NCBI RefSeq assembly: GCF_015235415.1
Contig: NZ_JADGLL010000016.1
Span: forward strand, 1-64,000
From: Microbacterium paludicola
Lineage (GTDB): Bacteria; Actinomycetota; Actinomycetes; Actinomycetales; Microbacteriaceae
Length of the DNA stretch: 64,000 nt
Direction: 5' to 3'
The notes under the pieces are model-generated. The model made no database searches. It saw only the letters and a list, made by a program, of their open reading frames with translations, and had not been told where the DNA came from. This document shows, one piece after another, positions 1 to 64,000 of this stretch. Positions within the stretch are counted from its first letter, which is position 1, and each line of letters starts with the position of its first letter. The position numbers were made by a program, and so were the translations under genes.

Positions 1-57
1 ACCAGACAGGTCGTCGTGTTCGACGGAAGGTCCACGACTAAGGGTCGCGGACCATGA
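1..57 (+). CDS. Possible C-terminal tail of an upstream gene (partial)
   Basis: Frame 1 is open from the window edge to a TGA at 55-57 and would encode an 18-residue basic tail (start TRQVVVFDGR). There is too little to recognise a family. The stretch behind it, up to about 300, has no convincing gene; it holds a small inverted repeat at 72-87 (CCGCGT/ACGCGG), which could end this upstream transcript. Confidence 0.2.
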   Translation, partial: TRQVVVFDGRSTTKGRGP

Positions 58-201
58 CGAACCCCGTTTCACCGCGTAATCACGCGGCAGGATCAGTCAT
101 CCATCCACTCGTTTTGGCCTATAACCCAAGAATCGAGCAAGATCGTCCACAGGCGAGGCGACGACGCCCTTCCGGCGTCAAGGGAGCGTTAGCGTGAGTC
201 A

Positions 202-286
202 CGAGGGCCTCCGTTGTGACGTAGGGAGTGTGGTAACCCACATCGTCCCGGAGGCCCTCGCCTCAGCTCACACGTTCACAACGTGT
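202..286. terminator. Inverted repeats downstream of the CstR-like gene
   Basis: A 12-bp perfect inverted repeat (CGAGGGCCTCCG 202-213 with its complement at 249-260) and a second 7-3-7 hairpin (ACACGTT..AACGTGT, 270-286) lie just past the stop of the minus-strand repressor at 306. They may terminate that transcript. The longer repeat could instead be a decayed mobile-element end; no gene is seen here. Confidence 0.4.
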
Positions 287-305
287 CGGGGAACTACAGC
301 TAGGG

Positions 306-602
306 CTATGCGAGGGAGAGGAAGAGTTTCTCGAGTTCTTCGGGGCGTGTGGCATCTTCTGCGTCTGGGTCGGCGAGGCACTCGCGGAGGGCGCTTGAGA
401 TGACGAGGAAGCCGGCCCTGTCGAGCGCCTTCGAGACGGCGGCGAGCTGCTGCACGACGTCGCGGCAGTGGGCGTCCTGTTCGACGGCGGTGATGACCGC
501 TGCCAGCTGCCCGTGTGCTCGGCGGAGCCGGTTGACGACCTTGCGCTTTGCCTCCTGGTCGTGCTCCGGTGCCGCGTCCGCGAGTGTGGGTGTGCTTGCC
601 AT
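306..602 (-). CDS. CstR-like persulfide-sensing repressor (CsoR/RcnR family)
   Basis: 98 aa all-helical DNA-binding repressor of the CsoR/DUF156 family. The copper-sensing members use a Cys, a His 25 residues on and a Cys 29 residues on. Here Cys46 and Cys75 keep the +29 spacing but position 71 is Ala, so the copper His is missing. That two-Cys pattern is the hallmark of CstR, which forms di- or trisulfides between the two Cys and releases DNA under persulfide stress. The divergent genes (thioredoxin, persulfide dioxygenase-rhodanese) and the ATACCC-type palindromes at 639-690 fit this role. I chose ATG 602 because the longer upstream frame runs through the operators and has no family similarity. 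Confidence 0.88.
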   Translation of the reverse strand: MASTPTLADAAPEHDQEAKRKVVNRLRRAHGQLAAVITAVEQDAHCRDVVQQLAAVSKALDRAGFLVISSALRECLADPDAEDATRPEELEKLFLSLA

Positions 603-626
603 GAGAGGTCCTTTCGTGAGCCCGAG

Positions 627-657
627 TTGACAACCAGCATACCCCCGGGGGTATAGT
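627..657 (+). promoter_or_regulatory. Promoter of the persulfide operon overlapping operator 1
   Basis: TTGACA at 627-632 and TATAGT at 652-657, 19 bp apart, read towards the small Cys-rich gene at 708. Operator 1 (639-654) covers the spacer and the -10 box, so repressor binding would block RNA polymerase. Confidence 0.6.
639..654. promoter_or_regulatory. CstR/CsoR-type operator 1
   Basis: ATACCCCCGGGGGTAT is a perfect 16-bp palindrome. The ATACCC...GGGTAT pattern is the operator class of CsoR and CstR repressors. Confidence 0.8.
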
Positions 658-674
658 CGGGCTGCCGGCGGCGA

Positions 675-690
675 ATACTCCCCCGGGTAT
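675..690. promoter_or_regulatory. CstR/CsoR-type operator 2
   Basis: ATACTCCCCCGGGTAT is an imperfect copy of operator 1, centred 36 bp away. Two sites in the shared 105-bp divergent region imply coordinated control of the repressor and of the operon starting at 708. Confidence 0.75.
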
Positions 691-707
691 AGCGAAGGGA
701 TGCGCAG

Positions 708-893
708 ATGTGCCGAGCAGTGATGTGCCGCACGTGCGGCAAGACGACATGGGCCGGCTGCGGCCAGCATGTCGCGGCGGTGAAGAGCAGCGTCGCGAGC
801 TCCGACTGGTGCGGTGGTCAGCACACCGCCGCGGAGCTGGAGGCGGCACAGGCGAACCGCGGCGGGTTCTGGTCACGCCTGTTCGGACGCTGA
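708..893 (+). CDS. Small Cys-rich protein, CGKxTWxGCGQH family (61 aa)
   Basis: First gene of the persulfide operon. The 61-aa product has a compact N-terminal cluster CRTCGKTTWAGCGQH with further Cys and His (DWCGGQH), which looks like a small zinc- or sulfur-handling fold, and a basic C-terminus (WSRLFGR). Function is unknown to me. It shares the CxxCGKxTWxGCGQH core with the 38-aa product at 1309-1425, so two paralogues flank the thioredoxin gene. ATG 708 follows an AAGGGA ribosome site by 8 nt; ATG 723 is possible but would lose the first Cys. Confidence 0.75.
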   Translation: MCRAVMCRTCGKTTWAGCGQHVAAVKSSVASSDWCGGQHTAAELEAAQANRGGFWSRLFGR

Positions 894-908
894 GGTCGGA
901 GGACGCGC

Positions 909-1271
909 ATGCCTACAAAGAACCTGACTGCTGAGACGTTCGAGAGCACCGTCACCGCCACCGGCATCGTGCTCGTGGACTTCTGGGCTGCCTGGTGCGG
1001 CCCGTGCCGCGCCTTCGCGCCCGTGTTCGAGTCCGCCTCGAACCGCCACCGCGACGTGGTGTTCGCACAGGTCGACACCGAGGCTGAGCCTGAACTCTCG
1101 GCGGCTAACCGCATCACCTCGATCCCGACGCTCATGGTGTTCCGCGACGGAGTGCTCGTGTACTCCCAGCCCGGCGCGCTCCCGACACCGCAACTCGAGC
1201 TGCTGATCCAGAAGGCGCGTGAACTCGACATGGCCGAGGTTCACCGGCAGCTCGCGCAGCGCACCGCCTAA
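909..1271 (+). CDS. Thioredoxin
   Basis: 120 aa single-domain thioredoxin. The redox site WCGPC is at residues 29-33 after the usual VDFWAAWCGPC strand-helix, and the cis-Pro loop is SIPTLMVF. It begins 15 nt after the 61-aa gene with GGAGG in front of the start. Its place between two Cys-rich mini-proteins and a persulfide dioxygenase suggests it reduces persulfides on those proteins or on the CstB-like enzyme. The C-terminal helix is about ten residues longer than in housekeeping TrxA. Confidence 0.93.
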   Translation: MPTKNLTAETFESTVTATGIVLVDFWAAWCGPCRAFAPVFESASNRHRDVVFAQVDTEAEPELSAANRITSIPTLMVFRDGVLVYSQPGALPTPQLELLIQKARELDMAEVHRQLAQRTA

Positions 1272-1308
1272 CCAACTCACACAGACTAAGAGCCCCGAAA
1301 GGAACGCC

Positions 1309-1425
1309 ATGTGCGCACGAATCATCTGCCCTGCGTGCGGCAAGCCCACGTGGGACGGCTGCGGCCAGCACATCGAGCAGGCCCTCGCAGGAGTCCCCGA
1401 GAACGAGCGCTGCTCATGCAACTGA
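1309..1425 (+). CDS. Micro-protein, CGKxTWxGCGQH family (38 aa)
   Basis: 38-residue product with six Cys: CPACGKPTWDGCGQH followed by a C-terminal CSC. It is a shortened paralogue of the 61-aa protein at 708. GAAAGGA lies 6 nt before ATG 1309, and the longer in-frame opening back to 1219 overlaps the thioredoxin gene, so the short form is preferred. It sits 37 nt after thioredoxin and 30 nt before the dioxygenase gene, clearly inside the operon. A zinc knuckle or persulfide carrier is a guess. Confidence 0.7.
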   Translation: MCARIICPACGKPTWDGCGQHIEQALAGVPENERCSCN

Positions 1426-1455
1426 TCACGGATCACGAGGAAAGGAGCGATCGCG

Positions 1456-2868
1456 ATGCTGCTTGAGCGCATCTACGACGAAGACCTCGCACAGGCCAGC
1501 TACCTGATCGGCTGCCAGCGCAGCGGCGAGGCCGTCGTGGTGGACCCACGACGCGATATCGGCGCTTATCTGGATCTCGCCGGCAAGCACGGCATGCGCA
1601 TCGTCGCAGTGACCGAGACGCACATCCATGCCGACTACCTGTCCGGCACGCGCGAGCTCGCTGCGCACACCGGCGCGACCGCGTACGTATCCGACGAGGG
1701 CGGCCCGGACTGGACGTATGGGGCAGGCTTCGACACCGCCGTTCGCATGAAGCACGGTCACCAGATCACGCTGGGGAACGTCACGCTGGAAGCCGTTCAC
1801 ACCCCCGGACACACTCCCGAGCACCTGTCCTTCCTCATCACCGACGGCGCTCAGACCAACGAACCCGGCTACATGCTCACGGGCGACTTCGTCTTCGTCG
1901 GAGACGTCGGCCGGCCCGACCTGCTCGACGAGGCAGCCGGAGGCGTAGACACCCGCTTCGCAGGCGCCCACGCACTGTTCGCGAGCCTGCGCGATCACTT
2001 CCTCACACTTCCCGACTACGTGCAGGTGCTTCCCGCGCACGGATCCGGATCCGCCTGCGGAAAGGCGCTGGGAGCGATCGCCGCCTCCACGGTCGGGTAC
2101 GAGCGTCGCTTCTCCTGGTGGGGTTCGTACCTCGCCAACGACGACGAGCAGGGCTTCGTCGAGGCGCTGCTGAGCGACCAGCCCGATGCCCACGCCTACT
2201 TCGCGCGGATGAAGACACAGAATCGTGTGGGACCGGCCGTGATCGGAGAGTTGCCGACGCTGAGCGAGTACACGACAGCCGAGCTGCTCGTCGCCCTGGC
2301 AGAGGATCGGGTGATCTTCGTCGACACCCGTCATCACAGTCAGGTGCACGAAGGAACGGTCGCGCGTTCGCTGAACGTGCCGGGCGAAGCCAAAGCGGCC
2401 ACCTACGGATCGTGGGTCTACGACCCCGAAACCGAGTTCCGGCCCCTCGTGTTGCTGGCCGACTCCCGGGCCGCCGCAGAGCGGATCCGCGACCACCTCA
2501 TCCGGGTCGGCATCGACAACGTACAAGGCTTCATCACGACCATCGAGGGTCTTTCATTGGTGCGTCCCAAGACTGTCGCGCCGGATCGGCTCGGTCAGAT
2601 CGATCGCGCGCTTCTGCTGGATGTGCGCAACCGGACGGAGTTCGCCGCCGGCCACATCCCCGGCGCCGACCAGATGTCCGGCGGTCGCGTCATGTGGCAC
2701 ACCGACGGACTGCCTGAGACCGGCACCATCGTGACTTACTGCCAGAGCGGTGTCCGCAACAGCGTCACCGCGAGTGCCCTGCGGCGGGCCGGCTACGACA
2801 TCGCCGAACTAGAGGGCAGCTACGCCGCATGGTCGGCGCTACCCGACGCAACCCGACCGGCCGCCTGA
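1456..2868 (+). CDS. CstB-like persulfide dioxygenase with pseudo-rhodanese and rhodanese domains
   Basis: 470 aa three-domain enzyme. Residues 1-235 form a metallo-beta-lactamase fold of the ETHE1 type (HIHAD at 56-60, HTPGH at 116-120, TGD at 142-144) that would oxidise low-molecular-weight persulfide to sulfite. Residues 270-365 are a rhodanese fold whose active-site loop is ADSRAA, with no Cys. Residues 380-465 are an active rhodanese with CQSGVR, Cys429. This is the order of Staphylococcus CstB, and Cys20 and Cys201 sit at the positions that I recall as functional Cys in CstB. Cytoplasmic; likely product thiosulfate. AAAGGAG precedes the start. Confidence 0.92.
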   Translation: MLLERIYDEDLAQASYLIGCQRSGEAVVVDPRRDIGAYLDLAGKHGMRIVAVTETHIHADYLSGTRELAAHTGATAYVSDEGGPDWTYGAGFDTAVRMKHGHQITLGNVTLEAVHTPGHTPEHLSFLITDGAQTNEPGYMLTGDFVFVGDVGRPDLLDEAAGGVDTRFAGAHALFASLRDHFLTLPDYVQVLPAHGSGSACGKALGAIAASTVGYERRFSWWGSYLANDDEQGFVEALLSDQPDAHAYFARMKTQNRVGPAVIGELPTLSEYTTAELLVALAEDRVIFVDTRHHSQVHEGTVARSLNVPGEAKAATYGSWVYDPETEFRPLVLLADSRAAAERIRDHLIRVGIDNVQGFITTIEGLSLVRPKTVAPDRLGQIDRALLLDVRNRTEFAAGHIPGADQMSGGRVMWHTDGLPETGTIVTYCQSGVRNSVTASALRRAGYDIAELEGSYAAWSALPDATRPAA

Positions 2869-2988
2869 CTCCCGCGGTGGGACCTCGATGAACTCGGATG
2901 ATGGTCAACGCCGCGCCCGAGGTGGTCTCGAATCAGACCGACACAACGGTCTCGTATCCGGTTGACATAGCCACCGTCCGGCGGACGC

Positions 2989-4032
2989 ATGTACGACCTC
3001 GTAGTGCGCGACGTGGCTCGGCACGGGGAACAGGATGCGGTGGTGCTGGACCGTACCCCGCGGACTCAGGCGCCCGGCCTCTACAACCTCTGGCTCGAGG
3101 ACGGGGGATGGGTGCGGCTCGGCGCCGTCGTTGAAGATGATGCTTCGACCGTGACTCGAGTCGTGCTCGGGGTCACGCCAGGTACCCGCTTGCGTCGTGG
3201 AGCGCGTGCGTCGTGGAGCGGCATCTACTACCGCGATCCCGCCGACGCCGGGCTGGATGCTTTGGATGTTGCCGTGGATACGGCCGCGGGCTCCGCCCCG
3301 GCGTGGGTCATCCACCCGTCCGATGGCCCGAGCGATCAGTGGGCGATCCACATCCATGGGCTGGGAAGCCCGCGCGCCGGCACGTTGCGCGGCGTCCTGG
3401 TAGCCGCGGATGCCGGGCTGACCTCACTGGTCGTCTCGTACCGCAACGACGATGAAGGGCCCCACGTGGGCTCTGGTCGGTCAACACTCGGCGCGACGGA
3501 AACCGACGACGTTCGCGCTGCCGTCCGGTACGCGCTCACCCACGGCGCCCGTCGCATCGTGCTGTTCGGATGGTCCATGGGCGCGGCCATCGCGCTCCAA
3601 CTCGCCGCGGACGCGGAGTTCGACGGTGTCATCGACAGGCTGATCCTCGACTCGCCGGTGCTCGACTGGCGGTCGACCATCAACGCCAACTGCGCTCGGG
3701 CAGGGTTGCCGTCGTGGTTCGGGATCCTGGCCCGTCCTTGGTTGCAAAATCGATGGCTCGCTCGAATCGTCGGGCTACCGTCGGAGATTTTGCTCGCCTC
3801 CTTCGCCTGGCCCAAGCGCGCACCCGAGCTGTCTGTTCTGATCTTGATCCTCCACGGCATTGATGATGCGTCGGTTCCCCTCGCGGCCCCCAACCTGTTG
3901 AGAGAGCTACGCCCGAACACGATCCAGGTGGAAACGTTCCGTTCGGATCACACGATGAACTGGAACTCAGACCCAGGCCGGTGGCAGTCGATCGTTGGCG
4001 GGGTGTGGGGATCAAATGAGCAGCCTCCGTAG
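2989..4032 (+). CDS. Alpha/beta hydrolase, possibly lacking its N-terminal membrane anchor
   Basis: 347 aa serine hydrolase of the actinobacterial alpha/beta family. The nucleophile elbow is GWSMG, the oxyanion strand HIHGLGSPR, the acid HGIDD and the catalytic His SDHTMNW. Relatives that I know begin with a transmembrane helix; here an in-frame TAG at 2968-2970 leaves only 18 nt before ATG 2989, there is no ribosome site, and the protein starts inside the small beta domain. It may be truncated by recombination on the island. No partner gene is obvious; the substrate is unknown. Confidence 0.8.
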   Translation: MYDLVVRDVARHGEQDAVVLDRTPRTQAPGLYNLWLEDGGWVRLGAVVEDDASTVTRVVLGVTPGTRLRRGARASWSGIYYRDPADAGLDALDVAVDTAAGSAPAWVIHPSDGPSDQWAIHIHGLGSPRAGTLRGVLVAADAGLTSLVVSYRNDDEGPHVGSGRSTLGATETDDVRAAVRYALTHGARRIVLFGWSMGAAIALQLAADAEFDGVIDRLILDSPVLDWRSTINANCARAGLPSWFGILARPWLQNRWLARIVGLPSEILLASFAWPKRAPELSVLILILHGIDDASVPLAAPNLLRELRPNTIQVETFRSDHTMNWNSDPGRWQSIVGGVWGSNEQPP

Positions 4033-4153
4033 TCGCTCGGTGTCGTGCCCGGCCGAGCTCATTGCGGAGAATGTGGCGTCCCATCGAACTTGCGCCGCAC
4101 GGCTGACGCGGCGCTTTCTGTTTCGGCGCGGTGACAGCCTCGCGCATTACGAG

Positions 4154-5671
4154 ATGATGGGCGTCATGGAACCCGCAAACGCAAGCAGCCTGCTCAACTC
4201 ACTTCGGCTCGGCTCGCCCGTGGCCGAGCATGATGCTGCGCTTGCAAGCTACTTCATCGAGACGGATACGTTTACCCAACTCGTCGAGGACCGCGGCGAC
4301 GTCATCGCCGGCGACAAGGGCACGGGGAAGACGGCGCTGTTCACGATCCTCAAAGGGCGTTACTCGGACGATCCTCGCCTGGTTGATGTCGAGGTGCTGT
4401 CAGCGTTCAATCCCGCGGGTACGCCCATCTTCGAGCGTCTGCTCGAGAAAGGCGAGCTGTCCGAGGCACAGTACATCGCCGTGTGGAAGACCTACGCGGT
4501 GTCGCTCGCGGGTAACTGGCTGCTCGACTACTACGGCTCGGCCCGACCGGGGCGCATGGGCGAACTGGAGGAGATACTGCAGCGCAGCGGTCTACGCGTG
4601 AAGGAGGCGACGCCGCAGAACGCGTTCGTGAAGCTGATCGCTTACCTACGTCCGAGCACTGTCGAGAACACGACCACCTTCACGCAAGAGGGAATCCCAA
4701 TCTTCGCCAGCAAGTTCGCGTGGGAGAGCCCGCAACCGCCGGCAGACGAGCCCGTGCAGTTCCTCCGTCATGACGACGCACTGGAGCTCCTAGAGGAGTG
4801 CCTCAGCGAGGCGTCGGCCACCGTATGGCTCACTTTCGACCGGCTCGATGAAGCCTTCCAGGCGCACCCCTCCGTCGAGAAGCCGGCACTTCGCGGCCTG
4901 TTCCGCGCATATCTCGACCTCGGTGCCCTATCCCACCTCCGACTGAAACTCTTCGTCCGCCGCGACCTGTTCGCGCGAATCGTCGAGGGTGGGTTCGTCA
5001 ATCTGACTCACGTCAACGCTCGACGCATCACCATCACCTGGGAGGACGACGACCTCTACAACCTGCTGTTTCGACGGTTGGTCGAGTCCGAGGGATTCCA
5101 GCAAGCGACTGGCTTCTCGAAGGACTCGCCGCCGGACCAGGTGTTCGCTTTCGTGTTCCCGGAGAAGGTCGATGCGGGCGCTCGAAAGCCTCCGACCTGG
5201 AAGTGGATCCTCACAAGGATCCGGGACGGCAACGGCGTGAAGTCGCCCCGCAATCTCGTCGACCTCGTATCGCGCGCGGTGGAGGCACAGAAGAGGCGGG
5301 AGGCGCAGAACCCCCGTCGGCTTGACGCGTCCGGGCCTCTCATCACCGCGGACGCACTGAAGCACGCGCAGACCGAACTCAGCAAGGACCGCGTCGAAGA
5401 CACTCTCCTCGCGGAGGCCGGGGATAGCACCGCCGCTATCAAGGCCTTCGCGAACGGCAAGGCCGAGCACAACGTGGACAGTCTGCGCGTGCTGTTCGGC
5501 GATCAAGCTGACGAGATACGCGAACGTCTCATCACCCTAGGCTTCCTCGAAGCGAGCGGGCGGACGTGGAAGGTTCCGCCGCTCTACCGGCCTGGCCTGT
5601 CGATCTCGCAGGGCAAGGCGTTCAGCACGACGGGCGAGTCCCTCGATGAGGACGTTGAGGACGACGAGTAA
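4154..5671 (+). CDS. P-loop ATPase, Sll1717-like family
   Basis: About 505 aa. Walker A is GDKGTGKTALF near the N-terminus and Walker B is VWLTFDRLDEAF in the middle, followed by a helical middle and a C-terminal winged-helix-like part ending in an acidic tail (SLDEDVEDDE). The layout matches the Sll1717-type STAND/ORC-like ATPases, which are typically genomic-island genes of unknown role, sometimes near defence genes. The frame is open from 3995, but that would overlap the hydrolase; ATG 4154, 4157 or 4166 are the likely starts. It is the only candidate effector on the island; no toxin or nuclease domain is visible. Confidence 0.7.
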   Translation: MMGVMEPANASSLLNSLRLGSPVAEHDAALASYFIETDTFTQLVEDRGDVIAGDKGTGKTALFTILKGRYSDDPRLVDVEVLSAFNPAGTPIFERLLEKGELSEAQYIAVWKTYAVSLAGNWLLDYYGSARPGRMGELEEILQRSGLRVKEATPQNAFVKLIAYLRPSTVENTTTFTQEGIPIFASKFAWESPQPPADEPVQFLRHDDALELLEECLSEASATVWLTFDRLDEAFQAHPSVEKPALRGLFRAYLDLGALSHLRLKLFVRRDLFARIVEGGFVNLTHVNARRITITWEDDDLYNLLFRRLVESEGFQQATGFSKDSPPDQVFAFVFPEKVDAGARKPPTWKWILTRIRDGNGVKSPRNLVDLVSRAVEAQKRREAQNPRRLDASGPLITADALKHAQTELSKDRVEDTLLAEAGDSTAAIKAFANGKAEHNVDSLRVLFGDQADEIRERLITLGFLEASGRTWKVPPLYRPGLSISQGKAFSTTGESLDEDVEDDE

Positions 5672-5763
5672 GCCCGTCACGCCCTGAGTAAGACGGGTCT
5701 GCCGCACCAGTAGGTGACATTTGAGTTGGGTTGCCCGGGAGGGCGCCCTGGAAGGATGTCATT

Positions 5764-6072
5764 GTGCCTAAGCCTTATCCGAGTGAGTTCCGGGATGATG
5801 TCGTGCGCGTCGCGCGGGGCCGTGAGCCCGGGGTGACCATCGAGCAGATCGCGACGGACTTCGGTGTTCACCCGATGACGCTCACGAAGTGGCTGCGGCG
5901 TGCCGCGGTGGAGGAGGGCTCGAAGCCGGGCGTGACGCGGTCCGAAGGCGCCGAGCTGCGGGAGGCGCGGAAGCGGATCCGGCTGCTGGAGCAGGAGGTC
6001 GAGGTGCTGCGGCGTGCGGCGGCGTATCTGTCGCAGGCGAACCTGCCGGGAAAAGGCTCTACCCGCTCGTGA
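5764..6072 (+). CDS. IS3-family transposase OrfA
   Basis: 102 aa. An N-terminal helix-turn-helix (residues 20-45, EQIATDFGVHPMTLTKWLRR) binds the IS ends, and a leucine-zipper helix follows (ELREARKRIRLLEQEVEVLRR). GTG 5764 is the natural start. The last codons cross GGA AAA GGC at 6049-6057, where a -1 slip would join the OrfB frame to give the OrfAB transposase. Confidence 0.92.
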   Translation: MPKPYPSEFRDDVVRVARGREPGVTIEQIATDFGVHPMTLTKWLRRAAVEEGSKPGVTRSEGAELREARKRIRLLEQEVEVLRRAAAYLSQANLPGKGSTRS

Positions 6073-6931
6073 CCGAGCTCGCCGCTGACGGTGTTCCCGT
6101 CGCGGTGACGTGCCGGGTGCTTAAGCTCGCTCGCCAGCCCTACTACCGGTGGCTGGCGAACCCCATCACCAATGCGGAACTCGTCGCCCGGCGTACCGTG
6201 CGAATGCGTTGTTCGACGCGCACCACGACGACCCGGAGTTCGGATACCGGTTCCTCCTCGACGAAGCCCGCGACGCGGGCGAGGTCATGGCCGAGCGGAC
6301 CGCATGGCGGATCTGCCGAGACAACGGCTGGTGGTCCGCGTTCGGCAAACGCCGCCGCGGGAAGGGGCGACGCCCTGGCCCGCCGGTGCATGACGATCTC
6401 GTGCGCCGGGAGTTCACCGCGGACGCACCGAACCGGCTCTGGCTCAGCGACATCACGGAGCACAAAACCGGTGAAGGCAAGCTCTACCTCTGCGCCATCA
6501 AGGACGTCTTCAGCAACCGGATCGTCGGGTACTCGATCAGCGACCGGATGAAAGCGCGTCTCGCCGTCGACGCCGTCAACAGCGCCGTCGCACGGCGCGG
6601 GAATGTCGCTGGCTGCGTGGTCCACACGGACAGAGGGTCCCAGTTTCGCGCGAGGAAGATGGTCCGCGCCCTGCACCATCACGGGATGGTCGGATCGATG
6701 GGACGAGTCGGCGCGGCAGGCGATAACGCCGCGATGGAATCGTTCTTCAGTCTGCTGCAGAAGAACGTCCTCAACCGGCGCACCTGGGCCACCCGGGAGC
6801 AGCTCCGCATCGCCATCGTCACTTGGATCGAACGCACCTATCACCGACGCCGTCGACAGAAGCGGCTCCACGGTTTGACCCCCATCGAGTACGAAGCAAT
6901 CATGAACACCGACGTCGCCCTCGCGGCGTGA
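6051..6931 (+). pseudogene. IS3-family transposase OrfB (frameshifted)
   Basis: Integrase-core DDE transposase. The N-terminal part (RLYPLVTELAADG...) is in the -1 frame of OrfA; the rest (YRANALFDAHHDDPEFGYRF...) is in a third frame. The switch falls at CCCGG 6187-6191: one extra G would give a continuous VARAYRANALF. The DDE residues are present: WLSDIT, VVHTDRGSQF, and DNAAMESFF. One base is therefore missing, by mutation or sequencing error. If real, the copy cannot make full-length transposase. Confidence 0.85.
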
Positions 6932-7148
6932 CTACAACCCGTCACCTATGGGTGCGGCAGACCCGACCCCTGCGTGCTAAGCGTTACGTCACCAACTTGG
7001 TGGCTTGCGAGTGTACTGCGGAGCGTGAGCAGATTTTGAGAAGATCTGAGCGACGTTGAACCCCTCCGAGCCTCGCGTCAAACATCCGCGAACCGCGGAA
7101 AGTCAAGGCGAACCAACCCCAACGTAGGTGAGGGAAGGCCCCCGGCAA

Positions 7149-7174
7149 GGGTTCAAATCCCACCGTCACCGCCA
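7149..7174 (+). other. tRNA-Ser 3'-end remnant, likely attachment site (attR)
   Basis: These 26 bases equal a tRNA-Ser 3' end: the T-loop core GGGTTCAAATCCC, acceptor strand CGTCACC, discriminator G and encoded CCA. No matching 5' acceptor GGTGACG, anticodon arm or variable arm lies upstream, and the T-stem loses pairing beyond the copied part, so this is not a tRNA gene. A typical tRNA terminator follows at 7179. This is what remains at the far end when an island integrates into a tRNA-Ser gene; the restored tRNA should lie left of the window. Confidence 0.75.
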
Positions 7175-7178
7175 TCCG

Positions 7179-7202
7179 AAACCCCCTCTCGCGAGGGGGT
7201 TT
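7179..7202 (+). terminator. Rho-independent terminator behind the tRNA remnant
   Basis: 10-bp stem AAACCCCCTC / GAGGGGGTTT with loop TCGC, followed by T-rich sequence. It is probably the original terminator of the tRNA-Ser gene. Confidence 0.8.
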
Positions 7203-7246
7203 CGTCGTTTCCGCGGGACTGTTCCCCGACGGCCCGGCTCCCTCGC

Positions 7247-7383
7247 GTTCGGGTGCCGAGTGGCCCTCACGCGCCCGCGAAAGGGCCGATCCGCACCCGG
7301 GTGCGACTGCGCGCGAACCTGCCCTCGGGCGTTCCGGGGCCGAGCGGCCCTCTTGCGCCCGCGGAAGGGCCCATCCGCACCGG
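7247..7383. repeat. Two direct copies of a 53-bp intergenic repeat
   Basis: Copies at 7247-7300 and 7331-7383 share GTTC(c)GGG.GCCGAG.GGCCCTC..GCGCCCGCG.AAGGGCC.ATCCGCACC. The AAGGGCC..TC.GCACCGG core recurs at 10375-10396 and 10460-10480. The 7203-7440 stretch holds no gene. Confidence 0.6.
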
Positions 7384-7441
7384 ATGTGCACGGGCCGCGG
7401 ACACCGAAGCACCAGAAAAAGGATGAGACTGCTCCTTGCAT

Positions 7442-7456
7442 CTCAAGCCGCTTGAG
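7442..7456. promoter_or_regulatory. MerR-type dyad operator
   Basis: CTCAAG-CCG-CTTGAG is a perfect 15-bp dyad ending 17 nt before the MerR start codon. The sequence resembles MerR-family boxes of the SoxR kind and suggests autoregulation. Confidence 0.6.
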
Positions 7457-7473
7457 GTCGCAGGGTGGGGAGC

Positions 7474-8508
7474 ATGAACAACACAGATGAGACTCTCTAC
7501 TCCATCGGCGAGGTCGCGCATCGCACCGGGCTCAGCGTCAGCGCCATCCGCTACTACGCCGATGAAGGCCTCGTGGAACCGACAAGCGCGACGGATGGCG
7601 GCCATCGCCTCTACGACGTGGACGCCATCGCCCGCCTCGAGTTCGTCCGAACGCTGCGCGACCTCGAGACCGGGCTGGATCAGGTGCGCCGCGTCCTCCT
7701 CGGCACGACCTCGCTGCGCGACGTCCTCGCCGAGCACCTCGATGTCATCGAGAGGCAGGCGACGGACATGCAGGCGAAGCGGGCGGTGCTCCGCGCGCTC
7801 GTGCGGCAGGAGGGGACGGCCGAACGCGCGAGGCTCCTGCGCAAGCTGGTGACGATGTCCGACGCCGAGCGTCAGCGGCTCGTCGACGACTTCCTCGCCG
7901 AGGTCACCGCCGGCCTCCCCGAGGACGCGATCAGGCGGATCCACGATGTGCGTCCGGTGCTGCCGCCCGACCCCGCCCCGGAACAGCTCGATGCCTGGAT
8001 CAGCCTGGCGGAGCTGCTGCAGGATGACCGCTTCCGTGCGGCGACCCGGTCCTACCTCCACGCGACATACGCGGAGTTCCCCGGTTCGGAGATCTCCACC
8101 CCTCACGTGCAGGAGTTCTTCCACTCGACCGGCGCCGACGTGATGCCGAAGCTGATGGCCGCTCACCAGGCGGGGTTCGCCGCGGACGATGCCCGGGTGG
8201 TCTCCCTCGCCGCGCGGATGGTCGAGTCGCTCGCTGAGGCGTTCGGAGTCGCGGCCGACGACGACCTCCGCGGACGGCTCGCGGCCCGCTACCGGGATCT
8301 CGACAGCGTCACCCTCGAGGCGCTCCAGGACGCCGAGTACAACGCGACCGAGGGGCGCTACCTCGAGCTGGTCTCGATCATCAACGATCAGCCCCATCCG
8401 GATGCGGCTCTTCTCGCCAGCGCTCGCCGGGAGCGGAGCGACGGGGAGCAGCTCAGCTTCCGAGACCTCGGCGGATGGCTGTCCGACGCGATCCTCGCCG
8501 TGGGGTGA
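7474..8508 (+). CDS. MerR-family transcriptional regulator
   Basis: 344 aa. The N-terminal winged helix-turn-helix (residues 5-75: YSIGEVAHRTGLSVSAIRYYADEGL, then GGHRLYD) is typical of MerR. A dimer helix follows, then about 230 residues of helical effector domain without clear Cys metal sites, longer than classic metal sensors and closer to multidrug or organic-ligand types. ATG 7474 follows GGTGGGGAG. It sits 126 nt upstream of the antiporter gene on the same strand and may control it. Confidence 0.88.
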   Translation: MNNTDETLYSIGEVAHRTGLSVSAIRYYADEGLVEPTSATDGGHRLYDVDAIARLEFVRTLRDLETGLDQVRRVLLGTTSLRDVLAEHLDVIERQATDMQAKRAVLRALVRQEGTAERARLLRKLVTMSDAERQRLVDDFLAEVTAGLPEDAIRRIHDVRPVLPPDPAPEQLDAWISLAELLQDDRFRAATRSYLHATYAEFPGSEISTPHVQEFFHSTGADVMPKLMAAHQAGFAADDARVVSLAARMVESLAEAFGVAADDDLRGRLAARYRDLDSVTLEALQDAEYNATEGRYLELVSIINDQPHPDAALLASARRERSDGEQLSFRDLGGWLSDAILAVG

Positions 8509-8634
8509 TTCAGGACGTTCGCGGCGCGGAAGCGCGCGATCCGGATCCGTCATCTCCGCCCCTCGGGGCTCCCGCGCGCCGGAGAATATCTGTGCGGGGT
8601 CGGCGACCCCGGCGGACGGAGCCGGAGGGGCGAC

Positions 8635-10314
8635 ATGGGCGGACTCGAGATCACCGTGCTGCTGGGCGCGGCCGTGCTGGTCGGGGCGCTTCTCGCCCCG
8701 CGGCTGCGGATCGCGACGCCGCTCCTGCTGGTGATCCTCGGCCTGCTACTCGGGTTCGTACCGCAGCTGAGGGGCGTCGAGCTGCCGCCCGAGACCGTGC
8801 TGCTGCTGTTCCTGCCGGTGATCTTGTTCTGGGAGAGCCTCACGACGTCCTTGCGGTCGATCAAGCGCGACTTCCGCGGCATCGTCCTGATGAGCACGCT
8901 CCTCGTGGTGGCGAGCGCCTTCGCGGTCGCCGGCATCGCCCATGCGCTGGGCGTGCCGTGGGAGGCGGCACTGATCCTCGGAGCGGCCGTCGCGCCGCCC
9001 GATGCGACGGCCGTCGCAGCCCTCGGCCGCAGCCTGCCTCGTCGCAACTTCATGATCCTCAAGGCCGAAAGCCTCACGAACGACGGCACCGCGCTCGTCA
9101 TCTACGCGATCGCGGTCGGCCTCGCGATCGGCGGCGACTACACGCCGTGGAGCATCACGGGGATGGTGCTGCTCTCGTACGGCGGTGGCATCCTGGCCGG
9201 CATCGTTGTCGGCGGGCTCGCCTACCTGCTGATGCGTCGCCTCACCACCGCGCTGACGCTCAACATCGCCCTGCTGCTCACGCCGTTCACCGCGTTCCTC
9301 GTCGCCGAGCTGATCCACGCGTCGGGCGTTCTGGCGGTGGTGGTGGCGGGGTTGATCCTCACCTACCTCTCCCCGCGGGTCACGACCGCGGCGTCGCGCC
9401 GCCAGACCGAGGCCGTGTGGCCGCTCGGCTCCTACCTGCTCAACGGCGCGCTGTTCGTGCTGATCGGGCTCGAGGTGCAGGCGGTGGTCCGCACGATCGA
9501 CCTCGCGGACGTCGGATGGCTGACCCTCGTGACCGTGGCGGTATGGGTTGTGCTGCTGATCGTGCGCTTCACGTTCCAGACGTCGACCGTCATGCTGATC
9601 CGGATGCTCGACCGACGGCCCTCTCAACGCGGGCGGCGGATGTCGCATCGCGCACGGGTGGTGAGCACGGTGGCGGGCTTCCGCGGTGCGGTGTCGCTTG
9701 CGATCGCCCTGTCGATCCCGCTCGCGACGGACGGGGCGGACATCCCGGCCCGCGACGAGGTGATCTTCGTGACGGCAGGCGTCATCCTGCTGACGCTGCT
9801 CGTGCAGGGGCCGCTGCTCCCCGCGGTGGTGCGGTGGGCGCGCCTGCCCGTCGACACGAGCGCCGACGACGAGATGCGCTTGGCGGAACGCTCGATCACC
9901 GGTGCCGCGCTCGTGCACGTCGAGGAGCTCGCGGCGGGTGAGGGGATCAGCGAGGAGGTGCGCGAGCGACTCAAGCGCGACTACTACGAGCATCTCGAAC
10001 TCGCCAACGCCCGCGTGCAGGAGCACGTCGACCACGAGATCGAAGCCCTCGACGCGATGATCGGCGTGCCCGACGACGAAGGTGCCGAGGCGGCGAGGGA
10101 GGGCGGATCGGTGATCGTCGCGACCGACACCGGATCGCCGCTCGCACGCAACGAGGAGTACACCCGCCTTCGCCTTGCCGTGCTCGGACGCAAGCGCGAG
10201 GTGCTCGTGCGGCTCACGCGCGACGGGTCGATCGACGATGCGGTCGCGCGGCGCATCCAGGCTCGCCTCGACGTGGAGGAGATCCGCCTCTCGGGGATCG
10301 AGCCGATCGAGTAG
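8635..10314 (+). CDS. CPA1-family Na+(K+)/H+ antiporter (NhaP/YjcE type)
   Basis: 559 aa integral membrane protein. About 12 helices span residues 5-400, with the CPA1 core AVAPPDATAVAALGRSLPRRNF followed by ESLTNDGTALVIYA, which holds the acidic ion-binding residues. A hydrophilic 140-residue C-terminal tail with helical, charged sequence follows and is probably a regulatory cytoplasmic domain. It would exchange Na+ or K+ for H+ in pH and salt homeostasis. GGAGGGG precedes ATG 8635. Confidence 0.92.
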   Translation: MGGLEITVLLGAAVLVGALLAPRLRIATPLLLVILGLLLGFVPQLRGVELPPETVLLLFLPVILFWESLTTSLRSIKRDFRGIVLMSTLLVVASAFAVAGIAHALGVPWEAALILGAAVAPPDATAVAALGRSLPRRNFMILKAESLTNDGTALVIYAIAVGLAIGGDYTPWSITGMVLLSYGGGILAGIVVGGLAYLLMRRLTTALTLNIALLLTPFTAFLVAELIHASGVLAVVVAGLILTYLSPRVTTAASRRQTEAVWPLGSYLLNGALFVLIGLEVQAVVRTIDLADVGWLTLVTVAVWVVLLIVRFTFQTSTVMLIRMLDRRPSQRGRRMSHRARVVSTVAGFRGAVSLAIALSIPLATDGADIPARDEVIFVTAGVILLTLLVQGPLLPAVVRWARLPVDTSADDEMRLAERSITGAALVHVEELAAGEGISEEVRERLKRDYYEHLELANARVQEHVDHEIEALDAMIGVPDDEGAEAAREGGSVIVATDTGSPLARNEEYTRLRLAVLGRKREVLVRLTRDGSIDDAVARRIQARLDVEEIRLSGIEPIE

Positions 10315-10374
10315 CGCGAACAGGCTCGTTGCGGCGCGTGCGGGATCGGTGCGCATCCGCCGCTTTGGGGCGGC

Positions 10375-10480
10375 GGAAGGGCCGGTCGGCACCGGGATGC
10401 GCGGGGCGGTGCGGGCGGGCGGGCATGGATCGGTGCCTTCCGGCCGTCGACGCGTGGCAGAAGGTCCGGTCGGCACCGGA
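10375..10480. repeat. Further copies of the intergenic AAGGGCC..GCACCGG repeat
   Basis: GGAAGGGCCGGTCGGCACCGGG (10375-10396, written without spaces here only in part) and GAAGGTCCGGTCGGCACCGG (10460-10479) fall in the 220-bp gap between the antiporter and the ligase. They match the cores at 7288 and 7372. No gene is seen in the gap. Confidence 0.5.
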
Positions 10481-10535
10481 ACTCCGGATGCGACGCAGGC
10501 CCGCGGATGTCGGCGGGCGGGTGGACAATGACGGC

Positions 10536-12077
10536 ATGCTGCTGCACGAACTCGTCGCGGCGACCCGGGAGGTCGCGGCGACCTCCTCGCGGCTGAAGAA
10601 GGTCGCCGCGCTCGCCGAGGCTCTGCGCGCGCTCGACGGCGCCGAGATCGGGCCGGCCATCGGATTCCTCACGGCGAGCCCGCGACAGGGGCGCATCGGC
10701 GTCGGCTGGCGCGGCCTGACGGGCCTCGCCGTCGCGCACACGGATGCGCCGAGCCTCACGGTGCTCGACGTCGACGCCGCGCTCGACCGGATCGCCGCGA
10801 CGGCGGGAGCCGGATCCGTGGATGCCCGGCGGCAGGCGCTCATCGCGCTCGCACAGCGCGCCACGGCCGAGGAGTGGGACTTCGTCTCGCGCGTGATCCT
10901 CGGCGAACTGCGCACCGGCGCGCTCGAGGGAGTGCTGCTCGACGCGATCGCGAAGGCATCCGACCGGCCGATCGCGGCCGTGCGTCGGGCGGCGATGCTG
11001 TCGGGCGACCTCGGGGAGACGGCGCGGATCGCGCTCGGCGGCTCGCTCGACGACCTCGAGTCGGTCGGCCTGCGCGTGGGGCGCCCGGTGATGCCGATGC
11101 TCGCCTCGACCGCGGGCTCGGCCGCCGAGGCGCTTGCCACGCTCGGGCGCGAGGCGTCGGTCGAGTACAAGCTCGACGGCGCGCGCATCCAGGTGCACTT
11201 CGACCGCGCGCGGCCGGAGGGCGACGACGTCCACGTCTACACGCGCAGCCTCGCCGAGGTCACGCACCGCGTGCCCGAGCTCGCCGCGGCGGTGCGCGCG
11301 CTGCCGGTCGAGCGCGTGATCCTGGATGGCGAGACGCTCTCGCTCGACGAGGACGGCGGCCCGCGCGCGTTCCAGGACACGATGGCGCGCTTCGGCTCCG
11401 AGACCGCCGCCGCGATCGTCCTGCGCCCGTGGTTCTTCGACATCCTTCACGTCGACGGCCGCGACCTGATCGACGAGCCCCTGAGCGCCCGCCTGGAGAT
11501 CCTCGAGCGCGTCGTGGGGCCGCTGCGTATGCCCGGCATCGTCACGGCCGACGCGGAGCGCGCCGAGCAGTTCTCGCGCGAGGCGCTCGCCGCGGGGCAC
11601 GAGGGCGTGATGGTCAAGGACATCAGCTCTCCCTACGCGGCCGGCCGGCGCGGCAAGAGCTGGCTGAAGGTGAAGCCCGTCCTGACCTTCGACCTGGTGG
11701 TGCTCGCGGTCGAATGGGGATCGGGGCGACGCACCGGGATGCTGTCGAACCTGCATCTCGGCGCGAGGGATCCGGATGGCGCCTTCGGAGACCCGGGCGG
11801 CTTCGTCATGGTGGGGAAGACCTTCAAGGGCCTCACCGACGCGACGCTGCGCTGGCAGACCGAGCACTTCCCCACGATCGAGACCCACCGCTCCGCGTAC
11901 GCCGTGCACGTGCGGCCCGAGACGGTCGTCGAGATCGCGATCGACGGCGTGCAGCGTTCGTCGCGCTACCCGGGCGGCGTGGCGCTGCGCTTCGCCAGGG
12001 TCAAGGCGTATCGCCCCGACAAGGACGCGTCGGAGGCCGACACGATCGAGACGCTGCGGGCGCTGCTGCGTGGCTGA
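10536..12077 (+). CDS. ATP-dependent DNA ligase (LigB/Lig1-like)
   Basis: 513 aa. Residues 1-195 form the helical DNA-binding domain, residues 200-400 the nucleotidyltransferase with the lysine motif YKLDGAR, then DGE, WFFDILHVDG and EGVMVKD, and residues 400-513 the OB-fold ending with the SWLKVKP region. It joins nicks by an AMP-lysine intermediate, in addition to the NAD-dependent LigA expected elsewhere. ATG 10536 lies 6 nt behind GACAAT (10524-10529), so the message is probably leaderless; the longer frame from 10329 is repeat sequence. Confidence 0.95.
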   Translation: MLLHELVAATREVAATSSRLKKVAALAEALRALDGAEIGPAIGFLTASPRQGRIGVGWRGLTGLAVAHTDAPSLTVLDVDAALDRIAATAGAGSVDARRQALIALAQRATAEEWDFVSRVILGELRTGALEGVLLDAIAKASDRPIAAVRRAAMLSGDLGETARIALGGSLDDLESVGLRVGRPVMPMLASTAGSAAEALATLGREASVEYKLDGARIQVHFDRARPEGDDVHVYTRSLAEVTHRVPELAAAVRALPVERVILDGETLSLDEDGGPRAFQDTMARFGSETAAAIVLRPWFFDILHVDGRDLIDEPLSARLEILERVVGPLRMPGIVTADAERAEQFSREALAAGHEGVMVKDISSPYAAGRRGKSWLKVKPVLTFDLVVLAVEWGSGRRTGMLSNLHLGARDPDGAFGDPGGFVMVGKTFKGLTDATLRWQTEHFPTIETHRSAYAVHVRPETVVEIAIDGVQRSSRYPGGVALRFARVKAYRPDKDASEADTIETLRALLRG

Positions 12078-12079
12078 CG

Positions 12080-12733
12080 TCAGAAGCCGCTGCTGTACGT
12101 GGCGATCATCACCACGCACACGCCCAGCAGCACCAGCGGCGCCGCGGCCGCGCTGATCAGCAGGCCCGTGCCGAGCGCGCGCGCCGGCGGCCAGAACAGC
12201 AGGCCGATGCCCGCGAGCAGCACAAGCAGCCAGAAGAGCCCGCCGCCGAAGGGGAAGCCTCCGAACCCACCGCTGAACCAGAGGAACCCGGCGCCCAGGA
12301 TGACGACGAGTCCGATGGCGAGACCGATCCAGACCCAGGCGCCGAACCGCAGCCCGCCGAGCTGCCGCGGCGGGCCGACCGGCGGTGCGCCATATCCGGG
12401 CGGTGGTCCGTACCCGGGCGGCGGTCCGTACCCGGGCGGCGGTCCGTACCCGGGTGGCGGCCCGTAGCCGGGGTGCGGCGGCTGCCCCGGGTACTGCCCC
12501 GGTGCCGCGGGCGGCCCGTACCCGGGCGGGTACCCCGGCCCATGCTGCCCCGGCCCCGGCGCCCCAGGCACCTGCTGCCCCGGCTGCGGTCCGGCCCCCG
12601 GCCCGGGCGCCCCTGGCGCCTGCGGTCCCGGGCCGGGCGCCGCCCCCGGCTGCGGCGGCATCCCACCGCCCGGTGGCGGCACCGGGCGTGCGGGATCGGG
12701 CTCCTGGCCCGGCTGCTCAGGCGTGCTGTTCAC
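12080..12733 (-). CDS. Pro/Gly-rich membrane protein with YGPPPG repeats
   Basis: 217 aa. Residues 1-122 are Pro, Gly and Gln rich, with five tandem GYGPPPG-type units encoded by an 18-bp repeat at about 12395-12475. Three transmembrane helices follow at about 129-152, 163-182 and 186-210. Such Pro-rich tails plus small membrane domains are common in Actinobacteria (DUF4190-like), function unknown. The start lies 17 nt inside the end of the Lgt-like gene, so it is translationally coupled as the last gene of the radical-SAM operon. Its start residues MNSTPE recur in the protein at 20190. Confidence 0.8.
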   Translation of the reverse strand: MNSTPEQPGQEPDPARPVPPPGGGMPPQPGAAPGPGPQAPGAPGPGAGPQPGQQVPGAPGPGQHGPGYPPGYGPPAAPGQYPGQPPHPGYGPPPGYGPPPGYGPPPGYGPPPGYGAPPVGPPRQLGGLRFGAWVWIGLAIGLVVILGAGFLWFSGGFGGFPFGGGLFWLLVLLAGIGLLFWPPARALGTGLLISAAAAPLVLLGVCVVMIATYSSGF

Positions 12734-13550
12734 GGGAAGCCGTCCTCTCTTGCTGCGACGGAAGCGCCGGCGCGGGTGCGGCGGCGCGGAAGCGGTCGGT
12801 GCGGATCATCCAGACGATCCGCGCGAACAGGAGGGGGAGGGTCGCCAGCAGGAACAGCTGCGGGCGCGTCAGCCCCATCCAGGCGATCTCGTTGCCGCGC
12901 ACGAACTCGACGAGGAAGCGGAACACCCCGTACGCGGCGATGTAGAGCGTGAGCGTCTCGCCGGGCGCGATCTGCCGGTGACGCAGCCAGAACCACAGCA
13001 GCGCGAAGGCGACCAGGTGGAAGGCGATCTCGTACACGAAGCTCGGATGCAGCGGCACCCCGGCGGCGGATCCGGTGTACGCGGCGGCGTCGGCGTCGAG
13101 CACGATGCCCCATCCGGATCCGGTCGGCGTTCCCGGCTTCTCGGTGAGGAGGCAGCCGATCCGGCCGATCGCCATCGCGAGCGCAACCGCGGGCGCGAAC
13201 AGGTCGCCGGTGCGGTACGGGTATCGCACGACGCGCTTGGCGACGTGCACGCCGAGCCACGCGCCCACGAGCGCCGACAGCATCGACGCGTTGCCGTAGG
13301 AGAGCTGCTCCATGAGGCTGAGGTTCTTCGTCGGATCGAGGTGCTGCGCCCACGTGCCGAGCCGCGCCAGGATGGACGCCCCCGCGAGCGAGCCGAGCAC
13401 GAGATACCAGATGCGGTGGTCGGTCACCCCGCGGCGGCGCTTCTCGACGAGGAACACGATTCCCGCCGCGAGCATCCCGAGCGCGACGAAGAACGAGTGC
13501 GTGTCGATGGGCGGAAGCCAGCGCACGAGGTCCTGCAGCGTCGGGAACAT
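12717..13550 (-). CDS. Lgt-like (prolipoprotein diacylglyceryl transferase family) membrane protein
   Basis: 277 aa with about seven transmembrane helices of the Lgt fold. It has GRIGCLLTEKPG where true Lgt has GRxGNFxNxExxG, so both Asn are replaced, plus HPSFVYE and FRFLVEFVRG. It therefore belongs to the Lgt superfamily but is probably not the housekeeping lipoprotein modifier; a diacylglyceryl or other lipid-moiety transferase is plausible. The ATG at 13550 is 1 nt from the stop of the two-helix protein, inside the radical-SAM operon. The tail (13 residues, QQERTASREQHA) is hydrophilic. Confidence 0.85.
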   Translation of the reverse strand: MFPTLQDLVRWLPPIDTHSFFVALGMLAAGIVFLVEKRRRGVTDHRIWYLVLGSLAGASILARLGTWAQHLDPTKNLSLMEQLSYGNASMLSALVGAWLGVHVAKRVVRYPYRTGDLFAPAVALAMAIGRIGCLLTEKPGTPTGSGWGIVLDADAAAYTGSAAGVPLHPSFVYEIAFHLVAFALLWFWLRHRQIAPGETLTLYIAAYGVFRFLVEFVRGNEIAWMGLTRPQLFLLATLPLLFARIVWMIRTDRFRAAAPAPALPSQQERTASREQHA

Positions 13551-13551
13551 G

Positions 13552-13866
13552 TCAGCCGCCGAAGACCCTGATCCACAGCAGCACCCAGAACGGGATCGCC
13601 GCAGCCGAGAGCGCGGCGATCACCGACAGGTACAGCAGCACAACGCGGGTGTCGCCGAGGCGGCACTTCGATCGCAGCAGCCCCGCGCGCCGCGCCCGCG
13701 CGTAGCCGGCGATCGCGACGCCGCTGAACACGAGCAGCGCGACGGGGCCGAACACGCAGGTGATGAGCGCGACGGTCGTGAAGACGCAGAGCTTCAGCGG
13801 ATCGAACGCGGGCACGGGATCGCCGACGCTCGCGTCGTAGCGATTGAGCCCCTCGTACGCGGTCAT
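13552..13866 (-). CDS. Small two-helix membrane protein
   Basis: 104 aa. Helices at about 26-54 and 76-100 flank a basic loop (ARARRAGLLRSKCRLGDTR). I do not recognise a family; some DUF-type neighbours of this radical SAM enzyme look alike. Start and stop overlap the upstream gene by ATGA (13863-13866), so the two are co-translated. The position between a lipid-type radical SAM enzyme and an Lgt-like transferase suggests a membrane partner or scaffold. Confidence 0.8.
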   Translation of the reverse strand: MTAYEGLNRYDASVGDPVPAFDPLKLCVFTTVALITCVFGPVALLVFSGVAIAGYARARRAGLLRSKCRLGDTRVVLLYLSVIAALSAAAIPFWVLLWIRVFGG

Positions 13867-15497
13867 GACGCCACCACCGGAAGCTGCACGCGCCCGCCCG
13901 TCTCGCGGACGTCGCTCATCCGCGCGGAGCGCTCGCGTGATCCGGTCGCCGTCGACAGGCGCGTGCGGCCGAGCGGCGCCCACGCCTGCACCGCGCAGAA
14001 CGGGGCGCACTGGTGGGCGTCGGTGGTCTCGTTGACGGTGGCGACGTGCACGCAGCACTGGGTGAGACGCTCCTCGATCATCGTGTTGATGTCCATGAAC
14101 GGCTTGATGGTGATCCGCTTCACGCGCTCGCCCATCATCCGACGAAGCCGTTGATGCTGGCCGGGAAGCTGCGACGCGGCGAGGGTCGCGAGCGTGCCGA
14201 TGCCGAGGTCGCAGCTGGCGCAGATGTCGCGCCAGATGTCGACCATCGACGGATGCGACAGCGACGACTGCTCGCTGAGCAGATCGAGCAGCGAGGTCTT
14301 CACCACCTCGCGGATCTTCTTGTTCACGCCCGAGTCGGCGATCCGGTTGGCGATCAGATCCGGCTCGAGCTCGAGGAACTCCTTGAGCCGGTCGTGCCCG
14401 ATCAGCCCGACGAGCGACTTCCACTCGCCCGCGTCGTCCTTCAGCAGGTAGCCGACCGAGCAGCAGTGCGGATGGCTGCACGGGAGCGCGGTGAGGTCGC
14501 GCCACGTGACGGTGTCGCCGGTCTGCGGCCCGAGCCTCGCCAGCACACCCGTGTGCGTCAGCCGGTCGTCCGGATCGATGCCGGCCGACCGCCCGGATCC
14601 GAACACCGGCTGGATCGTCACGCCGCCGACGAACGGCGTGTCCATCGCGCGGCGGATCACATCCCCGATCTCGTGGTCGTTCACGCCGAGCGCCGCGGTC
14701 ATGGTGAGCGTCGTGAAGACCCCAGCGGCCGACAGCCGCTCCAGCGCCCGCTCCTTGAAGCGCCGGATGTCGGCTCCCCGGTGATATGCCGACGCCTCCT
14801 TCGACTCGCCGTCGTACTGCAGGTAGATCTCCACGCGCTGCCGGTGCTTCCTCAGCACCTCGACGAAGGCGTCGTCCTGCGCGATCCGCAGTCCGTTCGA
14901 GTTGATCAGGATGCGCACCACCGGCCGGGCGACGAGGTGCTCCAGCAGCTGCTCGAGCCACGGGTACAGCGTCGGCTCGCCGCCCGAGAGCATCAGCACG
15001 TCGATGCGGTTGTTCTCGCGCGCGAGGCGGGCGTCGACCGATGCCAGCACCTCGGCCAGGGGAGCGACCGCGCTCGCCGCGGGGCTCGACTCGGCGAAGC
15101 ACGTGGGGCAGCGCAGGTTGCAGTGGTCGGTGATGTCCTCGAGCAGGATGCAGGTGTGCTGCGTCTGCATCGCGGGCAGGCCGTCGTCGTACGCCGACGG
15201 CACCGGCTTGAAGTTGCCGATCACGTCCGGCGTGTGCATCTTCGTCGGCGCGGTCCACTCCTCGAGGTACCGCAGGATCTCGGCCGACTCGTCGTACATC
15301 GTGCGCACGAGGCCGTGCTCGGGGCAGCCGCGCTCGAGCCAGATGGTGCCGTCGCGGTCGGCGAGCCAGCCGGACAGCCGCCGCACCTCGGCGAGCGGGC
15401 GATCCGGATCCTCCTCGTGGCAGCGCGGGCAGAACGCGTTGACGTAGCGATGGATCCGGTGGTCGCGAAGCGGCATCCCTGCGGTGGGCTGGCTCAT
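13863..15497 (-). CDS. Radical SAM enzyme of the Tes (tetraether lipid synthase)-like family
   Basis: 544 aa. An N-terminal Cys-bearing domain (CPRCHEE at residue 23, then DGTIWLERGCPEHG) precedes the radical SAM barrel, whose cluster motif is CNLRCPTC in ITDHCNLRCPTCFAES, with MLSGGEPTLYP as the SAM-binding GGE strand. The C-terminal part has many extra Cys (PCSHPHCCS, CASC, QCC, CAPFC) for auxiliary iron-sulfur clusters. The CP.C/CPEHG/CNLxCPxCFA pattern is that of MJ0619-type Tes enzymes, which make carbon-carbon bonds between lipid tails. The true substrate here is unknown. ATG 15497 is 7 nt behind TAGTCT (15510-15505): leaderless, first gene of a four-gene operon. Confidence 0.87.
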   Translation of the reverse strand: MSQPTAGMPLRDHRIHRYVNAFCPRCHEEDPDRPLAEVRRLSGWLADRDGTIWLERGCPEHGLVRTMYDESAEILRYLEEWTAPTKMHTPDVIGNFKPVPSAYDDGLPAMQTQHTCILLEDITDHCNLRCPTCFAESSPAASAVAPLAEVLASVDARLARENNRIDVLMLSGGEPTLYPWLEQLLEHLVARPVVRILINSNGLRIAQDDAFVEVLRKHRQRVEIYLQYDGESKEASAYHRGADIRRFKERALERLSAAGVFTTLTMTAALGVNDHEIGDVIRRAMDTPFVGGVTIQPVFGSGRSAGIDPDDRLTHTGVLARLGPQTGDTVTWRDLTALPCSHPHCCSVGYLLKDDAGEWKSLVGLIGHDRLKEFLELEPDLIANRIADSGVNKKIREVVKTSLLDLLSEQSSLSHPSMVDIWRDICASCDLGIGTLATLAASQLPGQHQRLRRMMGERVKRITIKPFMDINTMIEERLTQCCVHVATVNETTDAHQCAPFCAVQAWAPLGRTRLSTATGSRERSARMSDVRETGGRVQLPVVAS

Positions 15498-15559
15498 GGC
15501 GCTCAGACTAGGGGCACGGATGCCCGTTGGGCAGTCGGCCGTTCGGAGGGACGAGCGTG

Positions 15560-17179
15560 TCAACCCGGGTAGGGCATCACGAGCGACAGCAGCATCACCC
15601 ACACGCACACGACGCCGAGCATCGCCAGGCTCCAGCCGATCACCGCCCGCAGGATCTCGCCCTCCCGGCCGGTCAGCCCGACGGCGCCGGCGGCGATCGC
15701 GATCGACTGGGGCGACACGAGCTTCGCGACCGCGCCACCTGAGGTGTTCGCCGCGACGAGCAGCGTCGGGTCGACCCCGATCTGGTTGGCCGTGACGGTC
15801 TGCAGGCCGGCGAACAGGGTGTTGTTGTTCACGACCGATCCGGTGATGAAGACGCCGAACCAGCCGATCACCGGCGCGAGCAGCGGGAACACCGCCCCCA
15901 GCCCCGCGATCGCCGTGCCGATGCTCGTCGAGCCGCCCGAGTGGTTCGCGACGTTCGCGACGATCAGCACCAGGGTGATCAGCACGATCGGCTGCCAGAG
16001 CGCGCGCAGCGTCTCGCGCAGCTCGCGCCAGAGGTCGCCCGACCGCAGCTGCGGCGTGGTGAAGAACGTGATGATGACGGCGATCAGGATGGCCGTGCCC
16101 GTGGCGTTGACGGGCGTCCACTCCCAGACGGTCGCCACGGGCTCGTCCTTGCCGAAGGGCACGATCACGCCGGTCACCCCGGGGATCGGCACCCGCGCGA
16201 CGAGCCCCGACAGCGGACCGTCGACCGCGAAGAGCGACTTGAACCACGGCAGGCTCCACACGCACACCACCGCGGTCAGGATGTAGAACGGGCTCCACGC
16301 GACGACCACGTCGCCGAAGCTCTGCGACGCGCCGCCAGGCTCGGGGGCCCCGTCCTCGCGGTAGATCCGCCGCGGCGTCCAGGCGCGTCCGACGGCGAAC
16401 ACCACGACCATCGTGAGCAGACCCGGGACGACGTCGGCGAGGTCCGGGCCGAGGAAGATCAGCACCGCCGCCTGGCTCGCGCTGAAGGCGACGCTGACCG
16501 CGGCCGTCATCGGCAGGGTCTCGCGGATGCCGCGCCAGCCGTCGAGGATCAGCACCAGTAGGAAGGGGGTCACGAGCGCCAGCAGCTGCAGCACGATCAC
16601 CATCTGCAGCGACAGGTCGGCGAGCTCGACGCCGCCGACCTGTGCGCCGACGATCACGGGGATGCCGATGGCCCCGTATGCGCCGGCGGCGACGTTCGCG
16701 ACGAGCGACAGCATCGCCGCCTTCACCGGGCCGAAGCCCAGCTGCACAAGCAGGGCGGCGCAGATCGCGATGGGGACGCCGAAGCCGGCGGCGCCCTCGA
16801 GGAAGGCGCCGAACGCGAAGCTGATCAGCAGCACCTGCACGCGCTGGTCGGGCGAGACGCCCGCGATGCTGGCCCGGATCACATCGAACCGTCCGCTCGC
16901 GACGGTGAGCCGGTACAGCCAGACGGCCATCACGATGATGTAGGCGATCGGCCACAGCGAGGTGAGGATGCCCGACAGCGAGGCGCCGGCGATCGACCCG
17001 AGCGGCATCCCGAACGGCCACGCGGCGATCGCGATCTGCAGCACGGTCGCGATGATCCCGGCCGTGACGCCCTTCATCTTGAAGACGACGAGGCACAACA
17101 GGAAGACCAGGATCGGCACGGCGGCCGTCAGCGCGGACAGCGCGATCGCGCCGAGGGGATCGATCTGCTGATTCCACAT
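15560..17179 (-). CDS. lldP: L-lactate permease (LctP/LldP family)
   Basis: 539 aa, about 13 transmembrane helices. Family signatures include FGAFLEGAAGFGVPIAICAALL and GVFITGSVVNNNTLFAGLQ. It imports L-lactate or glycolate with protons. ATG 17179 lies 7 nt behind TACCGT (17192-17187), probably leaderless. No lactate dehydrogenase is adjacent; the IclR gene upstream on the same strand could regulate it. Confidence 0.93.
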   Translation of the reverse strand: MWNQQIDPLGAIALSALTAAVPILVFLLCLVVFKMKGVTAGIIATVLQIAIAAWPFGMPLGSIAGASLSGILTSLWPIAYIIVMAVWLYRLTVASGRFDVIRASIAGVSPDQRVQVLLISFAFGAFLEGAAGFGVPIAICAALLVQLGFGPVKAAMLSLVANVAAGAYGAIGIPVIVGAQVGGVELADLSLQMVIVLQLLALVTPFLLVLILDGWRGIRETLPMTAAVSVAFSASQAAVLIFLGPDLADVVPGLLTMVVVFAVGRAWTPRRIYREDGAPEPGGASQSFGDVVVAWSPFYILTAVVCVWSLPWFKSLFAVDGPLSGLVARVPIPGVTGVIVPFGKDEPVATVWEWTPVNATGTAILIAVIITFFTTPQLRSGDLWRELRETLRALWQPIVLITLVLIVANVANHSGGSTSIGTAIAGLGAVFPLLAPVIGWFGVFITGSVVNNNTLFAGLQTVTANQIGVDPTLLVAANTSGGAVAKLVSPQSIAIAAGAVGLTGREGEILRAVIGWSLAMLGVVCVWVMLLSLVMPYPG

Positions 17180-17241
17180 GGCCGCCACGGTAGCGGCACC
17201 GCGCGACGCGGGGATAGACCGCGGGTGTCTCGGGCGGGCGC

Positions 17242-18096
17242 CTACCGAGTGCGCCGTTCGAGGAAGCGCATCGAGTCGGGGGAGGACGAGACGAGCGCGC
17301 GGAGGTTGCCGCCCGGCAGCGCGCGCGGGTGGCTCGCCGGCAGGTACGCCCGCAGGAGGGCGTCGCCGATCCGGTGCGCCGTCTCCCGCAGCAGCTCCGC
17401 CGTGCGGTGCGCAGGCCTGCCGTCGTTGGGGATCACCGCCCCGAGCGCGCCGACGACCACGTCCTCCGACCCGCGCACCGGCACCGCCAGGCCGCGTGAG
17501 GCGGGATGGATCCAGCCGTCCGTGACCGCGTAGCCACGCGCGAGGGTGGCATCGACCGCGGCACGCAGGGCGTCGGCCGTCGCCGGGCCCGCGGTGGTCA
17601 GGGGCCGGATCCCCTGCGCTATCACGGCGTCGAGAAGGCCCGGCTCGCCGAACGCGAGGAAGACCAGCCCGCTCGAGGAGTGCTGGATGGGGATGCGGCC
17701 GCCGACGATGGATCCGTTGATCACGGCGTCCGGGGCCGAGATCCGCTCGAGGATGAGCACGTCGGTGTCGATGCGCACACTCAGCTGCACGTGCTGGCCG
17801 ATGACGTCGTGCAGCCGCCGGAGGTAGGGCTCGGCGATCTCGCGCAGGCCGAGTGCGCCGGGCGTCTTGCTGCCGATCTCCCACAGCCGGTTGCCGAGTC
17901 GGTAGGTCCGGCCGGCGGCCGGCTCGAGCAGGCCGTGGTCGACGAGCTCGGCGACGATGCGATGCACGGAGGAGACGGGGATGCCGGAGCGGCGGTGGAT
18001 CTGCGTGAGCGTCAGGAAGGGCTGATCGGCTCCGAACGCGTCGAGCACCGCCAGGACGCGCGTGAGCGCCGACGTGCCGTTCGACGCGCGGGACAT
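17242..18096 (-). CDS. IclR-family transcriptional regulator
   Basis: 284 aa. The winged HTH (residues 10-65: RVLAVLDAFG, LTQIHRRSGIPVSSVHRIVAEL) is followed by the IclR effector domain (80-250: QLSVRIDTDVLILERI, HSSSGLVFLAF, GLAVPVRG). IclR proteins often govern aromatic or organic-acid catabolism. It is divergent from the O-demethylase gene at 18188 with a shared 91-bp region and precedes lldP on its own strand, so both are candidate targets. Confidence 0.9.
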   Translation of the reverse strand: MSRASNGTSALTRVLAVLDAFGADQPFLTLTQIHRRSGIPVSSVHRIVAELVDHGLLEPAAGRTYRLGNRLWEIGSKTPGALGLREIAEPYLRRLHDVIGQHVQLSVRIDTDVLILERISAPDAVINGSIVGGRIPIQHSSSGLVFLAFGEPGLLDAVIAQGIRPLTTAGPATADALRAAVDATLARGYAVTDGWIHPASRGLAVPVRGSEDVVVGALGAVIPNDGRPAHRTAELLRETAHRIGDALLRAYLPASHPRALPGGNLRALVSSSPDSMRFLERRTR

Positions 18097-18105
18097 CCGT
18101 CCTTC

Positions 18106-18119
18106 CTTTCAACGGAAAG
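18106..18119. promoter_or_regulatory. Putative IclR operator
   Basis: CTTTC-AACG-GAAAG inverted repeat in the divergent region, 9 nt before the IclR start on one side and 68 nt before the O-demethylase on the other. Palindromes of this size are typical for IclR proteins. Confidence 0.45.
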
Positions 18120-18187
18120 CAATCTATCCGGCCGTCGCGCATCGTTTCTAGGCTTCCCGCACCCGCCCCCGATCGAAGGAGATCGAG

Positions 18188-19552
18188 ATGTCAGAGACCC
18201 TCGCCCAGGCGCTCGCCCGTGTGGGAGACCCCGTGAACCTGCTGCGCGACGTCGACTACCCGGCGTTCACCTTCCCCGTGCATCCGGAGTTCACGAACTG
18301 GCGCTCCGAGTCGCGGTCGTGGAACGAGACGGTCGCGCTGATGGATCAGTCGCACCACATGACCCAGCTGTTCCTCACGGGCGCCGACATCGCCGAGGTG
18401 CTCAGCCCCATCGCGGTGAACACGTTCGCGAACTTCCGTCCCGGCGTCGCCAAGCAGCTCATCTCGGTGAACCACGAGGGGAAGGTGATCGGCGACGGCA
18501 TCCTGTTCAACCTGAATCACGCGACCGCGCAGGGCGAGAGCGTCGTGCTGATCGGCCACCACGTGCTGATCGACTGGGTGCGCTTCCACGCCGAGCGGGC
18601 GGGAAAGGACGTGCAGCACCGCCTTGAGGGCAACTCGAACATGCGCGAGGGCGATCCGACCTTCTACCGCTACGAGCTGCAGGGGCCCCGCGCGCACGAC
18701 GTGCTCGAGAAGCTGCTCGGCGGGCCCGTGCCCGACGTGAAGTTCTTCCACATCCACGACTTCGCGTTCGCCGGCACGACCGTCCAGGGCCTGCGGCACG
18801 GCATGGCCGGCCAGCCCGGCTTCGAGTTCTTCGGCCCGTACGCCGAGGGCGAGACCGTGCGCCAGGCGCTGCTCGACGCGGGTGCCGAGTTCGACATCGT
18901 GCGGATCGGTGCCAAGGCGTACTCGGTCACGCCGCTCGAGTCCGGATGGGTGCCCACGCCGTTCCCCGCGATCTTCGGCGACGACCCGCTGTTCGCCGAG
19001 TACCGCGAGTGGCTGCCCCTGGCCCGCGCGGGATCGATCGGCGGATCGCTCTCCGGACCGGTCGAGGACTTCCTCCTGACTCCGTACGACCTGGGGCTCG
19101 GTCGCTCGGTGAAGTTCGACCACGACTTCATCGGCCGCGAGGCGCTGGAGCGGATCGCACAGGCGCCCGCGCGCCGCAAGGTCACGCTGATCTGGGACGC
19201 GGCGGACGTCGCGAAGATCGTCGAGTCGCAGCTGACTCCCGGCACGCCGGCCAAGTACCTCGAGTTCCCGAAGGCGCGCTACGGCTTCTACCAGTTCGAC
19301 GAGGTGCGGCAGGACGGCCGCCGCGTCGGCGTCTCGACGGACGCGGGGTACGTGGCGTACGACCAGCTCTACCTGTCGCTCGCGTCGGTCGATGTGGATG
19401 TGCCGGACGGCGCGCGCGTCGAGGTCGTGTGGGGCGAGGAGCCGAACTCGCGCAAGAGCAACGTCGAGCCGCACGTCCAGACGCGCATCGGGGCCACCGT
19501 CGCGCCGGCGCCGTACCACGACTACGCGCGCACGACCTATCGCGATCTGTAG
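18188..19552 (+). CDS. ligM: LigM/DesA-type tetrahydrofolate-dependent O-demethylase
   Basis: 454 aa GcvT/aminomethyltransferase-fold enzyme with N-terminal sequence DYPAFTFPVHPEFTNWRSE, close in layout and length to vanillate/3-O-methylgallate O-demethylases. It would move the aryl methyl group to tetrahydrofolate, feeding lignin-derived aromatics into ring cleavage and C1 metabolism. AAGGAGA precedes ATG 18188. The divergent IclR gene supports a catabolic role. No ring-cleavage or folate genes are nearby, so the exact substrate is open; a dimethylsulfoniopropionate demethylase (DmdA) is a less likely alternative. Confidence 0.85.
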   Translation: MSETLAQALARVGDPVNLLRDVDYPAFTFPVHPEFTNWRSESRSWNETVALMDQSHHMTQLFLTGADIAEVLSPIAVNTFANFRPGVAKQLISVNHEGKVIGDGILFNLNHATAQGESVVLIGHHVLIDWVRFHAERAGKDVQHRLEGNSNMREGDPTFYRYELQGPRAHDVLEKLLGGPVPDVKFFHIHDFAFAGTTVQGLRHGMAGQPGFEFFGPYAEGETVRQALLDAGAEFDIVRIGAKAYSVTPLESGWVPTPFPAIFGDDPLFAEYREWLPLARAGSIGGSLSGPVEDFLLTPYDLGLGRSVKFDHDFIGREALERIAQAPARRKVTLIWDAADVAKIVESQLTPGTPAKYLEFPKARYGFYQFDEVRQDGRRVGVSTDAGYVAYDQLYLSLASVDVDVPDGARVEVVWGEEPNSRKSNVEPHVQTRIGATVAPAPYHDYARTTYRDL

Positions 19553-19582
19553 GGCCCCGCGCGCCGCGTAGGCTCGTGCCTC

Positions 19583-20122
19583 ATGGCCCTCTCCGCGGTG
19601 ATCCACACGTTCGACGTGCAGCTGGCGGATGTCGACCGCGGTGTGTACGAGGACGAGACGCTGCGCGTCGCGCGGCACCCGTCGGAGACCGACGCGAACA
19701 TGATCCTGCGCGTGCTCGCGTATTGCCTCGAGTTCGAGGAGGGGATCGCGTTCACCGAGGGGATCTCGTCGACGGATGAGCCCGCCGTGCTGGTGCGCGA
19801 CCGCACCGGCCGCGTCACGGCGTGGATCGAGGTCGGGGCGCCCGCCGCCGAGCGCCTCCACTACGGCAGCAAGCTCGCCGACCGGACGGTGGTGTACACG
19901 CACCGCGAGCCGGGGAAGCTGCTGGCGTCGTGGGCCGGGAAGCGCATCCACCGCGCCGGCGACATCGTCCTGTACACGTTCGATCCCGGCTTCCTCGACG
20001 GTGCGGTCGCGGCGCTTGCACGCCGCAACACGATGACGGTCTCGGTCACCGAGCGGCAGCTCTACCTCGAGCTCAACGGCACGGCGCTGAGCTCGGCGAT
20101 CGGCGAGCACCGCATCGAGTGA
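19583..20122 (+). CDS. yaeQ: YaeQ-family protein
   Basis: 179 aa, full length for YaeQ. Conserved features include an N-terminal Asp/Glu-rich start (THFDVQLADVDRGVY variants), RHPSETDANMILRVLAYCL and IEVGAPAAERLHYGSK. The fold resembles PD-(D/E)XK nucleases; the cellular role is unsettled. TAGGCT at 19569-19574 is 8 nt before the ATG, indicating a leaderless start and a promoter separate from ligM, only 30 nt upstream. Confidence 0.93.
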   Translation: MALSAVIHTFDVQLADVDRGVYEDETLRVARHPSETDANMILRVLAYCLEFEEGIAFTEGISSTDEPAVLVRDRTGRVTAWIEVGAPAAERLHYGSKLADRTVVYTHREPGKLLASWAGKRIHRAGDIVLYTFDPGFLDGAVAALARRNTMTVSVTERQLYLELNGTALSSAIGEHRIE

Positions 20123-20143
20123 CGCCGGCGGGCGGACGCGACG

Positions 20144-20175
20144 GCGCCCGGCGTCCCTCGCGGGTCGCCGGGCGC
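20144..20175. terminator. Bidirectional hairpin between yaeQ and the acidic protein gene
   Basis: 10-bp stem GCGCCCGGCG / CGCCGGGCGC with a 12-nt loop between two convergent genes. Confidence 0.6.
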
Positions 20176-20189
20176 TCCTCGCGGGGTGC

Positions 20190-20477
20190 TCAGCCCTCGG
20201 CCTGAGACGGGTGGCCCTCGTCGGGCAGCACGCTCGCGTCGGCGGGGTCGGACGGATCCTCGCCCTCCGCCTGCGACGGGTGCTCGCTCTGCTCGCCCTG
20301 GTCGCGGGAGGGCGCGTCCGCCATGGCGAGCCCGTCCTCATCCGGTGCCTCGGCCGCGGGGCCCTCGTCGACCGTCGGGTCCTCTCCCGTGCTCAGGTCG
20401 GGATCCTCGCTGACGAGGTCGTCCTCGGGGCCGCGCTCGTCGCGCGTGGGGTCGATGTTCTCGGGTGTGCTGTTCAT
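20190..20477 (-). CDS. Acidic, disordered small protein
   Basis: 95 aa, rich in Asp, Glu, Pro and Ser with no hydrophobic core; the octapeptide HPSQAEG occurs twice near the C-terminus. I recognise no domain. GGGAGGAG lies 8 nt before the ATG. The MNSTPE start resembles that of the Pro-rich membrane protein at 12080. It resembles hydrophilic stress proteins of this family, but that is only inference. Confidence 0.7.
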   Translation of the reverse strand: MNSTPENIDPTRDERGPEDDLVSEDPDLSTGEDPTVDEGPAAEAPDEDGLAMADAPSRDQGEQSEHPSQAEGEDPSDPADASVLPDEGHPSQAEG

Positions 20478-20571
20478 TGGATGCTCCTCCCGTTCGGTGC
20501 ATCCAGCCTCGCGCAGCGCCGCATCCGGCGCGAGGGGATTGACAGGGAGCGGATGGCCTCGCGCCCCGCGC

Positions 20572-21744
20572 TCACGACAGGCGCGCGGCGCCCGCGGCGC
20601 ACAGCGCCACGACGGCGGCGGCGAGCGCCATCGCCGTGTATCCGCCGGCGGCCGTCGCGGCGAGGGGTCCCAGGGCGGGGCCGAGTGCGGCGACGACCGT
20701 GACCGGGGCGGCGAAGACGCCGTTGATCGCGCCGTAGCTGCGGGTGCCCCACCGCTCGGCGACGGCGGATCCCTGCACGAGCGTCTGCGCGCCGCGCACC
20801 GCGCCGGCGGCGACCGCGACGGCGATCAGCAGCCACGCCGGGCCCGGGATCACCGCGAGCAGCGCCAGGGCGACGGCCGACAGCCCGGCGGTCGCGGCCA
20901 GCGGCACCCACGGCGCCGCGGTGTGCGGGATCGCGACGTAGATCAGGCGCCCGATCACCTGTCCCGCGCCGAGCAGTCCGAGCGCCCAGGCCGACATGGT
21001 GTAGTCGAGCCCCTTCTCCAGGAACAGCGGGATGATCGCGAGCGTCACCATGTACAGCGACGCGGCAACGAACACGGTCGAGATGGTCAGCGCGAGGAAG
21101 CGGCGGGTGCGCACGACGGTGCCGAGCCGATGATCCGGGTCGTCGTCCGTGGCCGCCGGCAGCGGCTGCCAGGTCGGCTCCAGGGTGAACCAGTGAAGCG
21201 GGATGGTCGTGACCGCGAGCACCGCGGCGAGGAGGAGAAAGGCGGTGCGCCAGTCGGTCGCCGTCAGCAGGGCCGCCACGATCGGTGCGAACACGGTGGA
21301 GGCGAGGCCGCCTGCGAGGGTCAGCGCCGTCATCGCGCCGCGCCGCCGGGTGCGATACCGCCGGGCGAGCACGGTGAACGCGGCCTGATACAGCACTGCC
21401 GCCTGCGCCGATCCGGCGACGAGCCATCCCATACCGAACCACACGGGGTCGGGCGCCATGGCGACGATCGCGAGGCCCGCCGAACCGACCGCGCTGCCGA
21501 GCGTCATGATCGCGCGCGGGCCGTGCCTGTCGAGGCGGCGCCCCACCGGCACACCCACGAGGGCCGAGGCGATCAGGCCCGCCGAGAACAGCGTGGTGAC
21601 GAGGGCGAGCGGCCATCCGGTGTCCTCCGCCACGACGGGCGCGGCGACGATCATCGCGTAGAAGAGGATGCCCCAGCTGATGACCTGGCCGATCGAGAGC
21701 GCGGCGAGGCGCCACGGCTGCCAGGGCTCGGGGGCGGCATCCAT
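20572..21744 (-). CDS. MFS transporter
   Basis: 390 aa with twelve transmembrane helices and the MFS loop motif GRRLDRHGPRAI after helix 2. A GRLIYVAIPH loop follows helix 8. The C-terminal half matches monocarboxylate or drug-type carriers; the substrate is not evident. The start has GAAGGAA in front. It lies downstream of the arsC gene and a large hairpin, so it probably has its own promoter. Confidence 0.88.
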   Translation of the reverse strand: MDAAPEPWQPWRLAALSIGQVISWGILFYAMIVAAPVVAEDTGWPLALVTTLFSAGLIASALVGVPVGRRLDRHGPRAIMTLGSAVGSAGLAIVAMAPDPVWFGMGWLVAGSAQAAVLYQAAFTVLARRYRTRRRGAMTALTLAGGLASTVFAPIVAALLTATDWRTAFLLLAAVLAVTTIPLHWFTLEPTWQPLPAATDDDPDHRLGTVVRTRRFLALTISTVFVAASLYMVTLAIIPLFLEKGLDYTMSAWALGLLGAGQVIGRLIYVAIPHTAAPWVPLAATAGLSAVALALLAVIPGPAWLLIAVAVAAGAVRGAQTLVQGSAVAERWGTRSYGAINGVFAAPVTVVAALGPALGPLAATAAGGYTAMALAAAVVALCAAGAARLS

Positions 21745-21808
21745 CGCGGTTCCTTCGTACGGGGGGCACGTGATCGTACCGACCCGGGATGACGCGAGGG
21801 AAAGAAGG

Positions 21809-21890
21809 GGCCCCGCACGGCGAGCGGTCGTCCGTTGAAAGGGGGGAGATCAGCGGACGGCCACTCGGGAAACGGTTGCCGTGCGGGGCC
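21809..21890 (-). other. Large structured intergenic element
   Basis: A 13-bp perfect inverted repeat (GGCCCCGCACGGC 21809-21821 with 21878-21890) encloses further pairing (GAG/CTC, and about 8 bp between 21827 and 21862). It lies between the arsC terminator and the MFS start. It could be a small RNA, a 5' leader for the MFS gene or a second terminator. Confidence 0.45.
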
Positions 21891-21897
21891 GCAAAGG

Positions 21898-21923
21898 CGG
21901 GTCGGGGATCGGGCCCCGACCCG
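21898..21923 (-). terminator. Terminator of arsC
   Basis: 10-bp perfect stem CGGGTCGGGG / CCCCGACCCG, loop ATCGGG, starting 5 nt past the arsC stop on the minus strand. Confidence 0.75.
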
Positions 21924-21927
21924 GGTC

Positions 21928-22341
21928 TCAGGCGGCCTGGGGGGCGGGCGCGATCTCGGCGATCAGCGCCTCGATGCGGGAGCGGATGTCGTCGCGGATC
22001 GCGCGCACCGCCTCCGTGCCCTGGCCGGCCGGGTCGTCGAGCTGCCAGTCCTCGTACCGCTTGCCGGGGAAGATCGGGCAGGCGTCGCCGCAGCCCATCG
22101 TGATGACGACATCCGACTCGCGCACGGCGTCGACCGTGAGCACCTTCGGGGTGCGCCCGGCGATGTCGATGCCCTCCTCGGCCATGACCTCGACCGCGAC
22201 GGGGTTGATCTGGTCCTTCGGCTCCGAGCCGGCCGAGAGCACCTCGACACGGTCGCCGGCGAGGGCCTCGAGGTATCCGGCGGCCATCTGCGAGCGCCCG
22301 GCGTTGTGGACGCACACGAAGAGCACGGTGGGCTTGGTCAT
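21928..22341 (-). CDS. arsC: Arsenate reductase, low-molecular-weight phosphatase type
   Basis: 137 aa. The N-terminal phosphatase loop is CVHNAGRS (residues 10-17) and the second Cys pair is MGCGDACPIFPG, with the Asp loop DWQLDDPAG. This is the thioredoxin- or mycothiol-coupled ArsC class, reducing As(V) to As(III). ATG 22341 is 7 nt behind TATGCT, which lies inside the CATAGAC palindrome at 22351-22368; so it is leaderless and repressed by an ArsR-type factor. It resembles the C-terminal half of the ArsR-ArsC fusion at 23980. Confidence 0.93.
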   Translation of the reverse strand: MTKPTVLFVCVHNAGRSQMAAGYLEALAGDRVEVLSAGSEPKDQINPVAVEVMAEEGIDIAGRTPKVLTVDAVRESDVVITMGCGDACPIFPGKRYEDWQLDDPAGQGTEAVRAIRDDIRSRIEALIAEIAPAPQAA

Positions 22342-22350
22342 GTCTGAAAG

Positions 22351-22368
22351 CATAGACCACCGTCTATG
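22351..22368. promoter_or_regulatory. ArsR-type operator upstream of arsC
   Basis: CATAGAC-CACC-GTCTATG, a perfect 7-4-7 palindrome over the -10 box of arsC. The half-site matches the operator on the ArsR-ArsC fusion gene (24847-24864). Confidence 0.75.
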
Positions 22369-22406
22369 GGTTCTGCAATGCCGGATCCCGATCCGTGGCG
22401 GCCCCG

Positions 22407-23912
22407 TCAGCGCCCGGCGCCGAGCCCTCCGGAGAGCCGGCCGTGGAAGCGCGTGGTGGCGTCGTTCATCCCGATGATCTCGACGGTCGCGCCGTGGCGC
22501 TCGTACTTCGTCGTGATCGCGTCGAGCGCGGCGACCGACGACGCATCCCAGACGTGGGAGCGCGTCATGTCGATCACCACACGCGGCGGATCTGCGACGT
22601 ACTCGAACTGCGTCGTGAGGTCGTTCGACGAGGCGAAGAACAGCTCTCCGACCACGGTGTAGCGTGCCTCGGTTCCGTCCGCTGAGACGGTGCGCTCGAC
22701 GGTCGTGAAGTGCGCGACGCGGCGGGCGAACAGCACGGCCGCGACCACAACGCCGAGGATCACGCCGATCGCGAGGTTGTGGGTGATGACCGTCAGCGCG
22801 ACCGTGGCGACCATCACCGCGGTCTCGCTCTTGGGCATCCGCTTGAGCGTCGAGGGAAGGATGCTGTGCCAGTCGAACGTCAGGGCCGACACCATGATCA
22901 TCACGGCGACGAGCGCCGCCATCGGGATGATCGCGACGACGTCTCCCAGCACGACGACCAGGATCAGCAGGAAGACGCCGGCGAGGAACGTCGAGATGCG
23001 GGTGCGGGCGCCCGACGCCTTCACGTTGATCATCGTCTGGCCGATCATCGCGCAGCCGCCCATGCCGCCGAACAGGCCCGACAGGACGTTCGCCACTCCC
23101 TGCCCCCACGACTCGCGCGTCTTCGACGACCGGGTGTCGGTGATGTCGTCCACGAGCTTGGCGGTCATCAGCGACTCGAGCAGACCGACGGCGGCCAGCG
23201 CGAGCGCGTACGGGCCGATGATCCCGAGCGTCTCGAGCGTGAGCGGCACGTTCGGGATCAGCAGGAACGGCAGGCTCTCGGGCAGCGCGCCCTGGTCGCC
23301 CACCGTGGGCACGTCGATCGCGAACACCACAACGACCGCGGTGAGCAGGACGATCGCCACGAGGGGCGCGGGGATCACCCGGGTCAGCTTCGGGAACAGC
23401 CACAGCAGAAGCAGACCGGCCGCGACGAGCGGGTAGACCATCCAGGGGACGTCCACGAGCTGCTCGAGCTGCGACAGGAAGATCAGGATGGCGAGCGCGT
23501 TCACGAAGCCGACCATCACGCTGCGTGGAATGAACCGCATCAGCTTCGCGACGCCGAGCAGGCCGAGCGCCACCTGGATGAGACCGCCGAGGATGACGGT
23601 CGCGAGCAGGTAGTCGAGGCCGTGGTCGCGCATCACGGGTGCGATCACCAGCGCGACGGCACCGGTGGCGGCCGAGATCATCGCCGGTCGCCCGCCGAGG
23701 AACGCGATGGCGACCGCCATCACGAACGACGAGAACAGCCCGACGCGGGGGTCGACGCCCGCGATGATCGAGAACGCGATGGCCTCGGGAATGAGCGCGA
23801 GAGCCACGACGAGTCCGGCCAGCACCTCGCGCGTCAGCAGCCGCGGCGATCGCAGCGCGTCGCGCACCGAGGTCGCGTACCGGCCGTCGGTCGACGTCAG
23901 GACGGGGGGCAT
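22407..23912 (-). CDS. SulP-family anion transporter with STAS domain
   Basis: 501 aa. About 12-14 helices (residues 25-390) with the SulP features AGLVVALALIPEAIAFSIIAGVDP, SGLFGGMGGCAMIGQTMINVKASG and a C-terminal STAS domain (400-490, VVIDMTRSHVWDASSVAALDAI). SulP proteins carry sulfate, bicarbonate or related oxyanions. Here it lies between two arsenate-reductase genes, so an oxyanion linked to arsenic stress is possible. GGAGG precedes ATG 23912; it starts 67 nt after the ArsR-ArsC stop and is probably in that operon. Confidence 0.92.
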   Translation of the reverse strand: MPPVLTSTDGRYATSVRDALRSPRLLTREVLAGLVVALALIPEAIAFSIIAGVDPRVGLFSSFVMAVAIAFLGGRPAMISAATGAVALVIAPVMRDHGLDYLLATVILGGLIQVALGLLGVAKLMRFIPRSVMVGFVNALAILIFLSQLEQLVDVPWMVYPLVAAGLLLLWLFPKLTRVIPAPLVAIVLLTAVVVVFAIDVPTVGDQGALPESLPFLLIPNVPLTLETLGIIGPYALALAAVGLLESLMTAKLVDDITDTRSSKTRESWGQGVANVLSGLFGGMGGCAMIGQTMINVKASGARTRISTFLAGVFLLILVVVLGDVVAIIPMAALVAVMIMVSALTFDWHSILPSTLKRMPKSETAVMVATVALTVITHNLAIGVILGVVVAAVLFARRVAHFTTVERTVSADGTEARYTVVGELFFASSNDLTTQFEYVADPPRVVIDMTRSHVWDASSVAALDAITTKYERHGATVEIIGMNDATTRFHGRLSGGLGAGR

Positions 23913-23979
23913 GGATCCTCCAGGATGAATCTCGCAGCGGCCGACGAGCATCGACCTGCTCACGCAGAGCTGAGGCGGG

Positions 23980-24849
23980 TCAGACCAGCTCGTCGAGCAG
24001 GCCGCGGATGCGACGCTCGATGTCGTCGCGGATGGGGCGGACGCCGTCGAGCGGAAGGCCCGCCGGGTCATCCAGCTCCCAGTCGAGGTAGCGCCGGCCC
24101 GGGTAGATCGGGCAGGCGTCGCCACAGCCCATCGTGATCACGACGTCTGCAGCGCGCACCGCCTCGTCGGTCAGCGGCTTCGGGAACTCGCCTCCGACGG
24201 GCACGCCGATCTCGTCCAGCGCCGTCGCGATCGTCGAGCGCATGTCGGGGGCGGGCATCGAGCCGGCGGTCCGCACGCTGACGCGGTCGCCCGCGAGGTG
24301 GCGCAGGATGGCCGCAGCGAGCTGCGAGCGCCCCGCGTTCTGCACGCAGACGAACAGCACCTCGGGCTTCTCCGGCCGCTCGCCCTGGGCGCGCGCGAGC
24401 GCCTCGAGCCGCGTGGCGGCGAACGCGGCGGTCCGGGAGGCGAGCTGTTTCGGCGGGGCGTCGCCGCGCGAGAGCAGGTCGTGGCTCTCGTGCACGTACG
24501 CCTCGACCGTCTCGGGGCTGAACGTGCCGCGGAAGCGCAGCGCGAGATCCGCCGAGATGCGGTCGAGGTCGGGCGTGGTCTGCGCGGGCGCCGCGCCGAC
24601 GAGGGAGGCGACGGTGTCGATGTGGTCGGGGGCGACCGAGAACCATGCGCGGCGGCCATCCGGCTCCCGCACGACGAGCCCCTCGTCGCGCAGGGCCCGC
24701 ATGTGGTGGCTCACGGTCGGCTGGCGCAGGCCGAGCTCCTCGGCGAGCTCGCCCACGCGGGCGCGGCCGCCCGGGGCTCCGAGGATCAGTCGCAGGATGC
24801 GCGCGCGCGTCGGATCCGCGATCGTCGCGAGCGATCCGGTGGCATCCAT
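23980..24849 (-). CDS. ArsR-ArsC fusion: HTH regulator plus arsenate reductase
   Basis: 289 aa. Residues 1-80 are an ArsR winged helix (LGLRQPTVSHHMRALRDEGL) with no Cys pair for arsenite. Residues 92-150 are the three-helix segment often placed before actinobacterial ArsC, and 165-289 a low-molecular-weight phosphatase ArsC with CVQNAGRS and MGCGDACPIYPG. Fusing sensor and enzyme may couple reductase state to DNA binding. ATG 24849 lies inside the palindrome 24847-24864 and 7 nt behind TAGACT (24862-24857): leaderless, autoregulated. The upstream frame extension to 24954 has no family similarity. Confidence 0.92.
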   Translation of the reverse strand: MDATGSLATIADPTRARILRLILGAPGGRARVGELAEELGLRQPTVSHHMRALRDEGLVVREPDGRRAWFSVAPDHIDTVASLVGAAPAQTTPDLDRISADLALRFRGTFSPETVEAYVHESHDLLSRGDAPPKQLASRTAAFAATRLEALARAQGERPEKPEVLFVCVQNAGRSQLAAAILRHLAGDRVSVRTAGSMPAPDMRSTIATALDEIGVPVGGEFPKPLTDEAVRAADVVITMGCGDACPIYPGRRYLDWELDDPAGLPLDGVRPIRDDIERRIRGLLDELV

Positions 24850-24864
24850 AGATCCCAGTCTATG
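24847..24864. promoter_or_regulatory. Operator over the -10 box and start codon of the ArsR-ArsC gene
   Basis: CATAGA-TCCCAG-TCTATG. It contains both the start codon and the TAGACT -10 box and shares its half-site with the arsC operator at 22351. Confidence 0.7.
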
Positions 24865-24910
24865 ACCGGAGGGCCCGAGGTGTGCGTCCCGCGCCACGAG
24901 GGCCGCGTCG

Positions 24911-26272
24911 CTATGCGCAGCAGGAGCTCCCCGCCGTCGCCGGCGTCGCGGCACCCGCGGGGGCGTCGCAGCCGCCGGCGTCGGTGGAGCACACCCCCGT
25001 CGCGGGGAGCACGAGTTCCACCCGGCCCGCCGACTCGACGTCGCCCGCGAGCCAGGCGACGACCGACCGCACCTGCTCGTAGCCCGTCTTCAGCAGGAAG
25101 GTAGGCGCGCGGCCGTAGCTCTTCATCCCGACGATGAAGAATCCCGACTCGGGGTGTGCGAGCTCGCGGTAGCCGTGGGGCGAGACGGTGCCGCACGAGT
25201 GCTCGTTCGGGTCGATCAGGGGCGCGAGGCGCCGCGGTGCCTCGACGATGTCGTCGAGCTCAAGCCGCAGCTCGCGCAGCATGCCGAGGTCGGGCCGGAA
25301 GCCGGTCGCGACGACGACGACGTCCGTGTCATGCGCGGTGGCCTCCCCGTCGCGGCGCCCGTGCAGGCGCAGGCCGTCGGCGGTGCGCTCGGCGCGGAGC
25401 GTCTCGAAGCGGTCGACGACCTCGATCCGGCCGTCCGCGATAAGGCGCTGTACGCGCGACCCCAGCGCGCCGCGGCCCTCGAGCTCGTCGCCGTCCGACG
25501 AGATCCGCGCCGCCGACGCGTTGCGGATGAGCCAGGTGATGCGGGTGGCCGGCTCGTCGACTGCGAGCGACGTGAGGGCGATGAGCGTGTTCGCCGCGGA
25601 GTGACCGGCGCCGACGACGGTGACGTGGCGCCCGGCGACGCGCGCGCGGTCGCGGCCGAGCACGTCGGGCAGCGCCGGCAGCACGCGGTCGGCGACGTCG
25701 CTCCAGCCGAGCGGCTCGAGCCCGCCCGAGCCGAGTGGGTTCGCCTGCCCCCAGGTGCCCGAGGCGTCGACGACCGCGCGGGCGGTCTCGTCGACGACCC
25801 TGCCGTCGGCGAGGCGCAGGCGCAGTGCGAACGGCGCCTGCGAGCGGCCGCGGGTGCGCGTGCGGTCCATTCCCTCGCGCGTCACCGCGAGCACCTCCAC
25901 GCCGCGGCGGATCTGGGGTGTGATCGCCTCGTGCGCGGCGAGCGGCTCGAGGTAGTCGGCGACGAGCTCGGCGCCGCTCGGCGCGCGCGTGGGGCGGGGC
26001 ACGCTCCAGCCGGTGCCGGCCAGCAGGCGGGCGGCGGCGTCGTCGACGAGGTGCTCCCACGGCGAGAACAGCCGCGTGTGGCCCCACTCGCGGATCGCCG
26101 CGCCGGCCGCATCGCCGCGCTCGTAGATCACGAACGGGATCTCGCGCTCGGCCAGGTGCGCGGCCGCGGCAAGCCCGATCGGACCGGCGCCGATGATCGC
26201 GACGGGAAGGGCGGTGAGCCGCGCGTCGGGCCGCGAGGCGACGGGCGCGGGCATGAGGTCGAGCAGGGTCAT
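24911..26272 (-). CDS. ArsO-like FAD/NAD(P)-dependent oxidoreductase with Cys-rich tail
   Basis: 453 aa. FAD site GAGPIGLAAAAHL at residues 29-41, NADPH site VVGAGHSAANTL in the middle, and VVVATGFRPDLGML near the end, a flavin monooxygenase-like layout. The last 25 residues hold five Cys (CSTDAGGC, SSCCA), suggesting metalloid binding or membrane-free As(III) capture. Such ArsO-like flavoproteins accompany arsR in Actinobacteria; their reaction is not settled. It is divergent from the ArsR at 26372 and shares its twin operators. GGAGA lies before ATG 26272. Confidence 0.87.
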   Translation of the reverse strand: MTLLDLMPAPVASRPDARLTALPVAIIGAGPIGLAAAAHLAEREIPFVIYERGDAAGAAIREWGHTRLFSPWEHLVDDAAARLLAGTGWSVPRPTRAPSGAELVADYLEPLAAHEAITPQIRRGVEVLAVTREGMDRTRTRGRSQAPFALRLRLADGRVVDETARAVVDASGTWGQANPLGSGGLEPLGWSDVADRVLPALPDVLGRDRARVAGRHVTVVGAGHSAANTLIALTSLAVDEPATRITWLIRNASAARISSDGDELEGRGALGSRVQRLIADGRIEVVDRFETLRAERTADGLRLHGRRDGEATAHDTDVVVVATGFRPDLGMLRELRLELDDIVEAPRRLAPLIDPNEHSCGTVSPHGYRELAHPESGFFIVGMKSYGRAPTFLLKTGYEQVRSVVAWLAGDVESAGRVELVLPATGVCSTDAGGCDAPAGAATPATAGSSCCA

Positions 26273-26301
26273 GGTGTCTCCAACCGGATCGCATCGAAGG
26301 A

Positions 26302-26353
26302 TATCGATGTTCGTCGATGGACAGTCTGCCCCCATGTATCGAAGTTCGTCAAT
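26302..26353. promoter_or_regulatory. Twin ArsR operators in the divergent arsO-like/arsR region
   Basis: TATCGATGTTCGTCGAT (26302-26318) and TATCGAAGTTCGTCAAT (26337-26353) match at 15 of 17 positions, 35 bp apart. They differ from the CATAGAC sites, so the two ArsR-type regulators have separate targets. Confidence 0.7.
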
Positions 26354-26371
26354 ATCGACTAGCATCGATGT

Positions 26372-26713
26372 ATGCCCACCGCCCTTCCGGTCATCCAGCC
26401 CGCCGTCTGCTGCGCCCCGCTCGTGCGCGAGCCGCTCGGCGCCGCGGACGCCGAGGACCTCGCGCGCGTGATGAAGGCGCTCGCCGACCCGGCGCGGCTG
26501 CGGCTGCTGTCGATCGTCGCCGGGTCGGAGGGCGAGGAGGCCTGCGTGTGCGACCTGATCGAGCCGGTCGGGCTCGCGCAGCCGACCGTCTCGCACCACC
26601 TGAGGATCCTGACCGAGGCGGGCTTCCTGTCGCGCAGCAAGCGCGGCACGTGGGCCTACTACGCGCTCGTCCCCGGCTCTCTGGAGCGGATCGCCGACGT
26701 CCTGCGGCCGTGA
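26372..26713 (+). CDS. arsR: ArsR-family arsenite-responsive repressor
   Basis: 113 aa winged helix (residues 25-110, QPTVSHHLRILTEAGFL). Cys13-Cys14 near the N-terminus and Cys58/Cys60 (ACVCDL) reproduce the arsenite site of the Corynebacterium glutamicum ArsR1 type, where two adjacent N-terminal Cys and one helix Cys bind As(III). ATG 26372 is 6 nt behind TAGCAT (26360-26365): leaderless. Confidence 0.93.
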   Translation: MPTALPVIQPAVCCAPLVREPLGAADAEDLARVMKALADPARLRLLSIVAGSEGEEACVCDLIEPVGLAQPTVSHHLRILTEAGFLSRSKRGTWAYYALVPGSLERIADVLRP

Positions 26714-26767
26714 CCGACGCGTGTCAACCCGTTGAACCGCGGTGCCCGCGCGCATAGCGTCGCCGGT

Positions 26768-26974
26768 ATGAACGCTGAACTCCCTGACATCCACGAGTGG
26801 TACCCGCGCCTCTCCATCGGGGGCAAGCACGCGCTCCGCGACAGCGGTGGCGAGCTCTCCGACGACGTCCGCGCCGAGATCGCCGAGATCACCGGATCGG
26901 ATGTCCCCTCCGACGCGTCGCTGAGCGAGGAAGACCGTGACTTCATCCGGACCCAGTCCGAGCAGGTCGACTGA
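26768..26974 (+). CDS. Small hypothetical protein (68 aa)
   Basis: 68 aa soluble, acidic; starts MNAELPDIHEWYPRL and is helical in its second half (DDVRAEIAEI, SLSEEDRDFI). No family recognised. ATG 26768 lies 7 nt behind TAGCGT (26755-26760): leaderless. Its last 38 nt overlap the next gene in another frame, so the two form a unit. Confidence 0.75.
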   Translation: MNAELPDIHEWYPRLSIGGKHALRDSGGELSDDVRAEIAEITGSDVPSDASLSEEDRDFIRTQSEQVD

Positions 26975-27389
26975 CCTGCGCACGCTGACGCCCCTCGCCG
27001 AGCTGGCGGAGCTCGTCCGATCGCGGGAGCAGTCGTACGTGCGGTACTCGGAGGGGCCGCGGCACGACGCGTCCGAGCAGAGCCGCGACACCGAGAGTGG
27101 CCTCGACCTGCCCGGTCTGTCCGTCAACCCGCTCCATCCCGAGGCCTGGTGGACGCGGCCCCTCGAGGACTGGCTCGCGCGCCAGGTGTGCCAGTACGCC
27201 GAGCTTGCCGAGAAGAACCCGGATCGCTACGCCTGGGTGCTCGACGGGCGCACCGTCGGCCGCGGCCCCGACTGCGAGCCGCTGCTCACCGAGGTGGAGC
27301 CCCTCGCCGCGCTCTCGCCCGAGCTGCTCGAGGAGGCGATCGCCCGCTACGAGGAGCGGTTCGAGGCCGGGCGCGGGCCGGAGGACTGA
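26937..27389 (+). CDS. DUF6098-type protein
   Basis: 150 aa. Characteristic pieces are YVRYSEGPRHDA, SRDTESGLDLPGLSVNPL and a Trp-rich middle (AWWTRPLEDWLARQ), the pattern of DUF6098 proteins from Actinobacteria, function unknown. GTG 26937 lies inside the end of the 68-aa gene, so translation is probably coupled; no ribosome site is seen. The N-terminal 12 residues are Ser/Pro rich and could be trimmed if a later start is used. Confidence 0.8.
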   Translation: MTSSGPSPSRSTDLRTLTPLAELAELVRSREQSYVRYSEGPRHDASEQSRDTESGLDLPGLSVNPLHPEAWWTRPLEDWLARQVCQYAELAEKNPDRYAWVLDGRTVGRGPDCEPLLTEVEPLAALSPELLEEAIARYEERFEAGRGPED

Positions 27390-27399
27390 GCCCTCCGCC

Positions 27400-28314
27400 T
27401 CACCCCTTCACGCCGCCGGCGACCACGCCCTCGATGATGTGCTTCTGGGCGGCGAAGAACAGGATGATCATCGGGATCGTCGTGATGACGCTGGCGGTGA
27501 TCAGGATCTCCCAGTGCCACTCGCCGCCGAAGCCGAAGTTGTCGACGAGCGCCTTCAGACCGCGAGGCACCGTGAACGTCGCCGAGTCCCGCAGGTAGAT
27601 CAGCGCCCGCATCAGGTCGGTCCACACCGCCTGCACCTCGAACACGACGGTCACGGCGAGAGCCGGCCGCGTCAGCGGCAGCGTGACGCGCCAGAACACC
27701 TGCCACGGGTTGGCACCGTCCACACGCGCGGCGTCGAACAGATCGCGCGGGAGTGACAGCATGAACTGGCGCAGCAGGAAGATGTAGAACGCGCTGCCGA
27801 ACAGGTTGTGCGCCCACATCGGGGTGAGGGTGTTCACCGCCCCGAGGGAGTTCCAGATCAGGAACGTCGGGATCATCGTCACCGCGCCCGGCAGCATCAT
27901 CGACCCCAGCACCAGGGCGAAAAGCGCTCCGCGACCGCGGAAGCGGTAGAACGCGAACGCCCAGGCGACCATCGCGCTCGAGATCGTGACGGCACCCGCG
28001 GCGAGGGCGGTGACCACCACGGTGTTCAGCAGCCAGACGGCGAGGGGCGCGTCCTGCCAGACCTGCACGTAGTTGTCCAGGGTGAACGTCTCGGGGATGA
28101 TCCGGTTGTCGAAGACCTCGCCGCGCGGTTTGAACGACGCACTCACGAGCCACACGAACGGGTAGACGAAGATCACCGCGATGAGCGAGAGCGCGACGAT
28201 CGACAGGATGCGCCCGATGCTCCGGCGGCGCCCTCTCGACGGCAGCGGCGCTTCCTGGCGCGCGACGGCGGGGGCCTCGACGACGCCCGTGAGCCGCTCG
28301 GTCATCGCGCTCAT
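27400..28314 (-). CDS. Carbohydrate ABC transporter permease (MalG-like)
   Basis: 304 aa, six transmembrane helices (first at 35-57). The EAA loop DAARVDGANPWQVFWRVTLPLTRPAL docks on the ATPase. It starts with an ATGA overlap (28311-28314) with the MalF-like gene. It would import a sugar or sugar-like solute. No ATPase gene is in the cluster, so a shared MsiK-type ATPase is expected elsewhere. Confidence 0.93.
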   Translation of the reverse strand: MSAMTERLTGVVEAPAVARQEAPLPSRGRRRSIGRILSIVALSLIAVIFVYPFVWLVSASFKPRGEVFDNRIIPETFTLDNYVQVWQDAPLAVWLLNTVVVTALAAGAVTISSAMVAWAFAFYRFRGRGALFALVLGSMMLPGAVTMIPTFLIWNSLGAVNTLTPMWAHNLFGSAFYIFLLRQFMLSLPRDLFDAARVDGANPWQVFWRVTLPLTRPALAVTVVFEVQAVWTDLMRALIYLRDSATFTVPRGLKALVDNFGFGGEWHWEILITASVITTIPMIILFFAAQKHIIEGVVAGGVKG

Positions 28315-29279
28315 CGTCCCGACCCTCCCTCGTAATGGACGAGGCGCCGCGACACGAACGCCTGGATCGCGGTGACGACCATGATCACCAGGAACAGCAG
28401 CCACGCCATGGCGGACGCGTATCCCATGTTGAGGAACTGGAACGCCTGCTGGAACAGGTAGATGACGTAGAACAGCGCCGCGTCGTTGCCGTAGGTCGTG
28501 TTCCCCGCCCCGAAGAAGGCCGTGTAAGCCTCGTCGAAGGTCTGCAGGCCCGCGATGGTGTTGACCACCACGACGAAGAACACCGCCGGGCTGATCATCG
28601 GCAGCGTCACGCTGAAGAACCGCCGCCAGGCCGCCGCGCCGTCGAGGGTGGCCGACTCGTACAGCTCCTCCGGCACCCCGCGGAGCGCCGCGAGCAGGAT
28701 GAGCACCGACGATCCGACGGTCCACAGGCTCATGATCACGAGTCCCGGCTTCACCCAGGCCGGGTCGGTCGTCCACGAGGGGCCGTCGATGCCGACGGTG
28801 CCCAGAGCCGAGTTGATGAGGCCGCTCTGCCCGTTGAAGAGCAGCAGGAACAGGATGCCCACGGCGACCGGGGGCGTCATCTTCGGCAGGAAGAAGACCG
28901 TGCGGAAGAACCCGGATGCGCGCCCCGCGCGGGCGAGGAGCAGCGCGAGCGCGAGCGAGACGGCGACGTACAGCGGCACCTGCACCACGGTGAAGAACAG
29001 CGTGTTCGTGAGCGCGAGCGAGATCTTCGGGTCGGCGAACAGCTCGGCGTAGTTGTCGAAGCCGACGAACGACGGGTCGTTGATCACGTCGTAGTCGGTG
29101 AGCGAGAGGTAGGCGCTGTAGATGAGCGGCCACGCGGTGAAGACGGCGAACCCGATCAGCCACGGGGCGAGGAACAGCACCGCGGCGCGGTTCTCCCGCA
29201 CGCGCCCGCGTCGACGGCGCGGCACCCGGGGAGGCGAGGACGCGGCCCTCGCCTCCCCGGTCGACGCGAGCGCGGTCAC
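28311..29279 (-). CDS. Carbohydrate ABC transporter permease (MalF-like)
   Basis: 322 aa, six helices (first at about 32-55: VLFLAPWLIGFAVFTAWPLIYSAY), EAA loop ESATLDGAAAWRRFFSVTLPMISP. The GTG at 29279 overlaps the stop of the binding-protein gene (GTGA); an ATG at 29306 is possible but would overlap 31 nt more. Partner of the MalG-like permease. Confidence 0.92.
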   Translation of the reverse strand: MTALASTGEARAASSPPRVPRRRRGRVRENRAAVLFLAPWLIGFAVFTAWPLIYSAYLSLTDYDVINDPSFVGFDNYAELFADPKISLALTNTLFFTVVQVPLYVAVSLALALLLARAGRASGFFRTVFFLPKMTPPVAVGILFLLLFNGQSGLINSALGTVGIDGPSWTTDPAWVKPGLVIMSLWTVGSSVLILLAALRGVPEELYESATLDGAAAWRRFFSVTLPMISPAVFFVVVVNTIAGLQTFDEAYTAFFGAGNTTYGNDAALFYVIYLFQQAFQFLNMGYASAMAWLLFLVIMVVTAIQAFVSRRLVHYEGGSGR

Positions 29280-30661
29280 TCGCCCTCCTCGCCCATCTTC
29301 TGCCACGCCTCATCCAGCGCCTTCTGCGCGGTCTCCTGCGCCTGTGCCAGCGCGTCGGCCGGCTCCGCCTCGCCCGACAGGACGCTGTTGACCGCATCCT
29401 GCATCGCGGTCTCGAACTCGGCGTCGGCGGGGCTCGCCGGCAGGGCGAACGTGTGGTCGTTCGCCTCGTACATCGCCTCGACCGCGGTGTCCCAGGGCTC
29501 GCCGCCCGAGGTGACCATTCCCTGGATGAGGTCGTCGGCCTCGGCGTTGCCGGTCAGCAGGCCGGTGAAGGGCTTCCCCTCCTCGTTGCGCAGATCCACA
29601 CGCGCCTTGGCCGCAGCCTCCCACGAGTCGACGGCGGTCATCACCCGGGCCCAGCGGCACGCGGCCTCCGGGTTCGCCGCGCCGGCCGGGATCGCCCACG
29701 CCGAACCCGACGCGAATGCGATCGGCTCGCCCTGGCGATCCTTCACCGTGTCGAACGCGACCGGCGCATCCGGCGACACGTCGTTGAGCACGTTGATGTA
29801 CCACTGCTCCATCGGCATCGCGCCGAGCACACCGGTCGCGAACTGGTTTCCCTCGCCGAAGAAGTCGGCCGAATCGCGGAACGCCTTCACGTCGCCGAAG
29901 CCGCCCTGCGCGTCGTAGATGCCGACGGCCCACTCGAGCGCCTCGACGGCCTTCGGGTCGTCGAGCTGCGCCGTGCGGCCGTCCTCGCTGATCAGGTCGA
30001 CACCGTTCGCCTTCGCCCAGAGCGGGAAGAACTCCGGCAGCTTGCTGTCGACGCCGATGACGCCGAGCTTGCCGCCCTCCGACTTCGTCAGCGCCTCGTT
30101 CGCGGCGGTCATCGCCTCCCAGTCCGATCCGTCGACGTCCGACAGGGACAGCCCCGCCGCATCCAGCAGATCGGAGTTCGCCATCGTGACCTGGACGACG
30201 TTGAACTCGGGGATGCCGTAGATCTGGCCGTCGAGCGTGACCTGCGCCAGCGCCGACTCGACGAACATGCCGGTGTCGATCCCCTCTCCCTCGATGCAGC
30301 GCTCGAGAGGCAGGATGGCGCCGCGCGCGGCGAGCGAGCCGAGCTGGTCGCGGTTCGCGTAGATGAGGTCGGGCGGGTCGCCCGTCGCCGCGGCGGACAG
30401 GAACTGCTGAAGGTCGAGCTCGCCCTCGGCGACCTTCACGTCCACACCGTCGCCGAGCGCCTCCTTGGCGAGATCCATGCGGGTTGTGGCCACCTCGTCC
30501 ACTCCGCCGAAGCCCATCACGCTGAGCTCGCCCTCCAGCTCGGCCTCGGGATCGTACTGGGCACCGCCGTCGTCGGCACCGCCCGTGCCGACCGCGCAGC
30601 CGCCGAGCACGAGCGCGCCGCCGGCAATCATCGCGGCAGCCGCTGTCCGGATCCGTCTCAT
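29276..30661 (-). CDS. ABC transporter extracellular solute-binding lipoprotein
   Basis: 461 aa. A signal peptide ends in the lipobox LVLGGC, so the mature protein begins at Cys22, lipid-anchored outside the cell. The body is a family 1 (maltose-type) binding fold with TYGIPEFN-like hinge (GQIYGIPEFNVVQVTMANSDLLDAAG). First gene of the importer; GGAGG before ATG 30661. Confidence 0.93.
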   Translation of the reverse strand: MRRIRTAAAAMIAGGALVLGGCAVGTGGADDGGAQYDPEAELEGELSVMGFGGVDEVATTRMDLAKEALGDGVDVKVAEGELDLQQFLSAAATGDPPDLIYANRDQLGSLAARGAILPLERCIEGEGIDTGMFVESALAQVTLDGQIYGIPEFNVVQVTMANSDLLDAAGLSLSDVDGSDWEAMTAANEALTKSEGGKLGVIGVDSKLPEFFPLWAKANGVDLISEDGRTAQLDDPKAVEALEWAVGIYDAQGGFGDVKAFRDSADFFGEGNQFATGVLGAMPMEQWYINVLNDVSPDAPVAFDTVKDRQGEPIAFASGSAWAIPAGAANPEAACRWARVMTAVDSWEAAAKARVDLRNEEGKPFTGLLTGNAEADDLIQGMVTSGGEPWDTAVEAMYEANDHTFALPASPADAEFETAMQDAVNSVLSGEAEPADALAQAQETAQKALDEAWQKMGEEGE

Positions 30662-30734
30662 CGATCCACTCCCTCCGTGTGGCTCCCCTGACGGAAAAGT
30701 AAGGAGGCCGGAGGTGCGGGGTAAGCGGCTTGAC

Positions 30735-30746
30735 AGAAGCGCTTCT
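30735..30746. promoter_or_regulatory. LacI-type operator upstream of the importer
   Basis: AGAAGCGCTTCT, a perfect 12-bp palindrome with the central CG of LacI/GalR sites, 74 nt before the binding-protein start. No LacI gene is in the window. Confidence 0.6.
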
Positions 30747-30884
30747 CGGGTGGTGCCGCTGAGCGGGACGCGCGGATTAGCGGCGAACAGCGGGCCGCGC
30801 AATCCCCTCGCGGCGGACGTGCACCCTGCCTAGCGTCGAGGACACCGACCGACCGTCGGATCACGTCCGAGCCAAGGAGGACCC

Positions 30885-31369
30885 ATGAGTCAGAACCACC
30901 TCGAGACTCCCGAAGACCTGCTGCGCTTCAAGCTGCGCGTCGCGATGACGATGGAGGAGGACTCGCTGGCAGCGCTCGGCGAGCTCGCCGAGGCCGCGCA
31001 GACGGCCGACATCAAGAAGCTGTTCCGCCACCACGCCGACGAGACCCGTGAGCAGATCGAGAACCTCAAGAAGGTGTTCACCCTGCTCGAGGTGCCCGAG
31101 TCGTCGGCCCCGTCGCCCGCCACCAAGGGCATCAGCAAGCATGCGGAGTCGCTCATCCAGCGCAGCGCGCCCGAGCTCCGCGACCAGATCACGCTGTCGG
31201 CGGCGCTCGGCACGAGCACTACGAGATGGCCGCGTACGAGGGCCTCATCCTGCCGGTGACGGCGATGGGCGCCACGGATGCGCTCAAGCTCCTCCAGGAC
31301 AACTGCGACCAGGAGATCCACACCAGCGAGGAGCTCTCGACGCGCCTGCGCGAACTCCTCGGCGTCTGA
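30885..31369 (+). pseudogene. DUF892/YciE-like ferritin-like protein, frameshifted
   Basis: The first 110 residues (TPEDLLRFKLRVAMTMEEDSLAALGELAEAA) and a second piece (EHYEMAAYEGLILPVTAMGATDALKLLQ, in another frame, ending 31369) together make a normal YciE/DUF892 four-helix protein. The frames meet at 31209-31216; one extra G in CACGAG would restore ALGTEHYEMAAYEGL. AAGGAGG precedes ATG 30885, and TAGCGT about 48 nt upstream is the likely -10. Family members are stress-induced di-iron-like proteins. Damage may be real or a sequence error. Confidence 0.85.
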
Positions 31370-31424
31370 CCCACCACACGGCGGAGGGCCGGTGCATCGC
31401 GCACCGGCCCTTCGTCGTGTGGGT
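31370..31424. terminator. Strong bidirectional terminator
   Basis: 10-bp stem GGGCCGGTGC / GCACCGGCCC (31386-31410) inside an outer CCCACCACACG / CGTGTGGG pairing, between convergent genes. Confidence 0.85.
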
Positions 31425-31425
31425 C

Positions 31426-32103
31426 CTACTCCGACTCGAGGGCCGAGACCCCGTTCGGGGTGCCAACCGGCTTCGACTCGGCCGACCCGCGCTGGCGGAG
31501 GTAGATCGAGAACGCGACCATGCAGCCGACCGCGAGGAACTCCGACTGCCAGTTCTGCAGCGTCCGGTTCCAGAACTCGGGATCCATCACGTATGCCCCC
31601 CACGTGATCGGCAGCTCCCCGTGCTGCGCCGCCTCCTCGTTCGCCACGGCGTGCCCGGCGAGCGACTGCGCGAACCAGGACAGCAGGAACACGAGCCCCA
31701 TCACGATCAGGAGCGAGTTCGAGTAGAGCCACAGCCGGATGCCGCGCACGCGCGCCCACGCCGGCGAGTCCTTGCGCGAATGCTCGGCGATCATCTGGTC
31801 CTCGTCGGATCCCAGTCCCTCGTCTCCGGGCTTCTTCGACTCGGGCGACCCGCGCTGGACGAGCCAGACGGTGGCGAGGATGAACACGAAGAACTGCAGG
31901 AACTCCGACTGCCAGTTCTCGGAGAGGTCGACCATGAACGTCGAGGACGTCACGAACTCGCCGAACGAGATCGGGGCGAGGCCGTGGCTGACGAGCTCGT
32001 CGTTCTCGTAGGCGTGCCCCGCGATCGCCTGCAGCGCGACGGTGGCGACGAACAGGAACAGGAAGAAGAACGTCAGGCCGTTGTCTCGGAGTGCGCGTCG
32101 CAT
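31426..32103 (-). CDS. DUF6766-type membrane protein
   Basis: 225 aa built of two related halves, each with the phrase NWQSEFLQFF/NWQSEFLAVG, QRGSPESK/QRGSAESK and a GHAYENDE/GHAVANEE stretch around two transmembrane helices (four in all). This internal duplication and these motifs define DUF6766, function unknown. GGAAGG lies 9 nt before ATG 32103. It follows a 46-aa membrane micro-protein by 5 nt. Confidence 0.85.
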   Translation of the reverse strand: MRRALRDNGLTFFFLFLFVATVALQAIAGHAYENDELVSHGLAPISFGEFVTSSTFMVDLSENWQSEFLQFFVFILATVWLVQRGSPESKKPGDEGLGSDEDQMIAEHSRKDSPAWARVRGIRLWLYSNSLLIVMGLVFLLSWFAQSLAGHAVANEEAAQHGELPITWGAYVMDPEFWNRTLQNWQSEFLAVGCMVAFSIYLRQRGSAESKPVGTPNGVSALESE

Positions 32104-32108
32104 CGTCG

Positions 32109-32249
32109 TCACCTTCCCATCAGCGGAATCGCGATCATCACGGCGAGGCCGCCGACGACGATCGTCATCCACGACCAGAACGACGCACGCATTCCGGCCG
32201 TCTCCTCGATGAACGACTGCGACTCGGTCTTGTCCTGTGTCTCCGCCAT
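32109..32249 (-). CDS. Single-helix membrane micro-protein (46 aa)
   Basis: 46 residues: a hydrophilic start (MAETQDKTESQSF) and one transmembrane helix (WMTIVVGGLAVMIAIPL). ATG 32249 is 6 nt behind TATCTT (32261-32256), a leaderless start, and the stop is 5 nt ahead of the DUF6766 gene. A conserved leader partner of DUF6766 is plausible. It is shorter than usual annotation limits. Confidence 0.65.
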   Translation of the reverse strand: MAETQDKTESQSFIEETAGMRASFWSWMTIVVGGLAVMIAIPLMGR

Positions 32250-32429
32250 GCCGAGAAGATACGGGAGGGCGCCGGCCGGGGGATAACGGCTTGACGCGCT
32301 CGCTCGTCGCGTGTGGCGGGTCTTCGCGCTCTAACCCTCGCTTCGCGGCGAGTCAACCCCGTTCATGACGAAGACGTGCCGACCTAGCGTCGAAGTACAC
32401 AAGCCGAGAACGACGACGAGGAGGACCTC

Positions 32430-32906
32430 ATGACCACGACCGTGACCGCTGAGATCGATGTGGATGCACCGGTTTCCACCGTCTACAACCAGTGGACGCA
32501 GTTCGAGTCGTTCCCCGAGTATCTGGGCGCAGTGAAGTCGGTGCAGCAGATCGACGACGTCCGCACGCACTGGACCGTCAGCATCGCGGGAAAGGAAGAG
32601 GACTTCTACGCCGACATCGTGGATCAGGTTCCGGACAGCCACGTCGCTTGGCAGAGCACGGACGGTGCGCTGCATGCAGGCCGCGTCGAGTTCGAGCCCC
32701 ACGACGGGCAGACCCGCGTGAAGCTGCGCATGGAGTGGGAGCCGGAGGGCTTCATCGAGAAGGTGGGTGCCGCAGTCGGCATCGACGACGCGCAGGCGAA
32801 GATGGACCTGCAGCGTTTCAAGAAGTTCATCGAGGAGCGCGGCATCGAGACCGGGGACTGGCGCGGCGAGGTCCACGGACGGCAGGAGACGTCGCCCGAC
32901 ATGTGA
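32430..32906 (+). CDS. SRPBCC-fold protein (polyketide cyclase/dehydrase-like)
   Basis: 158 aa. Sequence TVTAEIDVDAPVSTVYNQWTQFESFPEYLGAVKSVQQID is the start of a START/SRPBCC hydrophobic-pocket fold, ending with a helix KMDLQRFKKFIEERG. Relatives in Actinobacteria are stress proteins of unknown ligand. GAGGAGG precedes the ATG and a TAGCGT -10 box lies at 32386-32391, with a TTCATG -35 box 17 nt ahead of it. Confidence 0.9.
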   Translation: MTTTVTAEIDVDAPVSTVYNQWTQFESFPEYLGAVKSVQQIDDVRTHWTVSIAGKEEDFYADIVDQVPDSHVAWQSTDGALHAGRVEFEPHDGQTRVKLRMEWEPEGFIEKVGAAVGIDDAQAKMDLQRFKKFIEERGIETGDWRGEVHGRQETSPDM

Positions 32907-33052
32907 CGAGCCGCGAGGCGAGGGGGGCGATCCGTGCAATTTGATCGATACTTGGCGATATCGGCACCAGTTTGACCGGATCGTTCGGCGCCCGCCTCTC
33001 TGAGTGGGTTGGGCGTGCTCCACGGTGGCGCGACTCGGGTATCGTCGCCACC

Positions 33053-33379
33053 GTGGGGCGATTCATTTATGGCGCGGCGGCCGACTCCGTCGACATCGAT
33101 GACCGGACGCTGGCGCATCTGCGCATCGTGGTGATGAACAAGCTGCGCCGCGGCGAGCCGTTCATGTACGACACCAAGCTGGGCGACGGCATCGGGCGGC
33201 GCAGCTTCTGGCTGCACCCGTCGATTCCGCTGCAGTTCCACTTCTCGGGTGGGCGTGCGCCGCGCATCAACCGCGCCTGGCTGGATGAGCTCATGAAGGC
33301 GGCGAGCGGGCCGAACGGCCTCACCGTCATGCCGGAGCCGCCGGACCCCGCGCAGGCGCCGCCGGCCGAGAACGCCTGA
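33053..33379 (+). CDS. DUF7882-type small protein (copy 1)
   Basis: 108 aa. GRFIYGAAADSVDIDDRTLAHLRIVVMNKLRRGEPF and SFWLHPSIPLQFHF are typical of the Microbacteriaceae-specific family sometimes labelled ATP-dependent DNA ligase by error. No catalytic motif is seen; function unknown. GTG 33053 is 7 nt behind TATCGT (33040-33045), a leaderless start that also matches the N-terminus of the second copy. The gene converges on that copy. Confidence 0.85.
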   Translation: MGRFIYGAAADSVDIDDRTLAHLRIVVMNKLRRGEPFMYDTKLGDGIGRRSFWLHPSIPLQFHFSGGRAPRINRAWLDELMKAASGPNGLTVMPEPPDPAQAPPAENA

Positions 33380-33393
33380 CGACCCCGGACGCA

Positions 33394-33433
33394 GAAGAAG
33401 TCCCCCTCCGCTGCGGTGGAGGGGGACTTCTTC
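33394..33433. terminator. Bidirectional terminator between the DUF7882 pair
   Basis: 16-bp perfect stem GAAGAAGTCCCCCTCC / GGAGGGGGACTTCTTC with an 8-nt loop; A-rich on one side and T-rich on the other. Confidence 0.9.
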
Positions 33434-33446
33434 GTGCCGGACAGGC

Positions 33447-33791
33447 TCAGGCGGCGGGCTCTTCGACCTGCTGGCCGCGGTCCTCCGACGACTCGACGTG
33501 CTCGGAGACGAGCGTGATGCCGCCCAGGGCGTTGGCGGAGTGCGCGAGCTCCTCGATCCACTCGCGGTTGAGCTCGGGCGTGACCGGCTCATCGAACTCG
33601 AAGCGCACCGGGATCGACGGGTGGAGCCAGATCGTGCTGCGGCCCTGGCCGTCCTCAGCGTGGTGCTGCCACGAGACGGTGAAGCTCTCCTGGCGGCGCA
33701 GCTTGGCGACGACGACCACCTTGAGGTGCGCGAGCGCGCGATCCGCGATGTGGATCGGGGTGGAGTCGGTGCCGTAGTGAAGGATGCCCAT
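33447..33791 (-). CDS. DUF7882-type small protein (copy 2)
   Basis: 114 aa paralogue of the gene at 33053: MGILHYGTDSTPIHIADRALAHLKVVV, RSTIWLHPSIPVRFEF, LNREWIEEL. The acidic tail differs. ATG 33791 is 6 nt behind TATCCT (33803-33798): leaderless. The two copies face each other, so their messages do not overlap past the shared terminator. Confidence 0.85.
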   Translation of the reverse strand: MGILHYGTDSTPIHIADRALAHLKVVVVAKLRRQESFTVSWQHHAEDGQGRSTIWLHPSIPVRFEFDEPVTPELNREWIEELAHSANALGGITLVSEHVESSEDRGQQVEEPAA

Positions 33792-33970
33792 GGCTGGAGG
33801 ATATCCGGGAACCTTTCGTGCGCAAAATAACTGGCTGCGGGCGGACACATACGCCCAGAGCGCACCCGTTGAGCGGGAGTCTGCGCCGGATCGTCGCCAC
33901 GATCGGCGGGCATAACGCGGTGTGACGTCGACCCTTCGGTGGCCACTGGGCCGCGGCTAGGCTGGCGCCC

Positions 33971-35077
33971 GTGACCGTGAACCCCCCGTACCGCGCCGAC
34001 ATCGTCGGCTCCTTCCTTCGTCCGGAGATCCTCAAGGCCGCACGCACCGACTTCGCCGAGGGCCGCATCGACGCGGCCGACCTGCGCGAGGTCGAGGACG
34101 CGCAGATCGCCGGGCTCGTGCGCAAGCAGGCCGACAGCGGCCTGGCTTTGGCCACCGACGGCGAGTTCCGCCGGTCGTGGTGGCACTTCGACTTCTTCGA
34201 CGGCCTCGAGGGCGTGTCGATCGTCGACACCGACCACGGCCTGCCGTTCCAGGGAGTGCAGACGCGCCAGAAGGCGGTGCAGGTCAACGGCCGCATCGGC
34301 TTCGGCGAGCACCCGCACGTCGACCACTTCCGCGCGCTGCTGCCGCTGGCCCAAGCGGCGGGCGTGCAGGCGAAGGCGACGATCCCCTCGCCCACGGTGC
34401 TCGACTTCCGCGTCGAGCCGCAGAACATCGTCGGCGGCTACGGCAGCCGCGACGAGTACGTCGACGACCTCGTCGAGGCGTACCGGGGCGCGGTGCGCGC
34501 CTTCTACGACGCCGGCGGTCGCTACCTGCAGTTCGACGACACCGCGTGGGCGTACCTGTGCAGCGACGTCGAGCTCGAGCGGGCCCGCACCGAGCGCGAC
34601 ATCCAGACCGACGGCCTCGGCGAGCGATACGCGTCGATCCTCAACCGCGTGCTTGAGGGAAAGCCCGACGACCTGACCGTGACGACGCACATCTGTCGTG
34701 GCAACTTCCGCTCGACCTGGATCTCGTCGGGGGGCTACGAGCCGATCGCCGAGCAGCTGTTCGGCGTCGCCTACGACGGGTTCTTCCTCGAGTTCGACGA
34801 CGACCGCTCGGGCGGGTTCGAGCCGCTGCGCTTCCTGCCGAAGGGCGAGCAGACGGTCGTGCTCGGCCTCGTCACCACCAAGAGCGGCGCCCTCGAGGAC
34901 GTCGACGCGGTCAAGCGTCGCATCGACGAGGCCGCCACCTTCGCCCCGCTCGAGCAGCTGGCGCTCAGCCCCCAGTGCGGCTTCGCGTCCACCGAGGAGG
35001 GGAACGTCCTCACCGAGGACGAGCAGTGGGCGAAGATCCGCGAGGTCGTGGATATCGCAGGATCTGTCTGGAAGTAG
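33971..35077 (+). CDS. Core-type cobalamin-independent methionine synthase (MetE C-terminal-like)
   Basis: 368 aa TIM barrel equal to the catalytic half of MetE. Zinc ligands can be placed at HICRGN (His, Cys), the following FFLEFD Glu, and SPQCGF Cys; the N-terminus IVGSFLRP is typical of the YxjG/YxjH group. It moves a methyl group to homocysteine or a related thiol, possibly from a non-folate donor, since the N-terminal MetE domain is absent. GTG 33971 is 7 nt behind TAGGCT (33958-33963): leaderless. Confidence 0.88.
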   Translation: MTVNPPYRADIVGSFLRPEILKAARTDFAEGRIDAADLREVEDAQIAGLVRKQADSGLALATDGEFRRSWWHFDFFDGLEGVSIVDTDHGLPFQGVQTRQKAVQVNGRIGFGEHPHVDHFRALLPLAQAAGVQAKATIPSPTVLDFRVEPQNIVGGYGSRDEYVDDLVEAYRGAVRAFYDAGGRYLQFDDTAWAYLCSDVELERARTERDIQTDGLGERYASILNRVLEGKPDDLTVTTHICRGNFRSTWISSGGYEPIAEQLFGVAYDGFFLEFDDDRSGGFEPLRFLPKGEQTVVLGLVTTKSGALEDVDAVKRRIDEAATFAPLEQLALSPQCGFASTEEGNVLTEDEQWAKIREVVDIAGSVWK

Positions 35078-35087
35078 TGCCCCCTCT

Positions 35088-35118
35088 GTTCGTTGAGCGA
35101 GCGAAGCGAGTCGAAACG
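35088..35118. repeat. REP-like element
   Basis: TTCGTTGAGCGAGCGAAGCGAGTCGAAACGG (shown in two parts in the notes: TTCGTTGAGCGAGCG and AAGCGAGTCGAAACGG), directly behind the methionine synthase stop. Same family as those at 46389, 56301 and 62361. Confidence 0.7.
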
Positions 35119-35143
35119 GCCCGGACTTCCTGCGGCGGCAAAG

Positions 35144-35179
35144 AGATCGGCCCCTCTCGGTGATGAGAGGGGCCGATCT
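35144..35179. terminator. Terminator behind the methionine synthase and ABC permease genes
   Basis: 15-bp perfect stem AGATCGGCCCCTCTC / GAGAGGGGCCGATCT, loop GGTGAT. From 35180 to 35369 no gene is seen, only GAGCGAAGCGAGCG-type repeat fragments. Confidence 0.85.
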
Positions 35180-35369
35180 GGTTGAGGGGCACTGACCCCC
35201 TTGCGAGCGAAGCGAGCGTGGAGCGGAGCGACTGCCGACCAACTCGACAACGTGACCGATCGTCCGGGATGGAGCGGTAGCGACAGCCCGCGATCGAGAG
35301 TCCCGGCGCGGAGCGTCGGGCGAACGATCGCGCACGTACGATGCACTACCCCGCGAAGAGGGATCACAC

Positions 35370-36134
35370 TCAGCGGATCTTCGTGCGGTAGATCAGGATC
35401 GCCCCGATGTACGCCGCGATCAGGATGCCGACCATCCAGGCGAGCGCGATCCAGATCTCACCGCCGACGGGCTGCTGCGAGAACAGCGCGCGGATGGTGT
35501 TCACGATCGACGTCACCGGCTGGTGCTCGGCGAACCAGGCAACCGGGCCCGGCATCGAGTCGGTCGGTGCGAACGCCGAGCTGATGAACGGCAGGAAGAT
35601 CAGCGGGTAGCTGAACGCGCTCGCCCCGTCGACGGTCTTCGCCGACAGGCCGGCGATCACGGCGATCCAGGTCAGCGCCAGGGTGAACAGCGCCAGGATG
35701 CTGATCACGGCGAGCCAGGCGAGCGGACCGGCGCCCGTCCGGAAGCCCATCAGCAGCGCGACGCCGATCACCAGGGCCACGGCGATGAGGTTCGCGACGA
35801 GCGAGGTGAGCACGTGGGCCCACAGCACGCTCGAACGCGAGATCGGCATCGACTGGAACCGCTCGAACAGGCCGCCCTGCATGTCGAGGAAGAGTCGGTA
35901 CGCCGTGTAGGCGATGCCCGACGCCACCGTGATGAGCAGGATGCCCGGGAGCATGAAGTCGAGGTACGACCGGTCTGTTCCCGTGTTGATCGCGCCGCCG
36001 AACACGTACACGAACAGCAGCATCAGCGCGATGGGCGTGACCGCCGTCGTGATGATCGTGTCGGGACTGCGCAGGATGTGCCGCAGCGAGCGGCCGGTGA
36101 GGACGCCGGTGTCGGCGAGGGCGAGAGTTGTCAT
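35370..36134 (-). CDS. ABC-2 type exporter permease (DrrB-like)
   Basis: 254 aa with six transmembrane helices; the FERFQSMPISRSSVLWAHVLTSL stretch after helix 2 is typical of ABC-2 drug/antibiotic exporter permeases. It overlaps the ATPase gene by ATGA (36131-36134) and would form the pore of the pair. Likely substrate: a hydrophobic drug or antibiotic. Confidence 0.92.
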   Translation of the reverse strand: MTTLALADTGVLTGRSLRHILRSPDTIITTAVTPIALMLLFVYVFGGAINTGTDRSYLDFMLPGILLITVASGIAYTAYRLFLDMQGGLFERFQSMPISRSSVLWAHVLTSLVANLIAVALVIGVALLMGFRTGAGPLAWLAVISILALFTLALTWIAVIAGLSAKTVDGASAFSYPLIFLPFISSAFAPTDSMPGPVAWFAEHQPVTSIVNTIRALFSQQPVGGEIWIALAWMVGILIAAYIGAILIYRTKIR

Positions 36135-36946
36135 CGGCTTGCCTTTCGTGTCGTTGCCGCCTCGGCGGCGTCGGTCTCGGCGGGCTCCCCGACGAGGGCG
36201 AGGAAGACGTCCTCGAGCGACGGCTCCTTCTCGACGAGCACGGGCTCGCCGCCCGCAGGCAGCAGCTTCTTGAGCTCGGCGAGGGTGCCGTTCTGGATGA
36301 TCGTCCCCTTGTGCAGGATCGCGATCCGGTCGGCGAGCTGCTCCGCCTCGTCGAGGTACTGCGTCGTCAGCAGCACGGTGGTGCCGCCCTGGGCGAGCTG
36401 CTTCACGGTGTCCCACACCTCGATGCGCGCCTGGGGGTCGAGCCCGGTGGTGGGCTCGTCGAGGAAGATGATCGATGGGTCGCCGATCAGGCTCATCGCG
36501 ATGTCGAGCCGCCGACGCATGCCGCCGGAGTAGGTGCCCGCCTTGCGGCTACCGGCCTCGGTCAGCGAGAACCGGGCGAGCAGCTCATCCGCGACCGCGC
36601 CGGGGTTCTTGAGGTGGCGCAGCTGAGCGATGAGCACGAGGTTCTCGCGGCCGGTGAGCACCTCGTCGACCGCGGCGAACTGCCCGGTGAGGCTGATCGC
36701 CTCGCGCACCTGGCCGGGCTGGGCGGCGACGTCGAAACCGCTGACGGTCGCGGTGCCGCCGTCGGCCTTCAGCAGCGTCGAGAGGATCCGCACGAGCGTC
36801 GTCTTGCCGGCGCCGTTCGATCCGAGCAGCGCGAAGATCGTGCCGGGCTGCACGTCGAAGTCGACGCCGCGCAGGACGTTCAGGTCCTTGAAGGACTTCT
36901 TCACTCCCTGCACCCGGATGGCGGGTTCGATGGTCGCGGTGGTCAT
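36131..36946 (-). CDS. ABC transporter ATP-binding protein (DrrA-like)
   Basis: 271 aa. Walker A GSNGAGKTT, Q-loop SLTGQF, signature YSGGMRRRLDIAM, Walker B IIFLDEPTTGLDP and a His switch. The C-terminal DrrA-type domain follows. GAGCAGGGATC before ATG 36946; starts with an ATGA overlap with the DUF1048 gene. The operon is PadR-DUF1048-ATPase-permease. Confidence 0.95.
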   Translation of the reverse strand: MTTATIEPAIRVQGVKKSFKDLNVLRGVDFDVQPGTIFALLGSNGAGKTTLVRILSTLLKADGGTATVSGFDVAAQPGQVREAISLTGQFAAVDEVLTGRENLVLIAQLRHLKNPGAVADELLARFSLTEAGSRKAGTYSGGMRRRLDIAMSLIGDPSIIFLDEPTTGLDPQARIEVWDTVKQLAQGGTTVLLTTQYLDEAEQLADRIAILHKGTIIQNGTLAELKKLLPAGGEPVLVEKEPSLEDVFLALVGEPAETDAAEAATTRKASR

Positions 36947-37310
36947 GATCCCTGCTCCTTCGCTGCGTCGTCCATCGCCTTCTGCAGGCGGGCGCGCTCC
37001 TTGTCGATCCATCGCTTCCCGCCGTAGGCGAGCGTGAAGGTCTCGGCGAAGTCGACGGGGTCGTCGCCGACGATGTCGGCCACCGGCGTGCCGTGACGGC
37101 CGCGCGCTCCCACATGTCGACGAGGTCGCCGAGCATCCGGACCATCGTGTCGCCGTCCTCGACGCCGCCCTGGTACAGGAAGTACCGGTGCATCGCCTTC
37201 GCCGCGGCGGCGTAGGGCGCCGGCAGCGCTTCCATGCGGGCGACGTTCTGCTTGTACTGCTTCTTCTGCTCGAGCGATCCGGTGAGGATCTCGATCCACT
37301 TGAGTGCCAT
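36943..37310 (-). pseudogene. DUF1048-family protein, frameshifted
   Basis: Residues 1-71 (MALKWIEILTGSLEQKKQYKQ...DMWERAAVT) and a second-frame piece (GTPVADIVGDDPVDFAETFTLAY...KEQGS) make one DUF1048 protein, the usual companion of PadR-ABC exporter operons. They meet at 37092-37097; one extra base in the run (ACGGGCACG instead of ACGGCACG on the minus strand) restores the frame. The stop overlaps the ATPase start by ATGA, which supports the second frame as native. Confidence 0.85.
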
Positions 37311-37319
37311 GTCGGTTCC

Positions 37320-37667
37320 TTACTTGTTGGTCGTGTCGTCGGTGGTGGGGTGGGGCAGCCGCTCGATGCGGCCGGCCAGGGCGCTCCAGGTCTCCCAGAA
37401 CTCGGCGAGCTGCGCGCGTCCTGCGGCGTTGAGCGAGAACACCTTGCGGGGCGGGCCCTTCTCGGACGGCACCTTCTCGACGCCGACCAGGCCCTTCTGT
37501 TCGATGCGCACGAGGAGGGCGTAGATCGTGCCCTCCGCGATGTCGGAGAACCCGCGGTCGCGGAGCTCGGCGGTGATCTCGTAGCCGTACGCGGATCGTT
37601 CGGCCAGGATCGCCAGGACGATGCCCTCGAGAGTGCCCTTGAGCATCTCGGTCATCTGATTTCCCAT
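37320..37667 (-). CDS. PadR-family transcriptional regulator
   Basis: 115 aa. Winged helix with MLKGTLEGIVLAILAERSAYGYEITAEL and the wing FSDIAEGTIYALLVRIEQKGLV, then a short dimer helix (FWETWSALAGRIERL). PadR proteins repress the exporter operon that they precede. Palindromes at 37685-37752 are the likely operators. It is 9 nt from the DUF1048 gene. Confidence 0.93.
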   Translation of the reverse strand: MGNQMTEMLKGTLEGIVLAILAERSAYGYEITAELRDRGFSDIAEGTIYALLVRIEQKGLVGVEKVPSEKGPPRKVFSLNAAGRAQLAEFWETWSALAGRIERLPHPTTDDTTNK

Positions 37668-37684
37668 GTCGATCTCCCTCCTTC

Positions 37685-37752
37685 TACTCAGTGATGTTGA
37701 CTACCAGTAGAAAGTAACACTGAGTACCGGTACTTGGCAACACTGAATACCG
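37685..37752. promoter_or_regulatory. PadR operator region
   Basis: An inverted TACTCAGTG (37685) / CACTGAGTA (37718), a perfect AGTACCGGTACT (37723-37734) and a repeated AACACTGARTACC (37717, 37740) crowd the AT-rich leader of the PadR gene. Confidence 0.7.
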
Positions 37753-37789
37753 ACTTCTTCTCGGATGCGATCCGCGTAGCGTTGAGGGG

Positions 37790-38272
37790 GTGACGGACGA
37801 CATCCGGACCCTCCTCGCCGACGCCCGGTCCCGGCTCGCGGGCGCCCCGAGGGAGGCGCTCGGCGAGATCGCCGAACCCGGTCGCCTCCGGGCGCTGCTC
37901 GGATCCGGTCCGCGGATCGTGCGCGCCGGATCCGTCTGGCGCGTCGGCGTGCTGCTCATCGGCGACGACGCGGTGTTCGAGGAGGGCGAGGTGCTGCGCG
38001 CCGTGGACCCCGGCCGCCGCGGCTACGTGGCCGAGTCGGCGCGGCGCCGGGCCGAACTGCGGGCGATGGCCGTGCGCGGCGGCTTCGACCCGGGGGAGAC
38101 GGTGCACATCGGCTGGCGGCGCCTCGACCTCGACCTCCCGGCGGACGGCCCGCTGGTGCTCGACGGGCCCGAGCCGCTGATCCGCTGGGCGCCCGGTGGC
38201 GCGCTCATGCCCCTCGCCTCGTACCTCTCCGAGCGCATCGGCCTGCTGCTCGACCCACCCGGCGGCGCCTAG
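37790..38272 (+). CDS. Hypothetical protein (160 aa)
   Basis: 160 aa soluble protein, divergent from PadR. It has an Ala/Arg-rich helical first half and a beta-like second half (RVGVLLIGDDAVFEEGEVLRAV, VHIGWRRLDLDLP). No family recognised. GTG 37790 is 7 nt behind TAGCGT (37777-37782): leaderless. The promoter lies just beyond the PadR operators, so PadR may influence it. Confidence 0.75.
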   Translation: MTDDIRTLLADARSRLAGAPREALGEIAEPGRLRALLGSGPRIVRAGSVWRVGVLLIGDDAVFEEGEVLRAVDPGRRGYVAESARRRAELRAMAVRGGFDPGETVHIGWRRLDLDLPADGPLVLDGPEPLIRWAPGGALMPLASYLSERIGLLLDPPGGA

Positions 38273-38300
38273 CGCCGGGTGCCGCGCAGAGGTGCGCGGG

Positions 38301-39014
38301 TCAGCGGGAGGAGTTCGACGTGCGGCCGCGCACGATGCCGACGAACGCGTCGACGTCGGGGGTCGTGCGGTCGGCGTGCCACGCGAGTGCGACGGTCGAA
38401 GCGGGCGCGCCGCGCAGCGGGCGGTAGGTGATGTCGCGACGGTGATGGAGCCGCGCGAGCGACATCGGCACGATCACGATTCCCACGCCGGCGGCGACCG
38501 TGGCGATCGCGTCGGCGGTGGTCTCGGGCGGCTCGAAGCGCGGGGCCTCGGTGCCCGGCAGCGGGATCGGCCCCAGCACGTCGTCGCGCGGGACGATCAC
38601 GACCTCGCCGGCGAGGTCATCCGGATCCAGCTCGTCGGCGGCCGTGAGCGCGGAGTCGATCGATGCGACGACCACCGCGGTCTCGTCGTACAGGCGGATG
38701 ACGTGAAGATCCTGCGGATCGATCGGCAGCCGGATGAGCGCCGCGTCCACGTCGCCGGTGTCGATCGGCTCGCGCTGCGTCGCCACCTCGAGGGGGACGA
38801 GCTCGAGCGTCACGTGGGGAAGGCGCTCACGCCAGCGGTCGATCCACTTGCCGGGCGTGGCCCCGGGCACCACGCCGAGGCGGAAGGTGCGCGGCGGTTC
38901 GGGCGCCGGAGGCTGCTCCCGAGGGGCCCGATCCCGCTTCGGGGCGGCCTGCTTCCGGGGCGCGCGCTGAGGGGTGCCGGTGCGTCGTGCGCCGCCGCGT
39001 CCGGTGTGAGCCAT
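38301..39014 (-). CDS. LysR-type substrate-binding domain protein without HTH
   Basis: 237 aa. Residues 1-42 are Arg, Lys, Pro and Ala rich and disordered; residues 43-235 match the periplasmic-binding-like effector domain of LysR regulators (TFRLGVVPGATPGKWI, DVDAALIRLP, AAGVGIVIVPMSLARLHHR). The HTH is missing, and no signal peptide is seen. ATG 39014 is 6 nt behind TAATCT (39026-39021): leaderless, so the protein is not a fragment. The basic tail may bind nucleic acid or a partner. Confidence 0.85.
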   Translation of the reverse strand: MAHTGRGGARRTGTPQRAPRKQAAPKRDRAPREQPPAPEPPRTFRLGVVPGATPGKWIDRWRERLPHVTLELVPLEVATQREPIDTGDVDAALIRLPIDPQDLHVIRLYDETAVVVASIDSALTAADELDPDDLAGEVVIVPRDDVLGPIPLPGTEAPRFEPPETTADAIATVAAGVGIVIVPMSLARLHHRRDITYRPLRGAPASTVALAWHADRTTPDVDAFVGIVRGRTSNSSR

Positions 39015-39142
39015 GGCGCCAGATTATTACGCGACTTTGGGCGGGTAATCCTCCCCTCCCGGAAGCCCGCCGTTCGGGTGTGCCGATGGCTAAGGTTTCC
39101 GCAGGGAGCGCCGCGCTCCACCACTGATCGGGAGGGATCACC

Positions 39143-39418
39143 ATGGGCATCGCTGACTGGGCGAAGGACGCGTTCGAGAACGCGAAGGACGTCGCCGCCG
39201 AGGCCGTCGACAACGTCAAGGAGTTCGCCGCGGACGCGACGGAGAACGTCAAGGAGTTCGCCGCGGACGCGACGGAGAACGTCAAGGAGTTCGCCGCCGA
39301 CGCGACCGAGAAGGTCCAGGATGTCGCCGCCGACGTCACGGACAAGGTCAAGGACGTCTTCGACGGCGACCAGCCGCAGGCCGCGTCCGTCGTGCCGGAG
39401 ACGCCGGCCGGCGCCTGA
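39143..39418 (+). CDS. LEA-like hydrophilic repeat protein
   Basis: 91 aa, one amphipathic helix from about residue 5 to 72, built on an 11-residue unit ATENVKEFAAD repeated three times almost exactly; the DNA repeats every 33 bp (39217-39310). The pattern resembles group 3 LEA proteins that protect membranes and proteins during drying. The tail is disordered. GGGAGGGAT precedes ATG 39143. Confidence 0.8.
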   Translation: MGIADWAKDAFENAKDVAAEAVDNVKEFAADATENVKEFAADATENVKEFAADATEKVQDVAADVTDKVKDVFDGDQPQAASVVPETPAGA

Positions 39419-39569
39419 TCCGCTGACCGGGACGGGGTCACGCCGCGAGGCGGACGGCCCCGTTCTGCGCGCAGAGCTCGGGTGCGCGCGCAGGTACGGT
39501 TGAACCGAGTTCCACCGGCACCGGCGATCGTGGACGATCGACCAGCCGACATCCATGCAAGGAGACACC

Positions 39570-41135
39570 GTGACCGATCGCGAAGACATCCCCGACCGGC
39601 CCCGCATCTCGGCGGTGACGAACGAGGACGGCACCGGCGCGGTGACCGTCGACGGATCCACCCGACCGATCAAGGCCCGTGACGCCGCGGGCGCGCGCAA
39701 GGCGGTGCTGGCGATGGTCGTCGAGGTCGCCATGGAATACGGCCGCCCCGTGCGCGTCGCAGCCAGCGGAAGCGACGGCGTCCGGATGCTCATCGTCGCA
39801 CCGGACGGATCCGTCGAAGAGGGAATCGAGACGCCGGCTCCGCCCGCCTCGGCTGCCCCCGCGGCTCCCATTGCTCCGGCACCTATTGCTCCGGCCCCCG
39901 CCCCGGACGAGATCGTGACGAGCGTGCCGAAGTCGGCGCCCATCGCCCCGGCGGCCCCTGCGCCTGCTGCTCCCGCGCCTGCTGCCCCTGCTCCGGCGGC
40001 ACCCGCTCGTGCGGCCGCCGCGCCGGCCGCTCCTGCTCCGGCGGCGCCCGCTCGTGCGGCCGCCGCGCCGGCCGCTCCGGCGCCCGCTCGTCCGGCGCCC
40101 GCTGCCCCGGCGCCCGCCTCGGCTGTCCCTGCCGCGCCGGCCCCGGCGCCCCGCGCACCGCGCCCCGGCGAGCCCACGGGCGACGCACTGACCCGCCGCG
40201 AGGCCCGCCTGCTCACCGCGCGCGACTTCGCCGAGACCGCCAAGCCGGTCACGCCCGTGCCCGCCACGGAGGGCTTCCGCGGCGGCGTCAACAAGCTCGG
40301 CTTCCGCCTCAAGCCCGGCAAGGCCGAGCAGGCGAAGCGCGACCGCCGCGAAGCCATCCAGCGCGCGTTCTCCGGCACAAAGACCATCGCCGTCATCGGC
40401 GAGAAGGGCGGCGTCGGCAAGACCACGACGACGTACCTGCTCGGCGCTACCCTCGGCCGCGTCCGCGGCGGCAGCGTCCTCGCCTGGGACAACAACGAGT
40501 TCAAGGGCACGCTCGGCATCCGCTCGCTGCCGTCGCCCGACCACGACCACACGGCGATCGACCTGCTCGACCACGTCCAGTCGGTCGGCACCGGCGAGCT
40601 CAGCTCGGCCGACCTCATCGACTTCGTGCGCGCCCAGGGCGAGAACAAGTTCGACGTGCTCGCCTCGCAGAGCCTCGACGGCGACAGCGACGTGATCGAC
40701 GAGGAGGCGTTCGGCCTGCTGCACGAGACGCTGAGCCGCTCCTACCGCGTCATCATCGTCGACACCGGCAACAACTCGAAGGCCGGCACCTGGCAGTCGG
40801 CCGTCGCGGAGGCGGATGTGCTCGTGCTCACCACGATCGTCAAGGAGGACAGCGCCCGGACGCTCGCCTCCATGGCCGACACGCTCGTCGCCCACGGGCA
40901 CGAGGCGAAGCTGCGCAACGCCGTCACCGTGATGAGCCACCCGTCGCCGACGAGCTACCCCGACCTCGAGCGCCGCCTGATCGCCCACATGGGCCAGCTC
41001 ACGCGCAAGGTCGTCTCGGTGCCGTTCGACACCGCCCTCGACCGCGGCGACGTGATCGACTTCGAGGCGCTGTCTGACGAGTCGCGCGAAGCGTGGCTCG
41101 AAGTCACTGCTGCTGTGGCTGAGGGGCTTCGGTAG
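39570..41135 (+). CDS. ParA/MinD-like ATPase with Ala/Pro-rich linker
   Basis: 521 aa. Residues 20-95 form a small domain with AMEYGRPVRVAAS and PDGSVEEG, 100-200 is an AP-rich linker, and 265-521 a MinD/ParA ATPase with deviant Walker A EKGGVGKTTTT, LAWDNNEFKGTLG and IVDTGNNSK. This three-part layout is seen in type VII secretion-linked and chromosome-positioning ATPases of Actinobacteria. No ParB, ESX or septum genes lie nearby. GTG 39570 follows AAGGAG. Confidence 0.87.
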   Translation: MTDREDIPDRPRISAVTNEDGTGAVTVDGSTRPIKARDAAGARKAVLAMVVEVAMEYGRPVRVAASGSDGVRMLIVAPDGSVEEGIETPAPPASAAPAAPIAPAPIAPAPAPDEIVTSVPKSAPIAPAAPAPAAPAPAAPAPAAPARAAAAPAAPAPAAPARAAAAPAAPAPARPAPAAPAPASAVPAAPAPAPRAPRPGEPTGDALTRREARLLTARDFAETAKPVTPVPATEGFRGGVNKLGFRLKPGKAEQAKRDRREAIQRAFSGTKTIAVIGEKGGVGKTTTTYLLGATLGRVRGGSVLAWDNNEFKGTLGIRSLPSPDHDHTAIDLLDHVQSVGTGELSSADLIDFVRAQGENKFDVLASQSLDGDSDVIDEEAFGLLHETLSRSYRVIIVDTGNNSKAGTWQSAVAEADVLVLTTIVKEDSARTLASMADTLVAHGHEAKLRNAVTVMSHPSPTSYPDLERRLIAHMGQLTRKVVSVPFDTALDRGDVIDFEALSDESREAWLEVTAAVAEGLR

Positions 41136-41369
41136 GGGTTCCGCTTCGGCTGCGGGGCCGCCCCTCGTCGGCGTCAGCGGGGGCCCCGTCCGGCTGCGCG
41201 ACCCGCAGAGCGGATCGCGGGGCCGGACACCCCGATACGCCGTCGAGGGGCGACCCCTCCGCCTTCGCTGAGCCGTGCGGGACAGCGAAGGTGGCGTTCT
41301 CGTGGGGGACCGGCCGTGGTGCTGGGGTCAGCGGGCGTGGCTCGGCTGATCTGCTGCAGACAGCACGAT

Positions 41370-41390
41370 GCCCAGGCGGGAGGCCTGGGC
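41370..41390. terminator. Hairpin in the 41136-41492 gap
   Basis: GCCCAGGC / GCCTGGGC with a 5-nt loop. The 357-bp gap shows no gene; it has another long GC-rich inverted repeat (about 41186-41232) and a GCGAGCGAAGCGAGCG repeat fragment at 41408. Confidence 0.4.
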
Positions 41391-41492
41391 GTCTGTGGTT
41401 GTGGTCCGTGCGAGCGAAGCGAGCGTGCAGGCGCTCATGTGCCGTCGTCTCGCGCCCTCGAGGGGCGGAGTGACAGGCGGCGTGAGCGACAG

Positions 41493-41903
41493 CTACGCGG
41501 CGAGGTGGAGGGCGCCGCGGGCGTCCGTGACCACGGTGCCGCCCGGCGGGATCGCCTCGTCGTCGCCGATCTTCGAGTCCTTGGCGACACGGGCTCCGGC
41601 GCCCACACGCGTGCGCACGCCGATGTGGGCGCGCGCCCCGATCGCGGCCTTCGGGCCGACGTGCGCATTCGCGTCGATGTACGCGCCCGGTCCGATGAGA
41701 GCATCCGATTCGATCCATGCGCCGCGCGCGACCGTCGCGCCGGCGGCGACCTGCGCGCCGGGCTCGACGTATGCGCCCACCTCGACGCGCGCATCCGGAT
41801 GCACCTTCGATCCGTGCGCGACCAAGCCGCGCCCGTTCACGTGCTTGCGATAACGCAGAGTCTCGCCGTGCTCGTTCTCGATGTCGACGTAGTTCTTGCC
41901 CAC
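41493..41903 (-). CDS. Left-handed beta-helix (hexapeptide-repeat) protein
   Basis: 136 aa. Residues 30-120 repeat the [LIV]GAxxx six-residue unit (VEVGAYVEPGAQVAAGATVARGAW... ), giving about five turns of a left-handed helix like acyltransferases and gamma carbonic anhydrases. No catalytic His of acyltransferases is clear. GTG 41903 follows GGAAAGG. Confidence 0.83.
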   Translation of the reverse strand: MGKNYVDIENEHGETLRYRKHVNGRGLVAHGSKVHPDARVEVGAYVEPGAQVAAGATVARGAWIESDALIGPGAYIDANAHVGPKAAIGARAHIGVRTRVGAGARVAKDSKIGDDEAIPPGGTVVTDARGALHLAA

Positions 41904-42063
41904 GATGCCTTTCCGCGGCCCCGGTTGAGGCCGGACAATAGCGACAACGGCCCGGTGAGGAGCAGTATTCCCGGGATCGGCGCACCAGATGTCGGGCGTG
42001 TTTCGTGATTGGATGAGCAGAGTGCTTCAGGAAAGGCCCATCCGGTTCTCGTATCGTTGAGGA

Positions 42064-42702
42064 GTGACGAACGACACCGCCGAACGATCCCTCGTCTTCG
42101 ACTGGGAGCAGACCCGGCACTCCGTGGCCGAGGACGTGCAGGGAATCGTCGTCGGCACCTTCGTCGCGGCGCTCGGCCTGTCGCTGCTGAAGGCCGCGGG
42201 CGCCGTCACGGGTGGCACCGCGGGCCTCGCACTGCTGCTCGACCAGGCCACCGAGCTGCCGTTCTGGCTGATCTTCACGCTCGTCAACCTGCCGTTCGCC
42301 GTGCTCGCCCTGTGGAAGAAGGGCGTGCGGTTCACGATCCTGACGTGCATCTGCATCGCCGGGGTCGCCGGCCTCACCGTCGTGAACGCGCAGCTGCTTC
42401 CGATGCACGACCTCGACCCGATTTACGGCGTCTTCGCCGGCAACCTGCTCGCGGGCGTCGGCCTGCTCATCCTGTTCCGCCACGGTGCGAGCGTCGGCGG
42501 CGTGAACATCGTCGCCCTGCTGCTGCAGGAGCGCACCGGCTTCCGCGCCGGCTGGACGCAGATGACGCTCGACGTGCTCGTTGTGCTCTTCTCGCTGCTT
42601 GTGCTGCCCTGGCCCACGGTGCTCCTGAGCGCCGCCGGGGCCGTCGTGATGAGCGTCGTCCTCGCGATGAATCACCGCGAGGGGCGCTACATCGGCCGCT
42701 GA
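42064..42702 (+). CDS. YitT-family membrane protein
   Basis: 212 aa with five to six transmembrane helices; VTGGTAGLALLL and GASVGGVNIVALLLQERTG match the YitT/DUF161 pair. Probable transporter of unknown substrate. GTG 42064 is 6 nt behind TATCGT (42052-42057): leaderless. The soluble DUF2179 domain of longer members is absent. Confidence 0.9.
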   Translation: MTNDTAERSLVFDWEQTRHSVAEDVQGIVVGTFVAALGLSLLKAAGAVTGGTAGLALLLDQATELPFWLIFTLVNLPFAVLALWKKGVRFTILTCICIAGVAGLTVVNAQLLPMHDLDPIYGVFAGNLLAGVGLLILFRHGASVGGVNIVALLLQERTGFRAGWTQMTLDVLVVLFSLLVLPWPTVLLSAAGAVVMSVVLAMNHREGRYIGR

Positions 42703-42710
42703 CACGACGA

Positions 42711-42749
42711 AGCGGCGCCGCGCGGGTGTCCACCCGCGGCGACGCCGCT
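42711..42749. terminator. Bidirectional terminator
   Basis: Nested pairing: AGCGGCG / CGCCGCT outside, CGCGGGT / ACCCGCG inside, between the YitT gene and the convergent lipoprotein gene. Confidence 0.75.
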
Positions 42750-42765
42750 GCCGTTGACCTGCGGG

Positions 42766-43212
42766 TCAGGCGGTGCAGACCGTGGTGAGCTCGGCCTGAG
42801 CGTCGGTCAGCGCCGTGGTCGCGGTCTCCATGTCGTCGAGCGCGCCCTGGACGGTCTCGGCGTCGGCGGTCGCCGGGTCGATCTCGCTGATCGCGGTGAT
42901 CTGGTCGGTCAGGCCGGCGTAGGCGGTGGAGAAGTCGTCGAAGACGGGCTTGACCTCGTCGTTCGTGATCTTGCCGCCGATCTCGTCGAGCTTCGCCGAG
43001 ATCGTCGCGATGCCCTCCTCGATCGCCGCGGTGTCGCCGCTGGTCGCGCCGGTCATCAGCTCGTTCGCGGTGGTCTGGACCTCGGCGGTGCCGTCGGTGA
43101 CGAGCTTGCACGCGTCGGCGACCGACTGGCCGGCGCTGCAGCCGGAGAGGCCGAGCGTCAGCACGGCGGCTCCGACGGCGGTGAGCATGAGCTTGCTGCT
43201 GCGGATGCGCAT
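42766..43212 (-). CDS. Small lipoprotein
   Basis: 148 aa. Signal peptide with lipobox LGLSGC; the mature part is one long helical bundle (residues 30-148), Ala/Thr/Asp rich, ending in CTA. No family assigned. GAGGAG lies before ATG 43212. Cell-surface, anchored on the membrane outer face. Confidence 0.85.
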   Translation of the reverse strand: MRIRSSKLMLTAVGAAVLTLGLSGCSAGQSVADACKLVTDGTAEVQTTANELMTGATSGDTAAIEEGIATISAKLDEIGGKITNDEVKPVFDDFSTAYAGLTDQITAISEIDPATADAETVQGALDDMETATTALTDAQAELTTVCTA

Positions 43213-43352
43213 GATGGCTCCTCTTTCGTGTGATGAATCGGGCCATCCCGCGTGTGCGCGCGGCCCCCCGCCTCGACGCTACCCGCAATGCCGCGGCGCC
43301 ACAGACCGCGGGCCGGGCACCCCTCCCCGGCGCGCGAGGCCGTCCCGAGCGG

Positions 43353-43529
43353 GGGTCGGTCAGCCCTCGTCGGGAACGGGTGCGGCGTCCGGAGGATTGG
43401 CCCCTCAGCGCGCCCGCGTACAGGCTCGCTGTGACGCGAGTGAAGGCCTGGGGCGCGCGAGCCTGTGCCGGGGCGGCCCAGCCTGTGCGGGGTCGATCAG
43501 CCGCCGTCGGAAACGGGCGTCGCGTCCTC
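43353..43529. repeat. Two copies of a 39-bp direct repeat in a gene-free gap
   Basis: 43353-43391 and 43491-43529 share GGGGTCG.TCAGCC..CGTCGG.AACGGG and GCGTCC. The whole 43213-43561 gap shows no gene. Confidence 0.5.
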
Positions 43530-43561
43530 GAGCCCGACGCAGCGGATGCCAGGATGGACGC

Positions 43562-43858
43562 GTGATCACCGAGCACGCGCTGCTGCCTGTCCGCCCGGGG
43601 CGCGAGGACGACTTCGAGGCGGCGTTCCGCACGGCGCGTCCGCTCATCGCCGGCCAGCCGGGTTTCCGCTCGATCTCCCTCTCGCGTTCGGCCGAATCGC
43701 CGAGCACCTACCTGCTGCTCGTCGAGTGGGACTCGATCGCCGATCACGAGGAGGGCTTCCGCCGCTCGCCCGAGTACCTCGAGTGGAAGCGGCTGCTGCA
43801 CTCGTTCTACGAGCCGTTCCCGGTCGTCGAGCACTTCGTGGAGATCGACCTCGACTGA
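43562..43858 (+). CDS. Antibiotic biosynthesis monooxygenase (ABM)-fold protein
   Basis: 98 aa ferredoxin-like dimer fold: ITEHALLPVRPGREDDFEAAF, PGFRSISLSRSAE, YLLLVEWDSIADHEEGFRRSPEYLEWKRLL. Relatives are haem-degrading or quinol monooxygenases; the substrate here is unknown. GTG 43562 is 6 nt behind CAGGAT (43550-43555): leaderless. Confidence 0.9.
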   Translation: MITEHALLPVRPGREDDFEAAFRTARPLIAGQPGFRSISLSRSAESPSTYLLLVEWDSIADHEEGFRRSPEYLEWKRLLHSFYEPFPVVEHFVEIDLD

Positions 43859-43886
43859 CGACTGAGGCGGCTCCGCGCGCCGCGCG

Positions 43887-44663
43887 TCAGGCGGGCTGGC
43901 AGCGTGGGCACCAGTAGACGACGCGCTCCTTCGTCGGATCCGCGCCGAGCGCCGAGCGCCGGATGGGCGTGCCGCAGCGGCGGCACGGGCGATGCTCGCG
44001 CCCATAGACCCAGCGACCCTGCCCGCGGCGGCTGTCGCCGGTGAAGATCCGCACCGGCAGCTCGACGTTGCGCCGGATGGTCCGCACCCCCAGATCCAGC
44101 AGCGCGGGGACATCCACCTTGGTCGCCGGGCGCTCCGGATGCACGCCCCGCAGGAACAGCAGCTCGCTCGCGTACTCGTTGCCGAAGCCGGCGACGTGGC
44201 GCTGATCCTGGATGGCGACGTGGATCGCGCGCGGATCGGATGAGACGCGGCGCGCGGCCTCCGCCGGATCCCAGTCGTCCGACAGTGGATCGGGACCGAG
44301 ATGGCCCACGACCCTCGCCTCGTCACGCGTGGGGAGCACCTCGACCATTGCGAGCTCGAACCCGACCGTCTCCCACGCGCGCGTGCCGACCACCGCTCGG
44401 GCCTTGTAGGCGGGCTTCCGCCAGCGCTCGCCGGCGCGGTACACGTGCCACTCGCCCTCCATCTTCAGGTGCGAGTGAAGCGTCAGCTCGTCGAACCGGT
44501 GAAGCAGGTGCTTGCCGCGGGCGACGACCTCGCGCACCACCTGGCCCGTGACGTCGGCGTTGGCGCTGCCGGGAACCCGCACCTCGAAGCGCGTCACCTC
44601 GTGGCCGGCGAGCGCCCCGTGCAGCCGCCGCGCCGCCCGGTGGACGGTGTCGCCCTCAGGCAC
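43887..44663 (-). CDS. nei2: Endonuclease VIII-like DNA glycosylase (Nei2)
   Basis: 258 aa Fpg/Nei protein. The catalytic N-terminus is PEGDTVHRAAR, with Pro2 as the Schiff-base residue; Lys51 (ARGKHLL) and the H2TH segment (GFGNEYASELLF) follow, and a zinc finger closes the protein (CRRCGTPIRR...CPRCQ). It removes oxidised pyrimidines. It overlaps the lhr stop by 8 nt; the lhr-nei2 pair is known from Mycobacterium. Confidence 0.95.
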   Translation of the reverse strand: MPEGDTVHRAARRLHGALAGHEVTRFEVRVPGSANADVTGQVVREVVARGKHLLHRFDELTLHSHLKMEGEWHVYRAGERWRKPAYKARAVVGTRAWETVGFELAMVEVLPTRDEARVVGHLGPDPLSDDWDPAEAARRVSSDPRAIHVAIQDQRHVAGFGNEYASELLFLRGVHPERPATKVDVPALLDLGVRTIRRNVELPVRIFTGDSRRGQGRWVYGREHRPCRRCGTPIRRSALGADPTKERVVYWCPRCQPA

Positions 44664-47600
44664 GTCGCCCGCCGATCGCGGCGGATCCGGCGGTCGCCTT
44701 GCGGAACGTGAGGCCCTTCGTCGACTCGACGAAGCCCGCCTCGCGTAGCGCCCGGCCGACCGCGGTGCCGTAGACGAACTCGCCGTTGACCTGCTCGACC
44801 GTGAGGGTCTCGAGGCGCCGCTCGCGGGCGGTGCGGGCGAGGTCGGCGGCCGCCGCGGTCAGCACCTGCTCGTCGTCGGTGAAGGCGAGGGCGGTGCGCC
44901 CGCCGCGCTCGAGATACAGCACGAGCGCGCCGTCGACGAGCACGACGAGCCCGCCCGCCTTGCGGCCGGGGCGGTGCTTGACCGCGTCGAGCGCCGGCCA
45001 GGGGAGCGCCGCACCGTACGGGTTGGCCGGATCCGTCGCGGCAAGCGTGACCGCGCGCAGCGGAACCGGATCGGGCAGGGCCGAGAACTGGCGCAGCCGG
45101 TCGATGGTGGGGGAGGTGGCGAACTGCGCGGCGCCGAGCTTCTCGATCAGGTAGCCGCGGCGGCAGTGGCCCGCCTGCTCGAGGCTCGCCAGCACGCGAT
45201 ACGCCTGGGCGAACCCGCCGGGCACGCCCTCGTTCTGCACTGCCCCGCGCGTGACGACGCCGTAGCGGTCGAGCAGCAGCGACGCGGTCGCCGTGTGCCG
45301 CACGGCGGCGTCGGGTTCCGCGTCGGGGAGCAGCGACCAGCGCCCGCCCGAGGCCTGGGGGCGCGGCGGGTTCGGGGAGGTGCCGCCGAAGCTCGGCCGC
45401 GAGAGCGAGGCGCCGCGGTACAGCCGGGCGCGGGGCGTGCGCCGCGCGGAGCGGTGCGCCTGCGATCCGGCACCGAGAAGTGACCGGACCGGCGCGAACG
45501 TGTCGTTCGTCACGCGCCCGGCCCAGACAAGGTTCCACAGCGCCTCGACGGTGCCGATCTCGGTCTCGCCCTGCGCCAGCTCGCGCAGCTGCGCGGCGAA
45601 GTACGCCCCGCCCCCGGCGAGGGCGCGCACGAGGCGCGCCTCGAGCGAGTCGGGCGCGACCTCGATATCGGACGGCGCGATCGTGAGCGGCGCCCCATCC
45701 GCCGGGTGAAGGGCGATCCAGCCGTCGCGGCCGGGCAGCGATCCGTGCCCCGACCAGACGACCTCGCCGGTCGCCGTCAGCTCGTCGAGCATCGCCGGGG
45801 TGTAATCGCGCACGCGGGAGGGGAGCACGAGCGATTCCCACGCGCTCGCGGGGATCGGCACGCCGGCGAGCTGGTCGATCGCCGCCAGCACGCCGTCGAT
45901 GCCCTCTAGCGGACGCGTGATGTGCTGCCAGTCGGGAAGGAAGCGGGCGTAGGCGTCGGGGGCGACAGGCTCGACGCTTCCCCGCAGGGCCGCGAGCGAA
46001 CGCATCCGGATGCGCCTCAGCGCCTCGGCGTCGCACCACTCCGGCTCGTCGGACACTCCCGCATCGGCGAGGAAGAACCCGCTGACGAGGCGCCCCTGGC
46101 CCTCGAGGCGCTGCAGCGCATGGCGGGCGACGGCCGGACCGATGCCGAGACGCTCGGCGACCGCGGCGGTCGTGAACGGGCCGTGCGTGCGGGCGTAGCG
46201 GGAGACGACGTCGCCCAGCGGATCGGGAAGGGGCTCGAGGAAGGCGACGGGCACGCCGACCGGCAGGGCGGCACCGAGCGCGTCGCGCAGCCGCCCCGCG
46301 TCCTCGATCGCGGCGTACCGCTGAGTGCCCGCGACGTTCACGGGGATCGCGCGGCGCGCGTCGACCAGGGCCTCGAGATACCCCTCGCTCGTTGAGCGAG
46401 CGGAGCGAGTCGAAACGGTGGAACCGTCTCCGGGGGTGGAGGCCTCGGCGGTCTCCGCCGCGTCGACTCGGCCGTTCCTCCCTCGCTCGACCACCGAGGA
46501 CGGCTCCAGCCGCTCCGCCACCTCGTCGACCGACAGGGGGCCGAGCACGCGCAGCAGGTCGGCCACGCCCTCGACGCCGCGGGCACGGCGATCCGGGGCG
46601 AGACGTTGGGCCTCGGCCTCGAACTGCGCGATGACGTCGGGGTCGAGCAGCTCGCGCATCTCGACCTTGCCGAGCAGCTCGGAAAGCAGCGACGGATCGA
46701 CGGACAGGGCCGCGGCGCGACGCTCGGCGAGGGGCGAGTCGCCCTCGTACATGAACGCACCGACGTATCCGAACAGCAGGTCGCGCGCATACGGCGACGG
46801 CTGCGCGGGCTCGGTCTCGACGAGCCGGATGCGCCGCTCGCCGATGCTGCGGACGATGCGCAGCAGCGCGGGGAGGTCGTAGACGTCCTGCAGCACCTCG
46901 CGCAGGGTCTCGAGGATGATCGGGAAGGTCGGATGCCGGCGTGCGACCTCCAGCAGCTGCGCCGAGCGCTGCCGCTGCTGCCAGAGCGGGCTGCGCTTGC
47001 CGGGGTTCTGCCGCGGCATCAGCAGGGCCCGCGCGGCGCACTCGCGGAAGCGCGAGGCGAACAGCGCCGATCCGCCGACCTCGTCGGTGACGATCCGCTC
47101 GAGCTCATCCGGATCGAACACGAACAGCTCGGCGCCCGGCGGCTCCGACTCGGCGTCGGGGATGCGGGCGATGATGCCGTCGTCGCTCGCGACCGCCGAT
47201 CCTTCGACGCCGAGGCGCTCGCGGATGCGGGCGTTGACCGCCAGCGCCCACGGCGAGTGAACGTGCATGCCGTACGGGGAATGCAAGATGATGCGCCAGT
47301 CGCCGACCTCGTCCCGCCCGCGCTCGACAGTGAGCGTGCGGTCGGTGGGAAGGGTGCCCGTCGCCTCCTTCTGCTCGGCGAGATAGCCGAGCAGGTTCTG
47401 GCGCGCGAACTCATCCAGGCCCGCCTCGATCAGCCGTTGCTCGGCCTTCTCGGGCGCGGTCGAGCTCAGCTCGCGCGCGAACCTGCCGAGGGCCTCTCCG
47501 AGCTCGGCGGGACGGCCGAGGCCGTCGCCGTGCCAGAACGGCACCTTGCCCGGCTGACCGAACGCGGGCACGACGTTGACGCGGTCGTGGGTGATCTCGA

Positions 47601-49425
47601 CGATCTTCCAGCTGGTGGTGCCGAGCGTGAAGACGTCGTTCACGCGCGACTCGTAGACCATCTCCTCGTCGAGCTCGCCGACGCGGGCGTTGCGGGTCTC
47701 GCCGGCGATGAAGACGCCGAACAGCCCGCGGTCGGGGATCGTGCCGCCGCTGGTGACCGCGAGCCGCTGCGCGCCCGGTCGCCCCTCGATCGTGCCGGCA
47801 TCGCGATCCCAGACGAGGCGCGGGCGCAGCTCGGCGAACTCGTCGGACGGATAGCGGCCCGCCAGCAGGTCGAGGGTCGCCTCGTACGCACTGCGCGGCA
47901 GGGAGCGGAACGGCGCGCTGCGGCGCACGGTCTCGAACCAGTGCTCGACCTCGATGGATCCGAGCGCGGTCGCCGCGACCGTCTGCTGGGCGAGGATGTC
48001 GAGCGGGTTCTGCGGCACGGCGATCGACTCGATCTGGCCGGCGAGCATCCGCTCGGTGACGATCGCGGTGTGGAGGACGTCGCTGCGGTGCTTGGGGAAC
48101 AGCGCCGCCTTCGAGATCTCGCCGACCTGGTGCCCGGCGCGGCCGACGCGCTGCAGGCCGCTCGCGGCGCTGGGCGGAGCCTCGACCTGGATCACCAGGT
48201 CGACCGCACCCATATCGATGCCGAGCTCGAGGCTGCTGGTCGCGACGACGCAGCGCAGCTCGCCCGACTTCAGCTGCTCCTCGACGATCGCCCGCTGCTC
48301 CTTCGAGACCGAGCCGTGGTGCGCCTTCGCGAGTACGGGATCCGCACCGGCCGTGGAGCCGGCCTGCGCCATCATCGCCGCGGGAACGGTGGGCTCCGGC
48401 AGGTCGAGCCCGAGCCGCTCGCTGTAGATCTCGTTGAGCCGCGCGGTCAGCCGCTCGGCGAGCCGCCGGGAGTTCGCGAACACGATGGTCGAGCGGTGCG
48501 CGAGGATGCGATCGACGATCGCCTCCTCGACATGCGGCCAGATCGATCCGGTCATCTCGGTGGCTTCGGGTGGGGCCCCCGCCGCCGAGGCTCCGCCCGG
48601 CGCGAATGCGCCGGGTGGAGAAGCGGTCGGGGAGAACCACTCGCCGTCGTCGCCCGTCTCGGCCGCGGGGGCGGCGCCGGCCGCGGGAGGCGGGTTCTGC
48701 ATGTCGGCGATCGGCACCGTCACGCGCAGCTCGAACGTCTTCGACGCGCGCGGGGCGACGATGTCGACCGGAGCCGTGCCGCCGAGGAACCGGGCGACCT
48801 CGTCGATCGGCCGCACCGTGGCCGACAGGCCGATGCGCTGCGCGGGCTTCTCGAGCAGGTCGTCGAGCCGCTCGAGGCTGACCGCGAGATGAGCGCCGCG
48901 CTTGGTCGCGGCGACCGCGTGCACCTCGTCGACAATGACCGTGTGCACCTCGCGCAGCGTCTCGCGGGCCTGGCTCGTGAGCATCAGGTACAGCGACTCG
49001 GGCGTCGTGATCAGGATGTCCGGCGGATGCCGCACGAGCCGCTGCCGGTCGGTGGACGGCGTGTCGCCCGATCGCACGCCGACGCTCACCTCGGGCGCCT
49101 GCTCGCCGAGCCGCCGCGCCGCCTGCGAGATGCCGACGAGGGGCGAGCGGAGGTTGCGCTCGACATCCACGCCGAGCGCCTTCAGCGGCGAGACATACAG
49201 GATCTTCGTGCGCTCGGGGGCGGCGTGGTCCTTCTCGCGGAACACGCGGTCGATCGCCCAGAGGAACGCCGACAGGGTCTTGCCGGATCCGGTCGGCGCC
49301 ACGACCAGTGCGTGGCGGCCCTGCGAGATCGCGTCCCACGCGCCCACCTGCGCGTCGGTCGGCGCCGTGAAGGCGCCACGGAACCACTCCCGCGTCGCGG
49401 GGGCGAACCGATCGAGCACATCCAC
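44656..49425 (-). CDS. lhr: Lhr-type superfamily 2 ATP-dependent helicase
   Basis: 1589 aa, full length. Residues 1-480 hold the RecA-like domains: APTGSGKTLSAFLWA, DEVHAVAATKRG, SATVRP, ELGIDMGAVDLVIQ and QRVGRAGHQ. The remainder is the Lhr winged-helix and C-terminal region. It unwinds RNA-DNA hybrids and pairs with Nei2 in repair. GTG 49425 is 6 nt behind CAGACT (49437-49432), a leaderless start; ATG 49473 would overlap the opposite gene. Residues about 1001-1015 (STVSTRSARSTSEG) are encoded by a REP-like repeat. Confidence 0.95.
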   Translation of the reverse strand: MDVLDRFAPATREWFRGAFTAPTDAQVGAWDAISQGRHALVVAPTGSGKTLSAFLWAIDRVFREKDHAAPERTKILYVSPLKALGVDVERNLRSPLVGISQAARRLGEQAPEVSVGVRSGDTPSTDRQRLVRHPPDILITTPESLYLMLTSQARETLREVHTVIVDEVHAVAATKRGAHLAVSLERLDDLLEKPAQRIGLSATVRPIDEVARFLGGTAPVDIVAPRASKTFELRVTVPIADMQNPPPAAGAAPAAETGDDGEWFSPTASPPGAFAPGGASAAGAPPEATEMTGSIWPHVEEAIVDRILAHRSTIVFANSRRLAERLTARLNEIYSERLGLDLPEPTVPAAMMAQAGSTAGADPVLAKAHHGSVSKEQRAIVEEQLKSGELRCVVATSSLELGIDMGAVDLVIQVEAPPSAASGLQRVGRAGHQVGEISKAALFPKHRSDVLHTAIVTERMLAGQIESIAVPQNPLDILAQQTVAATALGSIEVEHWFETVRRSAPFRSLPRSAYEATLDLLAGRYPSDEFAELRPRLVWDRDAGTIEGRPGAQRLAVTSGGTIPDRGLFGVFIAGETRNARVGELDEEMVYESRVNDVFTLGTTSWKIVEITHDRVNVVPAFGQPGKVPFWHGDGLGRPAELGEALGRFARELSSTAPEKAEQRLIEAGLDEFARQNLLGYLAEQKEATGTLPTDRTLTVERGRDEVGDWRIILHSPYGMHVHSPWALAVNARIRERLGVEGSAVASDDGIIARIPDAESEPPGAELFVFDPDELERIVTDEVGGSALFASRFRECAARALLMPRQNPGKRSPLWQQRQRSAQLLEVARRHPTFPIILETLREVLQDVYDLPALLRIVRSIGERRIRLVETEPAQPSPYARDLLFGYVGAFMYEGDSPLAERRAAALSVDPSLLSELLGKVEMRELLDPDVIAQFEAEAQRLAPDRRARGVEGVADLLRVLGPLSVDEVAERLEPSSVVERGRNGRVDAAETAEASTPGDGSTVSTRSARSTSEGYLEALVDARRAIPVNVAGTQRYAAIEDAGRLRDALGAALPVGVPVAFLEPLPDPLGDVVSRYARTHGPFTTAAVAERLGIGPAVARHALQRLEGQGRLVSGFFLADAGVSDEPEWCDAEALRRIRMRSLAALRGSVEPVAPDAYARFLPDWQHITRPLEGIDGVLAAIDQLAGVPIPASAWESLVLPSRVRDYTPAMLDELTATGEVVWSGHGSLPGRDGWIALHPADGAPLTIAPSDIEVAPDSLEARLVRALAGGGAYFAAQLRELAQGETEIGTVEALWNLVWAGRVTNDTFAPVRSLLGAGSQAHRSARRTPRARLYRGASLSRPSFGGTSPNPPRPQASGGRWSLLPDAEPDAAVRHTATASLLLDRYGVVTRGAVQNEGVPGGFAQAYRVLASLEQAGHCRRGYLIEKLGAAQFATSPTIDRLRQFSALPDPVPLRAVTLAATDPANPYGAALPWPALDAVKHRPGRKAGGLVVLVDGALVLYLERGGRTALAFTDDEQVLTAAAADLARTARERRLETLTVEQVNGEFVYGTAVGRALREAGFVESTKGLTFRKATAGSAAIGGRRA
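46389..46419. repeat. REP-like element inside lhr
   Basis: CTCGTTGAGCGAGCGGAGCGAGTCGAAACGGT (two halves CTCGTTGAGCGAGCGG and AGCGAGTCGAAACGGT) lies in frame inside lhr and encodes a short Ser/Thr/Arg linker. Same family as the intergenic repeats at 35088, 56301 and 62361. Confidence 0.85.
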
Positions 49426-49471
49426 CGGTCCAGTCTGCCGGGCGCCTCCGACATACGGGCAGGATGGTCCC

Positions 49472-49940
49472 ATGGGAAAGCGATTCGGCCCGCTGCATGC
49501 GACGGAACAGGGGGTGCGGATCGGCGATCCGACGCGCCGCCACCTGCTGCTCGCCGAGGACGGGATCCATCACGTCGACGGCGAGAAGCGACTCGCGACG
49601 TTCGCGTGGGAGCACGTCGAGAACGTGCGCCTCGGGTGCCACGACGTGGTTCCCCTGGCCCGGGGCCGTCGCAGGAGTGCTGTGGGCGGCGGCCGTCGCG
49701 CTCGCGCAGGATGACCTCGGCGTCACGGTCGACGACGGCAAGGCCGAGGTCGCGACCCGCGACGGCGTCGAGGTCGTCGACGTCAGCCGTCACCACCTCG
49801 GTCCCTACTGGAAGGGCGCGGTCGCGCGCACCGAGATGCTCGTCGAGTGGCTCGCGGCCAAGCCCGAGCGGCGGACGCTGCTGTCGGCGCCCGACGAGCT
49901 CGTGCGGCGGGCCGCGCGGCGACAGGCCCGCATCGCGTGA
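49472..49940 (+). pseudogene. Hypothetical membrane-associated protein, frameshifted
   Basis: First frame: MGKRFGPLHATEQGVRIGDPTRRHLLLAEDGIHHVDG. Second frame: TTWFPWPGAVAGVLWAAAVALAQDDLGVTVDDG. They meet near 49636-49642; removing one G from the GGGTGCC run gives a continuous RLGATTWFPWPGAVAG. It has one hydrophobic stretch (about 60-75) and a C-terminal helix rich in Arg. ATG 49472 is 6 nt behind CAGGAT (49460-49465): leaderless. Divergent from lhr. No function known. Confidence 0.75.
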
Positions 49941-49947
49941 GCGACGG

Positions 49948-50595
49948 TCAGCCCAGCTGACCCAGCTGCTTCTCGAGGAACGCCCGCACGTCGGCGAGCT
50001 CGTGCTCGGAGACCGCGTGGCGCAGCTCGGGATAGATGCGGCCGACGAGGTCGCTGTGGCCGGGAAGCCAGTCGGTCGTGTGCAGCACGAGCGCCGCGGG
50101 AATCACCTCGTCGAGCGCGCCGCGTCCCCAGAACACCGGCGGCCGGCGCTCCGCGAGATCGGCGTCGCCCGGCAGCTCCCCCGGGGTGGCGTACCCCGAC
50201 AGGTTGATGACGAACGCGAAGCGCTCGGGATCGAGCCGCAGCGCCTGCAGCGCTACCGCCGCGCCCTGCGAGAAGCCGAGCAGCCCGATGCTCGTCGCCT
50301 CGGACGCCACCTCGTCGAGCCACGTCAGCAGCGCGTGCGCGGCGCGCGTTGTGTGCACGGCATCTCGGCTCTCCAGGCCCTCGATCGGATACCAGGATCG
50401 GCCGGGCGTCGGGAACGGCGGCTCGAGCGGCGCACGCACAGCAGCGATCGCGAACTCCGCCGGCAGGTGCGGCGTCAGCGCGAAGAGGTCGCGCTCGTCG
50501 GCGCCGTAGCCATGCAGCAGCACAAGCAGCGTACGGCCGGCCGGCTCGCCCGACCAGAGCACGGCATCCGGATCGAGGATCGGGTTCTCTGACAC
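49948..50595 (-). CDS. Phospholipase/carboxylesterase-type alpha/beta hydrolase
   Basis: 215 aa. Nucleophile GFSQGAAVALQAL, oxyanion LLHGYGADERDLF, acid FWGRGALDEVIP and catalytic His SDLVGRIYPEL or RHAVSEHE near the end. Length and motifs are those of esterase D/carboxylesterase 2 types acting on short acyl esters. GTG 50595 is 6 nt behind CAGGAT (50607-50602): leaderless. Confidence 0.92.
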   Translation of the reverse strand: MSENPILDPDAVLWSGEPAGRTLLVLLHGYGADERDLFALTPHLPAEFAIAAVRAPLEPPFPTPGRSWYPIEGLESRDAVHTTRAAHALLTWLDEVASEATSIGLLGFSQGAAVALQALRLDPERFAFVINLSGYATPGELPGDADLAERRPPVFWGRGALDEVIPAALVLHTTDWLPGHSDLVGRIYPELRHAVSEHELADVRAFLEKQLGQLG

Positions 50596-50671
50596 CCGTC
50601 CATCCTGCCGCGAGCCTGCGACGTTGCTCCACGGGGCAGAGGGATTCGGTGTGGCCCGGTAGAAAGGACTC

Positions 50672-51295
50672 ATGGCCGTGCGCACACCTGATCCGGATCC
50701 CGAAGAGCAGCCCTCCGACGACGCGGACTTCTCCGCGGTGGGAGCGGCCGGGTTCGGCGGCGTGCCCGGGGGCGGGACGAACCCCGCGTGGCTGAGCGAC
50801 ATCGAGCTCGCCGAGATCCGCCGCCGCCTGCCGATGATCTACGTCGAGGCGGTGCCCGTGCGGACGGATGGGACGGGCGCGGTCACGCAGGTGGGCATCC
50901 TGCTGCGCGCGACGCCGCTCGGCGAGATCAGCCGCACGATCGTGTCGGGCCGTGTGCGGTACGGCGAGACGGTGCGCGACGCGCTGTTCCGCCACCTCGA
51001 GAACGACCTCGGCCCGATGGCGTTCCCGCTGCTGCCGCCGTCGCCCGTGCCGTTCACGGTCGCGGAGTACTTCCCGATCCCCGGCGTGAGCCCGTACCAC
51101 GACGACCGCCAGCACGCCGTGTCGCTCGCGTACGTCGTGCCCGTCACGGGCACGTGCGAGCCCCGTCAGGATGCGCTCGAGGTCACCTGGCTGACGCCCG
51201 AGGAGGCGTCGTCCGAGGCGCTCGCCGCCGAGATGGAGGGCGGCCGCGGCACGCTCATCCGCACCGCCCTGGCCAGCGTCGGCGCCCTGCGCTAG
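50672..51295 (+). CDS. NUDIX hydrolase with DUF4916-type layout
   Basis: 207 aa. Acidic, disordered N-terminal 30 residues, then PMIYVEAVPVRTDGTGAVTQVGILLRATPLGEISRTIVSGRV and YGETVRDALFRHLENDLGP in the NUDIX position, but the usual GX5EX7REUXEEXGU box is incomplete. It could be an inactive or altered NUDIX protein. AAAGGA before ATG 50672. The last 4 nt overlap the convergent TetR gene. Confidence 0.82.
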   Translation: MAVRTPDPDPEEQPSDDADFSAVGAAGFGGVPGGGTNPAWLSDIELAEIRRRLPMIYVEAVPVRTDGTGAVTQVGILLRATPLGEISRTIVSGRVRYGETVRDALFRHLENDLGPMAFPLLPPSPVPFTVAEYFPIPGVSPYHDDRQHAVSLAYVVPVTGTCEPRQDALEVTWLTPEEASSEALAAEMEGGRGTLIRTALASVGALR

Positions 51296-51846
51296 AAGGC
51301 CGCGTCGATGAGGGTCGCCGCGGCCTGACGGGCGACGCCCGCCGACTCGGAGGTGCCGAGGATGGCGGCCGTGGTCTGCGCGCCCTCGGCGAGGATGGCG
51401 AGCTGCGGCCCGAGCTCGGCCGGCCCGCCGGCGTCGGCGACGAGCCGATCCACGTAGGCCTGGAACGAGAGCTTGTGGTCGCGCACCGCCAGCGCCACCG
51501 CCGGGCTCGTCGCGCCGAGTTCGCCGAACGTGTTGATGAAGCCGCAGCCGCGGAAGTCGTCCTCGTCGAACCAGTTGGCGAGATGGTCGTACACGGCGAG
51601 CAGGCGATCGCGGGGAGTGTCGGCCCGCGCCACGGCCCCGTCGATGCCGCTGGTCCAGAGCTGGTGACGATGGGCGAGGACGCCGAGGACGAGCTGCTCC
51701 TTCGACGGGAACTGCTTGTAGATGGTCTTCAGCGACACGCCTGCTGCATCGCGGACGGCATCCATCCCGACCGCGCCGATGCCCTGGCTGTAGAACAGCC
51801 CGTCGGCCGCGCGGACGATCTGCTCGCGCACATCCGTATCGCTCAT
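51292..51846 (-). CDS. TetR-family repressor
   Basis: 184 aa. HTH at residues 8-52 (IVRAADGLFYSQGIGAVGMDAVRDAAGVSLKTIYKQFPSKEQLV), then a helical ligand domain with GCGFINTFGELG. Palindromes GGAGAAC..GTTCTCC at 51885-51902 and before the hydrolase gene (52795, 52830) are its likely operators, so it probably represses itself and the hydrolase. Confidence 0.93.
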   Translation of the reverse strand: MSDTDVREQIVRAADGLFYSQGIGAVGMDAVRDAAGVSLKTIYKQFPSKEQLVLGVLAHRHQLWTSGIDGAVARADTPRDRLLAVYDHLANWFDEDDFRGCGFINTFGELGATSPAVALAVRDHKLSFQAYVDRLVADAGGPAELGPQLAILAEGAQTTAAILGTSESAGVARQAAATLIDAAF

Positions 51847-51875
51847 GTCAGCTCCCACCTTCCCCTCCACAGCGT

Positions 51876-51911
51876 AACCGGATCGGAGAACCGAGGTTCT
51901 CCGATCCGGTT
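51876..51911. terminator. Long palindrome between the hydrolase and tetR genes
   Basis: 17-bp perfect stem around GA: AACCGGATCGGAGAACC (51876-51892) and its complement (51895-51911). It ends the hydrolase message and contains the TetR operator 51885-51902. Confidence 0.8.
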
Positions 51912-51929
51912 GCGGCTTCGTGTCGCGAT

Positions 51930-52958
<1,029 letters not shown>

Positions 52959-53038
52959 TCAGCGCACATCGTGCGGGATGTGCAGTCGCGGCCGCGCTGT
53001 GCCGTCGCGGCGCAGGATGTGCCGCGACGGGGCCGGAG

Positions 53039-54109
53039 TTAAGGGGTCGCGGATGTCGCCGCGGCGATCGCGGCGATGAACGCGTCGACGTCGGCCTCGG
53101 TGGTGTCCCAGCTCGTCAGCCAGCGGACCTCGCCGGTCGCCTCGTTCCAGTCGTAGAAGCGGAAGTCCTCGCGCAGGCGATCGGCGACGCCCGGCGGCAG
53201 GATGGCGAACACGCCGTTCGTCTGCGTCGGCTGCGTGAACGAGACGCGGGTGATGGATCCGTCGGCAAGGCCCGCCTCGATGCCCGCGCGCAGGCGGGCC
53301 GCCATGGCGTTCGCGTGTGCGCCGCTGCGCAGCCACAGGTCGTCGGTCAGCAGCGCGACGAGCTGCGCCGAGACGAACCGCATCTTCGAGGCGAGCTGCA
53401 TCGCCGACTTGCGGAGGAAGTCGATCCCGGTCACGGCATCCGGATTCAGCACGACGATCGCCTCGGCCCCGATCGCGCCGTTCTTCGTGCCGCCGAAGCT
53501 CAGGACGTCGACGCCGGCGTCGCGGGTGAACTCGCGCAGCGGCACGCCGAGCGCGGCGGCGGCGTTGGCGATCCGCGCGCCGTCCATGTGCAGCGTCAGC
53601 CCGAGAGCGTGCGCGGTGTCGGCGATGGCGGCGATCTCGTCGACCGAGTACAGCGTGCCGAGCTCGGTCGACTGCGTGATCGACACCACCTGGGGCACCG
53701 CCTGATGCACGCCGCGGGAGCCCGCGACGGAGCGGATGAGGTCGGGCGTCAGCTTCGCATCCGGCGTGTGCACCGGCACGATCTTGAAGCCGCCGACCTT
53801 CTCGGGCGCCCCGCCCTCGTCGGTGTGGATGTGCGCGACGGCGGGCGTGATCACCGCGCCCCAGCGCGTCAGCATCGCCTGCAGGCCCACCACGTTGGCG
53901 CCGGTGCCGTTGAACACGGGAAAGGCCTCGACACCCTCGCCCAGCAGCTCGACGAACTGCCGCTGCAGCCGGGCGGTGTACGGATCCTCGCCGTACGAGA
54001 CCGTGTGTCCGCCGTTCGCGGCGGCGAGGGCGGTGATCACCTCGGGATGGGCGCCCGCGTAGTTGTCGGACGCGAAGTGACGGCGGGACGCATCGTGCAG
54101 GGGATCCAC
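53039..54109 (-). CDS. ltaE: Low-specificity L-threonine aldolase
   Basis: 356 aa PLP enzyme. FASDNYAGAHPEV, NGTGANVVGLQAM, LHMDGARIANAAAALG and the lysine motif SFGGTKNGAIGAE are typical of beta-eliminating aldolases that cleave threonine or allo-threonine to glycine and acetaldehyde. The GTG at 54109 is 6 nt behind TAGGCT (54121-54116): leaderless. Confidence 0.93.
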   Translation of the reverse strand: MDPLHDASRRHFASDNYAGAHPEVITALAAANGGHTVSYGEDPYTARLQRQFVELLGEGVEAFPVFNGTGANVVGLQAMLTRWGAVITPAVAHIHTDEGGAPEKVGGFKIVPVHTPDAKLTPDLIRSVAGSRGVHQAVPQVVSITQSTELGTLYSVDEIAAIADTAHALGLTLHMDGARIANAAAALGVPLREFTRDAGVDVLSFGGTKNGAIGAEAIVVLNPDAVTGIDFLRKSAMQLASKMRFVSAQLVALLTDDLWLRSGAHANAMAARLRAGIEAGLADGSITRVSFTQPTQTNGVFAILPPGVADRLREDFRFYDWNEATGEVRWLTSWDTTEADVDAFIAAIAAATSATP

Positions 54110-54207
54110 CGGATCAGCCTACGGCGGGCGCCGGGTGCATCCGTCGGCCGGACGCATACATCCGTCGGCGGATGTGGCCGGTCGTCGCGGACCGTACGGT
54201 GAAGAGG

Positions 54208-55422
54208 ATGGACGACAGCAGCAACTCCGAACCCGGCCCCCTGGCGCAGCGCCTGCGCGGGCTCTTCCGCGAGGTGTCCCCGACGCAGTGGGCGATCGAC
54301 ACCGTCGCCGGGGTGCTTTTCACGGCGTTCGCGTTCATCTCGATGCGGGCGGTCGGATCGACCTCGCTGGCGGCGGACATCATCACCGTGCTCGCCATGG
54401 TGGCGGCGCTTATGCTCAGCCGCGTCAGCCCTCCGCTGGGGCTCGCCGTCGCATGGGCGGGCGCCCTCTGGCAGGTCGGCACGGGTCAGCCGCCGAGCCC
54501 GTCGAATATGGCGATCTTCGTCGTCCTGTTCGCGACGGCGGCCTACGGGTCGCGGCTCGTGTTCTGGGCGGGCTTCGCCTCGGCCTTCATCGGCGCGGCG
54601 ATCATCGCGACGTACCTCGTTGTGGTGCCGCAGCTGTGGTTGGGCCTCGGCATCTCCTCGCTGTCGGAGTCGGCGGTCACGGCGGCGCTCGCCTTCGCGG
54701 CGGCGCTGTTCGCGCTGCTGCTGTCGTGGACGGCCGGCGCGCTGTTCCGCTCGATCGGCCGTGGGCGCGAGACGCGGCGTGCGCAGCGCGAGGCCGAGGC
54801 GCGGGTGTCTGCCGAGCAGGAGCGGGGCCGCATCGCCCGCGACATGCACGACGTGGTCGCCCACTCGCTCGCCGTTGTGATCGCGCAGGCGGACGGTGCG
54901 CGTTACGCGGCGGCGGCGGATCCGGAGGCCGCGACCGCCGCGCTCGGGACGATCAGCCAGACCGCCCGCGCGGCGCTCGCCGACGTGCGGCTGCTGCTGA
55001 CCCAGCTGCGGCACCAGCAGAGCGAGGGGCCGCAGCCGACGCTCGCCGACCTCGAGCAGCTCTACGCGCAGGTGCGCGCGGCGGGCGTCGACCTGCGCGT
55101 CGACGTCGACCCCGCGCCTCCCGGGGTGCCGCCGGCCGCCGTGCAGCTCGCCGTGTACCGGATCCTGCAGGAGGCGCTCACCAACGCCCTGCGGCACGGG
55201 GACGGCGGTCCGGTCGACGTGGGTCTGGCGTGGCATCCGGATCGCGTGGATCTCCACGTGCGCAATGGCATCCGGAGCGACGGCCGGACGGCCGAGCCGG
55301 GCGGGCACGGCCTGATCGGCATGCGCGAGCGCGCACAGCTGACCGGAGGGCGCCTCGACGCCCGGGCCGAAGGGCCGGCGTGGGTCGTGCGAGCCGAGAT
55401 CCCGATCCGGGCCGCCGCATGA
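54208..55422 (+). CDS. Sensor histidine kinase (NarL/DesK type)
   Basis: 404 aa. About five transmembrane helices between residues 30 and 180, then HisKA_3 with ERGRIARDMHDVVAHS (phospho-His214), and the HATPase_c domain with NALRHGD and GGHGLIGMRERAQLTGG. The signal is unknown. ATG 54208 is 7 nt behind TACGGT (54195-54200); the frame is open to 54172 but that part has no family match. Partner of the regulator at 55499. Confidence 0.93.
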   Translation: MDDSSNSEPGPLAQRLRGLFREVSPTQWAIDTVAGVLFTAFAFISMRAVGSTSLAADIITVLAMVAALMLSRVSPPLGLAVAWAGALWQVGTGQPPSPSNMAIFVVLFATAAYGSRLVFWAGFASAFIGAAIIATYLVVVPQLWLGLGISSLSESAVTAALAFAAALFALLLSWTAGALFRSIGRGRETRRAQREAEARVSAEQERGRIARDMHDVVAHSLAVVIAQADGARYAAAADPEAATAALGTISQTARAALADVRLLLTQLRHQQSEGPQPTLADLEQLYAQVRAAGVDLRVDVDPAPPGVPPAAVQLAVYRILQEALTNALRHGDGGPVDVGLAWHPDRVDLHVRNGIRSDGRTAEPGGHGLIGMRERAQLTGGRLDARAEGPAWVVRAEIPIRAAA

Positions 55423-55498
55423 GCGCCCCGCGCCTTGGCGCCCGCGGGCATGTCCCCCCTCGTGCCGCTCTGCGCCCGGCGGATGCGAGGATCGCAGG

Positions 55499-56140
55499 AT
55501 GATCCGTGTCGCGCTCGTAGACGACCAGTCGCTCTTCCGGGCGGGCATCCGCATGCTCGTCGCCTCGCAGCCAGACCTCGAGGTCGTCGGCGAAGCCGGC
55601 GACGGGCGCGAGGCCCTGGCGGTGGTCGCCGCGACCCGTCCGGATGTGGTGCTCATGGACATCCGGATGCCCGTCATGGACGGTCTCGCCGCGACCGCGG
55701 AGATCCTGACGCAGCCGGATCCGCCGAAGATCGTCATGCTGACGACGTTCGACCTGGATGAGGCGGCCGCGCGGGCGATCCGGCAGGGCGCATCCGGGTT
55801 CCTGCTGAAGGACGCCGACCCCGAGTTTCTGCTCGCCGCGATCCGCACGGTCCACGCCGGATCGTCGGTGATCGCCGCGTCCGCCACCCGCGAGCTGTTC
55901 GCCCAGTTCACCGAGACAACCCGGCCCGTGCCGCCGGCCTACGCCGACCTCACCGACCGCGAGCGGGAGATCTTCGCGCTCGCCGCCCGCGGGCTCAGCA
56001 ACTCGGAGATCGCCGCGCGCGAGTTCCTCAGCGAGGCCACCGTCAAGACGCACATCAGCCGCATCCTCACCAAGCTCGCGCTCCGCGACCGCGTGCAGCT
56101 CGTCGTCTTCGCGTTCGAGCACGGGCTGGCGTCCTTATAA
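55499..56140 (+). CDS. NarL-type response regulator
   Basis: 213 aa. Receiver domain with Asp8-Asp9, phospho-acceptor Asp54 (VVLMDIRMP) and VMLTTFD; then a LuxR-type HTH (LTDREREIFALAARGLSNSEIAAREFLSEATVKTHISRILTKL). ATG 55499 is 6 nt behind GAGGAT (55487-55492), so it may be made from its own leaderless message despite following the kinase by 76 nt. No obvious operator. Confidence 0.95.
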   Translation: MIRVALVDDQSLFRAGIRMLVASQPDLEVVGEAGDGREALAVVAATRPDVVLMDIRMPVMDGLAATAEILTQPDPPKIVMLTTFDLDEAAARAIRQGASGFLLKDADPEFLLAAIRTVHAGSSVIAASATRELFAQFTETTRPVPPAYADLTDREREIFALAARGLSNSEIAAREFLSEATVKTHISRILTKLALRDRVQLVVFAFEHGLASL

Positions 56141-57070
56141 ACAGCGGCTCGCACGCTCGGGGGCCGCAAGCGGCCGCCCTCGCGAGCGAGGCAACGTCGC
56201 TGGCGCTCCGTTGCGGCAGCGCTTCGCGCTGCGTTGGTCGCTTCGCTCCACGTTCGCTTCGCTCGCACACGGGTGGCACAGGTCCGGTGCCCGGCCCGCC
56301 GGTTATCGAGCGAGCTTGCGAGTCGAGATGACGGCCAGCACGGATGGGCGGCTTCGGCTCGGTCGCTTCGGCTCGCTGGCGCTCGCTCAGCAACCGATGG
56401 GGCGCACAAGTCCGGTGCCCAGTCTCCCGGTTATCGAGCGAGCGGAGCGAGTCGAGATGACGGCTCGCACGGGTCGGTGGCTTCGGCTCGCTGGCGCTCG
56501 CTCAGCAACCGGTGGGCGGCACAGCCCGTCAGCCAACCCCGGTTATCGAGCGAGCGGAGCGAGTCGAGATGACGGCCCGCACAGGTCGGTCGCTTCGGCT
56601 CGCAAGCTCGCTCAGCAACCGATGGGCGGCACAGCCCGTCAGCCGACCCCGGTTATCGAGCGAGCGGAGCGAGTCGAGATGACGGCCCGCATGGATGGGC
56701 CGCTTGGGGTCGGTCGCTTCGGCTCGCAAGCTCGCTCAGCAACCGGTGGGCGGCACAGCCCGTCAGCCAACCCCGGTTATCGAGCGAGCGGAGCGAGTCG
56801 AGATGACGGCCAGCACATGTCGGTCGCTTCGGCTCGCTGGCGCTCGCTCAGCAACCGGTGGGGGCAATGGGTTCGTTGCCTAACCCCGGTTATCGAGCGA
56901 GCGGAGCGAGTCGAGATGACGGCCAGCACATGTCGGTCGCTTCGGCTCGCTGGCGCTCGCTCAGCAACCGGTGGGCGGCACAGCCCGTCAGCCGACCCCG
57001 GTTATCGAGCGAGCGGAGCGAGTCGAGATGACGGCCAGCACAGGTCGGTCGCTTCGGCTCGCTGGCGCCC
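56141..57070. repeat. Array of seven REP/BIME-like units
   Basis: GGTTATCGAG starts at 56301, 56429, 56541, 56651, 56775, 56888 and 57000, spaced 110-128 bp. Each unit has GGTTATCGAGCGAGCGGAGC followed by GAGTCGAGATGACGGC, and an inverted partner (CTCGCTGGCGCTCGC then TCAGCAACC). So each unit pairs two mirror-image elements. The first 160 bp hold a diverged start. No gene is credible here. Confidence 0.85.
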
Positions 57071-57082
57071 GGCCCCGAACGC

Positions 57083-57118
57083 GACGATGCCGCCCCCGCC
57101 GGAGCGGGAGCGGCATCG
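57083..57118 (-). terminator. Terminator of katG
   Basis: 10-bp stem ACGATGCCGC / GCGGCATCGT with inner pairing, 10 nt past the katG stop. Confidence 0.8.
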
Positions 57119-57128
57119 TGCGTGAGAC

Positions 57129-59877
<2,749 letters not shown>

Positions 59878-59890
59878 CGATCGCTCAAGA

Positions 59891-59905
59891 TTTGAATGAT
59901 TCAAA
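59891..59905. promoter_or_regulatory. FurA/PerR-type box
   Basis: TTTGAAT-G-ATTCAAA, a perfect 7-1-7 AT-rich palindrome 14 nt before the furA start; it stands out in this GC-rich DNA. Confidence 0.8.
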
Positions 59906-60063
59906 CTTAGCGGAAGCCTCCGGCATCCGTCGCCCGACCGCGGGATCACGCGGCAGACCCGGGCGTGTCATCCGGATCCGGCATCCGGATCATCCTTCCG
60001 ATGTACGCGGATGCGTCGCGCGGGCGATGAGGAGCGGGGGTGCGGATCCGTAGCGTCGCAGTC

Positions 60064-60833
<770 letters not shown>

Positions 60834-60837
<4 letters not shown>

Positions 60838-62297
60838 CCGCCGTGCTTCACCAGGTCGTCCCCGACACCTCGGGCACCGCTCCCTGGTACTCGCGGCTCG
60901 TGTTCCTCCGCGAGCGCGGCATGGGGGCGAGCATCCTTGTCGCCACCATCTCCAGCGCGTTCGGCGTGCTGCTGCTGAGCGCGACCGGCTTCATCGGCGC
61001 GATGATCGCGCAGGATCCCTACATCGGCGACTCCCCGCTCGCGCTCGCCGTGATCTCCATCCTCGGCATCATCCTGCTGCTCGTCGCGCTCTACGTCGCC
61101 GCGGTCGTCACCGCCAACACGTTCTCGACGATCGTGGCGGGCCGCACGCGCCGGATCGCCCTGCTGCGCCTGATCGGCGCCACCGCGCGCTCGCAGCGGA
61201 TCGAGGTCGCGCGCCAGGGCCTCGTCGTCGGCGCGATCGGCGCCGCGATCGGCCTGATCGCCGGGATCGGGATCGCCGCGGTCGGCGTGGCCGTGGCCGG
61301 ACGCCTCGTCGGCGCCGTCGAGTACGACGTGGCGCAGGCGTCGCTGCTGGTGCCGCCCGCGATCGTGGCGCTCACGACCTGGGCCGCCGCCTGGGCAGGG
61401 TCGCGCCGCGTGCTGACCGTCACGCCGCTGCAGGCCCTCGGCGGATCCGTCGAGCGCCAGCACGACGAGTTCGCCCGTCCCGCCCGCAGCGTCGCGTCGG
61501 TGGCGCTGATCGCCGGCGGAGCGCTGCTGCTCGGCCTCGGCGCGATGGTCGGGATGGCCAACCCGCTCGGCATCGTGCCGGCGTTCATCGGCGGGCTCCT
61601 GTCGTTCACCGGCCTCGTGATCGGCTCCACCGCGATCATGCCGCCCCTGCTGCGCCTCACCGGCCGCCTGTTCGGCGGATCCGCCGTCGCCCGCCTCGCG
61701 TCGGAGAACGCGCTGCGCTACCCCGAGCGGTCGAGCCGGATGGCGATCGGCGTTGTGATCGGCGTGACCCTGGTGACGATGTTCGCCGTCGCGGCCGAGA
61801 CCGCACAGCTCGTGATGATCACGAGCGCCGAGATGAGCGGCTACCCGCAGGATCGCCTTGTCGTGCTCGACCAGTTCGCGCTCGTGATGATGGTGCTGGT
61901 CGGGGTGTCCGCGGTCATCGCGGCCGTCGGCCTCGTGAACCTGCTCACCATCGGCGTCGTGCAGCGCCGCCGCGAGCTCGGCCTGCTGCGGGCCCTGGGG
62001 CTGTCGAACGCGCAGATCCGCCGGATGGTGCTGCTCGAGGCGACCCACATCACCCTCACCGCGCTGCTGTTCGGGCTCATCCTCGGTGTCGCCTACGGCT
62101 GGGCCGGCGCGCAGTCGGTGCTCGGATCCGTGCCGCTGTCGATGGGGATCCCCGCGTTCTTCGTCGCCCCGGCGGTGCCGTGGCTCACGATCGGCGGCGT
62201 GGTCCTGGCGGCCGCCGTGCTCACGCTCGTCGCCGCTGTCACCCCCACGCGCCTGGCGACCCGCGCGGTCCCGGTCGAGGCCCTCGCGGCCGACTGA
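60834..62297 (+). CDS. FtsX/MacB-like ABC permease
   Basis: 487 aa, FtsX-fold membrane protein with helices at about 32-55, 65-90, 125-150, 170-195 and again in a C-terminal set (330-490). The second half ([52 protein letters not shown]) is typical. It has no large extracellular domain. With the ATPase it forms a two-gene exporter. Confidence 0.93.
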
Positions 62298-62314
62298 TCA
62301 CCCGCGTCCACGCT

Positions 62315-62349
62315 CCGTGCGCCGAACCTGTCGGGGGTTCGGCGCACGG
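62315..62349 (+). terminator. Terminator behind the FtsX-type permease
   Basis: 14-bp perfect stem CCGTGCGCCGAACC / GGTTCGGCGCACGG with a 7-nt loop, followed by TCTTCGCTTGTT. Confidence 0.85.
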
Positions 62350-62354
62350 CTCTT

Positions 62355-62611
62355 CGCTTGTTGAGCGAGGAGCGCAGCTTCCTCTGTTCGTTGAGCGAGG
62401 AGCGAAGCTTCCTCTGTTCGTTGAGCGAGGAGCGAAGCTTCCTCTGTTCGTTGAGCGAGGAGCGAAGCGACGAGTCGAAACGCCCGCACATCCCCCTCGA
62501 GATGCCACGTGCGAGCGCAGCGAGCGTGCCGCGAAGCGGCCAACCAGCGCGCCCAGCGCTTCCCTCTGTTCGTTGAGCGAGGAGCGAAGCGACGAGTCGA
62601 AACGCCGGAAC
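62355..62611. repeat. REP-like tandem cluster (30-bp period)
   Basis: TTGAGCGAGGAGCG begins at 62361, 62391, 62421 and 62451 (exact 30-bp steps), each followed by AAGCTTCCTCTGTTCG; the last is followed by ACGAGTCGAAACG. A further full copy is at 62573, and a short GAGCGCAGCGAGCG fragment lies between. The rest of the 62298-62623 gap has no gene. Confidence 0.85.
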
Positions 62612-62623
62612 CCGCCACCCCCC

Positions 62624-63121
62624 TCAGATCCCTCGCACCATCCGCCGCTCGTGCAGCACGACGCCGCCGTGGCGCTCGTCCTTGGTGGCGCCGTCGAAGG
62701 CGAAGCCGATCTTCTCGTAGAACCGGATGGCCCGGGCGTTGCCGTCAAGCACCCACAGGAACGCGGGTAGCTCTCCGATCGCCGCGTCGGCGAGCAGCTT
62801 GCCGGCTCCCGACCCGTGCCGTCGCGGATGGACGTAAAGCGCCCACAGCTCGAGCGGCCAGGGCGGATCGTCGCCGCGCGCCGGGCCGGATGAGCTGAAG
62901 CCGATGAGGTCGCCGTCCTCGAGCGCGACCCACGTTCGGCCCTGGGCCTTCGGGTTCTCAAGTGTCGTGCGCCACCGGGCCGCGCGGGCGACGATGTCGA
63001 GCCTGTCGAGCACCGCCTGCGGGATGAGCCCCGCGTAGGCGAGCTGCCAGGTGCGGATGTGCACCTCGCTCAGCCGGTCGGCATCCTGCGGCACCGCCCG
63101 CCGGATCTCGATCTCGCTCAC
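62624..63121 (-). CDS. GNAT-family N-acetyltransferase
   Basis: 165 aa. Starts IEIRRAVPQDADRLSEVHIRTW, acetyl-CoA loop VHPRRHGSGAGKLLADAAI and C-terminal WVLDGNARAIRFYEKIGFAFDG. Substrate unknown. GTG 63121 overlaps the stop of the SRPBCC gene (GTGA), so the two are coupled. Confidence 0.92.
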   Translation of the reverse strand: MSEIEIRRAVPQDADRLSEVHIRTWQLAYAGLIPQAVLDRLDIVARAARWRTTLENPKAQGRTWVALEDGDLIGFSSSGPARGDDPPWPLELWALYVHPRRHGSGAGKLLADAAIGELPAFLWVLDGNARAIRFYEKIGFAFDGATKDERHGGVVLHERRMVRGI

Positions 63122-63633
63122 TGCGCGGGATCCGGATCCGCCGGTTCCGGATCGAACGCCCACGTCGGCGCGAGGCGCTTGAGGCGGGCGCCGCGCCACT
63201 GCCACATCGCCCAGAGCGGGCCCCACAGTGCGGGAGCCGCGAGCCCGCCGATCACGAGCCGCTCGCGCCACAGCGTGCGGGTCGGATCGCCGGGCGCCGG
63301 GGCGACGGCCATCTGGTGATCCCAGACGTCGAGGCTCGCGAGGGGGCCGGTGAGCGGGATGCCGCAGTCGCGCAGGATGCGCACCTCGCCGCGCGCGTCG
63401 GTCGTCGTCCGGTCGTGCACCGAGATCAGGTGGGCGCCGAGGCCCATGCCGAATGAGCTGTACCTGACGGGAGCGTCCGCGCCATCCGTCCACCGGGTCG
63501 GCAGGCCCTCGCTCGCCATGGATTCGACGCGCAGCAGGGGGCCGTACAGCTCGGCAAGGGCGGCGGGCGAGTGCAGGGCCCGCCAGGCGGCATCGGGATC
63601 GACCTCGAGCACGAGCTTCTGCAGGATCCGCAT
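63118..63633 (-). CDS. SRPBCC-fold protein
   Basis: 171 aa. LVLEVDPDAAWRALHSPAALAELYGPLLRVESM and LGAHLISVHDR are typical of a START/SRPBCC pocket, with Trp-rich helix GPLWAMWQWRGARLKRL at the end. Ligand unknown. ATG 63633 is 6 nt behind CAGAGT (63645-63640): leaderless. Confidence 0.85.
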   Translation of the reverse strand: MRILQKLVLEVDPDAAWRALHSPAALAELYGPLLRVESMASEGLPTRWTDGADAPVRYSSFGMGLGAHLISVHDRTTTDARGEVRILRDCGIPLTGPLASLDVWDHQMAVAPAPGDPTRTLWRERLVIGGLAAPALWGPLWAMWQWRGARLKRLAPTWAFDPEPADPDPAQ

Positions 63634-63768
63634 GCCGCCACTCTGTCATCCGCCCTCGGCTCGCGTCATCCTCCGCGCGACAACCGATCGCTCCGGGACA
63701 CGGCCACGGTGTAACGCCGGATGACCCACCGCAGACCGCGCAGGATGCCTTCGTCATACGCTGATCTG

Positions 63769-64000
63769 ATGAGCTCGCCGTTCGATCAGTCCACGTATCA
63801 GGTCCGCCTCGACTGGGGTGTCGAGGGGCTGCGCCGCCTCGCCGCCGCCGACATCTACGTCGTCGCCGATCCGATCCGGTACTCCTCGGGCGTGCTGAAG
63901 GTGCTCGCGAACGGCCACGACTTCGACGTCGCTCGCTCCGACTGCCCGAACGGCGGCGCGATCACCAAGGAGCTCGCCGCCCGTGACGACGTCCCGGTGG
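63769..64000 (+). CDS. ComB/2-phosphosulfolactate phosphatase-like protein (5' part)
   Basis: The first 77 residues are in the window, cut by the edge: YQVRLDWGVEGLRRLAAADIYVVADPIRYSSGVLKVLANGHDFDV, then CPNGGA. The DWG..G and DxxRxSS pattern fits the ComB family (2-phosphosulfolactate phosphatase or relatives). ATG 63769 is 6 nt behind TACGCT (63757-63762): leaderless. Confidence 0.78.
   Translation, partial: MSSPFDQSTYQVRLDWGVEGLRRLAAADIYVVADPIRYSSGVLKVLANGHDFDVARSDCPNGGAITKELAARDDVPV

Follow-up and report, generated by a model that had tools for sequence, protein, structure and literature searches.

In Actinomycetota, among them soil bacteria and mycobacteria, the genes described here form a closely linked module of patchy occurrence, built from known folds: a radical SAM enzyme with the fold of the tetraether lipid synthase Tes, a membrane protein related to the lipoprotein transferase Lgt in which the positions of two essential Lgt residues are invariably changed, and a small proline-rich membrane protein with one invariant cysteine, joined at some loci by a two-helix membrane protein. 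In the reading that we favor, tentatively and with less than even confidence, the module loads a lipid onto a protein: the Lgt-like enzyme would join the lipid to a Gly-x-Cys motif in the proline-rich protein, and the radical SAM enzyme would modify the lipid chain.

The window (the whole 64,000-nucleotide stretch of the Microbacterium paludicola contig NZ_JADGLL010000016.1 that was analysed) carries the four genes on its minus strand, in the order radical SAM (15497-13863, 544 aa), two-helix (13866-13552, 104 aa), Lgt-like (13550-12717, 277 aa), and proline-rich (12733-12080, 217 aa, with a GTG start). Their coordinates give an ATGA overlap between the radical SAM and two-helix genes, a 1-nt gap between the two-helix and Lgt-like genes, and a 17-nt overlap between the Lgt-like and proline-rich genes, in agreement with an earlier description made from the letters of the window (the sequence-only reading); the interval given there, 13552-15497, holds for the first two genes, whereas the operon reaches 12080. 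The four genes do form an operon. For the three of them that were compared with one close relative (L119), dN/dS is about 0.17 (radical SAM), 0.25 (two-helix), and 0.23 (Lgt-like); because these values are low and the genes travel together, the operon is not a product of chance. A putative -10 box, TAGTCT (15505-15510, minus strand), lies 7 nt 5' of the radical SAM ATG. Comparison across loci supports the leaderless transcript that had been proposed from this start: TANNNT stands 5-8 nt upstream of the ATG at 15 of the 17 loci that share this gene order, and at 0 of 17 after sliding the site by 10, 20, 30, or 40 nt. The two loci without TANNNT (L122 and L130) have Shine-Dalgarno-like sequences there instead, and none of the five Shine-Dalgarno-like sequences sought was found in the remaining 15.

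The radical SAM and Lgt-like genes occur together almost without exception. Across 396 genomes of the window's order, a search with the Lgt-like protein found exactly the same 24 genomes as the radical SAM protein, and across 118 genomes of the mycobacterial genus the radical SAM gene was found in 31 (cut-off 1e-60) and the Lgt-like gene in 33 (cut-off 1e-20), with 31 in common; of the two genomes with the Lgt-like gene only, one (G1016) is a draft that is 70% complete and the other (G1091) holds a truncated remnant containing a stop. This co-occurrence rejects chance adjacency of the two genes. In a first set of 47 loci, the Lgt-like gene was present at 46, the two-helix gene at 40, and the proline-rich gene at 41, and the locus without the Lgt-like gene (L117) is a contig edge. 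A scan of named genomes (tblastn, E 1e-3) gave 433 stretches encoding a radical SAM relative, orthologous or not; among the best 80 of these 433, which were ranked by a mycobacterial query and therefore overweight mycobacteria, the Lgt-like gene was present at 79, the proline-rich gene at 79, and the two-helix gene at 38. The two core-gene misses among these 80 (L188 and L225) are contig ends, and two of the 80 (L154 and L174) duplicate records of the first set (L131 and L133). Four gene orders are found: the order of the window; Lgt-like, proline-rich, radical SAM, two-helix; Lgt-like, radical SAM, two-helix, proline-rich; and proline-rich, Lgt-like, radical SAM, two-helix. Since the order varies, the association has outlived rearrangement. 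When neighbors within 9 kb were clustered, a procedure made rough by shadow open reading frames, nothing recurred beyond the module genes, the shadow frames of these genes, and a handful of clusters at 6 loci.

The expectation that all four genes stay together in relatives thus holds for the radical SAM, Lgt-like, and proline-rich genes and fails for the two-helix gene, an optional partner. The two-helix protein (13552-13866, minus strand) has no Pfam match above cut-off but does conserve DPLRLC and S(K/R)C.L.DTR, with Cys27 and Cys68 each invariant in 78 of 78 rows. Its gene was absent genome-wide in all five tested module genomes that have no local copy, which rules it out as a core part. 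Where present, the protein probably docks the soluble radical SAM enzyme to the membrane through its basic loop.

The module is thinly scattered. Radical SAM orthologues were found in 15 of 99 genomes of the window's genus, in 24 of 396 genomes of its order, and in 2 of 150 genomes of a first family sample, where the other 27 matches were weak radical SAM matches. A phylum sample searched at 1e-12 gave matches in 24 of 396 genomes; by our reading, 10 of these are orthologues (at least 57% identity in the best piece), one is a fragmentary match (G823), and all others are distant matches at about 27-37% identity. The best 80 of the 433 named stretches belong to Mycobacterium/Mycolicibacterium, Nocardia, Nonomuraea, Microbispora, Planomonospora, Microtetraspora, Sphaerimonospora, and one record labeled "Actinomycetes". 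Two copies are borne on plasmids of mycobacteria (M. avium pS2b and M. branderi pJCM12687), and these copies, together with the patchy presence, suggest horizontal spread.

The radical SAM protein (13863-15497, minus strand) is a relative of Tes that has departed from it in several ways. It matches PF04055 (65.4 bits) and the HMPTM zinc ribbon (42.5 bits) in Pfam, and the motifs reported earlier as CP.C, CPEHG, and CNLRCPTCF are all present, the first as FCPRC. A PDB sequence search at E 0.01 returned Methanocaldococcus jannaschii Tes as its sole relative (7tol, E 2.9e-36), and the AlphaFold model (mean pLDDT 85.5) superposes on 7tom with Z 47.7 and rmsd 4.4 over 462 aligned of 498 residues, the next structure beyond 7tom and 7tol scoring Z 19.4. 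What the family shares with Tes (GDGT-MAS, MJ0619) beyond the full-length fold includes all seven positions of the rubredoxin-type CX2C..CX2H site and the radical SAM CX3CX2C cluster (124 of 124 rows), the C-terminal cysteines aligned with C338 (by our count), C455, C456, and C470 of MJ0619 (invariant in 124 rows), and, in the SAM pocket, Gln268 and Arg275 in Tes numbering (43 of 43 rows). This shared architecture would suit a different reading of the module, in which the enzyme couples two acyl chains tail to tail, as Tes and Mss do, yielding membrane-spanning or dicarboxylic lipids, while the Lgt-like and proline-rich proteins move or hold lipid and no lipid becomes protein-bound. Bacterial Mss makes membrane-spanning lipids and is described as Tes-like in architecture (PMC13274423). 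We consider tail coupling possible but doubtful.

Several features set the module enzyme apart from Tes. First, the ligands of the N-terminal [4Fe-4S] cluster (C73, C77, C80, and a His in Tes) are gone: no cysteine occurs in the four aligned columns in 124 rows, the columns at C73, C77, and C80 hold V/I/P, R/D/Q/Y/H/N/K/E/A/S, and P/G, respectively, and the histidine column is Gln in 124 of 124 rows, with His occurring in the second column in 6 rows. Second, Met439 is replaced by Lys (124 of 124 rows), Tyr459 by Val (123 of 124), and Ser271 by Phe. Third, the family has additional invariant cysteines (Cys116, Cys340, Cys429, and Cys497), which suggests a rewired set of metal sites. Fourth, the protein falls far below the cut-offs of both related NCBIfam models, with 155.3 bits on Tes (NF045702, cut-off 450) and, as its best match, 195 bits on the TrsS radical SAM (seleno)protein model (NF045646, cut-off 490). 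Nine other actinobacterial Tes-like proteins (of twelve such loci) score 227-331 bits on Tes and 235-471 on TrsS, and because they score higher on both models the module clade is an outlier. In a tree containing one biochemically proven Tes and no Mss, rooted for drawing only, and flagged by the program for long branches, joins between them, and odd composition (MJ0619 included), the module clade stands on its own (100/100 support), its stem measuring 3.5 changes per site, and MJ0619 falls on the opposite side with other Tes/TrsS-like proteins. The protein is therefore Tes-like in fold but, by its own branch, its missing N-terminal ligands, and its model score, we reject it as a Tes; with the references available it groups outside the Tes clade, the result named beforehand in the sequence-only reading as one that would refute it. 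It is not a selenoprotein either: unlike TrsS selenoproteins, the extracted orthologue frames contain no internal stop codons, and the "1 TGA" flags at three loci fit a true stop beyond the conserved part. Among distant relatives, the plasmid-borne Tes-like genes L234 and L236 have a methyltransferase neighbor and no Lgt-like gene.

The losses of the N-terminal ligands, Met439, and Tyr459 thus take away the claim to Tes membership while leaving radical lipid chemistry possible. Tail coupling in particular may still occur because Met439 and Tyr459 are dispensable in Tes itself: according to PMC9433317, both are conserved in 1,000 archaeal homologues, yet M439A, Y459F, and Y459L are all active. 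Weighing against it, besides the missing ligands, the extra cysteines, the higher score on TrsS than on Tes, and the long separate branch, is the Lgt-like neighbor of the module gene; no such partner is mentioned in the available parts of the Tes and Mss papers, and Mss is described together with Ger/PlsA (PMC13274423). Tetraethers have no direct support. The ether-type lipids of the sequence-only reading are likewise unsupported: a search of the genome that covered, among ether routes, PF09989, which we take to be a Ger/PlsA-type domain, found nothing (0 of 1). The domain named for Ger/PlsA in PMC13274423 is PF01869.

The proline-rich protein (12080-12733, minus strand) is a fast-drifting component and the best candidate for a lipid acceptor. 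It has no Pfam match above cut-off and consists of a proline-rich N-terminal part and then three predicted helices; over 112 rows, proline makes up a median of 37%, and at the lowest 7%, of the stretch of at most 60 residues that precedes the helices. With the protein as query, tblastn reached no more than 6 loci in addition to the window, but a profile of its helical part matched 41 of 47 first-set loci, including 19 of the 25 non-seed loci. At E 1e-6 the profile gave no match in six (L098, L117, and L134-L137), and of these L117 alone is evidently cut by a contig edge. Across 307 genomes of the order, 16 profile matches were strong (E 9e-10 or better), and each of them lies in a different module genome; these figures give no miss rate. 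A gap follows these matches, the next lying at E 1e-5, and we read the 23 weaker matches (E 1e-5 to 1e-3, 21 to 27 bits), none of which is in the 24 module genomes, as noise. Recovery of the gene at 41 of 47 first-set loci and at 79 of the best 80 of 433 named loci rejects a chance neighbor and confirms that, as first proposed, the proline-rich protein is part of the set.

Conservation in this protein is concentrated at its end. The sole invariants in 30 aligned rows are the Gly and Cys of a final Gly-x-Cys, and across 120 rows the Cys is present in 120 and the Gly at -2 in 119; in the window the residue is Cys206, closing the last helix (codon TGC, 12116-12118, minus strand, codon checked). 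The last Arg or Lys precedes this Cys by 21 residues in 100 of 120 rows, by 20 in 12, and by 25 in 8, and 6-19 residues follow it. Mean pairwise identity is 52% in the last helix and 26% in the rest of the membrane part, compared with 75% for the radical SAM protein and 62% for the Lgt-like protein in the same pairs. Rapid drift everywhere except one short stretch is the pattern expected of a recognized acceptor. An Arg, 20 residues without Arg or Lys, and then Gly-x-Cys resembles, as we understand it, the layout of a lipoprotein signal helix. The canonical lipobox has the consensus L-[AS]-[GA]-C, and judged by its residues the Gly-x-Cys is no canonical lipobox, its Cys lying near the C-terminus and not the N-terminus. 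By the positive-inside rule, on which our predicted topology of the protein depends, the last helix would begin in the cytosol and end outside, with the Cys near the outer face; Lgt works on lipoproteins at the outer face. We therefore infer that the proline-rich protein is the best candidate acceptor, although Cys206 could instead serve a structural, metal, or redox role, and the conservation of the last helix would fit a docking surface just as well.

Peptides are the substrates of many radical SAM enzymes, and the proline-rich protein, a fast-drifting small protein with an invariant Gly-x-Cys that is encoded next to the radical SAM gene at many loci, might itself be modified by the enzyme (for example, by a cross-link at its Gly-x-Cys), with the Lgt-like protein adding or removing an ordinary lipid. 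That the nearest fold by far is that of a lipid enzyme, that the Pfam scan gave no SPASM-type or peptide-binding domain, and that the enzyme seems soluble, with the Cys apparently close to the outer face, make this unlikely.

The Lgt-like protein (12717-13550, minus strand) matches PF01790, the LGT profile proposed as a check, with 99.9 bits (cut-off 24.9), and its AlphaFold model (pLDDT 89.9) superposes on E. coli Lgt (5azb) with Z 16.1 and rmsd 4.4 over 242 residues, the next structure scoring Z 7.3. It misses the Lgt equivalog cut-offs (59.1 against 118.9 bits for TIGR00544, 76.7 against 334 for NF000778), and a separate, ordinary Lgt is encoded elsewhere in the genome (225.6 bits). E. coli Lgt numbering is used here, mapped through an alignment with the genome's own Lgt. 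The family retains the residues by which Lgt binds phosphate, and it keeps the equivalents of seven Lgt residues (Arg143, Glu151, Gly154, Tyr235, Arg239, Glu243, and Arg246) in 122 of 122 rows each; the essential Arg143, Gly154, and Arg239 correspond to R130, G140, and R211, and Arg130, Glu137, Tyr207, Arg211, Glu215, and Arg218 are each present in 122 of 122 rows. It differs from Lgt in the signature region, where GRIGCLLTE has lost both Asn, as had been noticed from the window: Cys133 (codon TGC, 13152-13154, minus strand) replaces Asn146 in 122 of 122 rows, and Thr occupies the Asn149 position in 120 of 122. The equivalent of Tyr26 is His18 (codon CAC, 13497-13499, minus strand) in 122 of 122 rows; both codons were checked. 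The same pair of replacements, Y26H and N146C, is described in MSMEG_5408, the second Lgt homologue of Mycobacterium smegmatis, in PMC13251419 (2026), and the mapping of His18 to Tyr26 is consistent with that description. Tyr26 and Asn146 are both essential in E. coli Lgt (same source), so the altered enzyme may do no diacylglyceryl transfer. The loss of His103 is no argument against Lgt activity, since the genome's own Lgt also lacks it, as do actinobacterial Lgt proteins according to PMC13251419. The replacement of Tyr26 and Asn146 is invariant and does not look like decay, which speaks for a change of function, and we suggest a candidate His18-Cys133 pair within the old Lgt cavity. Another reading takes the Lgt-like protein for a second, ordinary lipoprotein transferase of low activity and gives the radical SAM enzyme a separate task, perhaps one like that of TrsS. 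Low Lgt activity is presumed for MSMEG_5408 in PMC13251419, which also records N146C in Leptospira interrogans Lgt. We hold this reading to be very unlikely given the near-perfect co-occurrence of the two genes, replacements in all 122 rows unlike those of a spare Lgt, and the ordinary Lgt already in the genome.

Loading of a modified lipid onto the proline-rich protein draws on the gene set, its linkage and co-occurrence, the predicted folds, and the conserved residues, and from these we infer substrates, step order, acceptor cysteine, topology, and product. In the cytosol, the radical SAM enzyme of Tes architecture would act on a membrane lipid, activating an unreactive C-H bond of its acyl chain. 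The Lgt-like enzyme would hold a lipid of the phosphatidylglycerol type through its six conserved Arg, Glu, and Tyr residues and, with its rebuilt active site (His18 and Cys133), would move it onto the Gly-x-Cys of the proline-rich protein, the chain being modified either before or after this joining. It counts against this model that the radical enzyme is placed in the cytosol and the transfer site faces outward, an arrangement that would require a flip or a suitable order of steps. The end product would be an unusual lipid that a small dedicated membrane protein either carries or handles. A bolder form of this proposal is that the module is a new lipid biogenesis system, in which an Lgt descendant, its Tyr26 and Asn146 exchanged for a His-Cys pair, loads a lipid onto the Gly-x-Cys in the C-terminal helix of a dedicated membrane protein and a Tes-fold enzyme makes new C-C or C-S bonds in that lipid. 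Ordinary actinobacteria and mycobacteria would then possess a protein-anchored lipid that is chain-modified or membrane-spanning; we regard this bolder form as conceivable, though improbable on balance. The sequence-only reading is, as a whole, partly supported, and of its claims the unusual protein-attached lipid has gained most because the proline-rich gene supplies a candidate acceptor Cys.

Among the papers listed by searches of the open-licence PMC literature we found no description of this combination of genes, of its altered residues, or of the acceptor candidate, save the Y26H and N146C replacements of MSMEG_5408. What role Tes-like radical SAM proteins play in bacteria with no known biphytanyl chains is a question that PMC9433317 leaves open. 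One Tes-like clade with fixed partners across several actinobacterial orders narrows the possible function and names a testable acceptor residue, and the module gives a context to the orphan type of Lgt paralogue (Y26H, N146C) known from M. smegmatis. If our proposal is true, a lipid or lipoprotein type would be added to widely cultured actinobacteria, and the reading of Tes-like genes as tetraether markers would be affected.

The gene for the two-helix protein (window 13552-13866) is optional in the module, even though two cysteines of its product are invariant (78/78 rows) and its basic loop is conserved. A length variant of the radical SAM protein occurs in one member of the phylum (L137:8002-9846), where the protein reaches 615 amino acids; it aligns with the radical SAM query as two pieces that break at query residue 355, and this length and split match together suggest an insertion at that point. 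More distant Tes-like radical SAM genes are part of another gene pairing, in which a methyltransferase gene directly follows, on a haloarchaeal plasmid (L234:3007-5210) and a Mycolicibacterium plasmid (L236:3902-6270).

The Pro-rich gene is present in two copies on each of two mycobacterial plasmids (L151:7350-8992 and L152:8110-8995), with transposase genes near the doubled genes at both loci and an antitoxin/RES-domain gene pair also nearby at L151. At L119, a close relative, an extra Pro-rich copy follows the first (L119:5528-6058) with a weaker score (17.3 bits against the Pro-rich profile). This second copy lacks the Gly-x-Cys motif, and looks as if it were a freed duplicate gone to decay. 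In the mycobacterial genome G1091, the Lgt-like gene is reduced to a fragment with a stop codon (contig C79:9517-9888), and a search of the genome for the radical SAM gene gave no match; the module therefore seems to decay as a unit.
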